Below are positions 1 to 64,000 of a DNA stretch of 64,000 bases, one piece after another. The notes beneath the pieces were generated by a model. The model ran no database searches and was not told the DNA's origin. It saw nothing but the letters and a program-made list of their open reading frames with translations. Source of the stretch: Dryococelus australis (lineage: Eukaryota; Arthropoda; Insecta; Phasmatodea; Phasmatidae); NCBI GenBank assembly GCA_029891345.1, contig CM056994.1, positions 143,366,457-143,430,456 of the forward strand. The letters are read 5' to 3'. The position numbers were made by a program, and so were the translations under genes. Numbering within the stretch: position 1 is the first letter of the stretch; each line of letters opens with the position of its first letter.

Positions 1-560
1 CCTGTTCGTAGATAAATTTTCAAAAGAAATCATGATAAAACGTCAATAATACAGAATGTTCGGAAATTAAATCCCCAAACTGCGGGAGGTGATTATTTAT
101 GAAATATAAAGTCGAAAATATACAGCACACCATATACCTAAACATAATATTGAAGGAGAGATGAGTCTGTGGAAATCGAGTTTTGAAAATATATATTTGT
201 TGAATACCTAGTACTTTCTGCCAGCGGTAGGGATGACGGTGATTTACCCACATTACGTTCCACATGGTTGAATGTTACACGTCCATTTGGCGCGCTATGT
301 ACCGTGCTAGTGGAGGGCATGTCATTGATGTGCTGACGTATCACTTTCTCAATCCAAACAGTTCACACAGACCGAGGACGGTCAGCATTACTTATGTCCC
401 TCTGATACTTGGGAAGCATAAGTCACCCTTTGTTGCGGACTTTGTGTGCGTTGTACAAGGCATTAAGCCAAAGTACGTTTTCGAATCCCAATATACTTAG
501 GCTCATATATCGATTAATATTCCGGTTAGGTATATGGTGTACTGTATATTTTTGACTTTA
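1..560. other. No recognised gene
   Basis: AT-rich sequence with short open frames on both strands, including a 78-codon one at 264-500 on the plus strand. None has a motif I recognise. The stretch ends at the left terminus of a Tc1-like transposon. Confidence 0.6.
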
Positions 561-562
561 TA

Positions 563-1132
563 CACTATCTACTAAAAAGTAATTGGCCACCCATGAAGAT
601 AGGCAATTCAGTACGTCAGTTGACTTGTGTTTCACGGCTTTCGACGTAGGAACGCTGGTGTTTGTCCGTGGTAGCATGAACACGGAGACCTATTGTAACA
701 TTCTGGATAATTAAATACTCCTAACAATATAGTGTTTTTTACGGAATGGGCCCATTTTACTTACAGGATGACAATGCCAGGTGCCATGTTTCAAGGGCTA
801 CTATGCAGTGGTACACCGACAAACAATGTTCACCGATTGGACTGGCCCGCCCAGAGCCCTACCTCAACCCTATAGAACATCTTTGGGACGAATTGGATCG
901 CCGGGTGAGGGCTCGTCAGGCGCGGCCAAAATCCATTGCTCAACTCATGTGATGGTTGCAAGAGGAATAGCGATGAATCCCCCTGGATGTCCTGCAAACA
1001 ATCGTAGAGAGCATGCCACACAGGGTAGCTGCTGTTATAGCCGCAAGAGGTGGCCCTACGAGATTCTAACGGGGTGCGAACTACCAAGCAAACATTGTGG
1101 ACAGGTGCCCGATTACTTTATGGTAGATAGTG
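563..1132 (+). mobile_element. Internally deleted Tc1-like DNA transposon
   Basis: A ~570-bp element bounded by inverted repeats. The left end (561-584, tacactatctac...aagtaat) matches the reverse complement of the right end (1111-1134) at 20 of 24 positions, and similarity continues inward to about 38 bp. Both ends abut a TA dinucleotide, the usual Tc1/mariner target duplication. Full Tc1-like elements are about 1.5 kb, so roughly 1 kb is missing, including the DNA-binding half of the transposase. The remaining reading frame has stops, so the copy is dead or non-autonomous. Confidence 0.85.
661..1069 (+). pseudogene. Tc1-like transposase, C-terminal half, decayed
   Basis: Relic of a Tc1-family DDE transposase, which cuts and joins transposon ends in the nucleus. 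A first fragment at 661-714 reads FVRGSMNTETYCNILDN. The main part runs in one frame from 746: QDDNARCHVSRATMQWY carries the second catalytic Asp, LNPIEHLWDELDRRVRA carries the third acidic residue of the DDE triad, and LDVLQTIVESMPHRVAAV then RGGPTRF gives the usual C-terminus, with stop at 1067-1069. Three in-frame stops lie between 950 and 976, and the first catalytic Asp and the paired N-terminal helix-turn-helix domains are absent. It lies entirely between the element's inverted repeats. Confidence 0.85.
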
Positions 1133-1134
1133 TA

Positions 1135-1835
1135 TTTCATAAAGGTATAACCTCCCACAGGGTGGCCACCCATTCATTATAGATAACCTATTCAGGGCCA
1201 CGAATAATGAACTTCAGATGCTGGTTTATTAAAGAGTACGACTTATTTAAAAATAAAATTGTCATGTTTTTGCAACTGGCCAGGACTCACCGTTGTCTCG
1301 TAGACAAAGTTAACTTTGGCGAAGATTGGTTCTCTATATTCGTTAATGTTCATGACCTTCAGTACACGTTCGGTTTACAGGGTAGCCAATACCCGCATTG
1401 CTAGCTTTCATGGTATTCAATTACTTTGCCTATATGTGGTTCACGATTAACTGGGTACTTTTGAAAACCCTGCTTAAGATATTATTCTCTCTTTTTTTTG
1501 TGTACTTCCGTCAAATATCACATTTCCATTTTTATGTGCCTAGTGACTTCATTCCCGCGTTAGACAAGTTTAGTAATACCGAAAGGTATTACTATAATTC
1601 CATTTCGTACGTTAATCTTTATAAAGCTGATTATCACTAGTCTGAATCGCTATTAAATTCAGGCATTACTCTCGGAATACAACGTCAATACATAGACGGT
1701 TTTCTTAATACGTGCTGCCAAATTGACAGGCAGTCTACATGGCAGTGTGTGCAGTAGCATCTGACCAGTAAGCTAGTAGCGATTAGTTGCAAAGTTTGAT
1801 TTCAAAAGTCAAAAGTTCTCACATTACCGTGAACA
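1135..1835. other. No recognised gene
   Basis: AT-rich. Open frames at 1207-1404 and 1398-1640 (plus) show no motif. A segment near 1431-1470 (tatatgtggttcacgat...) recurs almost unchanged near 13694-13733, so at least part is a dispersed repeat. Confidence 0.5.
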
Positions 1836-1836
1836 T

Positions 1837-1879
<43 letters not shown>

Positions 1880-1880
1880 C
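1837..1880. repeat. (TA)n(TG)n microsatellite
   Basis: A run of alternating TA passes directly into alternating TG, then ccgtgtttgtg. The short open frame on the minus strand across it is an artefact of the repeat. Confidence 0.95.
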
Positions 1881-1989
1881 CGTGTTTGTGCAATGTACGG
1901 CATTGACGACTCTGTAAGATTTAGTGTTATCTCTAGAATAGTGGGAAGAAAAATATTTCGCAGGTAAAAATAAGAGCTATGGATGAAAT

Positions 1990-2270
1990 AGGAGATGAAA
2001 CCATCGCGCGTGTACACTTAGTTGCCTCGCGTGAAGTGCGCCCGCCAGCCAATCACGCGCAGTGATTGCGAAGCCCCCCCCCCCCCCCCCCCGGTCAACC
2101 AGTACATGCGTGATGACGACACCACTCCCTGGAGATGACGACGCCACCCCGTCGTACCTTCCCATTGGCGGAGAATGACGACATCCCCAGTAATCTCGCC
2201 TCTCCGTCCACGCCACTCTCCATCATTACGTGTTTCTCTGCACTCTCCCCTACTTGCCCAGCGTCACTAT
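1990..2270. other. GC-rich island with poly-C tract (2074-2092)
   Basis: About 280 bp clearly richer in G+C and CpG than its surroundings, containing a 19-base C homopolymer and several tgacgaca/tgacgacg repeats. A 79-codon minus-strand frame (1977-2216) spans it, but its Gly run is simply the homopolymer. It could be a decayed repeat end or a CpG-rich promoter remnant; I see no core promoter. Confidence 0.4.
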
Positions 2271-2279
2271 CTATCCTTC

Positions 2280-4455
2280 TTTACTAGTGTTTAGTTATAA
2301 AACACCGCTTTCTATTTAAAACGCAATGAATACGTTTAAAACACCCTTTCAAATTACACTGTAAAACATAAGTTTCGAACGTTCAGTGTAGTCTTAAAAT
2401 GAGACTGGCGGTGCACTTACCGCATCCCAATAACCCGGGTGGTGGAAATACTGAAGAAGCAATGTGAAAATGGCAAATTTGTGTGTAAATCACTTTAGAG
2501 AAGAAGTCAAATTTTGGTTTCAACTCTATGTCATTTCTGCGTATTACAAAAGTTGCGATATGAATTAATTTATTAATTTCTAATTACCGAGCGCCTTGAT
2601 ATGCACGCAAATATGTAGAGTTTTGGATATCTACCCTTTTTTGCAATTCCATTTCTGATGCAGGTATATATTTTATTTTTAACTATTATAGAGTTAAAGT
2701 TTTTTATTAAAACAATCACAAAGTTGGAGTTTTGAAATGAATTTAATTTTTAAGTCTCTGCTAACAACAAGAATAACGCAGTTGTGAAAAAGTGACATAT
2801 TTTCTTTGTACATACAGTATACTACGGGAACATACATTTACCTCTGTTGGTGATTGTTTTGAAACCAACAAACTGTTCGCTCTACCCATCGCTCATTGTT
2901 AATGAGTCCTTCGTGCTTAGATCTTGCCTTGGTGAGGCCGTGATAATGTTCTCACCTCTACTGTCTGTTCAGAACAGTACCAAAGCTCTCTCGCCCCTCA
3001 CTGCGCCAAACTATCAGTGTTTGAGGATCTCCGGAATTCTTCTCTTGTATGCTGAGTTTCAATCACTGCCGGCAGGAATTTAACATCGTTGAATTACTCA
3101 CCAGCGAAAACTTATAGTGGGGCGTACCATCTTCTTCTAATACTTAACTTTTCCTAGCACTTGTGTGTTTTACACCGGCGTGTTCATTAACATAGTCAAT
3201 ATAATTTATTCGCTGTGAATATTTGATTTGGTTCCCCAGTAGCCTGAGCACTAAGTAGCCTAGCACCTTGCTTAGTGGTCAAGCCTAGGAGCCAGATAGT
3301 GGCAGATAACTCTTTCCCCAATATCGAGGATCCCAGATGGCACGATAATAACACTATCAAATATTAAAATGTATCAGTAATTAGTTCATTTCTCAGTTAA
3401 AGCTAATCAATAAGCTGCAAGCAACTGGCCAGTCACCTGAATAAAGCGGCAAACAATATCTCTAATTTTGTGGTGTTTTTCGCTAGCATACTGTAATAAT
3501 CACCTTTAAACTGATGGAATTTAGTCACCGAAGGTATCAGTAAACAAATTCAGTAATTTGCGACTGATGTCAGTTGAAACACTTTTAAATTACTTGACTA
3601 ACTTGGAGCCATTTAAAGTATCTGAGTTGAAAATACTGACCACAATCCTGTGCAAATTAAATATACATTACATCTGTTTTAAGAGGTTGAAATTAACTGC
3701 ACAAAAATTGCATCAAATTATATATCACCCGTATATCCATCACAGTTTTCAGAACCTGTACTCTAGCTGATGTTAATGATCGCGCGAAAACTACCAAGTT
3801 ATCTTTTCTCATTTTAATAAGTCCAAGCTTCCATAACAGCTTTCTCGCCGTGTAAACCACAGTACTTAAAAGCATTAATAATATTGAGATACTAGTGTAC
3901 TCATATTTGTTCACTATATTTTGAACAAAACAATTAGATTTTCGATATCCTTTTTTCTTGTTTTCTCATTAATTTGTCTGTCATTTGTTATGAGTTTTAA
4001 CATTCCACTAACACTAATTACTAAAATAATAACAAGTATGATCTCATTTAAAGCTGCTGAAAATGATTTTGAACTCCGTAACGTACCCAGATACTAAAGT
4101 TTTTGTTCCGCACGTAGGATCAGTTTGAAGATCAAAGTAACGCAGTTCTGAGAGCAAAGATCTAAATCGTACACCACGTACAATGAAATGTAAATAATAG
4201 AATATAACTGGCATATACCTTCTATAATACTTGCAGCTTGTGCTACAGACTCTGAAACCTTGAAGTTGCCCAGTTTGGGTTTTCTCAGGGTCTTGCCAAT
4301 CGTGAAGGTTTTATGATTGTTTCTGTAAAATTACAATGTTGCTAAATATTTTTTATACAGTAGATTTTGAACATAAGCTTGTGATCCTATGTCATCATCC
4401 TATGACATTAACCAAGGAACTGGTTAAAATTTGTCATTATAATAAAACATTTTTT
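2280..4455. other. No recognised gene
   Basis: AT-rich stretch with only short, motif-free open frames (for example 2847-3083 and 3558-3770 on plus, 3693-3914 on minus). I could not assign any repeat family. Confidence 0.5.
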
Positions 4456-4461
4456 GCAAAT

Positions 4462-4546
4462 GTCGGTTAGGACGAGAGATTTAAGGTGCTAGAATTAAAC
4501 CTCGCTTCCCTGTACGGGAGCATGGGTTCGAGTTCCACACTTAATA
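4462..4546 (+). tRNA. tRNA-Leu-like relic (pseudogene or SINE head)
   Basis: The stretch reads like a class II tRNA. It has a D-arm-like segment (gacgagagatttaaggtgct), a variable-arm hairpin (ttccctgtacgggagc) and a near-canonical T-arm/B-box (gggttcgagttcca). The anticodon stem does not pair well and the acceptor ends (gtcggtt / acttaat) do not base-pair, so I read it as a tRNA pseudogene or the tRNA-derived head of a SINE rather than a working tRNA. tRNAscan-type scoring would decide. Confidence 0.5.
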
Positions 4547-4549
4547 AAT

Positions 4550-5515
4550 AATTCTTAAATACATATATTAAGATAGTAAGGATGTTGTCTCTTTCTCTGA
4601 CTGATTTTGAGTGATACATTAACAAATCGTTATTTTGTGAAAATAGTATATAATCGTGTATTCTTATGTACGTTTGCGCGTCTTCGACGTTTATGACGGA
4701 AGTCAGATTGCTAGGAGTGGATTCATATAGTGATATTGCATGCTTTTATAATATGAAGATGATGACAGTGATTGAAGACTTACCAAATGTAACACCTCTA
4801 GCAATGGTTTCTGATGCGTCTCTATAATCAATAAATTAACAATATTGTAACTGTGGAAAATACTATCACTATAAGTTGTCACGCACGTTGACATGAATGT
4901 AGTCATTGTTTGTTCAGATCAGCATAGCAGTCGTTCCACTGTGAAAAGTATTATACTGTGTTTACTAGTAGTGATATCTTATATTGACATAAGAAGAAGT
5001 GTAAAGGTATTGTTTGTCGATCACTAATAGGCGAATGAAAATATTACATCAAGACATTTATGATTAGATTTTAGCACTAGACAATATGGAGAGAGTAACT
5101 GTGCATTTGTCATTAGTTATAAGACCTATAAGTGTGTTAACTGTAATGTTGTATATGCGAGTATGGAAACCTTGAGTGGACACTGCAAGAAATGTTCTAT
5201 GAATTAAGAGTAAAGCATAAATACTTTTGTTGAAATGAGAATGTGATAAGTGTATGTAAATAATACTACATATTTTGTATAATTGTGTGAAATAAATATA
5301 AAGTGTTTGAACGACTGTTGTTTTTATTCATTATATCCCTTCCAACTTTTAAGTGTTGCTATGAGCAAACACTTATAAGTGTTTAGAAAATGATTATAAA
5401 GACTTCAATATAAAAACTATTGGATAGTTGATTGCTTACATGAATATTCATTCAACCGATATGTATTATTTTTTTTGGAGACATTAGGTGAAACATTTTT
5501 CTTTATGTGTGGATG
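4550..5515. other. No recognised gene
   Basis: AT-rich, with a 67-codon minus-strand frame at 4703-4906 that shows no motif. Nothing else recognised. Confidence 0.5.
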
Positions 5516-5524
5516 GAGAAAGCC

Positions 5525-5652
5525 TACAAACCATTGGATTGGTAAATATTGTTAAAGATTAATTGAATGATTGGTAACGAATGGTAAGGATTGATGGAAA
5601 GATTGGTAAAGATTGGTAAGTATTGATATAATGATTGATAACGATTGTTGTG
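5525..5652. repeat. Short degenerate minisatellite (attggtaa-type)
   Basis: Loose direct repeats of about 10 bp built on gattggtaa/gattgataa (for example ggattggtaa, tgattggtaa, agattggtaa, agattggtaa, tgattgataa). Confidence 0.55.
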
Positions 5653-6157
5653 CGTGAGTGTGTGCGTGGCTAGGTGATATGGTGAGCTCTCTGTTTCTGT
5701 AAATGGACCTTTAACAAACGGGGTATGTGAAATTAAAAAATTAGTTTAAATATAACTCTGAAAAATGAATATGTATATCAAACAATTACAATATCATGTA
5801 AATTAAAAATTAAAATTTATGAGTGAATATTGTGTAGAGGATGAGATGTGTCAAACATTAGTATTTATTATAGAAAATGTTCGATACTAAATGGCATATC
5901 AAGTGTGTGTTTGTGTTTGTTTGTGTGTGTGTTTTAGAGCAGATTTCGGTAATTTTTGGACAATTTTGGATTATTTTTTATCATTTTGGGTCATTTAAGG
6001 TTAATTAGGATTGACTTGGTTCATTAGGAGCAAGTCTTGGGTGAAGCGGATTTGCGAATTGGAATATTTTAGGTTCTTTGTGTGCGAATTTGTGTTTTTC
6101 TGTGTGTGTGTGTGCTGGAATATATCTATGTATGGTTTGTTGTGATGCGATGTGATA

Positions 6158-6463
6158 AACGATTTTTGAGGAATAAGGAATGATTTATAAGAATAACGAA
6201 CGATTTTTAAGGAGTAAGTAATAATTATTAAGAATAAGAAACTGTTTTCGAGGAATAATTTATGATTTTTAAGAATACGGAACGAGTTTTGAGGACTAAT
6301 GAATGCTTTATGTGGAATAAGGAATGATTTTTGAAGAATAATGAATTAATTTTGAGGAATAAGTAACAAATTTTGAGGACCAAGGAATTATTTTTGACGA
6401 ATGAACGATTTTGAGGAATAAGAAGCAATTTTTGTGGAACAAGGAATGATTTTGGAGGATTGA
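6158..6463. repeat. 21-bp minisatellite, about 14-15 units
   Basis: Tandem units of about 21 bp built on gaataaggaatgatttttgag, drifting in single bases but keeping register through most of the block. Because the unit length is a multiple of three, stops are avoided on the minus strand, producing overlapping long open frames (6228-6527, 6308-6820, 6388-6681). I treat those as non-coding. Confidence 0.85.
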
Positions 6464-6660
6464 AGGATGAGGATTGATGATTGAGCAAAGAGGATAGAGG
6501 ACAAACGATAGATGATAGAGGATACATGATAGAGGATTGAGGACAGAGGGTAGAATGTAGAGGGTAGACGATAGAGGATTGAGGATATATAATAGAGGAA
6601 TTGAGGATTTATGATAGAGGATAGATGATAGACGATAGATGATAGATGATTGAGGACTGG
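6464..6660. repeat. Purine-rich gatagaggattgag minisatellite
   Basis: Follows the 21-bp array directly. It consists of imperfect 7- and 14-bp repeats (gatagag, gattgag, gatagatg), strongly purine-biased on the plus strand. The abrupt change of unit suggests a second, independent expansion. Confidence 0.8.
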
Positions 6661-7570
6661 TACATAGAGTAGTAATTTCATACATGGTTGTGTTGAATAT
6701 ATAATTTATAAAGTGTGTGAATCTTTTAAAAAGGTTTTCATAACAGTATGTTTTAATTACGTATATATGTTTTGCAGTTTGTGATTGTTTAGCCTTCCTA
6801 GATAAAGCACTCACTTGCATCTTTTCCGCAAGACCATTATTCTCCTTCCAGATATGACATTGGTCTGATGGAGGCCTGTGTGGGTGTGTATAAGTGGTTC
6901 TTTTTTATCGATGAGCTGTGATAAATTGGTGTAAAGAGATGGTGAATGATATATAGTGAGAAAGTTAATGGAGGAGGCATATTGTTTAGGTGTTTATTGT
7001 GTAGTGTGTTGCAAGCTGTCATGTATATTATTTATGCATAATATCAAACATATGTTAGTCGGATGTTAGTTTTTGTTATGGTAAGAGATATAATTAGCGT
7101 GAAATTTAACTTATTAGTTATTCATTATGTAAATACTAGTACTAAAAAGTGAGTTTCGCTTGCAATGAAGCAATGAGTATGTTCTCAAATCTATAGTTGT
7201 ATTCCTTTCTTGTTTGTTGTTTTTCATCGGTCGATGGGTATTTGGTTTCATCTCGTTACATCCTTACTACTTGCAATTTGATAATCATCACGCCAATACG
7301 TTGGTTTATTTACTTTATACGCGATTACAATAAATATATACTTAACCTGTATAGTTATTGAATCGCTATGTACGTACTACTTATATGTAAATATTCTCAC
7401 TAAATATGTATTTTTGATCTGCCTATATACCTACTTTACTCTTGATAATTTATATAAAGTGTGTGCTCACCTCTCTCGATGTAAGCCTTACCTATCATGA
7501 TCGATACAATTTTTAAAATTTCTCCAAATTTTCTGCTGCATTGATAACAATTAAACATGGCGTTTTTCTG
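6660..7570. other. No recognised gene
   Basis: AT-rich. Short open frames only (6837-7022 minus). Nothing recognised. Confidence 0.5.
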
Positions 7571-7697
7571 AAGTGTGCGAGAATTTGACAGACATTTACA
7601 AAACAGTCTCGCTAGAATAATTAAAAAAATTAAAACTCCTTTTGCTATGATAGTATATACTAAGTAATGCATCGACTTGCATTACGTAAAGTTGTTG
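7571..7697. repeat. Dispersed repeat, copy 1
   Basis: About 125 bp starting aagtgtgcgagaatttgaca and including ctagaataattaaaa and aacttgca-type segments. A clearly related copy in the same orientation lies at 23928-24049, inside the Polinton-like element. No family recognised. Confidence 0.7.
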
Positions 7698-7699
7698 TT

Positions 7700-8368
7700 T
7701 GTTGTGTTATAAGTACTTAATGTTTGTGTTATTACAATGTTTTAAATTAACATGTCTTTAACTTAATGATAGAACAAAGTATTAATTTTAAAGAATTATT
7801 TAATATAGAATGTTTGTGATTAGTGGGTTTAAACAAATATCGCACATAGTAATTCATTTTCATATATTTAACTCGTTTAAATTGAAACAAATAATATGTT
7901 AGTATAACTGTACATAATTACGTTTAGGTTGAAGTATTGACTGAATCAGTATGTCTGCTTGAATTTTTATGCTTTTCGAAATAAATAAATATAGTTATAC
8001 TGAAACAGCCCTTAAGTTACTTGTAATATGAAAGAAGGATTATTTGTGTAAATACTTGTTGCAAATATAATATTCAAGTATCTTAGAAGGATTGAGTCAT
8101 GCGTTCGTAAAAACAGATATTAACACATTCTTTGATTAAGGAGTTTTTATGTAATGAACATATTTTGATTGTCATATGTAGTACGAGATAGCATGATTTG
8201 AGTACGATGAGTGCTTTATTTGGACCTTAATTTGATTTTAAATGATGCTATATTGTAAATTAGAACAAAGGAATATTGGTAAGGCTTTTTTCTTTTTGTG
8301 TGTCATTATACTTTAGATTAAATATGGGTGATAATGTGCAGTGGAAGACAGATGATGGAGATTTTTTT
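7700..8368. other. No recognised gene
   Basis: AT-rich. No motif-bearing open frame and no obvious repeat. Confidence 0.5.
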
Positions 8369-8607
8369 CATTTGTGTTGTATGATATGTTGATATAGGTG
8401 TTCAAGTATTTAGTTTTGCTTGTAAAGTTTGATGTTAGGGGTTTGCAATTGGGTGTTATGTTGTTGGTGTTATAGTTGAAGTTCTTTTGTAATATGATCG
8501 TGTCTGTTTTAGTTTCCTTTGTTCATTTGAGTTGTATGATATGTTGCTATAGATTTCAAGTATTTAGTTTTGCTTGTAATGTTTAATGGTTTGGGGTTTT
8601 GTAGTTG
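8369..8607. repeat. Local duplication (~82-bp unit, ~155-bp spacing)
   Basis: The segment at 8369-8450 (catttgtgttgtatgatatg ... tatttagttttgcttgta) is repeated at 8524-8607 with small changes, separated by about 75 bp of unrelated sequence. Confidence 0.8.
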
Positions 8608-8609
8608 CC

Positions 8610-9412
8610 GGTACGGTATGTGCAAATGAGTTGTTTGAGTGTGTGTGCATCTGTGTGTGTTTGTTATACTCCGTGTTTGTGTATGTGCACATGCGTGTTT
8701 TCGTGTTAATGCATTTGTGTTGCTATTAAATGATGAAATATTTTATCAGAGTAATTCATTGAAATATTCTCTCTGTGGGTGTTGGTATATGCTGAAACCG
8801 CATACACGATTGTTTTTCCTGTTAGGGTTCGTTGACCTGACAGGAATAAAGCAGGAACTGTTCTATCTTGAAACTGTCCTATGGAAAAAATGTTTACAGT
8901 AAGGCTTTAGTCTTGATCTGTCGTTCCTCGGGACCATACATATGTATCTTTACATATAATGTTTATACTTCATAAGTGTGTATAGTGAATACTAGCATAG
9001 TGTAAATGTAATACCTTCCACCCCTTATAAAAATAATAATTATTATTATATATATACTAATTACAAATTCTGAGCAATGAAAATTTAAATGACAGTCGAA
9101 GGTTGGCTGTTTTTCTGAGAAGACATATTATTTTGGTGAATGTTTCGTTGTTAATTATTCATGTGTGTAAGTGTATACCTAATAAATATTCAGTGCATAT
9201 TTATATGATGGATTTTCATGATAACGTTAACTACACGGTTACATCATACAAGTTCATTACTTCCACCATTCTCGACCTTCGACAGGTGACATGAACATAT
9301 AACACCTTAGTTGGTAGGAGACATCGAGCAGGTAATAAGATAGACACCAAGCATAAGTAAATATGCAAAATGCATTTCCCAGATATTTTTATTTAGTAAG
9401 TCCCCTGGGGAT
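8610..9412. other. No recognised gene; GT-rich start
   Basis: Begins with an interrupted GT-rich tract (8638-8700). Open frames at 8639-8902 and 9103-9294 (plus) have no recognisable motif and the first reads through the GT tract. Confidence 0.5.
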
Positions 9413-9414
9413 TG

Positions 9415-10212
9415 ATCTTTAGTAATCAAAAAATAACATTACAATAATTACTATAAGCAGGAATAAAGAGCAAAAATAATCCAATTCCTAAATTAAATGT
9501 GATTAAATTCGGAAATAAATTAAAATTACATGTTCTGACAAAGACTCGATCCCAAACCAAATATTAACATTAGATTAAGTAAGACTAGCACCTACCCAGC
9601 TCACAATTAAAATTATGTGAAATCGGAAATAAAATAATATCACATGTCCTTCTGCAATACTTAAACACAAATACAAAATTAACATTACATTATGTAAGCC
9701 TAGCACATATCCAACTCACAAATAAAGTTTGGTTAAATCGGAAATTAAATAATATTATCTGTCCTGAGCAAGAATCTAACTCGAATCCAATATTAAAATT
9801 ACATTAATTACCCCTAGCATCTAACCATGTCCCAAATAAAATTTCGTTAAAATCGGAAATTAATTAATATTATATGTCCTGACCAAAAATCAAGCCCAAA
9901 TCGAAGATTAACATAACATTAACTAAGCCTAGCTCCTACCCAAGTCGAAAATAAAATTTGGTTAAAATCGGAAATGAAATATCACATGCCCTAACCGAGA
10001 ATGGAACCTAAATGCAATATTAACATTATATTAAGTAAGCTGAGCCCCTATCTAAGACACAAATAAAATTGTGTTTATCGGAAATGAAATAATATTAAGT
10101 AACCTAATTGAGAATCAAACCCAAATTCAATATCAATATTACGTTAACTATCCCCATCAGCTAGCAAGCTCACAAATAAAATTTTGTTAAAATCAAAAAT
10201 ATTACATGGGTC
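9415..10212. repeat. Satellite array, ~114-bp monomer, about 7 units
   Basis: Monomer landmarks repeat in order: acatgtcctga(c)caag, caaaccaaatattaacatta, aagcctagcacctaccc, cacaaataaaatttggttaa, atcggaaattaaataatatt. Successive acatgtcct-type starts fall near 9528, 9642, 9757, 9872, 9983, 10097 and 10203, a period of 106-116 bp. Divergence between units is moderate, so the array is old. One further monomer, inverted, is at about 24184-24333 inside the large Polinton-like element. Confidence 0.9.
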
Positions 10213-10261
10213 CTTAGTGAGTATGTACTTGATGAGTTTATGACTTACTATGTTTATAAAA

Positions 10262-10668
10262 AGGATATCGGGTATGATACCCATGATATGAATTTTGTCT
10301 CTATAGCCCAATGGTTCAGTAATTATGAATACATTTATAAAAGCGCTTTAACGCTTAACTGACCTTGGTAGAAAGGTCCTAAATGACCTGAACTTTTGTT
10401 GTATGTCGGGTATTTTGTCTATGTTATAAATTTTGATGACCATGGCATCAATGGTTAGGAAATTTTGACTACTATTATAAAAGGGCTTAAGTCGAAATTG
10501 ACAACTCCAGAAAAGCCTTAGGGCTTAAATGTCATTGCTACCATGATGAATATCAGGTACGGTGTCTAAGTTATAAGTTTTATCCGTATAAAAACAACGG
10601 TTCGGAGATAATTAGTACATTTACAAAAGGGCTTAAATGCGTAATTGGCCTTGTCAGAAAGGGAATTT
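10262..10668. repeat. Second tandem repeat, ~140-bp unit, three units
   Basis: Three units start near 10262, 10402 and 10545. Each holds a (t)atcgggta(t)-type segment, gtctatgttataaattttg, acatttataaaagggctta and a final ttgacc..agaaa.g segment. It follows the 114-bp array after a short gap but shares no obvious sequence with it. Confidence 0.8.
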
Positions 10669-10669
10669 T

Positions 10670-11584
10670 ATTTGATATTCCGAGTCGTAAAATAATTATT
10701 CTCAAACTAAAATAAAGATTGCTTGTAAGTTTACAAAAATTCAAGATAGCAACGGGTTTGGGACACATCATAATTTTTTCTCTGACGACATATGCTTATC
10801 TGTCTAAAAAAAAAAAAGACTATTTAGATATATTACACTATACACTTATTTGTAAAAGTATAATGAATAGTTTTTTCATAGAAACAATTAACTTTTCTGT
10901 TAAATAATTATGTTCGAAATATTTGGCTGTTGTGAAGCCATTGCAGAAATTTCCTTTAAACTTGAGGTCGTATACATAATATTTTATACATTAATGCTTG
11001 AAAATTTTAATGTATTAAATACATCAATATTTCTTAAATATCTAACTTTTTTAAATTTCGTTTTAACTAATCGGTTGTTCAATTATGATATGTACTATAT
11101 ATTCGCTTTGAATGTATAGCTCATAGGTGTTCCTTTTTTTAATACCTTAATAAAATTCCCATTTGTACCCAGGATGCAAAGTTTTTTATAGTGTATAAAC
11201 AATAAAACTTCTGCATATAACATGTGTAATTAATAATGACTTAGGTTAAAGAGGACCCCAGCGCTCGTAGTAACAGATGATAGCATTAAGCAATATAGTG
11301 TTTGAGGCAGGTGAGCGACTGATACTCCCTCTAGCAGCTATTGCGAGAACTTGCACGTTACCTAGGGGTTATGTTGACATCAAGAGACACTAGTGCTATA
11401 TAATGAGCAAGTACGGAATTATGATGGCGGCCGACGATGACAACAGTGCTGCTTAACAAGCAAGTATATAACTGAAGACTGAAGATGGTATATCTCATAG
11501 AAAAATGAATTGATGGAGGTAGGGGGTTTGGGGAAATAAGGTGATCAATGACAGCAGAGGGAAGTTAAGGGGAGGGTATTAACC
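10670..11584. other. No recognised gene
   Basis: AT-rich to about 11230, then more mixed composition. Short open frames at 10719-10907 and 10910-11119 (plus) are AT-rich and motif-free. Confidence 0.5.
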
Positions 11585-12055
11585 ATATTCGCAGAGAGGA
11601 GGCGGAGAGCCTACAATCTCGCAGCAGGGAGCCGATCTAACCCAAACTAATCACAATATAGCTCGTTGTGAAGGGCGTTTGTGAGGCGAGGGTTGGGGGC
11701 ATAAGTATGCGAATACGTGAATAAGGGCGATAGTGTAACAGGCATTAGGTGTAGATATCCGGAGGAGAAGAGAGTTTAGAATCTCGCAGCATGCATCCAA
11801 TTAATCCCAGAAGTAATCACAGTATAGCTCAGGTAGTGATGTGTGGAAGAGGGTAGGTGGGAGTGTAGGTAGGTAAAGGGGTGGAGATGAGTGTTGGTGT
11901 ATCAGACATCAGGTGTAGATAATCACATTATAGCTCATTGTGAAGACGGGTGGGAAATTAGAGGGTGGGGGTGTAGTTAGTTGAAGGGTCGGAGTAGATG
12001 TAACGATTATGGAGCGATTGTACAGCAGGTGGAGCGATTGTGGAGCGATTTGCTT
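11585..12055. repeat. Degenerate G-rich tandem repeat
   Basis: Three recognisable repeats of aatcaca(a/g/t)tatagctc followed by a g-rich stretch, at about 11649, 11814 and 11920. The first two are preceded by a(c/g)aatctcgcagca. The block ends in short gtggagcgatt-type repeats (12010-12050). Confidence 0.65.
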
Positions 12056-12059
12056 CCTT

Positions 12060-13175
12060 CTGTCCTAGCCTTCCTCCCAGGTTAATAAAATGGCACTACG
12101 CCTGAGGGTGTCCGATTTGGCACAGAACAGCCTCGCTCCCACAACCCATATTATCACACAATATTAAAGTATATATGACCGACCAATAATATCTAAGTAA
12201 AATTTCAGTGGGCAGTGTTGCCACTCGCTCGCAAAACAAACTCGAAAGCAAAACATTCTTGTGGAGATTTCCTTATCGCCACAGAACGCTGATAACGGTT
12301 TGTGAAATTTCTTTGTGATTAAAATCAAATTGTAATTTCTCGTGTATAATATCCCCAGTAATATAAACGACAGATCATTCAGATCCCCTTGACTTATAAA
12401 CAGCTATAGCCAGATGATGTTTAATCTATACTGAGTGATATAAAATGAAAAAGACATGCATATTTTAGACATTCCTGTAAAGTAATGTTTGGTGGTGTTG
12501 ATAAGATAGCTAAGAAAGTGAAAACACGACATGCGTATTATATTCATTTTAGATCTTCGTGTTGTTCAATATGTGTAAATAGTAATATAATACAAATATA
12601 TAAAGGTAGAATATTTATTTGTAAAAGAGAAATAAGAACTTGAATTGTAACTCCTGAATGAAATTTTATCCTCCAGATTATGAAAAATTTCTCGCCTTTT
12701 TTTTTAGCTGTGCGGAGAGCTGAAACTATTATATCTCATTTAATAACTGGTTCATATCATATATCATGATCGTATCTGTAACTACTGCCAGACAGGTATT
12801 ATATTTCCTTGGATCACTTGCGTTGATTCTGAAACACCCTTCATTTTTGCAACCAACAAATGAACAATGGAGAAATTTTTCTTTAGAGACATATGTTACA
12901 AAATACCTTCCTACATTTTCCACAGAGTGCTGGAGATTGAAGTAAACCGTAACAAAGAGCAAAAATGTATTTATTCTTTATATTCCAAAACTGTCTCTTA
13001 CTATCAGCGATTACTTTGAAACTTGTGTCACAGAATACTTGGTCTTAATATACAATAATGGTGTTTATGATGCGCATGCTTGCAAGTATTTGACTGAGTC
13101 TTCGTGAAACTCGTTTCTGGAGCAATCACAAAAAATTAATAATAAAAATGGAATGGAATTTTTTGCATATCTGTA
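12060..13175. other. No recognised gene
   Basis: AT-rich. A 77-codon minus-strand frame at 12729-12962 has no motif I recognise. Confidence 0.5.
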
Positions 13176-13186
13176 TTGTCACAAAG

Positions 13187-13440
13187 GGGCCGCAGGGGTT
13201 TAGTGGTTAGGCTAAACGCCGCCCACCTAGGCAAACCGAGCTTGATTCGGCAGGCTCGCTCCCGGATTTTCGCATGTGGGAATAGTTTCGGACGATGCCG
13301 CTGGTCGCCGGGTTTTCTCCGGTATCTCCCGTTTCCTAGTCCCCTTCATTCCAACGCTATTCCGTAGTCACCTCGCTTCACGCTCATTGGCTGTTTAAAC
13401 CTCTATATTAAGGGGCGCACAAATATTTTCACTTACTGTT
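13187..13440 (+). mobile_element. tRNA-derived SINE with perfect 11-bp target duplication
   Basis: A 254-bp insertion flanked by identical ttgtcacaaag at 13176-13186 and 13441-13451, the hallmark of target-primed reverse transcription. The head is tRNA-like: an A-box-like tagtggttag and a weak B-box-like gcttgattcggc. It is followed by the family body (cggattttcgcatgtggg ... cggacgatgccgctggtcg ... ccccttcattccaacgct). Related copies occur at 16850-17095, 56559-57262 and 60655-60866 on the minus strand and perhaps 36249-36440. An RNA polymerase III transcript moved by a partner LINE is expected for such elements; that is inference. The open frame at 13176-13367 is incidental. Confidence 0.85.
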
Positions 13441-13451
13441 TTGTCACAAAG

Positions 13452-14171
13452 AATAGTAGAACTAGTAAAACATCTACAGTTAAAGTTTTCTCAGCACATA
13501 ATTTATTAAGTGGTTCATTAAATGTTTCTGATATGGAAAATTATGCTGACTAGTAGTAAAAATACCTGAAAACAAATGTGTGTCTGTGTTCAAACAATTA
13601 TTCACATATTAGTTTGTCTTAAAAATCTCATATAGTCTTAAAATTAGGTGTGCGTATGTATTAAGTACTTATATATGTTCACACACGCACATCTATATGT
13701 GGTTCACGATAAATTGAGAACTTTTGAAATCACCTGTGCTCAACTGCATACATTTTAACGTAAGAAGTGAACTCAAGAGTGTTGGAAAAGTTGGCAGTGA
13801 ATTATAGGAAATCTTTTCACATATCACTAGACAAAACGTTCAACATTATTGGAACATAGACTGAATTGTTTTTCGCACGTAAGTATAAAAAAAGCTCTTA
13901 CTGACACATTTATATTTCAAACAAATTTATAACATCACTTAGCCGAAGCATCGTTTCAAGTAGCAGGCTTCATTGTTTGTTTACTCTTCTTTTACGTCTT
14001 TCCCAATCACTTGTTCGAATGATCAGAAATTCGAGAAATTGTGTAGCACTTTAGGTTCCACTGGTTGGTAAGTTTTGTAAGTGTCTTTAACAACGTGATT
14101 TATGTGGCAGTTCGTAACATCCAAAATAAAATATGTATTTACATTATGAAAATTAAATTTAGGTGTATATA
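13452..14171. other. No recognised gene
   Basis: AT-rich. Near 13694 it repeats ~40 bp found at 1431-1470. No coding signal seen. Confidence 0.5.
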
Positions 14172-14550
14172 GGGTATTTCGTTAATGTATACTAACCGCG
14201 TGTTAGCGGAATCCTTAGGACAAACAAATACAGATACATATGTACATCATAGGGCCTAAAGTTATTATCGAGTAGACAGTCTGGAACGTTACGGCAGGAA
14301 ATTGTTATGCAACGATGAATTGGAAACCACTTAACGCTTAAGCAACGAAAATTGACGTACAGGATAAAATTTACAAGGCAGATTACGACACAAAAAGGCT
14401 TTAAGGAGAGTACGCACATTTATTCATTAAATAGAGGTTTGGCACACACCAATTACGTACAAGGTTTAACCTTACACTTGAACCAATTTTTCATGACATG
14501 TTAGTAGTTAGCATGGAAAAAGCAATAACAAAGGTCGCCTTGGTAGTATC
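14172..14550. repeat. Left terminal inverted repeat of the 14.2-kb transposon
   Basis: Pairs with 15950-16342 in inverted orientation with many small differences. The long (~380 bp) repeats are unusual for Tc1/mariner elements, whose inverted repeats are mostly tens of bases. Confidence 0.75.
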
Positions 14551-14699
14551 CACTAATACCTACCGTTTCTTGAGAAATCAAGTGTTTGTTGGAAAAGCGA
14601 ATACGTGGTGTCTGGGAGGTAGGCAGCCTGCACCACTGCCATGGATGATGAGTAAACTGATACCCTGGCTAATGTCCCTGTCCTAAGGAAATTGGTTTA

Positions 14700-15690
14700 T
14701 ATGATAGAGCATCGCACGTATCGTGAAATGATATTGCATCAGCTGCAAGTCATCGATATGCTAAAAAAAAATTCGAGCTCTACATTTGCCAAATGCACGT
14801 GTATCCACTTCAGTTAATCAGCGTTTGCGTTAAACAGGAGTTGTACGCGCAAGTTACCACGACGTTGGCTGATCTCGGTTAGACATCGAGTGTGGTGTAT
14901 TGGACTATGTTGATACCCAACTACATGGAGCACTCAAGGAATCACTAATTAGTTGAACGCATCACATTCTACAGGATGTCGCATTTTAATAAGAAACAGA
15001 TTGCACCCATATCACGACCAGCCAGTGCAGGCATTGCTTCTCTCTAACCGTGAGTGACTCCAGGGCTAAATTATGTTAGCCCCATGTTTCTACGGCACTG
15101 TACCACTCACCGCCGAAGCATCTTTCATGAGGCATGGTGTCTTCAACTCTCATAACGAGTATGTAAGGGCACACATCAACCCACATCCAGTAAAGGAATC
15201 CCACTTCCAATGTCTGTTTTATCTGCGCATTTGAGCAGGATTATCGTTGGAATACTAATTGGGCCACACATAATTCCCGCACAGCTATCTGGAGCTTCCC
15301 ATTGGTACTTCTTGGAAGACAACCTGGCACAACTTCTTGAATATGTACCACTGTATCTACAAGACATGTGGTACATGCACGATGGTGCAACAGCACACTT
15401 TAGTAGCACAGAAAGGCAGTACATGGATGCGCAAGTACCCAGTGCGATGGATTGGCTGAGGTAGGCTAGTGGGTTGGGCCTCCAGATTACCGGATCTAAA
15501 CCCAGTCGACTTATATTTGTGGGGTCACTTGAAGGCACATGTGTATGCAACTGACGTCGACAATGTGGAGGATAACTGGCAAAGTATTCGAATTGCATGC
15601 CGCAAAGTACAGACAAATCATACTATGTTGCAGCAGGCGAGTTAGTCATATGAGCGTCACATTCATGCATAATGGGGATGGATGGCTCAC
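14700..15690 (+). pseudogene. DDE transposase (Tc1/mariner-like, IS630-type fold) pseudogene
   Basis: Relic of a transposase type common in insects. In order, in shifting frames: HRTYREMILHQLQVIDM (about 14712), HGVFNSHNEYVRAHINPH (about 15134-15187), IGPHIIPAQLSGASHWYF, WYMHDGATAHFSS with the second catalytic Asp (about 15370), PVRWIG, and LPDLNPVDLYLWGHLKAH with the acidic/aromatic C-terminal block (about 15490-15540). A length of about 330 codons would fit the family. At least two frameshifts and several stops break it. It lies in the middle of the inverted-repeat element, which is what a transposase source gene should do. It is not a copy of the Tc1-like relic at 661-1069. Confidence 0.8.
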
Positions 15691-15949
15691 ACTTTGGGCA
15701 TATGCTCTATCTATCTACAGAATTCTAAATAAATCACTAGTACTCGAAACCAGTGTTTTTATTTTCGACTACCCCACACTACCGCAATTTAATAAGGGAT
15801 CTTTTAGCTGCATTAGGACAAAAATATGAACCAGGTTGTGAATTTGTATGTCTTGCACAACTATCAGCGTTACAGGCTGCCTACTTCACAAGCAACTGTT
15901 AATATGCCGTCTAACTAAACATGTGATTTATGCGTAAACGATCGGGACT

Positions 15950-16342
15950 AGCGAATTTTACCAAGGCGACAACGCGACCTTTTTATTGTTTTTTGCATTG
16001 GATTACTTACATGTCAAATACATTTTCTTCATGCGCAGGATTGTAAAGTTTTAAGCCATTAAAATGTGCCAGCACCTATTTAATGTATGAAGGCCTCTAC
16101 TCTCCGTTACACCATTTTGTGTGGTAACGTGCCTTATAAATGTTGGCCAGTATGCCAATTTTCGTTGTTTAATTGTAATTGGTTTCCAATATATCACTGC
16201 ATAGCACATTTACAATCGCAATGTTCCAGGGCATCTTCTACACTCAGAAATCTGTTAAGGCCTTATGTCATGTATTTGTATCCCTATTTATTTGTCCTAA
16301 GGATTCTGGTCACGCCAGGTTAGCATACTTTAACGACTCATC
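15950..16342. repeat. Right terminal inverted repeat of the 14.2-kb transposon
   Basis: Mirror of 14172-14550. Its inner edge reads accaaggcgacaacgcgacc, the complement of the ggtcgccttggt-type inner edge of the left copy with an 8-10-bp duplication. Confidence 0.75.
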
Positions 16343-16344
16343 CT

Positions 16345-16845
16345 GTTAATGAAGTGGTACAATTAGTTCCTTTTTGCTCTATATATACGTAGTTTCTAGT
16401 CTAGTTGTTTCGTGTAATATGCCGACCTGGTCAGTTTTCCTACATTAAAGTTGGTTATAATTTAAAATTTGAAGACAAGTAGGCTACATTAATTTAATGA
16501 CGTTTGCGATATCGTAAAGCAATGTTGGAGCTTCCATGGAAGTTGTTATTTAAGTGACTTTCAAAGAAAAAATATTTCTTGAATTCGCTTCTACGATTCC
16601 CGAGATCTGATACATCTCCATAAATATTCAAACGACTGAACTTTTGTATGTAAACACCCATCTTCGTTAATACTATGAATGTCTGATGTCCTTACTTAAA
16701 ACCCTATGTGTACGAGTCTGCTGAATTTTCGTTAACGCTTTCAAAATATTTTCGGGAGCAAACACAGACACACACATATCACCCAGCTAGTAGTATATAT
16801 ACACACAGAAACACAATATATGACATTGAGCTCTATGCGTAAGCA
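16345..16845. other. No recognised gene
   Basis: AT-rich spacer between the transposon and a SINE copy, with a short acac/tata run near 16760-16805. Confidence 0.5.
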
Positions 16846-16849
16846 GGCT

Positions 16850-17095
16850 AATAGGTGAGTGAGTGAAGATATTTTGGCGGCTCTTAACATCGAGGTCTTC
16901 AGAGCCGATGGGGGTAATATAAGTGAATATGGAGAGGCGCCGGAATGAAGGGGCGGGGGAAACGAGATCCCCGAGAAAAGCCATTGACAAATGGCATCGT
17001 CCGGCACGATTCCCACTTGCGAGAATCCGGTGATCCGGCCGGCATTGAACCCAGTCCGCCTTGGTGGGTGGCGAGCGTGAGGCTAAAAGGTGCAC
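16850..17095 (-). mobile_element. SINE copy (same family as 13187-13440)
   Basis: On the minus strand it reads in family order: a worn tRNA-like head (ccacccaccaaggcggactg, then a box-B-like gggttcaatgcc), ggattctcgcaagtgggaa, cggacgatgcca, ccccgccccttcattcc, then the tail catcggctctgaagacctcg and gttaagagccgcc. An 8-bp attgagct occurs on both sides (16825 and 17113) but is not adjacent to the edges, so I do not call it a target duplication. Confidence 0.8.
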
Positions 17096-17099
17096 TGGA

Positions 17100-18255
17100 A
17101 TAATAGAATATTATTGAGCTGTGATACAATGAGTCGATACCTCAGTACAAATTTCATAAGTTTATTACAAATGACGCTGTGAATTTGTTTTATATTACAT
17201 GGGGAACATTACTGCTCTTCTTTTAATATGTAGCCACAGTTCCTTGACGTTTTGTTGAATCTATCAATGTGTCTGGGCAGTCTGGACTGCCCAGACTTCA
17301 ATTTCGGTTATGAAAATTGGATTCTTAATTAAATGTGTATATTCAATTTTATGAATTATCACATCATCTGTTGGGTAATGTTATATTTGTATTCGTTTTA
17401 AATTAGTTCCACATCGCTGTTGTCACAATAATATTTTAAGCTAAAAGTGTTTTTATAGTACGCAATGTTATGCCAAACTTTCATATCGTTAGACCCGGTA
17501 AAAACCAAATTCATCTCGACAAATTTTCATGAAAATTGCAATTGGTAATCAATATGTTCATGGAAGTGAGACGTAAACATTTTGTTAAATTCGGTTCAGC
17601 CGCCGAAGTTTTATGACAACTATTTTCGACATTCGCAACGTCATTGTAGCAAAATCGACCGTTTGCTTACACATAATATACATATATGCACACAGTTATT
17701 AATTTGGAAGTTATTTTTGATTTAAGTAGTACACTGCAGAAGAATTTTGATACGGCGGCAAATATTGTCACGACTCTAATTTATGCAGCAGGAAAACAGC
17801 ATTTTGTAATAGCCTACTTAAATTTAAAAAAACGCACTTTCTTAAAGCGTTTAAGCACGCCTCTAAATGTCATCACAAATAATTCTCTCATCATTTATCG
17901 ACGACTTAACACATGTTGTTTGCCGTAGGCAATGGACTAAAAGACATTGTTATCTGGGTGTGTTTAATTTGTATGATGGATAAAAATTTCAGCCTCGCAA
18001 AATAGTAAAAATCACACAACAGTATACTCAAAGAGATATTATTTTCTGAAATTATCGTGTACGTGTTTACAGTGTACGTTAAAATAGATAATCACATGTT
18101 GTAATGTTATGTAAATAAATAGAGTTAGATTCTGAAAAGCTGTTTAAACATTCTCCACATGCCAATGTTTACAGTGAGATAGTGCGTAATAATATTAAAC
18201 GGCCTAAAAATTTAAATTAACAAGGCTTTCAAATGGACGAATTTGTGCATGTACA
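17100..18255. other. No recognised gene
   Basis: AT-rich. Contains the hairpin at 17271-17296 and an 80-codon plus-strand frame at 17686-17928 with no motif. Confidence 0.5.
17271..17296. other. Perfect 11-bp inverted repeat, 4-nt loop
   Basis: gtctgggcagt and actgcccagac are exact reverse complements separated by ctgg. GC-rich in an AT-rich region. No T-tract follows, and I assign no function. Confidence 0.8.
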
Positions 18256-18259
18256 AATA

Positions 18260-18303
18260 CCCCCCCCCCCCCCCCACACACACACATATATATGTGTGTG
18301 TGT
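18260..18303. repeat. Compound microsatellite C16-(CA)n-(TA)n-(TG)n
   Basis: A 16-base C run passes into CA, then TATATA, then TGTGTG. The CA...TG part is self-complementary and could fold. Confidence 0.9.
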
Positions 18304-18304
18304 T

Positions 18305-20612
18305 TAATACTGCTTCACATTAAAATTTGGTTTAACTTTTAAGGTATGCCATTATGCAAGGTAATATCAGGTAAAGGGATAACTGGAAATGTATGCATAA
18401 ATTCTGCAACTTCATATTATTAAATAGTTCTCTCTTTCCAAAACCGATCACCGATTATAACACAATGAAATTTCTTCAACGCTCCCTGCAAATTTTGTGC
18501 ACCATCTTAATTCGAAGTGCAGAACTCCATTGACTTTCGTCAAAAAAGCTTGGTACCATAGTTCGCGGTGGACGATTCTAGCAGGCAGTCACTGTAGTCG
18601 GAGACCGATGTATATCATGAAGTGCCAAACATAAGTTTCTTAACAGTGGCGAATAAGAGCTAAACTGCTGGAAACACGACTGAATAGCGGTCTTCTGTAG
18701 CTATAATTTTAGTATGAATGGGCACATGATCAGAACTGCAGTTACTAGGAAACTATTTTATTGTAATGTAAAAAAATTGGATAGTTCTTGGCAGCTAACT
18801 AGGGTAGTTCATCTTAAGGCCATCATGTAGATTAATTTTAATTAATGCCGTATCTATAAAATATTAACTTTTTAATATAAAAATTTGTGTAATATAGTGT
18901 GTGTGTCAACCAATGTTTGACGAGCAGATAATGTATGTTATTTAAAGCCTAATTAAATTCTGGTTTTCCAATTCTTACGTTATCCGTTGTCAAAAAAAAT
19001 CTATTGTTTTCAAAAAAATATTCAAATGGAACATTTCCGAAAAACTAAAGATGAGCGTGGAAGGGCTTTCGTCGCTTATTTAAATGCGTGCTTCCCAAAT
19101 ATTTCTTAGCAAAAATATAACGATGGAAAACATATACAAAATTTTAATATATTAAAAAGTTAATGTTGCCTAATAGTATTCTGATGGCATTATGTAGATT
19201 AACTTCGCAAGTGAATTCTCCTGCTTTATGTATATTGTTATTTTCAGAAAACAATTTATGTAAATTAATTTACTTTTTTGAGTATTATTTTAATAATTTA
19301 ATTTAATGAAGAAATTTTAAAAATAATTTCAATACTGGTGGAAATTATAGGTTATTTATGAGTGTTCTTTACAAATAATATATTTTAAAAAGCTAAACCA
19401 AATTGAAATGTTTCTTTCTTATAATCATTTTCTAGACAACTGAACAAATTGTTACAGAAATATAGCCCATTCACAGTTTCTTCGGCATTTTTGAATAAAA
19501 CTTTTGAAAAATCTCTCCATGTATAACGTGTTTAGTTATTTCCTAAATGCGCCCTGTGTGGCAAGCGATTCATACTTGTGTTCATAAAAGTTACTTTTTT
19601 TTTTCCTATTGAATTGAAGTGTTATTCATATTTTATCTATTAGTTATAATTCTTCATTTGTAAATAACTTGAATAAATCACAGGGAGAAAATAGGTATGT
19701 TAGAAGCACCTAGTGAGAAATAGTTCATATACACGATTTTGTTACACTCAGTGCGAACAAGTGTGGTGCGTTGTCCCTCTGGTGAATAATCCAGGCTTAG
19801 TTAAGCTTAGTTTGCACGAGGTGGAGGAAACTCCTGGATGTAAAACTTTAGCAGGGCTTCTGAAAAGGCTGAAGTACCCATTATAGCGTCTTCTTTGTTT
19901 GGGCAACTGCAACAATACACTAAATAGTATAAAATTTAATATATCATTTACAATAAATTAAATATATTGATAGGGTATATAAAGGAGTATATATTAATCA
20001 ACTCTCGATAAGTGAGGTACAACATAGTAGAAAAGTAGACAACTTTTCCCACTCTAGTACATTCATAAGTGTTGACAAAACATTACACCTACCGCTGTTC
20101 ACACTCAATTTGCGAATGCTGGCAGTCGCTCTTTCTTTTTGATGATAGACAACACTGTTTACAGTTCTGCGATATTATACCGTTTTACTTTTGGCTAAAA
20201 ATCGTGCAACTTTTAAACGATTTTTAATTATGGATAAATTATCATGCTCAAGAAGAAGTTTTGAACTGGCGTATTTCTGTTAGCTATCGGGTAGAAGTTA
20301 TGTTGTTAATTTCACTAATACGAACAAGTGTTAGATTTTACTTTATGTATTCAAGGCAAAGGAGTGCAGATGAGTAGAGGGGGCTAAGCAGTTTTATTAG
20401 TATTGTTGTGTTATTAATTTTGTATGAAGGAAAACCTTACCTTTGCTGAGGATTGTATTCATATAGAACGTCTTAATGATGTTTAGTGAAACCGACAATA
20501 CCTCTTGTATTTCCTCCGCCGATGTTTGTTTTATAGACAAGTGCACTTCGCATGGGCTATATATATAAACGAATAAATGTTAAATGCACAATGAATATCA
20601 GTTTTGGAAGCC
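18305..20612. other. No recognised gene
   Basis: About 2.3 kb of AT-rich sequence without an open frame of interest, ending at the left terminus of the large Polinton-like element. Confidence 0.5.
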
Positions 20613-20615
20613 ACT

Positions 20616-22680
20616 AGCGGGACGATGTCTTGGGCAATCTCACAACGATAACCTCATTTATAAAATCGTATTAAAATCAGAATCTGGCAGGCTCTCCGGC
20701 CTCGTGTGTGGCTATTTATTCCAGATTCCTCGTCCTAAACCTCCTAACATCAATATAAACAGCAGTAGGGCGTGGGCGTTCTGGCCCACCTTAGATGTGA
20801 ATTGATGGATTATGGGATTTATTTATTTATTAGCGGATTAATTGATTAATCTTATTAATTTGCGAATAAGATTAAAATTGTTGGAAATTTCATTTATTCG
20901 ATTAATGGCTTAATCCATTTTTGAAAATTTTTGGAAAAATTTAATTTTTTATTAATTTTTTTAATTTATTGGTAGTGTAATTATTGGATTGGTTTCTATA
21001 TTTGGAGAGTGGCAGCTTCGGTCTTCACCCTTGGAAGTCTGGCAGGACACCGAGATTGGTAGGTGTGTGGGTGGCAGTGTAATGTGTTGTGTAATACTGG
21101 CATAAGTTTAATTTTAGGAGAAGAGTGGCATAAAAATTAATTGGTTGTAGGAGCAGCTTTATATGTGTTGACCCATGTCCATCTGGTAGGCCACTGAGGT
21201 GGGAAGATCCTGGAAGAGGAGGGGGTGTCGGAAGCGACCACAAGTCTGGTGACTTGGGTAGTCGGTTTATGACTGAGGTGGGACGCTAGGTACGGGAGAA
21301 GGAGAGACCAGCACCGAGACACTCCCACCACAGGTGGTGTCTGAATGTATACTGAAGTTTAGATATGTGTAACGGTGGAAGTTGGATATACGTAATTAGA
21401 AATATATGATTTAAGATAGTAATTAGGCGAAATCAAATTATTATTAGCAAAATAAACAACTTCTATTGAAAGACAACATATTTTATTCAAAATCAATTGT
21501 ACACAAAGAGACATGAATACGATTTATGCTCAAATCCACAAAAGAACAACAGTTTACGAACCCAATTCGCACACACTATATGAATGAAGCAAAAGAAATG
21601 AATTATTGGTTAATCCAGCTAACTTACCCCATTTACACGAATCAGCTAAACACATGCATATTAAATCAGACTAATATAAACGAAAAATATTGATTAAAAC
21701 ACACTATATATAAACCCAAAAACGATGTATCCTTAACTATATCTACAACAAAATAAATACATATTAACCAAGGAAAAAGGCAGTGTACATCCCTACCCAA
21801 GCAAGGAACGACCTACTCTCAATCACACGCTAATTACGTTTAAGTATAGACTCAAGACACTGTTACAGATGTAACTGCCTTCACCCTCATATGCTCTCAG
21901 CTCTAGAAGGTAATGTTTGAACTACGTATAAAGTTATTTTACAATCGCTTATAATTTGTCACAAATACATGGAGTGATCTACCACTTTCAGTTAACATAA
22001 TAACATAAAATGTTTCAAATGAAATATTAACAGCGGACAATGAAATTAACTAAACATTTGACACCCAAAAAGTCAAATCACCAAATCGCACACAAAACTA
22101 CACGAAACAACATACCACAATTGCTACGCATTCCCTAGAAATAATTACTCACTGATGACACCATTACACGAAACACCTAACCACACATTCAAAATATAAA
22201 TTAATAATTAAATATTAAATATGCAAAAACGCACAGTACCACATTAGCGCTTTTCCTCAGAAAAATTAAACAACTATTAAAAACCGCTCTATTAAAATTC
22301 TAAATATCACACAAAAAATAAATTTAAGCATACCACAGCAATTCTACGATAGTGTGCCTTACGACGGTGGACCACGCCCATCACACGCAATTCGCCTCAT
22401 TCTCACTTCAAAAAATGTATCATATTTTCGGTATTAAACATTTCATAAATTTACGAAACAAATTTCCTATATGGAGGTTCGCAAGTTTGAATGGTGTCCG
22501 CACTTGTGTGTATTACGAACAAGAGCTCAGAGTGTCTTATATGTATGTCCGCTCTCTCCAGCGACTACTAACCAGGCCAACCAGCAGCCAGGGCAGCCAC
22601 GCAGGCACCGAACTATCCCATTAGAGCAGTCGAGAGTATTACCCCTCACTCTCTGTCTCATTCCCTTCCTCCCTTACCGG
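20616..22680. repeat. Left terminal inverted repeat of the large Polinton-like element
   Basis: Matches the reverse complement of 32990-34585 over its full length. Shared landmarks in order: acgatgtc, caacgataac, ctctccggcctc / ctctctggcctc, tgtggctatttattcc, gggcgttctggcccacct, gagaagagtggcataa, gtccatctggtaggc, aagcaaggaacgacctac, tataatttgtcacaaatac, aaaaagtcaaatca and tttcctatatggag. Relative to the right copy it holds two extra stretches, about 21310-21430 and 21455-21795. Short open frames inside it (20584-20805, 21025-21331, 22352-22683) have mirror images in the right copy and are not genes. Confidence 0.9.
21455..21795. other. Extra ~340 bp present only in the left inverted repeat
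   Basis: The right copy runs straight from agcaaaataagc to aagcaaggaacgacc, while the left copy has about 340 bp of A-rich sequence between agcaaaataaac and caagcaaggaacgacc. It is either an insertion on the left or a deletion on the right; I see no terminal structure that decides. Confidence 0.65.
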
Positions 22681-22684
22681 TGAC

Positions 22685-24180
22685 ACACCAACTGTGCGAG
22701 AGAATTTACTGTAGTGTGGCGAGCAAACAAAATAAGGCGATCCACACTGGAATGTGAATTTCTGTATCTTGGCTTCAACACTCATGAGCATTCATAGGAA
22801 AATGCTGCCTCCGAAACTCATATTAGCTACAAACCTGTTTTGCTTAATGAATCTACAATTCTACCACACAAAACTTTCGTATCATCAAGATTCTTAATAC
22901 TCTGTTTTAATTAATTACACAGTAAATAAACTCTTTTACACAATAATTGCGGATATGGAATAAATTACATTTCTATGTATTTTTAATATCCTGTGAAAAT
23001 TGTCTGCATTCACTATAACACGTTAATAATGTTTTATTTGCGACTTTAAATAACATATACTAACAGTTATTTATTAATTTCGCATTGTTTTCTGTGGGGC
23101 GCAATTAAGGCTAAAATTGTTTGCTCTGTTGCAATTCTCTGTAAACACAAATCTTTACTGCGTTAATAATTAACGATTTTGCTGTTATAGGTGATATTCA
23201 CGCAAACTGACTTCACAGCGAGACAGTGTTGCTTGCTGATATGGAATGCGGCCGGAAAAAATGATACGCCATTTGTTGCTAACACACTTGTTAGGCCAAG
23301 TGAATGGAAATTATGTGTTTAACACTTTTATGTTCACACACACATATTATCCTCACTGAAAACATATCAATAAACCATTTATAATTTTGTTTTTATATTG
23401 ATATATGTTTTTCAAGACATATGTATGTAAAGATGTTATACTCACTAATAGTTACATGTTCTTCACACAAACAATGTGTAAAGTCTTAAAGTAATACCAT
23501 TTTTTTTTGCGTAAACATTGACTCACTCATTTCTCTAAGATATTATGCTTCATAAAATTCTAGATATACACTCTATTTGGAGGTAAATGAAACAAACATT
23601 CAGATTGAAATTCATTTCAATACATCCCATTTTTCCAACAATCACAATATTTATTTACATATACAAATATCACATTATATTAAAAATATTTATTTACATT
23701 TACCAAAAATAATCAATCTTCTTTATATATCTTAATGAATCCCACATCTGGATAGCGATGTAGATGTAATTGGTGTCGAAGGAAGACCAACACGCTACTC
23801 TCAAATCTGTGTAATGTTTTTATTCACAGTGAATGCTACACAAAGCATTGGTTCGCTGGCTGTTAGACTTTGAGATTAGATTCTACTTGTAAGCCACTAG
23901 CTGTCAGTTGATTGGCTCACCCTTCGGAAGATTGCGAGAATTTGTCAGCCATTAACAAAGCAGCCTCCTAGAATAATTAAAAATATTTATTTGTCTATGG
24001 TTATGATAGGATAGGTAATGCAGCAACTTGCAATATGTAAAGTAAAATGTCTTTGCAACACCTTCCTCAGCCATGAAGGATTTTAGATATTTTCATGCTA
24101 GGTTCCGCTAATCAATATAGGCTGGGGTGATTCCAATGCTAATTCTAAAAGAGGAACCCTGCACCTCGAGAAAAATGTTT
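22685..24180. other. Left interior of the Polinton-like element; no gene recognised
   Basis: AT-rich and without a readable polymerase or other gene. A copy of the 7571-7697 dispersed repeat lies at 23928-24049. This is where more coding sequence would be expected in a complete element, so it was probably lost or overwritten. Confidence 0.55.
23928..24049. repeat. Dispersed repeat, copy 2
   Basis: Same orientation and landmarks as 7571-7697 (gcgagaatttg, cagcc/ca..., ctagaataattaaaa, aacttgca). Confidence 0.7.
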
Positions 24181-24183
24181 AAA

Positions 24184-24333
24184 CTCTACACAGGACATGT
24201 AATAGTATTTCGTTTTCGATTTAAACCAAATTTTATTTGTGAATTAGTAGGTACTAGACCTACTTAATGCAATAATGGTTTTGTGTTCGATTCTTGGCCA
24301 GGACATGTAATATTATTTTATTTCCAACCCTCA
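24184..24333 (-). repeat. Single inverted monomer of the 114-bp satellite
   Basis: Read on the minus strand it gives, in order, acatgtcctggccaagaatc, gcattaagtaggtctag, cacaaataaaatttggttta, aatcgaaaacgaaatac and a second acatgtcctg, that is, one full monomer of the 9415-10212 array plus the start of the next. Confidence 0.85.
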
Positions 24334-24420
24334 ATAAACATATCGACATTTTGGAGCAGATGGAGCAAGTGCAGTAGGTGGAGCAGATGGAGCTATGGAG
24401 CTGTAGAGCGATGGAGCATG

Positions 24421-24627
24421 TCAAGCAAGTGTATTAGGTGGAACATGCTTAGCAAAGTGCAGAGCTAACTGAGGAGGTAACTGTATAGCATGCTGTGCTG
24501 AGTGTGGAGCCAATTGTAGTTTCAGAGAACTAATGCTAAAAGTTTCAGAATGTCCTTTCAAAATATTGCTCCGAGAATACTTCCTATGGCAGTAATCACA
24601 CTGAAATTGCATTCTTAAAGTTTTCAT
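24421..24627 (-). CDS. Small ORF with one C2H2-like zinc-finger half
   Basis: 68 codons. Residues 8-25 read FQCDYCHRKYSRSNILKG followed by H: Cys-x2-Cys, then the hydrophobic and first His positions of a C2H2 finger, but the second His is missing. The rest is rich in Gln, Leu, Pro, Ala and His and continues, after the stop, into an Ala/Pro/Ser-rich frame encoded by the gagcagatggagc-type repeats at 24350-24420. It may be the worn N-terminus of a larger Polinton protein or part of an unrelated insertion. Function unknown; whether it is expressed is doubtful. Confidence 0.35.
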   Translation of the reverse strand: MKTLRMQFQCDYCHRKYSRSNILKGHSETFSISSLKLQLAPHSAQHAIQLPPQLALHFAKHVPPNTLA

Positions 24628-25099
24628 TCCACAGGTTTTTATTTCATGGCATCATAAATAATGCAAAGCTTTAAATTCTTTACCGCGGATGCAACAAAAC
24701 AGATGCGTCATTCCTTTAATACTGTTCCTAGTCTAGAGTGAAACTGAAAATTGTACACCTTTTATAACATTTTGTCATCACTGAGTGTTTACAAAAACAC
24801 TTCTTACTCTTTTTCTTTTCCATTCTCTCCTTAGCAATACAAATACTTGCAGTATTCTCATTTGTCTAATTGTTAACATTTTTCGTGTATTTGGGTGTAT
24901 GCAATATTATCCATTCTGGTAAAACAGGAAAAGATTCATAAAATGGGATATATACTTCTTCGATGGTCGCTAGCAGACTTCTATTCGGACACATATGGTA
25001 TACAGGAGATTTTTTACAGATCTGGACAAGAAGTTAAATCATTACATTTTTACCCTCTAATGGACATTGCATATTTTTGAAATGAAACAATCCATCGCA

Positions 25100-25951
25100 A
25101 GTCTCTCCAACACGATGTAATATTCTGATAGACCAACAAGGGTAATTTACACTTGAGGTTCCAGGGGTGACAGAGATGTAAATATCAGTTGGGTGGAAGA
25201 AAGATATGTTTACAGTAGGAATGTCACAAATATCCTAAGACTACTACTTTAGCAAACAACCTCTAAATGGTTTATTCCAGCTTGCAATCAATTTGCTAAT
25301 ATTCAATTTACACTTTGATTTCTGTATGCACAAGCATGTTACTTCATTGTAGTCTTGTTTCATTGTTAAAATGTACAGGTTAGCACAAACAAAGTTCTTT
25401 TATATACAAAATTTCACTCGCTACTCTTCAATGTTCCCTCATTGCAGATAGTGTCATATTAGTCATATAATATCCAGTGGGGACTCCAGAGGGCTATCAT
25501 CTTCCACTTCACACCAATTTATCATCAACGACCAATTTAGCATTAATTGTTTTCACCTGCAGAGAAAAAAACTGCTTTATATCCATGTTTTTCATAACTC
25601 TTTGAATGAAGAACATTTGTATTCTTTTCGGCTATCTGTTACTTTTCCATTCCACACACTCTCTAAAATACATTTTTGATCGAGTCCACATATGTATATT
25701 TCACAATTACTTAAGTAGTTCTTTCAAATATTTCCTATATTATCATACTCCATATATCCGCTCTCCCATGTTAAACCATGGTGATGTTTAGTAGCCCACT
25801 TTTTGGTCTTCCGGTATTTGGGACTTAGATATTTACAATCGAACAGTGGTTTCAATCTGAAGACTGTTGTGTTTTCTTCCATATCAGTTATAGCCATTTC
25901 TTTAATTGTGAACCTATCTGGGTATTGAAAACCTTCTACACTGCAGAACAT
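25100..25951 (-). pseudogene. Unrecognised Polinton-interior ORF, 3' part decayed
   Basis: The open 5' part (25724-25951, 75 codons) includes EENTTVFRLKPLFDCKYLSP and KWATKHHHGLTWESG, an aromatic-rich composition typical of a folded protein rather than chance sequence. Below 25724 the likely continuation is broken by stops. It follows the capsid-like gene on the same strand, separated by about 80 bp, and so probably belonged to the same leftward gene block. I do not recognise a domain and give no function. Confidence 0.4.
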
Positions 25952-26079
25952 ATCATCGCAACTGTGGTTCGTCTTTTACTAACTCAAGTCATTACCTTCT
26001 CCAGCTTATCTCTTACATTATAGCTGCCATTTTATCATGGATGATCAATGCGTAATCTTGCGTATTTACCAGAATGGGT

Positions 26080-27183
26080 TCATTTGAAACTATTTTAATT
26101 TCTGAGTCAATAACATGATTGCTAATGGTATGGTTTTGTTTACTTACACCAAATAAAAATAATGCTCATCTGTTATTTCATGATTCGGGTTCTAGGATCA
26201 GAGAACTGCTGTCATAATAAAATGTTTCCTGGAACTTTGAGTATGTATTGTAACAAATAAGGAATTCCCCATTTCCCAAGTTTGTATTGACTGTTTACTT
26301 ACAGTTTCAATTTTTCATGTCACAACTATCAAATAATGATATGCCTGTCTTAAAATAGTTTTTTTAGGTTTGTTTGAAAACAAATGACAATATATATCAG
26401 TTTTTCGGATAAAATACTTGATTTCAAAATTCACACGACTTTTATGATGTCTGTAGTGTTGGAAATGTCTCCAACCGTATGACCTTAATATTGCAATATC
26501 TAAATTTTTCCCTTTTTCGATATACTTCAAAATCTTTATACATTCACAGGTGCTAATTTAAATATGCTGAATCAGCCATTCAACTAAGTTTAATTCAAAT
26601 GTTACACCTTCCTCAATATTGGCCGTGTTGCATATAGCATTCAAATGTGTGTCTCCGAATAGAATAACTAATCCTTGTTAAGCACCTAATATAACATATT
26701 TATAGTCATCAGTAAATCCCAGTGCAATACTTAATGGTTAACAACTCCGTATTTTCTGAATGGGTTTATTTGTAGTGTATAATTGCTAGCATTGCTCCAC
26801 CTAGCTATAATCCCTATATAAATATTATCTACAGTCTGAGATAGATTGTTCTTTATCATGGAAGTAATTCCAACACCTTGTGTTTGGTTGAGTTCAACAC
26901 CATTAGGCAGATATGCAATTCTGTATATTAAATTAAGTGTTCTGTTTCTCACTATTCCTGTAGTTACAGAATTAGTTGCATCGGCTACCTTTATATATGT
27001 TCCTCTAAACCTTAAATTGTGTTTCAATGGTAGTGTATAAATATTGCTATTTTGTATAGAATATTTTATTTCTGAAGGTAACATGTACGAACCTGCTCGG
27101 AACTGTTCACATGCATGAATTTCCGTATTGGTGATTGCACCTTCATAACATATTGGTTCTTCAACATTAAGTACGTCTTCCAT
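26080..27183 (-). pseudogene. Capsid-like gene (candidate major capsid), decayed
   Basis: The N-terminal 150 codons are open (26731-27183). They start MEDVLNVEEPICYEGAI and contain YIKVADATNSVTTGIV and NGVELNQTQGVGITSMIK, a pattern I associate with the capsid-like ORF that recurs in insect Polinton-type elements. After the stop, a second block in another register (26315-26530) continues the gene: IEKGKNLDIAI. About 1.1 kb would give some 360 residues, shorter than usual for a double jelly-roll capsid protein, so ends may be missing. Capsid assignment rests on pattern memory and gene context; a structure-based search is needed. Broken by frameshifts and stops, so not functional. Confidence 0.5.
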
Positions 27184-27339
27184 TTATATTTACCATATAT
27201 CCAAATTCCTTAAAAACTATATGTTATGCTATGTTAACTTTGCTGGTATCATATTTGAAGTTAGCATTTTATGGTTGTGTTAACATCTTTCTATAGTTAG
27301 TTTCGTCGAAGTACATTCCTTGGAAACATAGTTTTTAAA

Positions 27340-28010
27340 AGAACTGCCTCTTTTAGGTCCATATTGAATATTATAAACAATACCCATTATGATTGTAATG
27401 TAAATGTAATCGGTGTGTTTAAATGTAATTAAATGGTTATTTCTTCATTTCTAACATTAATAATTTTATAGTCTTGATCGACAATTTTAACAACTATTTC
27501 ATCAGCACTAGTAAATATTACTGAAAGATAGAGCAAAGTATTTGGCTTTTCAAATATTTTGTATCCTGGAGCCTCTGCTCATGTGAATTCATGTATTGTA
27601 TCTGTTGGTTTTCCATTCAAAAATGAACTGTCTACAATTTTATCATTTACACAGAATACATTAACCAATATAATATAAATCTGTTTTGTTGATTTGTGTA
27701 ATTAATTTTCAGGATACGCTCTCCGTATCTAACCATATATATGCAATTTAATTGTTTTCTGTGAAGTTGATATTGACATTATTTTACATCACACTAGTTG
27801 ACGTATTTGGATATCCATGTAATAGGAGATGTGCATACTCAGGTAATGACACTTAAAAGAGAGTTTCTAATTCTTTTAATTGTTATGATTCCACTGGTAT
27901 TACTATTGTATCTGTTTTTCCATCAATGTTAAGCATAAATTGTTGGTTGTGCATATCAATCTTTGGTATGCTGTTGTAGGTGACGAATTCGATTATGTTT
28001 ATTTGCTACT
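27340..28010 (-). pseudogene. Second virion-type gene remnant (candidate minor capsid)
   Basis: Minus-strand fragments in several frames: MHNQQFMLNIDGKTDTIVIP (starting near 27958), LPEYAHLLLHGYPN, NVFCVNDKIVDSS, EAPGYKIFEKPNTLLYLSV and IVDQDYKIINVRNEEITI. The alternating hydrophobic pattern suggests a beta-rich protein. Its place between the protease remnant and the major-capsid-like gene on the same strand fits a Polinton minor capsid (penton) gene, but I cannot confirm that. Multiple stops and frameshifts. Confidence 0.35.
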
Positions 28011-28059
28011 ATCCATCTAACTCCAAAGCTGGGAAATATACCAAATGCAAATGTGAAGA

Positions 28060-28345
28060 TTTTCCACTTAATACCAACATTATTTAAATATTACTAATAT
28101 GTTTGTGACAACTTATCTATTTTATTTATAGTCAGAAACCATAAATATAAATTACCACAAATGATAGTATTTGGATATTATTCTGTTTTGTAATTGTACC
28201 TTAATTGCACATTTTTAAAATAGTTACATATTTCAATTTGGGACGTAAATCGCCGAATCTGTCGTAATGCAATGATTGATTTAAATTTTTAATTGAGAAA
28301 ACCCAATGTGTTCCTTCATTTTGTTTCGAATTTAAATAACCATCA
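28060..28345 (-). pseudogene. Adenain-like cysteine protease remnant
   Basis: The minus strand reads NEGTHWVFSIKN (His of the catalytic triad), then HYDRFGDLRP (acidic residue), and after a frameshift YPNTIICGNLYLWFL (Cys within ICG). The His-Asp-Cys order, the spacing of about 50 residues between them and the hydrophobic helix after the Cys match adenovirus-type maturation proteases (C5/ULP1-like fold) that Polintons carry to process virion proteins. Frameshifts and stops break it, and the N-terminus is not visible. Confidence 0.6.
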
Positions 28346-28560
28346 TACATTCGTGAAGGTTTGTTTTCTTTGGTAAATCGTCTCTCATATACACACCTCG
28401 GAAATAAGGAATGTCCAATTTCTTTACAAATGCCTTACTGTCATTGCGAGTGCATGTTTAGAAAAACCATACGAAACAATGTATTTTTCTATATTTGGAG
28501 TTGTTTCATCCCTGTACATCTTTATATGGTTTAAAATTCATTCATTTGCGATTTGATTAA

Positions 28561-28690
28561 TTAGATTTAGCAAGAGCTTAAATTCCTCCCATTAAAGCAC
28601 CAAGGGCTGATAATGTTGGAAATATTAATGGTAACATTCCCTGTTTCTTTGTTTGTCATTTGGTCTTGCATTTTACACCCATACCTTTTT
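28561..28690 (-). pseudogene. Short hydrophobic virion-type peptide remnant
   Basis: The minus strand reads a basic stretch (VKCKTK, stop, QTKKQ) followed by GMLPLIFPTLSALGALMGGI, then a stop and ALAKS. A basic segment followed by a hydrophobic, Gly/Ala-rich segment resembles the small core/membrane-active peptides of adenovirus-like particles. It lies directly upstream of the protease remnant in the leftward block. Short and broken; treat as suggestive. Confidence 0.35.
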
Positions 28691-28699
28691 TCACTTTAG

Positions 28700-29335
28700 C
28701 TCGCATTACTTTGTGTATGACACAAGCACCGGGCTCTTTACCTATTAATGTGTATGGATTCTTACTCATATTTGCAGCTTTATTGGCTAGAATCGTATCT
28801 CCTATATTCATTTATTTCAAATTGTTTAAGCATAAACTATCTCATGATCTTTACAAATGTCATTCGAAAAAAAAATGGATTCCTTGATTGTTCTCTGCCA
28901 GACGTTTTCACGTTTAGAACTGGGCATACAATAATTGTATTTTGGTAATTGAAATTCAAATGGCGATTTATTGATCAATGTATTCTATACTCCTCATCCT
29001 TTTTTTATGTGTTTAGTACCAGCCATTATTCTCAGCTGAACACAAACTTATATATAGACCTGCATTTATAGTATTACAACAGTACATTACTTTACACTGT
29101 ATGTATTTGTGTATAAACGAAGGTTGTGGTATAAAGTGTACATCTTCCTGTAATTGTAAAATGCAACCAAACAGAGATTTGGAATTCTTTTACCTCCAAA
29201 TGTATATTATTAAATAAACTGTCCTTGTTCATGTAGAAAGATGTGTGTTTTATGTCGATGTTGGAACATCCAAATGGAATAAATACATATATGTGTTTTC
29301 TAAAACTATGCAACTTCATAAATATCATTGCTTAG
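28700..29335. other. Divergent intergenic region of the Polinton-like element
   Basis: Lies between the leftward block and the rightward block. It contains a 78-codon minus-strand frame (29092-29328) with no recognised motif. If the two blocks were ever transcribed, their promoters should be here or at the block ends; I see no convincing core promoter. Confidence 0.4.
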
Positions 29336-29339
29336 CAAC

Positions 29340-29790
29340 AAGCAACTATTTTGTCGTTAATTGAAGAAATGCGATATATCTCTGTTACTAGTAAATACAA
29401 TATGGTGCCTCCTAATGAAGCAATACTGAATATATATATATATATATGTTTGGTGCGAACTGCAGGGTGAAATACAATGTTATTATAGTTTTGATAGACA
29501 TTCAAAAGTAGATTGTTTTTATGGCCGAAATTTATTCATGTATTACAAAATATAATTATCATGATAATGCGAATTGGTTTCTTGTGTTTAAAATGGACAA
29601 CATCAATCTACAACATATGTACAATATCCATGATTTAGGTCACATGACATTTAAAAAGTTTAAAAATGTATGCTTTTACTTTTGGAGAAATAAGTATGGT
29701 TTTCTGGTAACAATGCCGGCATTTACCTTATATTAGGGGAGATATCGATGTGGGTTTGACAGTTTTGTACTTCCTGGTGAAGAATAGTGA
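29340..29790 (+). pseudogene. Packaging ATPase (FtsK/HerA type) C-terminal remnant
   Basis: A 71-codon open frame (29521-29736) reads SCITKYNYHDNANWFLVFK, NLQHMYNIHD, KKFKNVCFYF and NKYGFLV. After its stop the frame continues GRYRCGFD. Upstream, in another frame, SFDRHSKVDCFY matches the segment just before it. The same succession (GRHAKVDCVY, then YSCIHK...HDNANMLVLF, then RHVYDDH, then GRYRCGFD) occurs in the ATPase fragment of the smaller element at 53.1-54.0 kb, so the two support each other. Such ATPases drive DNA into the capsid of Polinton-type and related viruses. The Walker A region is not readable here. Confidence 0.6.
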
Positions 29791-30033
29791 GTATTTTAAA
29801 GTTTGGACACGTCAATAAAACACAACCATTACAAAACCTGTTTAACCAAAAATGACATTAGGAATTGCGATATTAACATATATGTTATATATTGTGGGTA
29901 TGGCAGTAAAAGATAGTGAGTGGTAATTAAAGTATATGTTGAAGACTTAAACAATATTAGCTAATGTATCTAAATCACTATAGACATATATATACAAGAG
30001 AAATAAGTAAACTTAATTGAAAGTATTACAAAA

Positions 30034-30339
30034 GTGTCTACAAATGTAAGTAACATTTCTAAAATATTGAAAAATATGATGACTGCACTGCAGGATATAG
30101 AAACTTTAACACATGAACATTTAGAATGTTTAAAAATAGGAATTAATAAAATGTTATCTGCTACTATTGCAAAACAACTTGAAACAAGAATGGAAAATAT
30201 GTTGGAATATATAACTGTTGAATTGATTAATAGAACATCTTGTTTAGTTATGCAAACAGATTTTAAAAAGCAAAATTATTATTTAAAATCTCAAATAATT
30301 ATCTTTATTAATGACTTGAGAGCTAAAACTATAAGCTAA
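30034..30339 (+). CDS. ORF with coiled-coil character, unrecognised
   Basis: 101 codons, rich in Leu, Ile, Lys, Glu and Asn with heptad-like spacing (for example NISKILKNMMTALQDIETL). After the stop the same frame carries on as LHAVLSKVDQIEKKQTGLQ, so the original protein was longer. It lies between the ATPase and integrase remnants on the same strand. No domain recognised; a structural or tail-fibre-like role is only a guess. Confidence 0.4.
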   Translation: MSTNVSNISKILKNMMTALQDIETLTHEHLECLKIGINKMLSATIAKQLETRMENMLEYITVELINRTSCLVMQTDFKKQNYYLKSQIIIFINDLRAKTIS

Positions 30340-30589
30340 TTACATGCAGTTTTAAGTAAAGTCGATCAGATTGAAAAGAAACAAACTGGTCTCCAAGTGC
30401 ACCATATAGAAAACCAACACCTAAATTTATATATAAATACTGGAATGTAAATGTAACTTACTCAAAAAAAAGTCTGACACACTTCAGAATTATATGGTGT
30501 TATTTCTGCTGTGAAGGAAAAATATTTACAAGCTAAACGAGCACAAATGGAAACAGATGTTTTAAATAAAGAAATTTTTAACCTCTTAT

Positions 30590-31135
30590 GAGAGGAATTG
30601 ATACATTACAATCTGCATTAAATACTTCTCATAAAACACCAATGGAAATTAAATTGGAAGAACCTTTAAAGAAGAAAAAACCAATTCTTTCTTTTTTTAA
30701 CACAACATTATTTAGCTTTAAAACATTATTCACCTATGCATGATACAACAATTGGTGTATATCGACCTTGTATCATATGGTTCCTGCAATATTTAGTAAT
30801 TACGTGTTTGCCTGATAATAAACATAAAATAGGTGACTATGTTATTGATGTGAGTGAAGTACTGTTTAATTATTATTTACAAACTTTCCAAGTGGATACT
30901 CTGACACCGATTCAGAGTAATATATGAAACTAATCCGTCCTACGAATGCAAACATTTGTTAGGGAGATGAAAATTGCCCGAAATTACATTTAATACGACA
31001 CATTGCTGGAAGTGGAATATATAGATACCAAGTTGGCGATCATTTATTCGAGAGAGTCTGGGAATAATACACATACAAAACAAAATTGTCTCTTTTATTA
31101 AAGAGCTGACTGAAGAATATTGTATTACTAATGAA
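30590..31135 (+). pseudogene. Unrecognised Polinton-interior gene remnant
   Basis: Fragments in several frames between the coiled-coil ORF and the integrase: MRGIDTLQSALNTSH with EEPLKKKKPILSFF, then a 63-codon frame at 30736-30927, then SRESGNNTHTKQN. The basic KKKK patch and its place upstream of the integrase suggest a virion or DNA-binding protein, but no family is recognised. Confidence 0.3.
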
Positions 31136-32045
31136 GTTCAGTAAGTTTGCTCAAGTTCTCCATGCCCCTAAAAGAAAAAGGTTTTTCCAAAATGTGTGTT
31201 ATTAATCATGATTTAAATTATATTTTTCAAGCCCATTTGTGTAAAATGAAAATGCTTTCGTAATATAATAATGATACAGGTATATTTGAACCAATATAGA
31301 CGTTTATTCAAAATGTTATTGGGGTAAACCTGCGATGAATAAGACTGGAAAACAAGTTACTGCTGCAATGAAAACCATTGCAGAAGAAATATAGCAACAT
31401 TTGCTCAAACTGACAAACTGACCAAATTTTTAAATAGATATTTCAGTTACTAATAATGGCTGAACATGGTATTAATCACTACACTATATATCCTGAAATT
31501 AAAGCATCTGTTGTGGAGACATTCAACCAATCTATTAAACAGCTAATATACAAACATTTTAATTCGAAGGGGACTTACAAATGGGTGGACATTGCCAGAA
31601 ATACTTACATTTTATAATTCAAGATATCAACGAACTATCAAAATGGCACCCGAAAGTATTATGGACAGTATATTACTGAAAACCCTATATATTATTTTCC
31701 TAAAGTAGTCGACGAGTGAAGGCAAAAGTTTAAAGTTGGCAACTAAGTATGTGCCTCTTAACTGAAAGGTTTTTTTGAGAAGATATGTACTATTAATTAG
31801 TCTTACAAACTATTTAAAATTATTTCAACTAGACAGTTGTTCCCTAGAATATTACCTCGAAACCAATGATGGATACCTTAAAAAAAGTGTTTTTTATCTA
31901 CACAAATTACAGTAAGTTACTTCTCCGAATGAATATTTAGTTGGCAAATTCATAAAAATGAGAATCACACATCCTTAGTCCATTAAAAAGGGTTCTCAAA
32001 AGTGCACGATTTGTGGGTAAATAATTAAGACCTTAAAATATTGTA
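31136..32045 (+). pseudogene. Retrovirus-type integrase with C-terminal chromodomain, decayed
   Basis: Plus-strand fragments in order: FQAHLCKMKMLS (first-Asp region, altered), NKTGKQVTAAMKTIAEE, NHYTIYPEIKASVVETFN (third catalytic Glu, 31516-31518), YKWVDIARN, RYQRTIKMAPESIM, YFPKVVDE, then KGFSKVHDLW near 31990, a chromodomain-type ending with the aromatic residues in place. Integrases of this rve family insert Polintons and create 6-bp target duplications, and a chromodomain is usual in that lineage. Stops and frameshifts are frequent, so it is not functional. It is the last gene before the repeat-rich right interior and the right inverted repeat. Confidence 0.7.
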
Positions 32046-32244
32046 AGATAATGTTTGTAAAATTATGACAATAAAATATTGAAATATAATTGAGTGGTTT
32101 TAATTCTAAAAAAAACTTACTAATAATGATAGGGTTTGAATGTTTAATTATTGTGCAATTACTTTATTACACTTATTGTACAATCATTCTGCTTGTCTGT
32201 ATTTGTTTTATTGTACATCGTTGGATTATTATTTTGTGATGTAA

Positions 32245-32535
32245 CTCCCATTTGGATGGTAATTAATTACATTTGATTGGTAATTCAATTCGTATTTTGT
32301 GTTTTTCAATTGTGATGCAATTAGTTGCGCAAAATTTGTAATTCAATTGGTAATTGTGATAAATTTCTTTAAATGGTAATTCACATTAATGTGCTAATTC
32401 GTTACATTTCGTTAGTAATTCAATTTGTATTTTGTGGTTCTTAATTGTGATGTAATTGATTGCATTAATTTTGTAATTCAATTTGTATTTGTGATAGATT
32501 CGTATTGGTGATTCGTGTTTTTAATCGGCAAATAA
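32245..32535. repeat. Two-unit tandem repeat, ~132 bp
   Basis: The segment starting taattaattacatttgattgg (about 32262) is repeated from taattcgttacatttcgtta (about 32395). Both contain taattcaatt(t/c)gtattttgtg and taattgtgat(g)... segments. Located between integrase and right inverted repeat. Confidence 0.7.
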
Positions 32536-32659
32536 AATTGTTTGTTTTTAATTCTTTAATATTAGAGTGATGTCTAATTTCTCGAAATATAATTGTTTGT
32601 TTTTTTTTTTTTTTTACATTTTATGTAACGGGTCATATTTATATGCTTGTTTGGATACA

Positions 32660-32865
32660 TTTCCTGGAATTGGGATGTAATTTCATGGAATTTGAGAGAT
32701 AATTAAATTTTAATGTTATCGAGGCTGTATTTCGAATGTTATATATGTGATACTGTACATTCCTGCAATTGGGATACATTTCCATAGAATTTTGTGTATT
32801 ACATGTAATGTAGAACTTAATTTCTTGGAATTGAAATATATTTTCATGGAATATTACACCTTAAA
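32660..32865. repeat. Three degenerate (c)tggaattgggat repeats
   Basis: Similar segments of about 30 bp begin near 32663, 32760 and 32822 (tggaattgggatgtaatttc, tgcaattgggatacatttcc, tggaattgaaatatattttc). A 24-base-range T tract (about 32599-32615) lies just upstream. Confidence 0.6.
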
Positions 32866-32989
32866 GGTATCTGGGACGAAATTACATTTTTATTATCAGT
32901 TGAGATATATTACATTTGAGATTTCCAACAAACTGGCCATTGGGCGCCGCCCTGGAACCACCTTGTCGCAGGATTGGTCTATGTTTGTC

Positions 32990-34585
32990 TTGGGTAAGGG
33001 GGAGAGGAAGTGAGATTCAGGGCAGTTCAATGCTCTCGAACGGTTGTGATGGGTTGGGGGTGGTCTTGCAGCCAGCGGTGAACGGCACTCTCGTTCAGTT
33101 GTTGTTAGACACCTTTTCCGGGTTGGTCGATGGAGAGAGCGAGCGGACATGTCTCATTCGTAATACAAACATGTGCGGACAACATTCATACTTCCGTGTC
33201 TCCATATAGGAAATTCGGTTCGTACATTTATTAAATGTTTAATATCGGAATTGTGTGACATTTTGCTGAAGTAAGAAGTACGAGAGGGGGTGTAACTTGT
33301 GACGGGCATGGTCGGCTGGCCTACATCGTAGGATAGCTGCTGTATAATTGAATGTACTTGGCGTGTCCTATTTGGAATTTTAATACCATTGTTTTTTAAG
33401 ACACATTTAATTTTTCTTGGAAAAGTGCCAAGATCATACAGTGCGGCTTTACATTTTTTATATTTAATTAATTATTTTTATTTTGAATGTGTGATTAGGT
33501 GATTTGTGTAACTGCGTCATTAGTGAGCTAATTTTTTCTAGGGAATACACATCAATTGGGATAAGTTGTTTCATATCATTTTGTGTGCAATTTGATGATT
33601 TGACTTTTTCGGTGTTAAATATTTAATTAAATTCTCTTTTCGTGGTTAATATTTTATTTAAAAAGTTTCGTGTAATTGTGTTAACTGAAAGTTGTGGATC
33701 ATTCCGGGTATTTGTGACAAATTATATGCGATGTTAAAATAATTTTGTACGTATTTCAAACATTATGTTGTAGAACAGAGAGCCGATGATGGTGAAGGGA
33801 ATTGTGTCCGTAACAGTGTTTCGAATCTATGTTAATGTAATTTGCGTGTGAGTGATGGTAGGTCGTTCCTTGCTTGCTTATTTTGCTAATCATTTGATGT
33901 GTATGGTTGCTGCTCTCTCCCTCGCCCTTACCCAGATTCCTACCTCAGTGCTGCATTGACTTCTTAAGTCACCGGACATGTGGTCTCTCGCAGCACCCTC
34001 TACTCCTCCTCCATCTTCCCACATCAGTCGCCTACCAGATGGACATAGGTCAAAACATATGATGCTGCTTCTACAACCAAATAATTCTTATGCCACTCTT
34101 CTCCAAAAATAAAACTTACTCCACTATTACACAACACATATATGATACTGCCTACACACTTACCCAGCTCAGTGCCTGCCAGATGTCCAAGGGTAAAGAG
34201 CGATGATGCCGCTCTCCAAAAATAAAAAGCAATCAAACAGATACACATATCACTAGAAAAAATTTCCAACATTTTTGAAAATGACTTAAGCCCTAATCAT
34301 TCACCCAATACATTAATCTCCAACCATTTTAATCCGATTTGCTAATAAATCGCATTAGCCAATTGATCCGCTAATACATCAATTAATCTTATTTTCCATC
34401 AATTAATCCCAGGTGGGCCAGAACGCCCCCACACCTAATGCTGTTTATAGTGATGTTACGGGGTTTAAGACTAGGAATCCGGAATAAATAGCCACACAGG
34501 AGGCCAGAGAGCTTGCCAAATTCTGCTTTTATTACGATTTTAGGATTAGGGTTATCGTTGCGAGATTGTACAGGACATCGTCGCT
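32990..34585. repeat. Right terminal inverted repeat of the large Polinton-like element
   Basis: Reverse complement matches 20616-22680 minus the extra left-hand stretches. The inner edge is around cttacccaagac on its complement; beyond it the two sides stop resembling each other. At about 1.6 kb it is at the long end for Polintons, whose inverted repeats are usually a few hundred bases to about 1 kb. Divergence between the two copies is substantial, so the insertion is old. Confidence 0.9.
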
Positions 34586-34589
34586 CACA

Positions 34590-36245
34590 TAGTGAATTAT
34601 AACCGGTGCGTTTCCCTACCTATAAACGTATTCAGTGAAAAAGAAAGTTTCATTTTGCATCTGCTTTCGTTTAGTAATGAGTCATTTCACACTGATATGT
34701 TGAAACAGTTATCAGGAGTGCAAAAGTAAAATATAATTCTCTGCGAGTAATTTTTGGTATCTACAAATGCAATGCCCTGTGAAAAAAATATTGGCATGAA
34801 TAAATGTATCTTTGAAAGCTACGGTGGACGCTTTAATGCGTATTTTTGTTGTTCATGATTTGTGGACATAATTCGGGACATTTAGCATAGTTTGAAAAAT
34901 ACATTCGTATAATTACTTTATTGCTGAAATTTTAAGACTGAAATATTGATACACTACTGCAATTAGTTTTGCGATTCTGCAATAGACATTGTTGCGTCTA
35001 TCTCCTTTATACCTTTATTTGTAGACATTTTGTTTGGCCAGTTTGTTGCTAACAGACCAACAAAGTAACGAAGGAACACGCAGTAAGAAACACATCCACT
35101 GGAGTGAGTATACCACAGTTCGTCTACAAACTTGGGAGGATGTTAGGAGTTCCCAGATACGCCCTCGGAACCTATGTATATGTGAGGACTTTCATTTCAC
35201 AGGATGTGTATTGATTGATTCTCGAGTTCCCTTGTTTAATGGCATCGTGTACCTCCCAGGGAAATAGCATCTAGTCCTTAATGGTTTCCATACTGGAGGA
35301 TCAGATAAGCCGAGCATAACATCTAATTTCACGGCGCCGTCTATATTCCCCTGCTCCATGGTCTCCCTCGAGATGACGTCGTCAACCCGGCTAGAGGGAG
35401 AGGGACCTGTAGGTGGAATAATGCGGGTGGATAGGGACATCAGTGGGATGACAGGCCAGGAGAGGATGAGTTGCTGTTGGTCTTGTGGAAGGGGGAGGGG
35501 TGAAGTGCCTTATCATCCTCCATGACTCAACCTCCTCCGCCCTCGACAAACATCTTTTTTCTTTGCCCTCTTCCGCGAAGCTTTTCCGATCCCTGCTGCT
35601 TCGGTAAGAGAATGGGGTTGTTTGATAATTTTCTGCCTGTCGCCCGTAAGAAAAATAGCTCGCCACTCCAGCGCGGATCAAAAACTCGTTAAGATCTGTC
35701 TTCATTTCTGTGGATACGTGCCGCGTCAGCTAGATTGCTCTCTCAAGCCTTGCCCACAGCGCGCATTCCTAGATAGCTGGGGGACTTACGGCACCCATTT
35801 CGAGCGTCTTGTATGATTATTGAAACAAACAACTTGGCTTCAGTCCTCGCCTTTCAGTCTCCAATAAGTATCCCCTTTTTTCTTCGCGGAAACAGTGGCA
35901 CACATTTCGTGATTACCTTCATTGCATTCAGGCTGCATTAGGCCATACGAAAATTCCTACGCAACTACTGTTATATGTTCCGTTCTTTAATAAAAACCCT
36001 TTCTGTTCTCATTTAAAAAAAGTCTTAGTGGAAAAACGCTTAATATTATTTTCCCCTGCATCCGTGTCACATTGCAAAATATACTATTCGAGGACGAACA
36101 AGATATGAGTACCCGTTCATTACCCTTAAAGTGATATAATTTGAATATCTAAAAGTTAAATGAACATATCCAAATACCGTATGTAAACTAAACGGATAAC
36201 ATACCTCCAATAGCAGATTATCTGCAAAAAGAAAGGGTTGGAAGC
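34590..36245. other. No recognised gene; GC-rich block 35270-35800
   Basis: AT-rich flank, then about 500 bp of clearly higher GC (35270-35800) with open frames on both strands (35192-35440 and 35391-35705 minus, 35622-35816 plus). The plus frame ends in SWGTYGTHFERLV, faintly like the end of some DDE transposases, but I find no catalytic block upstream and do not call it. Confidence 0.4.
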
Positions 36246-36248
36246 TCT

Positions 36249-36440
36249 TTGATCGTGCGGTTAACACATCGACCTCCTGACAAAGTCATCTATGCTTGAT
36301 CGGCGATGGAACTATGTCCGGATTTTCGCATGTGTGAAAAGTTAAAGACAATGATTGTAGACCATCTGATATGTCCCTGTTCTCCTGAAAATGTAGCTTC
36401 ACTGGTAATCTATTTTAGGGGCTTGCGGCCTTTCACTCCC
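36249..36440 (+). mobile_element. Possible divergent SINE copy
   Basis: A head with tRNA-like spacing (ctttgatcgtgcggttaaca ... tatgcttgatcggcgatgg) is followed by tccggattttcgcatgtgtg, the most conserved start of the SINE body seen at 13187-13440. Beyond it the resemblance fades. Confidence 0.4.
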
Positions 36441-36444
36441 TTAG

Positions 36445-37560
36445 GAATATCTTTCACGTTTAGGTGTCAAGGGTAGAAAGGTGTATACAAAACCCTCCAT
36501 CCTGCTGTGTATTTCTCCCGTTATCTACTGTACTTACGTGTAAACGTCGGTGACGCTAGCGGTCGGTGACTACCAAAGACGAGGGGTGGAGGTGAGAAAT
36601 AATGTCAGGAATCAATTAAAGCCACACACAGCAATCGGCGACAGGATACGCGGAATTCTGCCACCTTACCCGACGATCTATGGGTGAAAGCTTACCCATT
36701 ATGATGTGAGACCGACCCCGGCTCTTTTATCACTGCCCCTCACTGATATTCTATTCATAGGAATAGGTGAGAAAACAAATATTATTATTGTAGTCAATGT
36801 GCCTGATTACTCATCACCGACATAACCTCCTTTCTAACCCTCCGCCTACGACTCTCCCCACAACGAAAAAGAATTAAAGAAAGAACAAGACACTCAACAT
36901 ACCCAAAGTATCAAACATAATTAGCAGAGATAGGTATTGTTATTGTATTACTATTATGTCCAGAGTAGATGAGTGTCAAATGTCTACCCATAAAACCCAA
37001 CTCAGTTTTCACAAATATGTATTTCACTTTACCCAACAAAATATTTTCGATTTTCCAAAATGCAGTATCAATTTCTGATCAATTTGATCAAGACAAAATC
37101 AAATACAAATCAATATGGCCCTACTTAATTTAAAACGCTTAAAATTACAAAAGAACTCCTGTAAAATAAATATTAAAACACTATACACCGCAGAATTTCA
37201 TCTATTACCTGATAAAGTATTAAAGACGCGATTTCCTTTAACACTTTTGACAAAAGAATTATTACACGTTTTAATTTGTTCCTTAAAATACACTTAACAC
37301 TTACAGAATAGTGCGCCGAACCTAAGTAGTCTCAGGAGATAGAAGATTCCCCAAAAAATTACCAGTATTTTCCACAAAAATTTCCTTTTTTAACCAACAC
37401 ACTACACACTACCACTTATATCATCAACAAACCAGCCAGACAAGTTTTGAGCGTGAGGGTATTGCCCCCGCCAGTACACTCGAAAACGTAGGTTTTCCTC
37501 TCGTCTATTTTTCGCAAAACCACACACACTCACACATTCGCCAATCAATTTTCCTCAAGG
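36445..37560. other. No recognised gene
   Basis: Mixed composition to about 36900 then AT-rich. The 60-codon plus frame at 37115-37297 shows no motif. Confidence 0.5.
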
Positions 37561-37911
37561 ATGAATTTACGTAAACAGATATTTGTAACATTCCGCAATC
37601 CAAGACCAAAACCATTGTTCATTAAACCAGTCTTGTACCCCACTTTAATACTCCAATGCCCAGAACAAAACCTCTTCAACTCCTCCGCTCGCAACAATAC
37701 CAACTTCTCCTCTTCGCCCACTTTGGCAGTGAATTCTCGAAGTCCCGATAACTCTCTCGGCGACTACTCACAACACTGCCCAACACTTGTAAAAGTACGA
37801 AAAAAACTCGCCCAAGAGTCAAACTCCAAGTTCTCACACAGACCAATTAACATCCCATGTCATCAAAGTCCGAGCATGGCCACCCGATTACTATACTTTA
37901 AAGTCCTCTGA
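37561..37911 (+). CDS. Unrecognised 116-codon ORF in a C-rich block
   Basis: One of the longest non-repetitive open frames in the window. Ser (about 15%), Pro and Asn are abundant and basic residues common; there is no hydrophobic core, membrane segment or motif I recognise. It sits in a 37.4-38.3-kb stretch that is conspicuously C-rich on the plus strand, which by itself lowers stop density. It could be part of a decayed repeat or a host exon; neither splice sites nor a homologue is apparent. Confidence 0.25.
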   Translation: MNLRKQIFVTFRNPRPKPLFIKPVLYPTLILQCPEQNLFNSSARNNTNFSSSPTLAVNSRSPDNSLGDYSQHCPTLVKVRKKLAQESNSKFSHRPINIPCHQSPSMATRLLYFKVL

Positions 37912-37914
37912 TGA

Positions 37915-39535
37915 GCCGAAAATTCTCAAAGCCCAATTCCGGGTAGAAAATCTCTAAGGATATTTTAAAAAAATATTTTTCTAAGTCTACTATCTGCTTG
38001 AAAAATAACCAAAGTTCGAAACCTGCTCGAAAAAAAATTCAAAGTTCCCACACACTACTACATGAGAAATTTGTTTGTATAAATTGACCAGGAAATTTTC
38101 TAAGGTCGTACGTGCCTACTTAACGTCTCTCTGTAGACATCCTCGCATCAGAGTAACACTCCCACCTCCTTGTCCGACTACAGCCCGTAGCTACGATCCG
38201 AAACCCACCACTGTTATTTATACCGGATAAAATCCCCACCAGACGTACCCCTCTCCAGAGACCACGCGTCGTCATCACTAGGGCACTCTTTACCAATATA
38301 ATTTCTTTATTATTTATCAAAGCGATCCAATAAGCACAAGGCTGAGAATGCGAGCTCCTTGAGCCACCTCGACGCAACATAACGAACACCAAGGCTCTGC
38401 TGTACAGGAGAAACCAAATGGTAGAGCGCACGAGCAAACAATTTCTCTGTAAAAATACCTACAAGAATTCTTTAAAAATATATATATAAATTTCACTATA
38501 GTGACGGACCACTCTGTCACACTCTGTATTAACAACTCTATGAATTATTGATTGTAATCATTATTGCTAACTAAAAACAATCAGTAACACAACAGTGCAG
38601 TACAAGTAAGTGATAAGCAGAGCAAATAACGGCTGACCGCATATGCACAAAAACAAACCATCTCAAACAAAACGTAATTAATCCTGTGGCTCTTAACAAG
38701 TTAGTTAAAAAGCAAAAAGTTAACAAAACTCATATTTTTTCAGCAGGTAACATATAATGAAAACAGGTTTTTTTTGGTACAAATAAGAATAAGCTATATG
38801 GTGCTTATGTCAATTACATACATTTGTGCATTAGAGCTCAAGTATCTATACTGCATTCTAGCTGTATTTAGCACGGAAAGCACTCCATGACTTTGTTAAA
38901 TTCACCTCTCACCGAATTAATTTTGTGTATCGGTTTTGTTAAAATATACACTTATTTCTTCAAAATGTATATTCTGTATTTCCTTTCCAACAACATAAGC
39001 AATGAATGTAAAAGTTCCAATTGCTTCGGTACTTAGACAGTTAAAGTAATCTGTTCAAGAGTGCAAGCCGTCTTCCAGTAGATATAAAACATCCCATTAC
39101 TTGAAGGAAGAGAGGAGTGTTTTATAAATCATCTGTAATATGGGCCCAACAAATACTGCATATTTTAGTGAAAAAAGAAGAAATTAATGCAGCAATGCAA
39201 TACAGTTTTGGTGATTCCTCTTGAAGCAGAAGTGTATAAAGAAGAAATAATTCATGTCATTGTCGTGGCTACCATGCAATTGTTAAAAAAATACCAACTT
39301 TTGTTAGTATTACAAAGCGCACACGCTGGGAATAGAAAAGCTGGCGATTTATTTAGTTTTCTTTATAATATAACAATAAGTTTTTGGTATAACTAATGAG
39401 TCTACATTCCCCAACATGCGCAATAAACGTTTTAATACTTTCTCTAAAGCTGAGTTGGTAGGAAGAACTTGACTACTTTAACTTTATAAATGAAACCGGA
39501 AATTTATGAAACAGTAGTGAGACATTTACAGATAC
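37915..39535. other. No recognised gene
   Basis: C-rich to about 38300 (overlapping minus-strand frames 38120-38437 and 38317-38535 have no motif), AT-rich afterwards. Confidence 0.45.
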
Positions 39536-39539
39536 AAAC

Positions 39540-39612
39540 ATGCCTAACCAGGGACTTGAACCCCGAAATCCTCGCGCTATAAGCTAGCGTTCAATGCACT
39601 GCATTACGGAGC
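39540..39612 (-). tRNA. tRNA-like segment (SINE-type, not a working tRNA)
   Basis: On the minus strand it ends in gcgaggatttcggggttcaa followed by gtccctggttaggca: a good T-arm/B-box (ggttcaagtcc) with flanking complementary cgggg/ccctg. The 5' half lacks a convincing D-arm. A worn relative lies at 61317-61400. Confidence 0.5.
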
Positions 39613-40380
39613 ATGGATTCGGAGTATCAAACTCGGATTTCATCAGTCTAGGGTTTCGAACGATAGGGTTTACTAACGTAAAATATTTGCATGGTATTTA
39701 TTTAGAAATTACGTAACTGAACCACATAAAACATGTAATATTATACCGTAGCACCTCTTGTGTAAAGAAATTGATGAAAATCAGTTGTTTAGTACCTGAA
39801 ATATGTCTTAAAGACATTAATTTTCTTATTTGATGCTACCGTACAAAATTGCCGGGAAAAGCTCTATATAGGATGCTGATAATGTATACTCTCTACATAC
39901 AAAATTTGTTTCACTTCGATTGATATCTCCATTTCGAACATCGTTGTCTAACCCATTTAATTCATGAACGTTGACACGGAATTCTGTAGCATTTATAGAG
40001 TGCACAATTTAGTACAAACTAGTTAAAATGTTTCCATGTAATATTTAGTGGGAATTGGATGATTGCTCTTCGAAATATTGCATAAAACTTCCATAATTTT
40101 TAAATGATGATCTTCATGAATGGGGGACAAAAAAGTAATGTAATAGCAATTCCGACGATAGTATAATACCAATATACAATGTTAAGTCAAAATAAATCAC
40201 ATAGTTTCATAGCACAGCCCACAAAACTAAAATTATTTCATAGCCACCATTCTAAAAACAATAGAGTCCCCTACATAAAAAAAATTACAATTATTAATAT
40301 GGCCTACCACTTTATATCTTCACCAATTTTTGTAAGAATCGGTTGATTGTTTCCCGAGATACGAGATAAAATTACTATTA

Positions 40381-40438
40381 GCCTTCTTTCAGAAGGAAAG
40401 AAAGGCTTATGAGATAACTTCTCTCTGTGTGTGTGTGT

Positions 40439-40473
<35 letters not shown>

Positions 40474-42890
40474 CTGGGTGTGAGTCTATGCGTGTGTGTG
40501 TCCCCCGTATTCAATTTTTGAGCTTATCAACTGAATTGAATTTCACCAATCTTGGTACACAGTTGATATTTAGCAAGAACACCTGACTTTTTAGTTTTCG
40601 ACCACATCAAGTGCTTACTTTCAAAATGGCGTCCTTTTAAAAATTGGGGTGATGTAATATTTCGGGAATCATTCAAACCGATTTTAACCGAATTTTCATG
40701 ATGTCAGGGCATTCGGTAGGAATTAAATTTCGAATAGGATAATGTAGTTTATCTGCCAGTTTAGAAGATTAAAAAAAAAATATATATTTTATTATATTTC
40801 TAAAACAATCAAACAAATTCTGGCCCATTTTGGAAGGTAAGTAAGTAATACTCTTTTACGCCAAGTAAATGTTAGTAATTAAAATTGATTAAGTACATAT
40901 TTTCAGAATGGTGTCATCAAATATTTTATGTTTATTTGGTGTATCTACCACACAATTTAACCAATTCCTACCAAAGTTTGTTAAATATTAGTGTATATTA
41001 CAAGCATCAAACCAACACACAACTCAATTTGTAGGCCAATTTCAAAGATAGCGCAATATGATTAAATAAAATTTCAATGTCCGACTAAATTAAAAAATTA
41101 ACATATTCCTAAAATATTTGGTAAACAAGTAGAACTGAGGTAGATAATACGAAATTATAGGTTCTGTAGTATGTCAGGCACTTATTCTCAAAATGTCGAC
41201 GTACAAATATTTTAGCTTACTATGTCATATCATCTAAACTGTGTAATATATTCCAACATAACTTAGTATTCTGACTGTAAGTATCATATATAAAACCTAT
41301 CTACATATATTATATCTACTGTCCGTAATTTTGTAAGATAGTGCCACACAAATATATAAATATTTTATGCCATTTTCTTGGGAAAAAGTTAATCGAATAC
41401 TATAAAATTTAACAGACAAGACGTGCGTTGACAGATGATATGAACCTGCATGTTTCAGTACGTAAGGCACCTTTTATCCAAGTAGCGAACATATAGCCAT
41501 ATTGTCTTAGAATGCTATATGGTTCAGACAACGTTATCAATTCCAAATTATATTTGTTTGTGACAGTAAATATTACAAATAATAACTGTATCAGTGCGTA
41601 GCATCTTATATCCTTCAATTCGTAAGATTGCACCATTGAATAAATTAAGACACTGTGTTATATCTCGGGTAACAATTGACAGATTCCTATCAAATTTGGT
41701 AAAAAAAATAATTATTGATATACATAAAACATGCCAGTTTACACTATATGCTGCAGTACTATTTGTTGGCCAAATTTGCGATGAATCTTTCATTTGGTCT
41801 CCGAGGGTTTAAAAAAACTTTATTTACTCGCATGTTGCTATCTTACAAAATGGCAAACAAAAAATCATCCATGTATATAAAGGTGATAGTTTTAATGCCT
41901 ATTGCCAGCATCAAAGTTATTTATAACTAGATTACATAGTTTCGAGTTTATAGCATTCTAAGCGAAAATGGTTAAGTTGCCGCCATTTTGAAGAATGTGT
42001 CTTACATGCTTCAAATATATCTTTACATCATCTGCAACAGTATGTGTTTGCCGAATTTGGTAGGAATCGGTTAATTATTTAACGAGTTATGACATAACCA
42101 ATTTTGTCGGCCATTTTGTAAGATAACGTTACAGGATTTAATAAAGTTTTTGTTTAATATGTCGGGAAACAATTGACAGATTGATACTATATTTGCTAGA
42201 CAATTAGTACTGCTGCAGGCGGTATTTACAATAAAAACTTCATTTATTCATGCAGCGCAATCTTACAAAATGGCCAACAAAAGTTTTTAATTTTTTCTAC
42301 ATATGATGCTGGTAATATATACCTTCAGTATACAAAATTGAGCATAAATTGGTTAATAAGTATTGCAGATGTATCAAGTAAACTGAAACATTTGAATGTT
42401 TGCTATTTTGAAAAAAAAAAAAGTAACTAATCAAGTTCAATCACTTACATGTACATGGCCTACCATTATACTACTTAAATGCTAAATTGGTTGAGAAATG
42501 GTAAATCATTTTCAAGACAGAGTGTATAATCTTGGATTTTTCGATTAGTGCGCTCTTATAAAATGGTGGACCAACCGCAAATTCCATTCCAAAATTAAGT
42601 GCTTACGGAATGCTCTGCCAGTAAACAAAATTTGGTTTAAATCGATTAAATGGTTATCGAGTTATTACATATCACACTACATTTTAAAATGACTGCCATT
42701 TTGAAAAAATATCTGTGCGACGTGGTCGAAAACTATAAAGGTCAGGTGTCCTTAGTATGTTTTATGTGAGTACCAAGTTTGGTGAAATTCGGTTCACACA
42801 TTCAAAAATCGAAATGGGTGGACATACACACGCTCAGACACACACATGTAAGTTATCTTGTAAGACTTTCTTTCCTTCTAAAGTGGTCTG
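40381..42890. repeat. Inverted-end pair inside the composite repeat
   Basis: Left: ctttcagaaggaaagaaagg then cttatgagataactt and a GT tract (to about 40505). Right, as complement: ctttagaaggaaagaaagtc then ttacaagataactt and GT-rich sequence. The left end also folds on itself (gccttctttc / gaaagaaaggc). About 2.5 kb apart, these look like terminal inverted repeats of a non-autonomous element with internal tandem monomers, or a fold-back duplication. Confidence 0.6.
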
Positions 42891-42891
42891 A

Positions 42892-43735
42892 AACCATCCA
42901 GACTTACAGAAATGCCATTACAATTATTGCTGATGTATATAAATATTTCTACTTTCTTACACACTTACGTCATAATGGATATTTCTCGATGGGGTAATAT
43001 GATATAAGCTCTTCTAGAAATTTAGTAGGAATGTCAGTATAGCCACATCTTACACATATTTATCATAAACGTCTAAATGTGTTTGACATTTTATGAACAA
43101 ACTGTCTCTTATTCCTGGCGGCTCACGAATATACTGATACAGGCATATTTATTGTGCAACTAACTTAAGGTCTTCAAACACATCTTAAGGAATTTATTTT
43201 AAAATTATTCCAACAGTATTAACACTTATTTAAAAAATAACAATGTGTGTGTATATATATATAAAAAGTTAAAAAAATTAATAGCTTTCTGGTAGTGGGA
43301 CAACACTACTATCTGAAATACGAATTTGAATACTCATACTACCTAGGGACTATACAAATTCGCCGCTTTGTTATCGAAGACTAAACACAAACCGGTAAAG
43401 TGCTAATACTATCATTCTTAAATACGCAATACTTCACTGCATTTCACACCCTCTCTGTGGGGAACTACGATCTACGTATAGAGAAAAATCTCGCTCATTA
43501 TTTCGTTTCGATATGACCATCTCAGTTACAATGGCAATAAGTGTACATTTTAGCTTGCCATATATAAAATTTTTGCCCAAGGTTATATTTGGTAATGAAA
43601 AATATTTTATTCGCATTTATCTAATCCTTGCTTTGAGCAGGTGAAACATTTCACTCAGTGTGATATACAATTTTCCGAATATAAAACTTATGCGATCAAG
43701 TTTTCAATCCTAAAAAAAGGAGAATTCCGAGGATA
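42892..43735. other. No recognised gene
   Basis: AT-rich, with a short tatata run near 43250. Nothing recognised. Confidence 0.5.
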
Positions 43736-43739
43736 TTAA

Positions 43740-44460
43740 AACCATTTGGCACAGTGTCCATTTAAACTAATAACTAAGGACAACATTGGGTGTATGCGAA
43801 TTTTAATAACTGTTACAAATGTTGAGAATGTCCACCGCCAGCTGGAAATGATAGTTTTCATTGCTGTAGAACAAAACGACAAACAGTTGGTACGGTTTCC
43901 TTGGGAGTGGATTCACAAGTGGTTACAGTCACGTCTCTAATGGTATCCAATGCCCTACCCAGTGTTCTTCAGATAATAATCAAAATGCTTTCAATATAGA
44001 CAACTTAACTCTGTAGAGTTAGTGAACAGCTGGCACGATGTATTCCTGCTACGTAATACGGTAACTTTCACATATCACAGTACCGTCAAAGAGGAATGCC
44101 CCACAAGTCCTAGGTAGACATACTGCACAACAATGTTAACACATGATGATTAATTGCTTGCTCCACCACGATGTGAGGATTTTCATCGCCCTAGAGAGCA
44201 CAATTGTGGCTGTTTGTAGTGCATTGAATTTAAAAGTTGCCTTATCGAACAAAACAAACACGTCAGTAAACTAGTCGTGTTCGTTGCACATATTTAAAAA
44301 TCCACTCACAAAATTCGACACGCTTATCTGGGTCATCTCCACATATAGCGTGTATTAACGTGGCAAGTAGGGTCCGCACTTGATTTACTGACACCTGACC
44401 CAATAAATTTTCTGACCACTCCAGCAGATAAGAAACGGTAGTTCGAGGGATGAAGACCAC
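43740..44460 (-). pseudogene. DDE transposase pseudogene (insect Tc1/mariner-like type)
   Basis: The open 5' part (44263-44460) reads LLATLIHAICGDDPDKRVEF and CEWIFKYVQ. Downstream, in shifting frames, come LFDKATFKFNA (first catalytic Asp region), DENPHIVVEQAINH, LFDGTVICESYRIT and QEYIVPAV. This is the succession HTH end, FDxATF, NPH, FFDGTV, Y...LP seen in DDE transposases of the same broad group as the 14.2-kb element. At least four frameshifts or stops. The C-terminal catalytic block near 43.8 kb is too worn to read. Terminal repeats not found. Confidence 0.65.
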
Positions 44461-44631
44461 TTCACGCTAGTCCATTTTCGTGGCGTGTTCGTGGGGAACG
44501 TTGGCGGCGTTGCCACATTGACATATACCCTCTCTCTCATACTCCATCTCTGTCACTCCAGTCCCAACTCTGCAACAGTAGAACTTTTTCTAAATGTCTG
44601 CTATAGGTACCGACGAGCTGGGGCAGACAAG

Positions 44632-44711
44632 ATGGCGGACTTCCGAGTTCTTAACTCAAAACCGTATATGCCCGTCTACGAAAAGATTACAAGTTCTGTA
44701 AAACATATGTA
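44632..44711 (+). CDS. Possible first coding exon (weak)
   Basis: The sequence caagATGGCGGAC has a good start context, gives MADFRVLNSKPYMPV and further residues, and runs into atatgtaagtac, a strong 5' splice donor match at about 44710. It lies in a locally GC-richer stretch of otherwise AT-rich DNA. No following exon in matching phase was found; the ORF at 46733-46936 does not join in frame by any splice site I tried. No homologue recognised. Confidence 0.25.
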
Positions 44712-44862
44712 AGTACAAAGTGAAACTTAATGTACGCATAAGTAACGGGAAACGCTGCATATTACTCACACAGTCATAATAGAAGAATAACCACCACTTT
44801 ATAAAGTACGCGATAACTTTGAATTTATGTTCCGTATATAACTTATCACAGGCGCATACTGC

Positions 44863-44950
44863 GAGTGGTTTGTGTAGCTCAGCGAGTTAGTGTGAAGGTC
44901 TGCGCTACGTACATGTAGGTAGAAAACTTCAAATTTCAGGCAGGTATCGG
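44863..44950 (+). tRNA. tRNA-like SINE head
   Basis: tggtttgtgtagctcagcga followed by gttagtgtgaaggtctgcgc is a clear A-box/D-arm-like segment with the order of a tRNA. The B-box position reads only acttcaaatttca, so this is a worn tRNA-derived element. No body family recognised. Confidence 0.45.
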
Positions 44951-44954
44951 GTTT

Positions 44955-46730
44955 TTTTATGAGACACATTATTGCTGTTTATAACTTACTTTTTTGTTAG
45001 AAAATTATTATTTCCAGAATATCTTTGTCTAAAAGTAATAATACTCAAGTAACAGCACAGGTCAATCGACGAGTAGTGGTTGTTTGCTAATAACTTTGAT
45101 TGGTTTCTAAATTAGGTCATTTGAGCTGTATAGCATGAGTAAAGTTAACAGGCACACATTAATTCCTTAAGTTTAATATTGTAACATTTCTGTCTTCTTT
45201 TGGCCGTATAACCGTAAAAGTGTGTTTATTTAAGAAGACCACAATATTGATTTTTATTCTAATTAAAGATAAACCATTAAAATAGTGGTGTAGCCGTAAT
45301 TTGGGGGTTGGGGGGGGGGGGGCTATGATATATTGGGACATATCCTCCTTCGAAATGAAAATAAAAGTCAAAAACAAAATAACAAGTTGTATTCTATTTT
45401 TATTCAAGGAATATGTGATATTTTTTGAACATGAGGAATGTTTATGACATTTGGTTTTTCCACATCTCTAAATAAAACCCATTGATTATAAATAAATAAG
45501 TAACTATAATTTTGTAATAATAAAGGTTTTATGTTTTGTTCAAAAATAAAAATATGAACTCTATCTCTCCCCTCCCTTTCCCGAGTATATTCCTAGCTAC
45601 GCCCTTGTTTAAATAATATGCCAATGTTTTACTGAGTGGCGTAAATGTTCGTCGTACCTACATGTGAATACAGTACCTTGTTTTCCGTATATAAGCAGTG
45701 CCGTTACTCATCATTTTATATACATTAAAAGGATATGTACGTTAAAATCTAAACCAATGCAGTCTTCACGGGAACAAGAAACAATCGTCGTACGTTTTGG
45801 ATGCACCACAAAAAGTCTTCATATTACATTTTATTGCATGTGTATCCCAGTCCCCTGCGAGTTGTTGTGCCTGCCATTTGCAAGTTTCTAGCACTCTATT
45901 TAACGTGTTCGTATGAACGGATGGGTTATATATTCCTTTCTGCTATATAAACTTTTATGCCTTCTGTTTTGCCCATGAGTATAACAGAGAGTAGAAGAAA
46001 TTGGGTATCGTGTAAGGCGGGCTTAAACGAATCACGCCTCTCGCAGAATTTAGGTACCGGAAACATTTTAAATCCTTTTTAAAAACCGGAAAAAAACTGT
46101 TTTGCAAATATAATACACTATATACTGCTAATATCATTCTAACATATGTCAATTAAATATCTACGTGGTAGGGGAATGCGAGTAAAAAGGAGAAAATACC
46201 GACGATAAAGAATAGAAAATACTCTTGCTGTCTGAATTAACTCTCCTTATTATGAACATGATCGTATATTTTGTAAAACATATTTTGTAAGTATAGCATA
46301 ATCGTGCAAACAAAATTTGTGGTCGTTAACGAAAAAAGTATTTATCATTTAGCAAAGCACGGGGCACACCGAACATAGGAAAAGTAAATTATAATCATGT
46401 TAATATGCCACAAAGCTAACCCACAAGAATGCCCTACTGTCACAAGTGATTCCAATGTTTACATAGTGTTCGTAAATTTCTGGCGTTATTCATTTTTAGG
46501 CTAGGAAACGACAAACATTCGAGAGTACACGAAAAATGTTTGACATATTCAAGATATTTAATAATATTTCTGTTTTTTTTTTTTTGTAACAACTACACAC
46601 TATTAAATGAGAAATGTATTGATAAGACTGCGTTTAAACACACCTGCACACCGTAATGCAGCGTAAGCTGCAATGTCGGAAGTAAGGCTGAGTTTACAGT
46701 AGAAACATTTAAGCATTTTATTATAAGCAA
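44955..46730. other. No recognised gene
   Basis: AT-rich, with a G tract at 45310-45322. Open frames at 45159-45407 (minus) and 45664-45891 (plus) are motif-free. Confidence 0.5.
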
Positions 46731-46732
46731 AG

Positions 46733-46936
46733 ATGTGTGCAGAAGAAACGAATGTGTTTTCTCTTAAGGTTTGTTTCCCAGTGAAGCTTATTAAGTCGTG
46801 TACGTTGGTGGGATTTCCGCAAGCATTGAAAGAAATAGTTGAAGGCTATTTTACATATTTAGAAAATATTTCAAGACTACGACCAATTAGTACAGAGAAG
46901 TCGGTGTTGTTGCCAAGAAACTCTTACTTACAGTAA
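46733..46936 (+). CDS. Unrecognised ORF, possible host exon
   Basis: 67 codons with balanced composition: FSLKVCFPVKLIKSCTLV, then GFPQALKEIVEGYFTYLENI and SRLRPISTEKSVLLPRNSY. The amphipathic helix-like middle looks like real protein. An in-frame stop lies just upstream of the ATG and aatgtaagtata, a good splice donor, overlaps the end. It could be a short exon or a small protein. I do not recognise the family. Confidence 0.3.
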   Translation: MCAEETNVFSLKVCFPVKLIKSCTLVGFPQALKEIVEGYFTYLENISRLRPISTEKSVLLPRNSYLQ

Positions 46937-47243
46937 TGTAAGTATAAAACAATATGAAAAAGGCGTGTGTGTGCACATGTTGACGATTATATGTTCACAA
47001 ACAATAAGCTTCTGTGAGAGCAAATGTCGGTTTTGAAGTATGAACTACCTCAATATGGCTGGTTTATACGAGGTTTTGTTTGGAAAAAAATTAAACATGG
47101 CAGGCTTGCTGCCTGTTTTAATTTGCTGGAATAAAGTATTAAAGCATTAATGGGAAACTGCTAATACAGAAGACGTGTTTCCGTATGACAGATAAGCGCC
47201 TACTGCATAATTCTAAATGCATTAGTTTTGTACTGTAAACGTA

Positions 47244-47783
47244 GGCCGTGTCCGAAAGGGCAGATTGTGTTGACAAAATTATCACGTGACCCGATTTTGT
47301 GTACAAACACTGTGGCATATTTGGTAAATTGACATTTCGTATCTTGTGCATAGTGGATGTTAAAAAAAATACAAAAGATAAAATCGGCACCATGGTAGAT
47401 TTGACATTCAAAACACATGTGCGAAATCGTATTTAAACCGTCTTTTTAAACAAAATAACTTTTCATAAAATACACTAGACATGTGTTAAAAAGCAAGTAA
47501 GTGTTGTGCTTTGTTTATATATTTCGCCACACATGTTTTATTTTAAATCGTTATTGGATATTATATAAATTTTTTTGTTTATTAACGTATTCGCAGCATT
47601 CCAGTGATGATTGTAGAAGTATAAAAATAGTTTTAAGCATTAAATTTATGTTAATAAATTTTCACTGATAATGTAAGAATGCGTTGCCACAAGTTATAAA
47701 CAAGTGACTGTCGACAAGGTTCGGATTGAAACCAACGGAATGACAAATTACAAAATAACGAATTTGTCTCTTTGAACACGGCC
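47244..47783. mobile_element. MITE-like element with ~28-bp inverted ends
   Basis: Left end ggccgtgtccgaaagggcag and the complement of the right end, ggccgtgttcaaagagacaa, agree over most of the first 20-28 bases. The element is ~540 bp without coding capacity. The flanks are gta and tta, so a TA or TTA/TAA-like target duplication is possible but not proven. A short GGCCGTGT-type end is compatible with several DNA transposon superfamilies. Confidence 0.5.
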
Positions 47784-47784
47784 T

Positions 47785-48765
47785 TATAGCTTGACTATTA
47801 GTGATTGGCACTGAGTCATTGCATTCACCCGGTGTTTAGTGTAGAAATAGTTATATTTTATAATGTACCTAGTCTGAAGTAGAATATTGTGACTCTCTTT
47901 GATATGTCTAGTTGACCTTCGTTCGTTTGTGTTAACACTACTAATAAACACTTCAGTTTCAACGTTTTTCGCACTGCTGTGAGACCAAGGTTTCAGTGTA
48001 GAATATACAATGATGTGCTGAGTTACACTCGTGTAAATGTAACACACACAGCCACCAACTTTTCAGACAATATACACTAATGCACTATGAATATCATTAT
48101 TGTAAACTTGGATCTTACAGAGACGAAATTTGTACTGTCATTTTAAAACAGACATCTGTTAGAGTTAAGCCTTATACGTTATTATTAATGTCCTTTTCCC
48201 GCAGTATGCATAAGGTTCTCTGCTCATTGAGATGCACGCTCATACAGAGTTCGCATTCGTCTACGTACGTAAATGTTTTACATGTCTCGGGAAATGACAT
48301 ACGCACGTACACGGGGAAACGAATATATGTGTACGTCTAGCGCCCTTACAGCCCATACGGTTCAATTTTGAAAATCGATTTATATGAAGTTCATAAATGT
48401 TATTCCTAATATTTCTTATAATAAAAAAAGTGGAATGGAGGTATTAACTTTCGACAAACTCCAATGAACTAAGTCCCTGACATTGTATACTCTTTAACTA
48501 TTAATGATCTTGAAGGGCCGGGATAAACATAACCAGTTTTCTTCGTGATTTGTTATAAACCGGGCGTGACATTGAATTTATAGTTAATTTGCAGAGCAGT
48601 GAGAACACTTCCAATGTTTAAACAAGGCAAATTAAAGATGAGTGAAAACGTTATATCAAAATCCAACATTTAATTTTTATTCATACCAGTATTAGTGTTA
48701 AAAAGGAAATTTACCTCTAGATGTTACCATTTTTAATGATACATTATCGATAACTACATTTACTG
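47785..48765. other. No recognised gene
   Basis: Open frames at 47784-48047 (minus) and 48080-48340 (plus) show no motif. Confidence 0.5.
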
Positions 48766-48766
48766 A

Positions 48767-48770
<4 letters not shown>

Positions 48771-48833
<63 letters not shown>
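48771..48833. repeat. (TA)n microsatellite, ~63 bp
   Basis: Uninterrupted alternating TA for about 31 units, followed by ttcatccc. The Tyr-Ile-rich minus-strand frame across it is an artefact. Confidence 0.95.
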
Positions 48834-48836
<3 letters not shown>

Positions 48837-48839
48837 TCC

Positions 48840-50185
48840 CTTTCTTGTAAAAATGAAAAATTTTTGGTTAATAGGAACACTTTCATAGACATGCCCTTGC
48901 CAGCTACAGCTCCTAATGGTTAATAATTCTAAATATATGCGCCTACGTTCCAGCACATATTCAGTATTTGTTTTCCGTCAAAATGCTTCTTCAGAATATT
49001 ATCAGCTAACGAGTTGCTGTAAGAGTAGCAAATAAGTATGCCTGTCGTAGTGTATCACGTATCGAGTCGAGTTGAGTGTGCTTATACACATAAATGCATT
49101 CCTAGGTTCGGACACAGTCTTAATGACACTTGAATCGACACATTGAACTTACTGATTATTTGTACGAACACTCGCCTTTGTAGTAGATCGAAACCCCAAA
49201 CTGTAAACATTGCGTCAATTGTAGACCGTCATGCGTCTATCATATATTTCTCCACTACTGAACAATTATTGCCTGTTCAGTTCCTTTCACATACTAACGG
49301 AATGAAAAGTTTACTGTGATGTATGACATCATTCATGAATTATATAAACTTTGTAATTGTAGCTGTTAACAGTGCTACTCATTTATTATCATGAACACCT
49401 TAACTACAGTAAAGCAACATATTATTATTAAAATCAATGACAATGGTATTTCTATAATAATTCATTTTCGCAGAAGTAAATAAAATCAAGTAGTAGTTGA
49501 TAATGCTGCCGATTTCTACAAACACAAAATTTTACGACATAAACTAAACACACGCCATGGTCGCCACTAGTAAATCATGAGTTGTGGATTCACAGCTGCA
49601 ACGATTGCTGGTAACTCGCGTGTGACAGGCTCGCCTATAGCAGAACTTGGACGAACACGTGGGTGAGCCGAGACCAGGGTCATTACATACTTTTACTGGC
49701 TGTGGAACTGGCAACACCAAGCAGATGACTTTGTCGATAACACTAGCGCTCATATGGATCATTAGCGGAACTAATACTTAAAACTGGTCAGACGTTTTCC
49801 TATCTCATGGCCACTATAGAAAATATCTTTACTCATTGCCCAAACGCAGCTTGCCGCATGGACTTCAATTACTCGGGGGGACATGCAAATGTGTGCAACA
49901 AAATAGCCACACTTCCTGAGTCCGTTGTCTTTTTCTTTCTGCCTCTCCGTCTATTATTTACATGACCTACTTTTCCACACTCTGAAACTTCTCATGTAAT
50001 AGTACCATTATTATGAATGACACTAACATACTTTATAAATTCTGGCCTCTATCGTCTCTGCACCTCAATCAAGTACTCATATTTCCAATATCACTTTATA
50101 TTCTACTTAAGATGCTCGAAAGAAAACCTCGTCACCTCAACCATTTCCTCAGCAAATGTAGTGCTACCGTTCGTAGCTGCAAGCT
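48840..50185. other. No recognised gene
   Basis: AT-rich; open frame 49544-49762 (minus) motif-free. Confidence 0.5.
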
Positions 50186-50189
50186 GAAC

Positions 50190-50681
50190 TTATAACAGCA
50201 TAATCGGTACACCTTCAGCATTCTCCTTATAGCGATCAGTTAGGCCTATATGCAGCCCCATTACATTACCTTTATTGGTTTCGCTTTTATTAATATAAAA
50301 TAGTGTAAACATCAAATTGGAACAGTCGGTATATAGGTAAAAACCTTCCACCAAACACCTTTGCAAACACAGGACAATCGTTGAAAAGCAGCATTCTTTT
50401 ATGATGGTGTGGGCGAGCCTTAAGTGATATCCACGCCTGAACACACCTTCACAGTAACCAGGACAACAGTTGCCGAACGGAGCCACACATTGCCAAACAC
50501 AGTAAGCGGGAATCCCCCTACCAGCCAGGATATCAAGCCAGGTTGCACCACGTGACGCCGATATCAGGCAACACTGAGTGGCGGACATCGTCTTTCCTCC
50601 GAGTGAAGCCGGCCGTCGTGGACGCCTCCACAGGCATGTGCCGACCGCCGTAATCGCCTTTGTACAACACACTTCTGACAC
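50190..50681 (-). CDS. Unrecognised 163-codon ORF, GC-rich 5' half
   Basis: The second longest open frame in the window. The first ~85 codons fall in a sharply bounded GC-rich block (about 50430-50680) and are Cys/Arg/Gly-rich (TCLWRRPRRPASLGG, GRGIPAYCVWQCVAPFGNC); the rest is AT-rich and ordinary. Such a split suggests the frame crosses the edge of an inserted repeat rather than a single gene. Cys spacing does not fit a zinc knuckle or finger I know. Confidence 0.25.
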   Translation of the reverse strand: MSEVCCTKAITAVGTCLWRRPRRPASLGGKTMSATQCCLISASRGATWLDILAGRGIPAYCVWQCVAPFGNCCPGYCEGVFRRGYHLRLAHTIIKECCFSTIVLCLQRCLVEGFYLYTDCSNLMFTLFYINKSETNKGNVMGLHIGLTDRYKENAEGVPIMLL

Positions 50682-50684
50682 ATC

Positions 50685-51868
50685 GTAATATGGGACAAAC
50701 CTAGTTATTTTATATGGCTTATATTAAGGTAGTAAGCCAAGTTAATATAATATTGCTCCCCCGAACATTTAGTGCATCATTTATTGTAATTTCCAAATGT
50801 TACAATATAAATCCGATATTGACCTGATATCTTCTATAGTCATTTACCCATTCGAGCTCTACCATGATAAGTTACAGTCCCCATCGTAATTCAAATCCAA
50901 TAAAGCCCCATATCATTTCTTGTATGAGTATTATCATAAGTAATGTTCACAACAATTCTGAAGTTATCAGACGATAATAAACAATAGAAGAACTTTACCC
51001 ATCTTATGTGTGGTCTCTTGAATCGATATAATTAAAACACATATTATAATTAATTTTTTGCAACCTATATAGAGATTTATAAATTTAGATACCGTTTTTA
51101 AACGTGGCTGTATTAATTCTTTCAGAAACACATTAATTTACGCTTTAAGGAGTTGCAAATAACTTTGATATGCCTGCTATATTTTATTCAACACAGAATT
51201 TATTTAATTGTCACAACCAATGAGCTGACGTCTTTGTGTTCTGCTATTATAGTATGAGCGTATAGTTACGCAGACTAGAAGCAGTTCTTCACAAGGAAGA
51301 TAACTAGCCACTGAGGCTCGCAGTATTCAGTTCTGACTTAAAAATTACCTTTGTGTGTGTTTGTACACAATAGTTGACTCTGGGTCGAATGGAATAAATT
51401 AACGTTTATGAGAAATATATATTAGTTAAATCGCAAAAAGGCCGATAGATATTTATTACTGGGGGTTACTTTTATGTAAGATTCTTGAATTGACAAAACC
51501 ATTCGTATGGTTTTAGTTACCAGGTAAAACATTACAACTGCTACTATTTTTTATTAGTTGATTATTTATCAAAATAGGCCATGAGAAAAACGGGAGAGAA
51601 AAGAAATAAAGACTTGTTAGAACAGAAAATTTAGTCTCATTGTTATATAAGCGCTCAAGAAACGTAATTTTTATTTGGTAAATATTTTACATAACAGTTT
51701 TCCAAATATCTTTGCATTTATAGTTATCTTCCTTTACGTAAATTTCGTGCTATAATCCACTGACAGTTTTAACGTAAAAAACAAAAGCACTTGGTGTTAC
51801 TTAAGCTGAGATATGATAATTTTGTTGATACCTTTATGAAACAACATAAAAGCCATGCTTTAATATTT
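50685..51868. other. No recognised gene
   Basis: AT-rich flank of the compact Polinton-derived element. Confidence 0.5.
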
Positions 51869-51869
51869 A

Positions 51870-51875
51870 CAAAGC
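51870..51875. repeat. Target site duplication, left
   Basis: caaagc, matching cacagc at 54349-54354 in 5 of 6 bases. Confidence 0.65.
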
Positions 51876-52165
51876 AGTTGTAGGAAAATGTATGATTGGT
51901 CACAAGGGGATCGGGGATAGGTTTTGGATTCGGGGAGCCGCCATTTTGTTACGTCATCCAACCGCAATTTGGATGTCATTGACCTTTAACCCCTGACCCG
52001 TGTGACCTTTGACCTTGACCTTCACCTTAATCCCGTGGACCTTTGAAATAAAAAACCTAAAAAAAAACATCTTCTACTTCCAAAAACTACTCAAAAACTC
52101 TAAAAAAAATTATAAAAAATAAAAAAAAATGGGAAAAAATGAATTATTGAAAATAATAAAAAAAT
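51876..52165. repeat. Left terminal inverted repeat of the compact element
   Basis: Pairs with 54055-54348. Shared landmarks: gtcacaaggggatcggggat, gattcgggg(g)agc, gttacgtca, gtgaccttt.accttgac, a purine-poor A-rich inner part and attattgaaaataat/attattaaaaatca. Confidence 0.9.
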
Positions 52166-52169
52166 CATC

Positions 52170-53115
52170 TAAAAATGATTAAAACGATCCTCAGAAATGA
52201 ACCATATTTTCCAGAAATGCTGAGAGGGATTAGCGACCCAGGTAGCAGGAATCAGTGACCCAGGGTCAGACAACTTACTGGGATCGGTACGTTTGACTTT
52301 GACATCAAGCTTTGACCTTGAAAACGAAAAAAAAATCACAAAAATTTAAAAAATCACACCAATTACAAAATATTGATTAGAAATTAATAAAATTGTATTA
52401 TTTAAAAATGTTATTACAAATTGTCAAAAAATTTAAAAAATCGTTAAGAAAATGTATTTTTATAAAAAAATTTTTGAAATATTTATTAATTAGGAAGTCT
52501 TTAATCCCTGCGGAAAATTTTTCCCTTTTTTCCTTCGAAATTTCCCTTTTAACATAAAAAATTTCCATTAAAAATATATTAAAATTTAATATAAAAAACA
52601 TACCTTTCCTAAGGTCTCCCCGCCACACCACTAATTACTCACCTCTGGTCGAATTCAGCAGATGACTGACTCCCTCACCTCCACTCCCCTCACATATACT
52701 CATTCCGCCATCGTGATTTTTTCGTTAATTTGTTTACATGCTACTGGTGGTAACCTTCTTTGTTTATTTGTTACTGGAGGCCGCCATATTAGTTTTTCGT
52801 TTGTCATTGGTTTATACATTACTGGAGGCCACCATCTTGGTAGACGTCCGTCATATTGGAAGGAGATGACTATCGCAATTTTCCATACTATGTTTAAAAA
52901 ATTATTTTTTTTTCGAATAAATTTTATAGCTGCATGCATTAGCATGACAGACTGCGTGATTAAATTAATAATAAATATTTTTAATACGTATTGTTGTTAA
53001 TGAAAACTTAACGACGAACAAGAGGATACGACACCCAAAAACAAAGACAAACAAATAATTATATAATAATAATTTATTGTTATTTCGTAAATACATTTTC
53101 AGAAGAAAGCACTTC
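52170..53115. other. Non-coding interior of the compact element
   Basis: A- and T-rich. At 52735-52860 there are three degenerate copies of (t)tactgg(a/t)gg(c/t)... with gccgccatatt/gccaccatctt, spaced 30 and 48 bp; the 112-codon frame at 52662-53000 is produced by this repeat (ATGG, VTGG, ITGG) and I do not count it as a gene. Confidence 0.55.
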
Positions 53116-53121
53116 ATCACA

Positions 53122-54048
53122 TCATCTGATATAACCCCAATCCTTAAGTGCTCTTATGATCGAAACCACCTCTTTGATGGTCGAGTAATCCCCACGTTGT
53201 GCTCTATCAATAAAATATTTAAATCTGTCTAAAATTTTGCTGGGATCTTCGGTAAACATATCGTCAGTACTCGTCGTATTTGCCTTCTTCACATCACTTG
53301 AAGCAAACTCGTTGGGGAAATTTGCAGAACCGTCAAGAGAATAATAATCGTCTTCAACACTATCACTGTCGTCATAGTCACCATCAATGCTATCTTTTTG
53401 ATCGTATTCACTTCCTGCTGCATCGTCAATAAGAAGTTTACTATTCTGTGTAGCAGGAGTTGTATGTTCTTCAGTATTAAGAGATGATGACCTTTTCTTT
53501 TTAAGTTTTTCGTCTTCACACGGACATCTTGCAAGTGTACCTTGAGCACAAACCGATTGTACTGCACTTATTCGGTCTTTAGCATTAATTGTAACGTTAA
53601 AATCGTCTGCGGAAACGGTGCCCATGTATTTATCAGGAGGTATTGATGACCTCACTTGCTGGTTACCAGTAGACGAGACCTCTCGACAGACAGCGATGGA
53701 CTGATCAAACCCACACCTGTATCTTCCCCGATGTAGCAGATAGTCCTTAGCGATAGTAAAAAGTCCATATTTCTCTTTCCATCACAAGGCACACATATCT
53801 TTGAAATCTGATAGAGTCATGTCCGTATTAATATGATCATCGTAAACGTGGCGTAGATTCGTATCGTCGATGAGAAACAGCACCAACATGTTTGCGTTGT
53901 CGTGAAGCATCTGTTTGTGTATACACGAATAGGTCTGGCCAAGGTACACACAGTCCACTTTCGCGTGTCGACCCCTCCTAAAGTATTCTTGAATATATGA
54001 TTGTTTCACGCGGTCAATGTCGTCGAAAACAAATATAAAGTTTTTCAA
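53122..54048 (-). pseudogene. Truncated packaging ATPase (FtsK/HerA type) with acidic C-terminal extension
   Basis: Begins at the inner edge of the right inverted repeat with KNFIFVFDDIDRV, a Walker B strand with paired acidic residues, then YIQEYFRRGRHAKVDCVY, the sensor-like GQTYSCIHK, NANMLVLFLIDD and RHVYDDHINTDMTL. A single in-frame TGA (53782-53784) follows MCAL; the frame then stays open for 219 more codons: WKEKYGLF, GRYRCGFDQ, a Ser/Thr-rich part, an acidic stretch (DGDYDDSDSVEDDYYSLDG) and an ordered-looking end (ILDRFKYFIDRAQRGDYSTI ... WGYIR). Walker A and the N-terminal third are missing, so no ATP binding is expected. Apart from the one stop, the reading frame is well kept, in contrast to the copy at 29.3 kb. 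In Polinton-type viruses this ATPase packages DNA into the capsid. Confidence 0.75.
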
Positions 54049-54054
54049 TTATTT

Positions 54055-54348
54055 TTTAATGATTTTTAATAATTTTTTTTTCTGAATTTTTTTAGATTTT
54101 TAATTTTTTTTTTTTTTTTTTAGGTACTTTTTGAGGAGTGTTTGGAATTTTTGTAAGGTTTTTAATGTTATTTAGGTCAAAGGTCGACGGGGTCAAGGTC
54201 AATGTCAAGGTAAAAGGTCACACGGTCGGGGGTAAAATGTCAACGGCGTCCAAGATGGCGGTCAGGTGACGTAACCAAATGGCAGCTCCCCCGAATCCTA
54301 ATCCGATCCCCGATCCCCTTGTGACCAAACATATATTTTCCTACTACT
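54055..54348. repeat. Right terminal inverted repeat of the compact element
   Basis: Mirror of 51876-52165; its inner T-rich edge runs directly into the ATPase fragment. It contains repeated aggtca-type hexamers (54173-54240). Confidence 0.9.
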
Positions 54349-54354
54349 CACAGC
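54349..54354. repeat. Target site duplication, right
   Basis: cacagc, the partner of caaagc at 51870-51875. Confidence 0.65.
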
Positions 54355-55360
54355 CCATAGTTTATTTTAATTTATTTATATTTTTAACTGTAAATAGCAA
54401 TAAGGAGGAAATCACGGTAAAAAATTTCCTTTAACCGTGTGCGTGCCCTTACATATTAAATGAAATGAAAAGATGAAGATGAAATGGAACTTTGGCCGAA
54501 CTGCGCACCAGACTTAAAATCCACAAATGTTATTATTAGTTAAGATGCCTTTCTTTACCGTGATTGCAGTTACATATTCTTAAGAGTTAATGATTAATTT
54601 AAATGTGTTAAGAGAATGACCGAAGAAAAGGATAAAGTAGCTCCTTAACTAATGTTGACATTATAAAAGATTCAATCATACACGACCTGTCCAAGATCCT
54701 CATCTGGCATCAGCAATGCTACCACTATTGGCACTGATGTCACATTATCTTGCCCACAACAGAGATCGCTCATCAGTTATTGCTATTATACAGTCATTGT
54801 TAGCAATGGCTAACCTATGTATTTCCTTAAGACCCGTTTGGGGCGAAGATGTGTAATAATCAGACAACTCTTCTACATCTCAGGAGATTCGTATTCAATT
54901 CCTGAAACTTTTGAGCTCTTATTCTGAAAGTGTAAAATGCGGCACACGTTTCCCTTGGCTGATGGGTTTCCTTTGAGGCACTTCTTGCATTTTGTATCTT
55001 CCCCAACTTCATCTAACTCCTCTCCCATCAATTAGCCGTTTATGACTTCAGCTTTATCGGAACAAATTTCCTTACGCAATCATAGAGACAAAGGCAGACG
55101 ATCTGTTTCAAATAAGATCATCTCAAATAGGTGGTATCTCATGGGTCAAATTTAAAAATTTGCCATGAGGCACGCGCATCCCCGGAGGCACTAACTCTCT
55201 GATGAAAGCTGAACCCGTTAGTTCAGTTTGTTAAATACAACAAACAACATGCTGTACGACAAACGAGAAATAGTTATTCGCCAGGAATCAATGAATCGCA
55301 GTAGCGGAATTCTCTGTAAGTTAATATTAATTACTTTTTAATATCCATCTGTGAGTTACT
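54355..55360. other. No recognised gene
   Basis: AT-rich flank of the compact element. Nothing recognised. Confidence 0.5.
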
Positions 55361-55390
55361 ATTATTATAGTGAGTGAGATTTCTGTAACT

Positions 55391-55696
55391 TTAATGCAAC
55401 GGTTTCAAGTAGCAACCTACTAAGTTGTCGTAGTGGGGAGTATTTATTGTTAGTTGGATTTGAGGAAGTGTGTAACCATCTCGTATAAACAGAAGTGGTG
55501 AAACCATTAAAAATAACATTCTCCTGTTTTCGAAGCTGTGTCCTGGCCCGGAACAAAGGTAACTGCTCAATTCCTTCGTTTCCTCGTGGCACCGTTGTGC
55601 TGCAAGAAGACTGGCTATCGCACGCCACCGCTCTTCTTTCAGAGTCGAATAAATGCGCCGTTTGGGTCTGCCATATGTATTGGAGCAATGTCTCAT
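55391..55696 (-). CDS. Unrecognised 101-codon ORF
   Basis: Composition looks protein-like: KRRIYSTLKEERWRAIASLL, then FENRRMLFLMVSPLLF and LTINTPHYDNLVGCYL. The order of a basic helix, FLMVSPLLF and a later HY.. block faintly recalls the N-terminal region of HARBI1-type transposase proteins, but key residues are absent and a second overlapping frame (55365-55688) runs through it. It may be a decayed transposon fragment. Confidence 0.25.
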   Translation of the reverse strand: MRHCSNTYGRPKRRIYSTLKEERWRAIASLLAAQRCHEETKELSSYLCSGPGHSFENRRMLFLMVSPLLFIRDGYTLPQIQLTINTPHYDNLVGCYLKPLH

Positions 55697-55699
55697 TAC

Positions 55700-56550
55700 G
55701 CTTTCAAAGTTTTTCCTTCAAATATATTTGACAATGGAATTTGATGATGAAACAGAGCCCTCAAATTTCGCCATCAAAAACTTTGGCCAAATAATCATGA
55801 CTTTGTTTGAAAATATGCCTCATTAGTTAAATGATCACATTGAGTGATATTCAAATCACGTTAATGCTGTTGTGTTAATATGCAGCCCATTGCTGGAACG
55901 ATAACTAAGAACTTCGTAATTTCTTTTTCCTTCTCAACTAATGAGTATAACATGTCTATTTACCGTGCGATTAAAATAATTGCAGTTATTTATTTTGTTA
56001 ATTTGGTTTCATATGTTTTTTCAACAACATTCATGGCCGGATATATATTACAATATATATAAATTATCTTCCTAACCTTAGCAAATTTCTTGTAACTGTC
56101 CGTTATTTCAATTTATTGAGGATAGAAATAACCTTTCGAATTTTTGCCATTCTGACTGGCTGAACTGATCAAACATACAAGAAATTTTGAAACAGGTCCC
56201 ATAATACAATATGTTTGATTGAAACTTGAGATATACAACTTTTTAAGACAACGATTGCGTTTTTAACGTTTCGCTGACCTCACAACATTCAAAAATTTAT
56301 TTGACAAATCTTGTTGGAAACAGTTTGACGTGCAAATTTTACAGAGTGGCAGGGGCTTTAGGAGCAATAGCTAGCTATTGTAACTTGTTAGGCCGCACAA
56401 TTACTGCACGAAAATAAGAAAACTATTTAGGAGGAACCACGTGTGAAGACAGATAACTACTCTAAAAAACGCCTTTCAGTACTGGAACTGTTCAATTCTT
56501 TCTGTTGTATGTATCATATACAGCAGTAAGTTACTGTAGTTGGTTCGCCC
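55700..56550. other. No recognised gene
   Basis: AT-rich. Nothing recognised. Confidence 0.5.
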
Positions 56551-56558
56551 TTAACTGA

Positions 56559-57262
56559 GTGAATGAAGAGATATGGGTGACTCTTAACGTCGAGGTCTTG
56601 AGAGCCGATGTGATGCAGCGAGGTGAATATTGTTACGGTGTGGGCAAGCCCTTGCAGAGGTTCTGCGAGGTCGCGGAAGCGATGCACCGCGACGGCAATC
56701 AGGACAAGCCACGGGGCGGTTTCCAAATAAACGCAGTAGTTAGTAAACTGCCTCTATATTTAAGGATGCCGAGTTGTCTAGCTCGGGTCTTACTACATGC
56801 AGCCGACGACGGGGCGATTTGGACCGAAGAATGGGGTTTCGTTCCCTGTGAGCCGCCATGGTGATCAGCCTTTGGCATCATGAAGATAAAGCCGTTCCAG
56901 TAGCTAGAAGAGACATACATAATTACAAGCACATAGCAATACTTCATTAGTAAATATACTTGCAGCTAAATATTAAATTACATATTCAGCTCCCCCGACG
57001 CAACTCAGGTATTTAACATAATGTAAAGTGTTGTACTGAATAATGCTAAACGTTGTATGATTATCTCTTGTAAATACATGACTTAGTATAGTATCTCGCT
57101 TTATCCTTTCTGAGCACGTTTCCCCACATACTTTGAATGGCCCCCCATATGACCATTACAGTATGGAGCAGTGCCGAAATGAAGGGGCGGCGGAAAATGG
57201 AGATTCCCAGGAAAATCTGCCGACCAGTGGCATCGTCCGGCACGTTTTCCACATGCGAAAAT
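56559..57262 (-). mobile_element. SINE copy apparently split by a ~530-bp insertion
   Basis: Body part at about 57162-57262 (minus: ttttcgcatgtggaaaacg, cggacgatgccactggtcgg, ccgccccttcatttcgg, gctccatac) and tail part at about 56559-56632 (minus: atattcacctcgctgcatca, catcggctctcaagacctcg, gttaagagtcacc). Both are on the same strand, in the right order, and together cover the family sequence once with almost no overlap. The ~530 bp between them is therefore best read as a later insertion. The head beyond 57262 is not recognisable. Confidence 0.6.
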
Positions 57263-57384
57263 TGAGGCTCCATACTTAACACAGAACTTATTTGGAACAT
57301 AACTAAGTCCCCCCTTTCTGCTCATAATATTTAGGCATTTCCAAGTAATTAATTATATGTGTCAACCTAGTAACACTATAAATC

Positions 57385-57605
57385 TTTTAAGTGAATATAT
57401 ATAATATATAGTATGCAATAACTAATAATATATAATTATATATTTAATAAATCTATACATAAATATGTATAAATATATTATTATATAAACAAATTATATC
57501 ATAATATATATTTTGCTTTACATTATATAATATTATATCATATATATATATAATATCATATCATGTCATATTATATTATACATAATAATATACTCTATAA
57601 ATGTT
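57385..57605. repeat. Extreme AT-rich low-complexity tract
   Basis: About 220 bp almost wholly A and T with many tatata/ataata runs and little else. Confidence 0.85.
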
Positions 57606-57609
57606 CCGA

Positions 57610-60600
57610 AAATTACAAAATATACGGGAGAATTAATGGAGGAGAGGATAGTACACCCAAAACAACACATACTATTTTTTATGAACATATACACAAAAAT
57701 AAATATTTTCCGAGTTACGGACCTTCCAGTGTTGTACTGGATGTCTTCCTCGTAGTCTTTCTGGCACATTACAGTTGGAGTAGCTGTAGCCACGGTCGTG
57801 TACCTGCAAAGATGCCTCCCTCTTCAAGAAGTGATCAAAATGTCGACCGTGTGCCGAATGCACGCCTGAACACAGTGTAATATGTAAATGAAGCTAATAT
57901 TTACTGCCAATAATCCAACATAGTTTGCCAGCTGCTTCAATACAGTGAGTGTATCTATCGGGTTGTTCATCTCCTGCGCTAGTGCAAATTTTCCTCCTGG
58001 TATTGTGATAAGGTTTTGCTAGTGAGGCCTGTGTTCCCATTGTTTTACTTCGTGCCCATATTAAAATATTACTTACGTTTAGGCCATTCGGATGGTTTTT
58101 CATGTGCGTAACTGTAATTATATGAAGAATTCGAATAAAGTATATACCACTGCTTTTCAAATTAGTCGGATGGCTCTAGTTTAGAGTAACACTGTCGTAT
58201 TTCTTCGCGTTCTTCCTATGAGCATTACTAGTTTTGACTATCGTTTCATGAAAAACGCGCGTTACATAATAATAATTTTAAGGTCAATTTAGAAGCCAAA
58301 ATATGATACGGAGTTGTTAAAATGTTCTAAACTGAACAACCTAGCATATTTGTATATCAAGCGTGATGATGCACCTACTCATTTCGAGCCAGGACTAGGA
58401 CGTATTAAAATGCCCCTCTAAGGCAGTTCATAATATAGATGTATTTACTCTTCACGCAAGCAATAAAACACGGTGCCATACTGCAGTTGGCTATTTCTTG
58501 CTGTAATAATTCATTCAGAGGATTTAATTATTTCAAAGGCTGAACGACGGACTGCGACAAAAAAATGTATAATTCCAAATATAGATTCTAAAATTTATGT
58601 TCTCATTTTGTGGAGAAGACCTCTATTGGTGAGTTCACTAAGCTGATAATTCGAATATTTAATAATCCACGGTAAGTGTGTTCTTTAGAATTGTAAGCGT
58701 AGTAGATTATTTCATAAGTTTCTCACTACCTGTTTTCCAAGAAGAATAAAAGCGGAAATCTGAACTAAGAATAGTTATGATTTCACAATTAACAGCTCAG
58801 AAGTTTTTAACGGTCCGTTGAATCACTAAGAAAACGTAGAGAGGATCTACACCAAAATATTAATTCCTTTGGCGGGTCGTCAATAACTTACCCAGTGACG
58901 TAACAAAGACTTTTCTGTAGAATGATTTATAAGGGAAAGAGTATAAAATAAAAAAATTGATCCTATTAATGATATTATATATAAGTATATAATTACATAA
59001 AGTATATATATACATTTACGTTTATACATTTATGGCAATTTTGAAGTCTTAGAGTAGCTGATATTTTATTGAATAACTGAGTACATAATTGAAGTTATAC
59101 TCGTAGGGTTAGTTGCTAGGGTGTTATGGCCCATCTCTCCCTCCCCTATTCTATGATTTTTAATTGACATAAGTATAAACTGACAATATCTGTCTGTAAA
59201 ACAGGATTACAGAGAAGCTGTAGTAAGAGTGTTGAATACTGTATGTAAGAGGGCGTATACATAGCACAAGGTAGCAGCGTTGTACATCAGCAGCTCCCAG
59301 ATTTATTGTGTAGGTAGTTGGATGGTCCCTCGCTACACCACGTAATATGTCCGGCACTAGACGCCAATAAGCGAGTCACGCCCACGGAACACACTGTACT
59401 GTGGGCGTTACCGGAGCATCCCTTGCCGACTCCCTAATTACGAACTTTCAATAAACATAGATATTCTTATGGTACAACGCTAAGATTTATAAACGAACAA
59501 TTAATGGAATATAGTTGTGTGCATTTATATTTTTAAGAGACACTCAAAAGTTAATACGCTGTTTATATCACATAACCATTAAAATAAAATATGTCAAGAA
59601 AATAGCTACTATATTTTGGAAAGCCATTTTACAATTCAACCATTTATTACGCCCTAGCACGCACAAATTACTAAATACTGAGAAAAATTTAAAAGCGATT
59701 AAATCAGATACAAACACGTTAGAAGAACAGAAGCAAAGCCGAATCAAAGTCATCATACGAAATAAAAATTATGAAACATCCTTCGCCACGATGATTCAAA
59801 ATCTCTTTTATTCCAGATTAAATACTCGCCAACAAGTTGGTCGTTATGCCACTTAATAATTTGAACGGAATGCAGAAAAGGGAGTAATGTTACGTTGACA
59901 AACAAGAATATTGATTTAATCTGAGCCATGAGTGCCATGTCGTAAAAGTAGCCATTCCTAAACCGGTCGAGCAGCCTCAACTCAAACTAAAGGAATCATA
60001 CCGATGTATCAATAAAAACATTATAAATTATCATATTGCTTTGCAAGTAAATGCCGTGAAGCGGTTTAAGTTGAGCCAAATTACACTTCTGAACGTGATC
60101 GAAATATCAGGTAAGAAATAAACTATACGACATCATTTCTCTAAGTAAACTGTAACCACGACACATGTATAACATTTCTTCAAAGACACCAGTTAAACAT
60201 TGACACAGAACATCACTAATCACCGGTCTGATGATTCCCGAGAGAATACTTAACACGGAAAAGCTAGCAGCAAATGCTACCACAGATTTTAACTAGTATA
60301 CCGTAATCCTAAGTGTTTAAATGTGCGTCTGAGGTAGGGATGTGACTTCAGTGCGTCTCAAGGCTGATTCCCAAACGCCTTCAGAAAATTCATGCAAGAA
60401 GACATGCATACTAGCAGAGAGGGATTGTGCAACCATGATCGCGTCTCGAACCATGACTATATATAGCTAAGATAACCTAGAGATATTAAGAGAGGAGGGA
60501 AACCTGCGCAATCACCGTAAAAGCTCCCCCCCCCCCCCTGTCCCGACTGGAAGGAATTCAAAATTGTTATACGCGTTATCAGAACATGCTAAGCAGAAAG

Positions 60601-60640
60601 ATGGGTAGAAACAATGCTTTTTATTGATGCGTGTTTGATG
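57610..60640. other. No recognised gene
   Basis: Contains scattered open frames (57563-57880 plus, 57894-58160 minus, 59515-59856 plus) with no motifs. Includes an inverted repeat at 59378-59408 and a C13 tract at 60526-60538. Confidence 0.45.
59378..59408. other. 8-bp GC-rich inverted repeat
   Basis: acgcccac and gtgggcgt flank a 15-base loop in an AT-rich region. Could mark a transposon centre or a paired binding site; function unknown. Confidence 0.6.
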
Positions 60641-60654
60641 TGTGTATTGAAGAG

Positions 60655-60866
60655 ATTAGGGCGGCTCTTAGGAGCTTATGAAGGTAATGGCGATGAGTAT
60701 GGAGCAGCGTCGGAATAAAAAGGCAGGGGGAACGGGATATCCCCTAGGAAAAACGCCGACCAGGGGTATCAGCCGGCAAGATACCCAAATGCGAATATTC
60801 GGGTGTGACCCCACCGGGTATCGAACCCGGTTTGCCTAGGTGGGATGGGTGGTTCAAGACTAGAAG
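60655..60866 (-). mobile_element. SINE copy with well-kept B-box
   Basis: On the minus strand: cacctaggcaaaccgggttc then gatacccggtgggg, a near-perfect tRNA T-arm/B-box; then cgaatattcgcatttgggta, ccctggtcggcgtttttcct, aggggatatcccgttccccc, attccgacgctgctccatac and the tail ctaagagccgccc. The best-preserved tRNA-related head of the family in the window. The A-box side is worn. Confidence 0.8.
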
Positions 60867-60869
60867 AGA

Positions 60870-61305
60870 GGAGCGGGAGTGAAAAGCGGAAACACTATAG
60901 TTGAAGAAAAGTGGAGCAGGCGGAGGTGATTACGTGCACGTGCAGGAAGAAGGGGATCCAAAGAGCTTAAGGCAAATAAGCTGAGCGTGCATGACAGCAG
61001 AAACAACTAGCATCATGGGAGGATCTATCATAGTGTAATGAAGCGCCACCAAAGCGTTGTTTACTCACAGCTAGAGAGCTGCTAAATTTGCGTAATTATT
61101 TGAAGACACGCAAATTTGGGAACGCGGCAGTAGACCTAACAAGAAGTTACTGATAACAAATGAACTTAATCTCCACGGTGCAAATCAATTTTTGTGAATT
61201 TCTTAAAAGCATATATGGCAGATAGTCGCTGACGTCTCATTGAGAGCAATATCATTAAAGATAGAAACATATGCATGTGATACAGTACAAAGAAAATTAA
61301 AATAA
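60870..61305. other. No recognised gene
   Basis: Mixed composition, no open frame of interest. Confidence 0.5.
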
Positions 61306-61307
61306 AA

Positions 61308-63270
61308 TACATGCGTGACATACCCGGGATTCGAATTCAGACAAATTCTTAAAATTAAGCTAGATTTCAATCAACTGCATCGCGTAGGTAGCATTCGGAG
61401 CATCAACTTCGGATATCATCGGTCTGAATTTTTTAATTATAAGGTTAAATAACCTGAAATATAAACACTGCCATCATTTTTAAATACTTTTGTGAGGCAA
61501 CGAATACACATAAGTTTATATATCGCCTACCATAATTCTACATGTGTGAAAAATTTGGTGTTAATTAGGTGATTTGTACCAGAGATAAACTATAAAAACA
61601 TTATTTAAACGGTGCTCTATTAGAAAACAGTCAAAATCTTTTTTTGCTATTGTCTAACAAATACTGTCATAAAAAGTTTGTTTGAATTGAGTTAAATTGT
61701 TAAATAGATAAACACAATATAACAAAATATTTTTATGTCCGCCATTTCGAAAATCAGTGTCTGACAACATTCGAATCATGCAACTTTACATGGCTTTCTG
61801 TAGGTTTGAAAAATGTTGTGTAAATAATTTGAATTATTCTGGAAATATGGCTAAATGTTCCTTTTTACTTACCGGACACTACTTTGTAAAGAATCTAGCA
61901 AAAGAGGAGTTTGTATGCACAAATCATTCTTTAATATGTACTACTGTTTGTGTACAAAATATGATTGAATTTTGTTTAATCATTTCAAAGATATAATAAA
62001 TTAATCTAACTTACTTATATCAATCCCATTAAAATATGTCTGCCATACATAAACCTTGTTAATTTATATACCCAACTTTAGCAATTCTTGCATGAAATTT
62101 GGGTAAGAATCGGTTAATTGATCCTCGAGATATGGCATAAAAACTGCATTGTGTTTGTGACGATCTTCATGAAGTCCATGGTTGTCATATATACAGTATA
62201 CGAAGTTAAATTTTAATCTCTAACATAATTTCGTTGACAGAGCACACTAGACTTAAATGTTTCTATAGGCGACATTCAGAAAATAAAAGACTTACTAGCA
62301 TAAAATATATACATAATTTTGGACAACCACGGTATAAATTCTCCGCCAAATTTCAAACATATCGGTTAATGGTTTCCCCAGATATACTTGAAAATTATTC
62401 TACTATATCTTGTAACGCTATTTTCCAAAATGGTGGAGAAATAAGGCTTCGCAAATAACATTTTGATGGATATAACTGATAGTTTCAGCATACAAATTTA
62501 AGTTGAAATATTTTGCAGTTTCATAGATAACAGATTTTTGCGCTAAAAATTTATATGGCCACCAGTTTTAAGATATTGTGTGTCTGACCCTCTCAAACTT
62601 TATCAGTTTACATGGCCTATAATAGCTCTACTTGTTTGACAAACTTGGTATAAATCGGTTGTTTGTTATAGGACATATAACGTAATTTTGTCAGCGTAGA
62701 ATAATTTGATTAAGCTTGTTTAACGAAATAAAACTAAAATATTTGCACGACCGCCATTTTGAAATAAGCGCCTAATAACTTAATATAAATTAATATAAAC
62801 TTCGCCTATAACAATGTTACTTACTTGCAAAATTTGTCAAAAATTTATTGAGTAGTTTTCGAGATATAACAAAAATCGTCAGCTTTTAATGTGGTGCTAT
62901 AATCGAAAATGGTGGATGAACAACAATATAAACCTCCGATTACAATGCATATATCTTTCATTGACAACATTCAAAATTTGGTTTAAATTGGTGGAATAGT
63001 TTCCGAGATGATATATAAACGTAGAATTGTTGCCATATTGTAAGTAAGTGCCCGATCTGGTTAAAACTATAAAATTCAGTTTCCTTAATTAGAAATTTTA
63101 TGTGTACCATTATCGGAGAATTTCGGCTAACGTATTCCAAAATAAAAATGAGATGGGGGAGGGGGAGACACAGGCACAGTCACTTACATAGAAACACACA
63201 AATATACACATACATGCACATGCAGACACAGACAGTAAAGTGATCTCATAGGGTTTTTTTCCTCATCGGA
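61308..63270. mobile_element. Composite repeat copy 2
   Basis: Starts with a worn minus-strand tRNA-like segment (61317-61400; ccgggattcgaattca on plus). It shares gcattcggagcatcaacttc and ggatatcatcggtct with copy 1, then degenerate monomers (aagaatcggttaattgatcc, tatcggttaatggtttcc, taaatcggttgtttgttat, accgccattttgaaata and others), and ends with a CA-rich stretch and gatctcatagggttttttt followed by cctcatcgg. The open frames at 61757-61996 and 62234-62458 are monomer sequence. Confidence 0.65.
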
Positions 63271-63274
63271 AAGT

Positions 63275-64000
63275 TGGCTAAAAATCGTTACCCCTGCAGA
63301 GTCGACTCAGTTGGCATTTCGCCTATAATTCACATCGCGTACTGTTAGTAGACCTAATTTGTCATACATGAACTAAACATAGAATAATTTCGCCTAAATT
63401 TTTCTCCAATGTATGACGTTTTTCCTATCGCTGTTTGACTTATAGTCCTTTGGCATAAAATGATTTTAATTTCCGTTTCTAGCAAATGTCGAATATCGGG
63501 GAAAAAGCACTACACATACAGACAGTAGACCTATAGTCGTTTCCTTTACAGTCACTTCACCTAAATGGCATTAAAAATGCTTGCATAATACCTAGAATAA
63601 TTTAAAAAAACGTGTTAGGAACAAGAAGTTACTGATATAACTGGTGAGACTACATTACTCTGCATAGTGTTATGAGAGGCACTAGCTTGAACCCGCCTTT
63701 AAAACAACGTACTAGCTGAATGCACCGTAGGTAAACACCGCAGTATTAAGGACAATTTGAAAACTCCCTTCGCGAAGAAAATGCCAATACGACATTACCG
63801 TGAGGACAATTCAACACGGGCATACGGGAACAAAACCAGCTCTCAGCAGTTTCGCCACGATGCGGAAGGTAAACCAGACCAAGCTCATAATAAAGAAACT
63901 TTAATAACAGCATATCGCACCCGGAAAGCTATCTGTCTGTCTGCAGCCAGCCACCGAGAGGGGACTATGCTGCGCTGGATGCAGTGCCATCCTACCAGAC
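63275..64000. other. No recognised gene
   Basis: AT-rich, turning GC-richer over the last ~150 bp. No open frame or repeat recognised before the window ends. Confidence 0.5.

Follow-up and report, generated by a model that had tools for sequence, protein, structure and literature searches.

Does a virus-like transposon in which no DNA polymerase is found belong to a new lineage, or is it a broken copy of a familiar one? The question is raised by the segment at about 20.6-34.6 kb of the window (the whole 64,000-nucleotide stretch of the Dryococelus australis genome analyzed here). The earlier note had described it as a Polinton/Maverick-like element with unusually long terminal inverted repeats (TIRs) that appears to lack the polymerase and may be a distinct insect lineage. 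We put the probability at roughly 92% that the element, at 20616..34618, is a dead, internally deleted Polinton/Maverick copy of a family amplified long ago in this genome. It is an ordinary dead copy of a known kind and not a new lineage. The likeness to Polintons/Mavericks holds on several points: long TIRs, homologues of a double jelly-roll (DJR) capsid gene and an rve integrase gene, PolB in related copies, and AGTAGT ends with a 6-bp target-site duplication (TSD) in a sister copy. The window copy differs from this scheme in having no PolB core and in its broken genes.

The left TIR (20616..22524, plus strand) was delimited by inverted BLAST blocks, the repeat search and alignment of the ends with other copies; its outer end is decayed, and the true end perhaps lies slightly further left. 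The right TIR (33152..34618, minus strand) was placed by inverted BLAST, the repeat search and comparison with other copies, according to which its outer end seems to extend to about 34618. Six (I1-I6) of the seven inverted pairs given by the repeat search join 20621-22524 and 33152-34582, with 76-88% complementarity. Gapped BLAST resolves two collinear blocks, 20621-21322/34582-33899 (76.3%, E 3e-148) and 21798-22519/33876-33157 (77.1%, E 8e-155). The best inverted score of 535 bits lies far above that of 60 random segment pairs taken from the window outside the element (maximum 51.8, median 23.8), so that the repeats clearly align above background. Could the inverted repeat have arisen by chance or in the assembly, around unrelated genes? 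The control scores speak against this, and TIRs and interior genes recur in this arrangement at further places of the genome; the probability of such an artifact is negligible.

The arms were said to match over their whole length. They do not: a stretch of about 475 bp in the left arm (21323-21797) is unmatched in the right arm, where only 33877-33898 lie at this point. Since part of this stretch (21476-21567) is also present in arms belonging to two further copies, the difference is probably due to a loss from the right arm. Long TIRs are not special to the window copy, because they were found in all six copies compared (the window copy and all five others checked), with lengths of up to about 2.35 kb. 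Whether they are longer than usual depends on the reference: they exceed those of intact vertebrate Mavericks, for which the part of PMC8097293 available to us gives 46-1,447 bp (mean 402), but not those of polinton-like viruses, which measure hundreds to thousands of bp according to the available part of PMC12220804.

A search of the same genome for less decayed copies, as the earlier note had proposed, was successful and gave Pfam matches for capsid, phospholipase A2 (PLA2) and rve integrase. Interior DNA of the window copy is collinear with, and 67-81% identical to, that of other genomic copies (blastn), and five sister copies bounded by a TIR on either side measure about 11-19 kb. The sister copy at C17:54.14 Mb is flanked on both sides by CAAACA, a perfect 6-bp duplication outside its AGTAGT ends. 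AGTAGT ends are also present in the copy at C17:20.9 Mb, where the TSD bases match at 4/6 positions. No duplication could be made out for the copy at C17:261.5 Mb, nor, by eye, a 6-bp one at the ends of the window copy; among the four copies with both ends inspected the count is thus one perfect, one at 4/6 bases and two without.

The window copy by itself offers little to profile searches. Pfam scans of the element in all six frames, with stops read as X, returned nothing at E <= 0.01 or 0.05, and the single match of note from the window copy alone is a weak one to a capsid model (E 0.001). PHROGs gave nothing of note on 10 pieces except endonuclease VII; a Pfam match to Endonuclease VII among the pieces of the window and sister copies falls at the cut-off. 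PDB searches by sequence with two pieces yielded no match for one and an unrelated match at E 0.2 for the other. The protein database searched with the window capsid piece yielded 55 candidates, none at E <= 1e-3, and Pfam assigned 0 families to 10 window ORFs outside the element, so that no host gene could be named there. Identification of the genes of the element is based largely on homologous pieces in the sister copies.

The major capsid gene (26315..27183, minus strand) is broken into two open pieces. The first, 26731-27183, matches the DJR capsid family PF21738 at E 0.001 and 18.8 bits (cut-off 27). The second, 26315-26557, has no capsid match in Pfam by itself, but tblastn connects it to stretches of the copies L032 and L037 that score E 5.2e-23 and 7.5e-16 against the same model; with 82.2 and 58.7 bits (cut-off 27) these are DJR capsid sequences. 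The integrase gene (31052..31708, plus strand) is disrupted by stops and frameshifts and was located by tblastn with the integrase core of L032 (E 1e-15) as well as C-terminal pieces. We count the L032 core as an rve integrase (PF00665, E 1.6e-4), its 22.3 bits lying under the curated cut-off of 32.6. A broken gene with a PLA2-like domain occupies 28659..28984 (minus strand; tblastn to L032, L034, L037 and L039). Its pieces give no PLA2 match in Pfam on their own; the L032 piece matches the parvovirus-type PLA2 family PF08398 at E 1.3e-9, above the Pfam cut-off.

Of the genes named in the earlier note, capsid and integrase are supported, the former by the weak match in the window and the latter through sister-copy homologues, whereas protease and packaging ATPase have no profile match and are kept as candidates. 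The candidate cysteine protease piece (28204..28434, minus strand) looks adenain-like by eye only; similar pieces were found by tblastn in four of five other copies, and Pfam returned no protease family, the sole match being weak and unrelated (Laminin IV B, E 0.035). The candidate ATPase remnant (29252..29574, plus strand) consists of three tblastn pieces matching an L037 ORF (E 8e-13). This ORF, conserved in L037 and L039, has P-loop-like and DD motifs, which may be of the packaging-ATPase type; the L037 version is matched by nothing in Pfam, PHROGs or PDB, and the protein database gave no homologue. Next to the capsid gene, the piece at 27432..27578 (minus strand; 62-70% amino acid identity to L034 and L032 by tblastn) is a candidate minor capsid (penton) gene judging from its position, with no Pfam match. 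Two further pieces are conserved: 25727..25975 (minus strand), without Pfam match, whose tblastn counterparts in three further copies are larger and share 59-63% amino acid identity with it, and 30007..30336 (plus strand), between the ATPase and integrase remnants, with tblastn matches to L032, L039, L033 and L037 and no convincing Pfam match.

What about the polymerase? Searches of the window with two PolB proteins, P0001 (PF03175, from a stick insect) and P0002 (Plutella), give no PolB core at E <= 1e-3. This would agree with a distinct Polinton lineage without PolB that replicates by means of a polymerase borrowed or supplied by the host. The window, however, retains remnants from either end of the gene. 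The 3' end remnant (23736..23920, minus strand) is recognized by blastn to L035, L039, L044 and L052 and by tblastn of the L035 8230-8388 piece, and the 5' part (24039..24749, minus strand) by blastn and tblastn with related copies; the latter includes a C2H2-like finger piece at 24424-24651 with a weak Pfam match under the cut-off (E 0.018). Between them lies a deletion scar of 118 bp (23921..24038), the position of which is filled in L035 and L044 by about 3.36 kb that include the PolB core (L035 4845-8206 and L044 1494-4858, without window counterpart). Copies with window-like flanks carry PolB, namely L035 and L044 and, in parts, L039, L038 and L052. Because remnants flank the scar and related copies hold the gene, a family without PolB is contradicted, and we regard the PolB-less lineage as highly improbable.

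The PolB assignment is based on comparisons with P0001 and P0002 and not on Pfam, which gives only weak matches on L035 pieces (DNA_pol_B_2 E 0.065, DNA_pol_B E 0.17) and on the second piece is outscored by an unrelated model. A PolB piece of L035 matches P0001 at E 5e-39 with 59% identity, and P0002 at E 1e-9; in the P0001 search L035 and L039 reach E 4.6e-130 and 6.9e-103. The family, as represented by L035 and L039, thus encodes a Polinton/Maverick PolB, of which the window copy keeps gene-end remnants only. These remnants indicate that the ancestor of the window copy carried PolB like its sister copies and later lost most of it. The suggestion of a distinct lineage is consequently not supported: a polymerase missing from a single decayed copy is a local deletion rather than new biology, and it would be misleading to name a lineage after one broken copy.

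PolB might also have been deleted before transposition, giving a non-autonomous subfamily whose deleted form was mobilized in trans by full copies. Such mobilization is frequent for internally deleted DNA transposons, and the window copy has TIRs and an integrase gene. The junction 23920/24039, however, occurs in none of the other copies compared, which have their gaps elsewhere, and we consider this course of events unlikely. For the family behind the dead copy favored here, we infer mechanism, order of events and date as follows. While it was active, PolB would most likely have made a linear DNA copy from the terminal repeats, with protein priming as in the known family, and the rve integrase would then have inserted the linear copy with a 6-bp target duplication. 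The capsid, perhaps with the ATPase and protease, may have been able to package the DNA, again by analogy with the known family. After insertion the window copy would have decayed, with one TIR arm shortened by about 475 bp and the PolB gene by about 3.36 kb.

The tree of 13 PolB copies is star-like, which suggests an ancient burst followed by decay; the family can be seen as the fossil record of a burst of a virus-like transposon. Differences between copies fall on all three codon positions, in agreement with decay, but not exactly evenly (760/664/777 in 2851 codons, chi-square p 0.006, from pairs that share queries and are non-independent), and within the PolB stretch third positions differ more often than the other two (5467/5121/7066, all pairs taken together). 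For these two reasons the copies do not derive from one single sequence. Tested separately, the 13 pieces show a third-position excess in the conserved piece u1 (29/39/70, p 5e-5); the penton piece and one of the integrase pieces deviate less strongly, and the remaining ten have p > 0.05.

We scored 40 PolB loci in the genome. The window is matched up to exactly 24039 by 10 of 11 further PolB loci, and the match resumes at 23920 in two of the 11, those with window-type flanks. In the other nine the sequence adjoining PolB differs from that of the window; the assumption that all scored loci are window-type copies was dropped, and at least two subtypes must be distinguished. The PolB core is equally similar whether copies of one subtype or of different subtypes are compared (79.1, 79.1 and 78.8% identity), and in one case TIR stretches common to both subtypes were seen, the PolB-adjoining sequence being unrelated. 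From these sequence comparisons we tentatively regard it as quite possible that the window copy comes from a family, characterized by a PLA2 gene and very long TIRs, that burst to high copy number as at least two subtypes, and that at about this time the two types of element exchanged the PolB core. The PolB tree is no proof of such an exchange, because a single clade of the four window-type copies is not rejected (AU test, p 0.255). The stretch L056, upstream of one second-subtype locus, contains a retrotransposon endonuclease (PF14529, E 6e-16) and is uninformative on the genes of that subtype.

Related elements are known from other insects. P0001, the PolB-like protein LOC134531497 of Bacillus rossius redtenbacheri, aligns along L035 and L039, a likeness that covers PolB alone. 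Three insect adintovirus contigs of 13-15 kb are described in the available part of PMC8363768, one of which (14.5 kb) has PolB, integrase, capsid, protease and FtsK homologues; the resemblance is one of description, the present element being known from its sequence. PLA2 appears in a figure key beside Polinton fragments of Tribolium castaneum and Acyrthosiphon pisum in the available part of PMC3671162, and by that description a PLA2-like gene (here PF08398) in a Polinton-type element is common to these insects and the present family.

Terminal inverted repeats (TIRs) bound a Polinton/Maverick-like element in the window (C2:143366457-143430456, within an assembly searched over 3.415 Gb in 646 contigs). 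A repeat search at 18-38 kb lists seven inverted pairs, six of them collinear TIR pieces. The best inverted alignment reaches 535 bits, whereas none of 60 random segment pairs drawn from the window outside the element exceeds 51.8. The TIRs are real. The arms align in two gapped blocks of 76.3% and 77.1% identity (K2P 0.22 and 0.24). The earlier note had described a ~14-kb element at 20616-34585 with TIRs of 1.6-2.1 kb; this largely stands, except that ~475 bp of the left arm are without counterpart in the right arm and that comparison with other copies moves the right end to near 34618 (the left outer end was not placed by the same comparison).

Used as a genome query, the left TIR gives at least 84 matches, a lower bound since 40 were scored among 985 first-look candidates. 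From these, five pairs in inverted orientation were chosen as sister copies, on contigs C17 (54.14 Mb, ~19 kb; 186.99 Mb, ~18 kb; 261.48 Mb, ~11 kb; 20.90 Mb, ~13 kb) and C6 (144.28 Mb, ~14 kb). Their arms align with each other in all five cases over ~1.4-2.35 kb, some being clipped by the ends of the fetched stretches, at a K2P of 0.19-0.23 bar one block. This block belongs to the C17:54.14 Mb copy (about 54139318-54158763; stretches L031 and L032), where the outer TIR block diverges by 0.11 and the inner by 0.23; gene conversion between the arms may account for the difference. Two sister copies contain, as part of them or as insertions, short tandem repeats that are degenerate and coding-like (PMPTPT / GVGIG-like), at L031 5492-6159 and L034 6209-6664.

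The features found fit the known Polinton/Maverick kind. Both ends of the C17:54.14 Mb copy read AGTAGT with CAAACA flanking on either side, and AGTAGT ends also mark the C17:20.90 Mb copy, its flank bases agreeing at 4 of 6 positions; no such ends or 6-bp duplications were seen at the window copy and the C17:261.48 Mb copy. For vertebrate Mavericks, passages of PMC8097293 give (AGT)2 ends and 6-bp duplications, and for intact elements TIRs of 46-1,447 bp, whereas TIRs here reach about 2.35 kb. Polinton-like viruses are credited with TIRs of hundreds to thousands of bp in a section of PMC12220804, and a part of PMC5691397 already records Maverick abundance in stick insects.

Pfam was run on less broken pieces of the sister copies and on the window's own capsid piece. 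The DJR capsid model PF21738 passes its cut-off of 27 bits in two sister-copy stretches, L032 (82.2) and L037 (58.7), and reaches 18.8 bits (E 0.001) on the window's 150-aa piece. L032 further holds a PLA2-like domain (PF08398, E 1.3e-9) and an integrase core (rve, PF00665) at E 1.6e-4, under the Pfam cut-off. PLA2 is also marked beside insect Polinton fragments in a figure legend of PMC3671162. The window interior matches other copies at 67-81% identity in its longer pieces, with homologous pieces of capsid, PLA2, candidate protease, integrase C-terminus, candidate ATPase and integrase core. PolB remnants, a conserved piece, capsid, candidate penton, candidate protease and PLA2 follow each other on the minus strand; candidate ATPase, a conserved piece and integrase on the plus strand. 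The capsid and integrase remnants proposed earlier are supported, by profile in the pieces and by homologues in the window, while ATPase and protease, like penton, are candidate labels drawn from resemblance, motifs and position rather than profile.

The polymerase was said to be lacking, perhaps as the mark of a distinct insect lineage, which is not supported. A PolB region is present in L035, the C17:261.48 Mb copy, from which the capsid-integrase half is absent. Among 59 candidates from a protein search with a 127-aa piece of it, two reach E <= 0.01: P0001 of Bacillus rossius redtenbacheri (PF03175), 59% identical at E 5e-39, and one from Plutella (E 1e-9). Going by this PolB match, the element's host would probably be an insect and perhaps one related to stick insects. 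Pfam PolB models match L035 pieces weakly (E 0.065 and 0.17), and the Endonuclease VII model (PF02945) scores at its cut-off in L035, within the PolB gene region. Aligned against L035 and sister-copy stretch L039, P0001 gives E 4.6e-130 and E 6.9e-103; aligned against the window it gave no match. Window 24749-24039 corresponds to L035 4182-4845, and window 23920-23486 to L035 8206-8717, so that 118 bp (23921-24038) stand in place of 3.36 kb of L035; the same holds against L044, a further PolB locus. The PolB gene-end pieces flanking this scar match at the protein level too. Gaps also differ by copy, L039 retaining the C-terminal and L038 the N-terminal PolB part. Given the flank matches and these differing gaps, the absent polymerase is best read, on sequence comparison, as a deletion in the window copy rather than a feature of the lineage.

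Eleven further PolB loci (L042-L052), the best-scoring after L035 itself, fall into two types. L044 and L052 match the window on either side of the scar. The other nine resemble the window solely within about 24039-24190, and L035 solely within a stretch that begins near 4565-4795 and ends near 8120-8125; they also match each other beyond PolB, e.g. L047 and L045 almost end to end, and in several an acidic repeat-like ORF precedes PolB. Downstream of L047 (stretch L055, 0.9-1.8 kb in) we find matches to TIR arms elsewhere in the family, with L034 at 67% along 694 bp and with L036 at 78% along 180 bp. The shared core and these matches, with other flanks, indicate that the nine represent a related second subtype, which has kindred TIRs (one case seen), the same PolB core and apparently unrelated sequence on both sides of it. 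PolB is 79.1% identical among window-type copies (6 pairs), 79.1% among copies of the other type (36 pairs) and 78.8% across the two types (36 pairs). The PolB tree does not group the types, though the AU test does not reject a single clade of window-type copies (p 0.255); the core may have been exchanged between element types.

The PolB DNA query yields at least 40 loci, all in separate places and L035 among them (40 scored of 4918 first-look candidates), and the P0001 genome query was scored for 75 of 31,814; both candidate totals are loose and not copy counts. Among those scored, 79 of 81 P0001 matches carry in-frame stops, and the two stop-free ones, 201 and 49 residues long, belong to loci that carry stops in their other part. 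A PolB tree of 13 copies is star-shaped, with tips of 0.098-0.158 and inner branches of at most 0.031, one of ten well supported. By codon position, 2851 codons compared between copies hold 760/664/777 mismatches (p 0.006), and the PolB stretch, counted across every pair, holds 5467/5121/7066. We read this pattern as a probable burst that started from a few closely related, functional elements, after which the copies decayed mostly neutrally. At an insect substitution rate near 3e-9 per site and year, the burst would roughly date to tens of millions of years ago. In the conserved piece at window 25727-25975 (minus strand), compared with L032, L034 and L037 over 230 codons, most differences sit at the third position (29/39/70), in contrast to most other pieces; with 13 tests this may be a chance outcome, or it may reflect stronger selection that acted ahead of the burst.

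Elsewhere in the window ARAGORN (bacterial code) found no tRNA genes. Positions 5001-7000 show strong GC skew (0.40-0.57), and within them lie degenerate GA-rich tandem arrays with 14-59-bp periods (5537-6669). Tandem units of ~115 bp occur at 9490-10201, in 6 copies with 72% matches.
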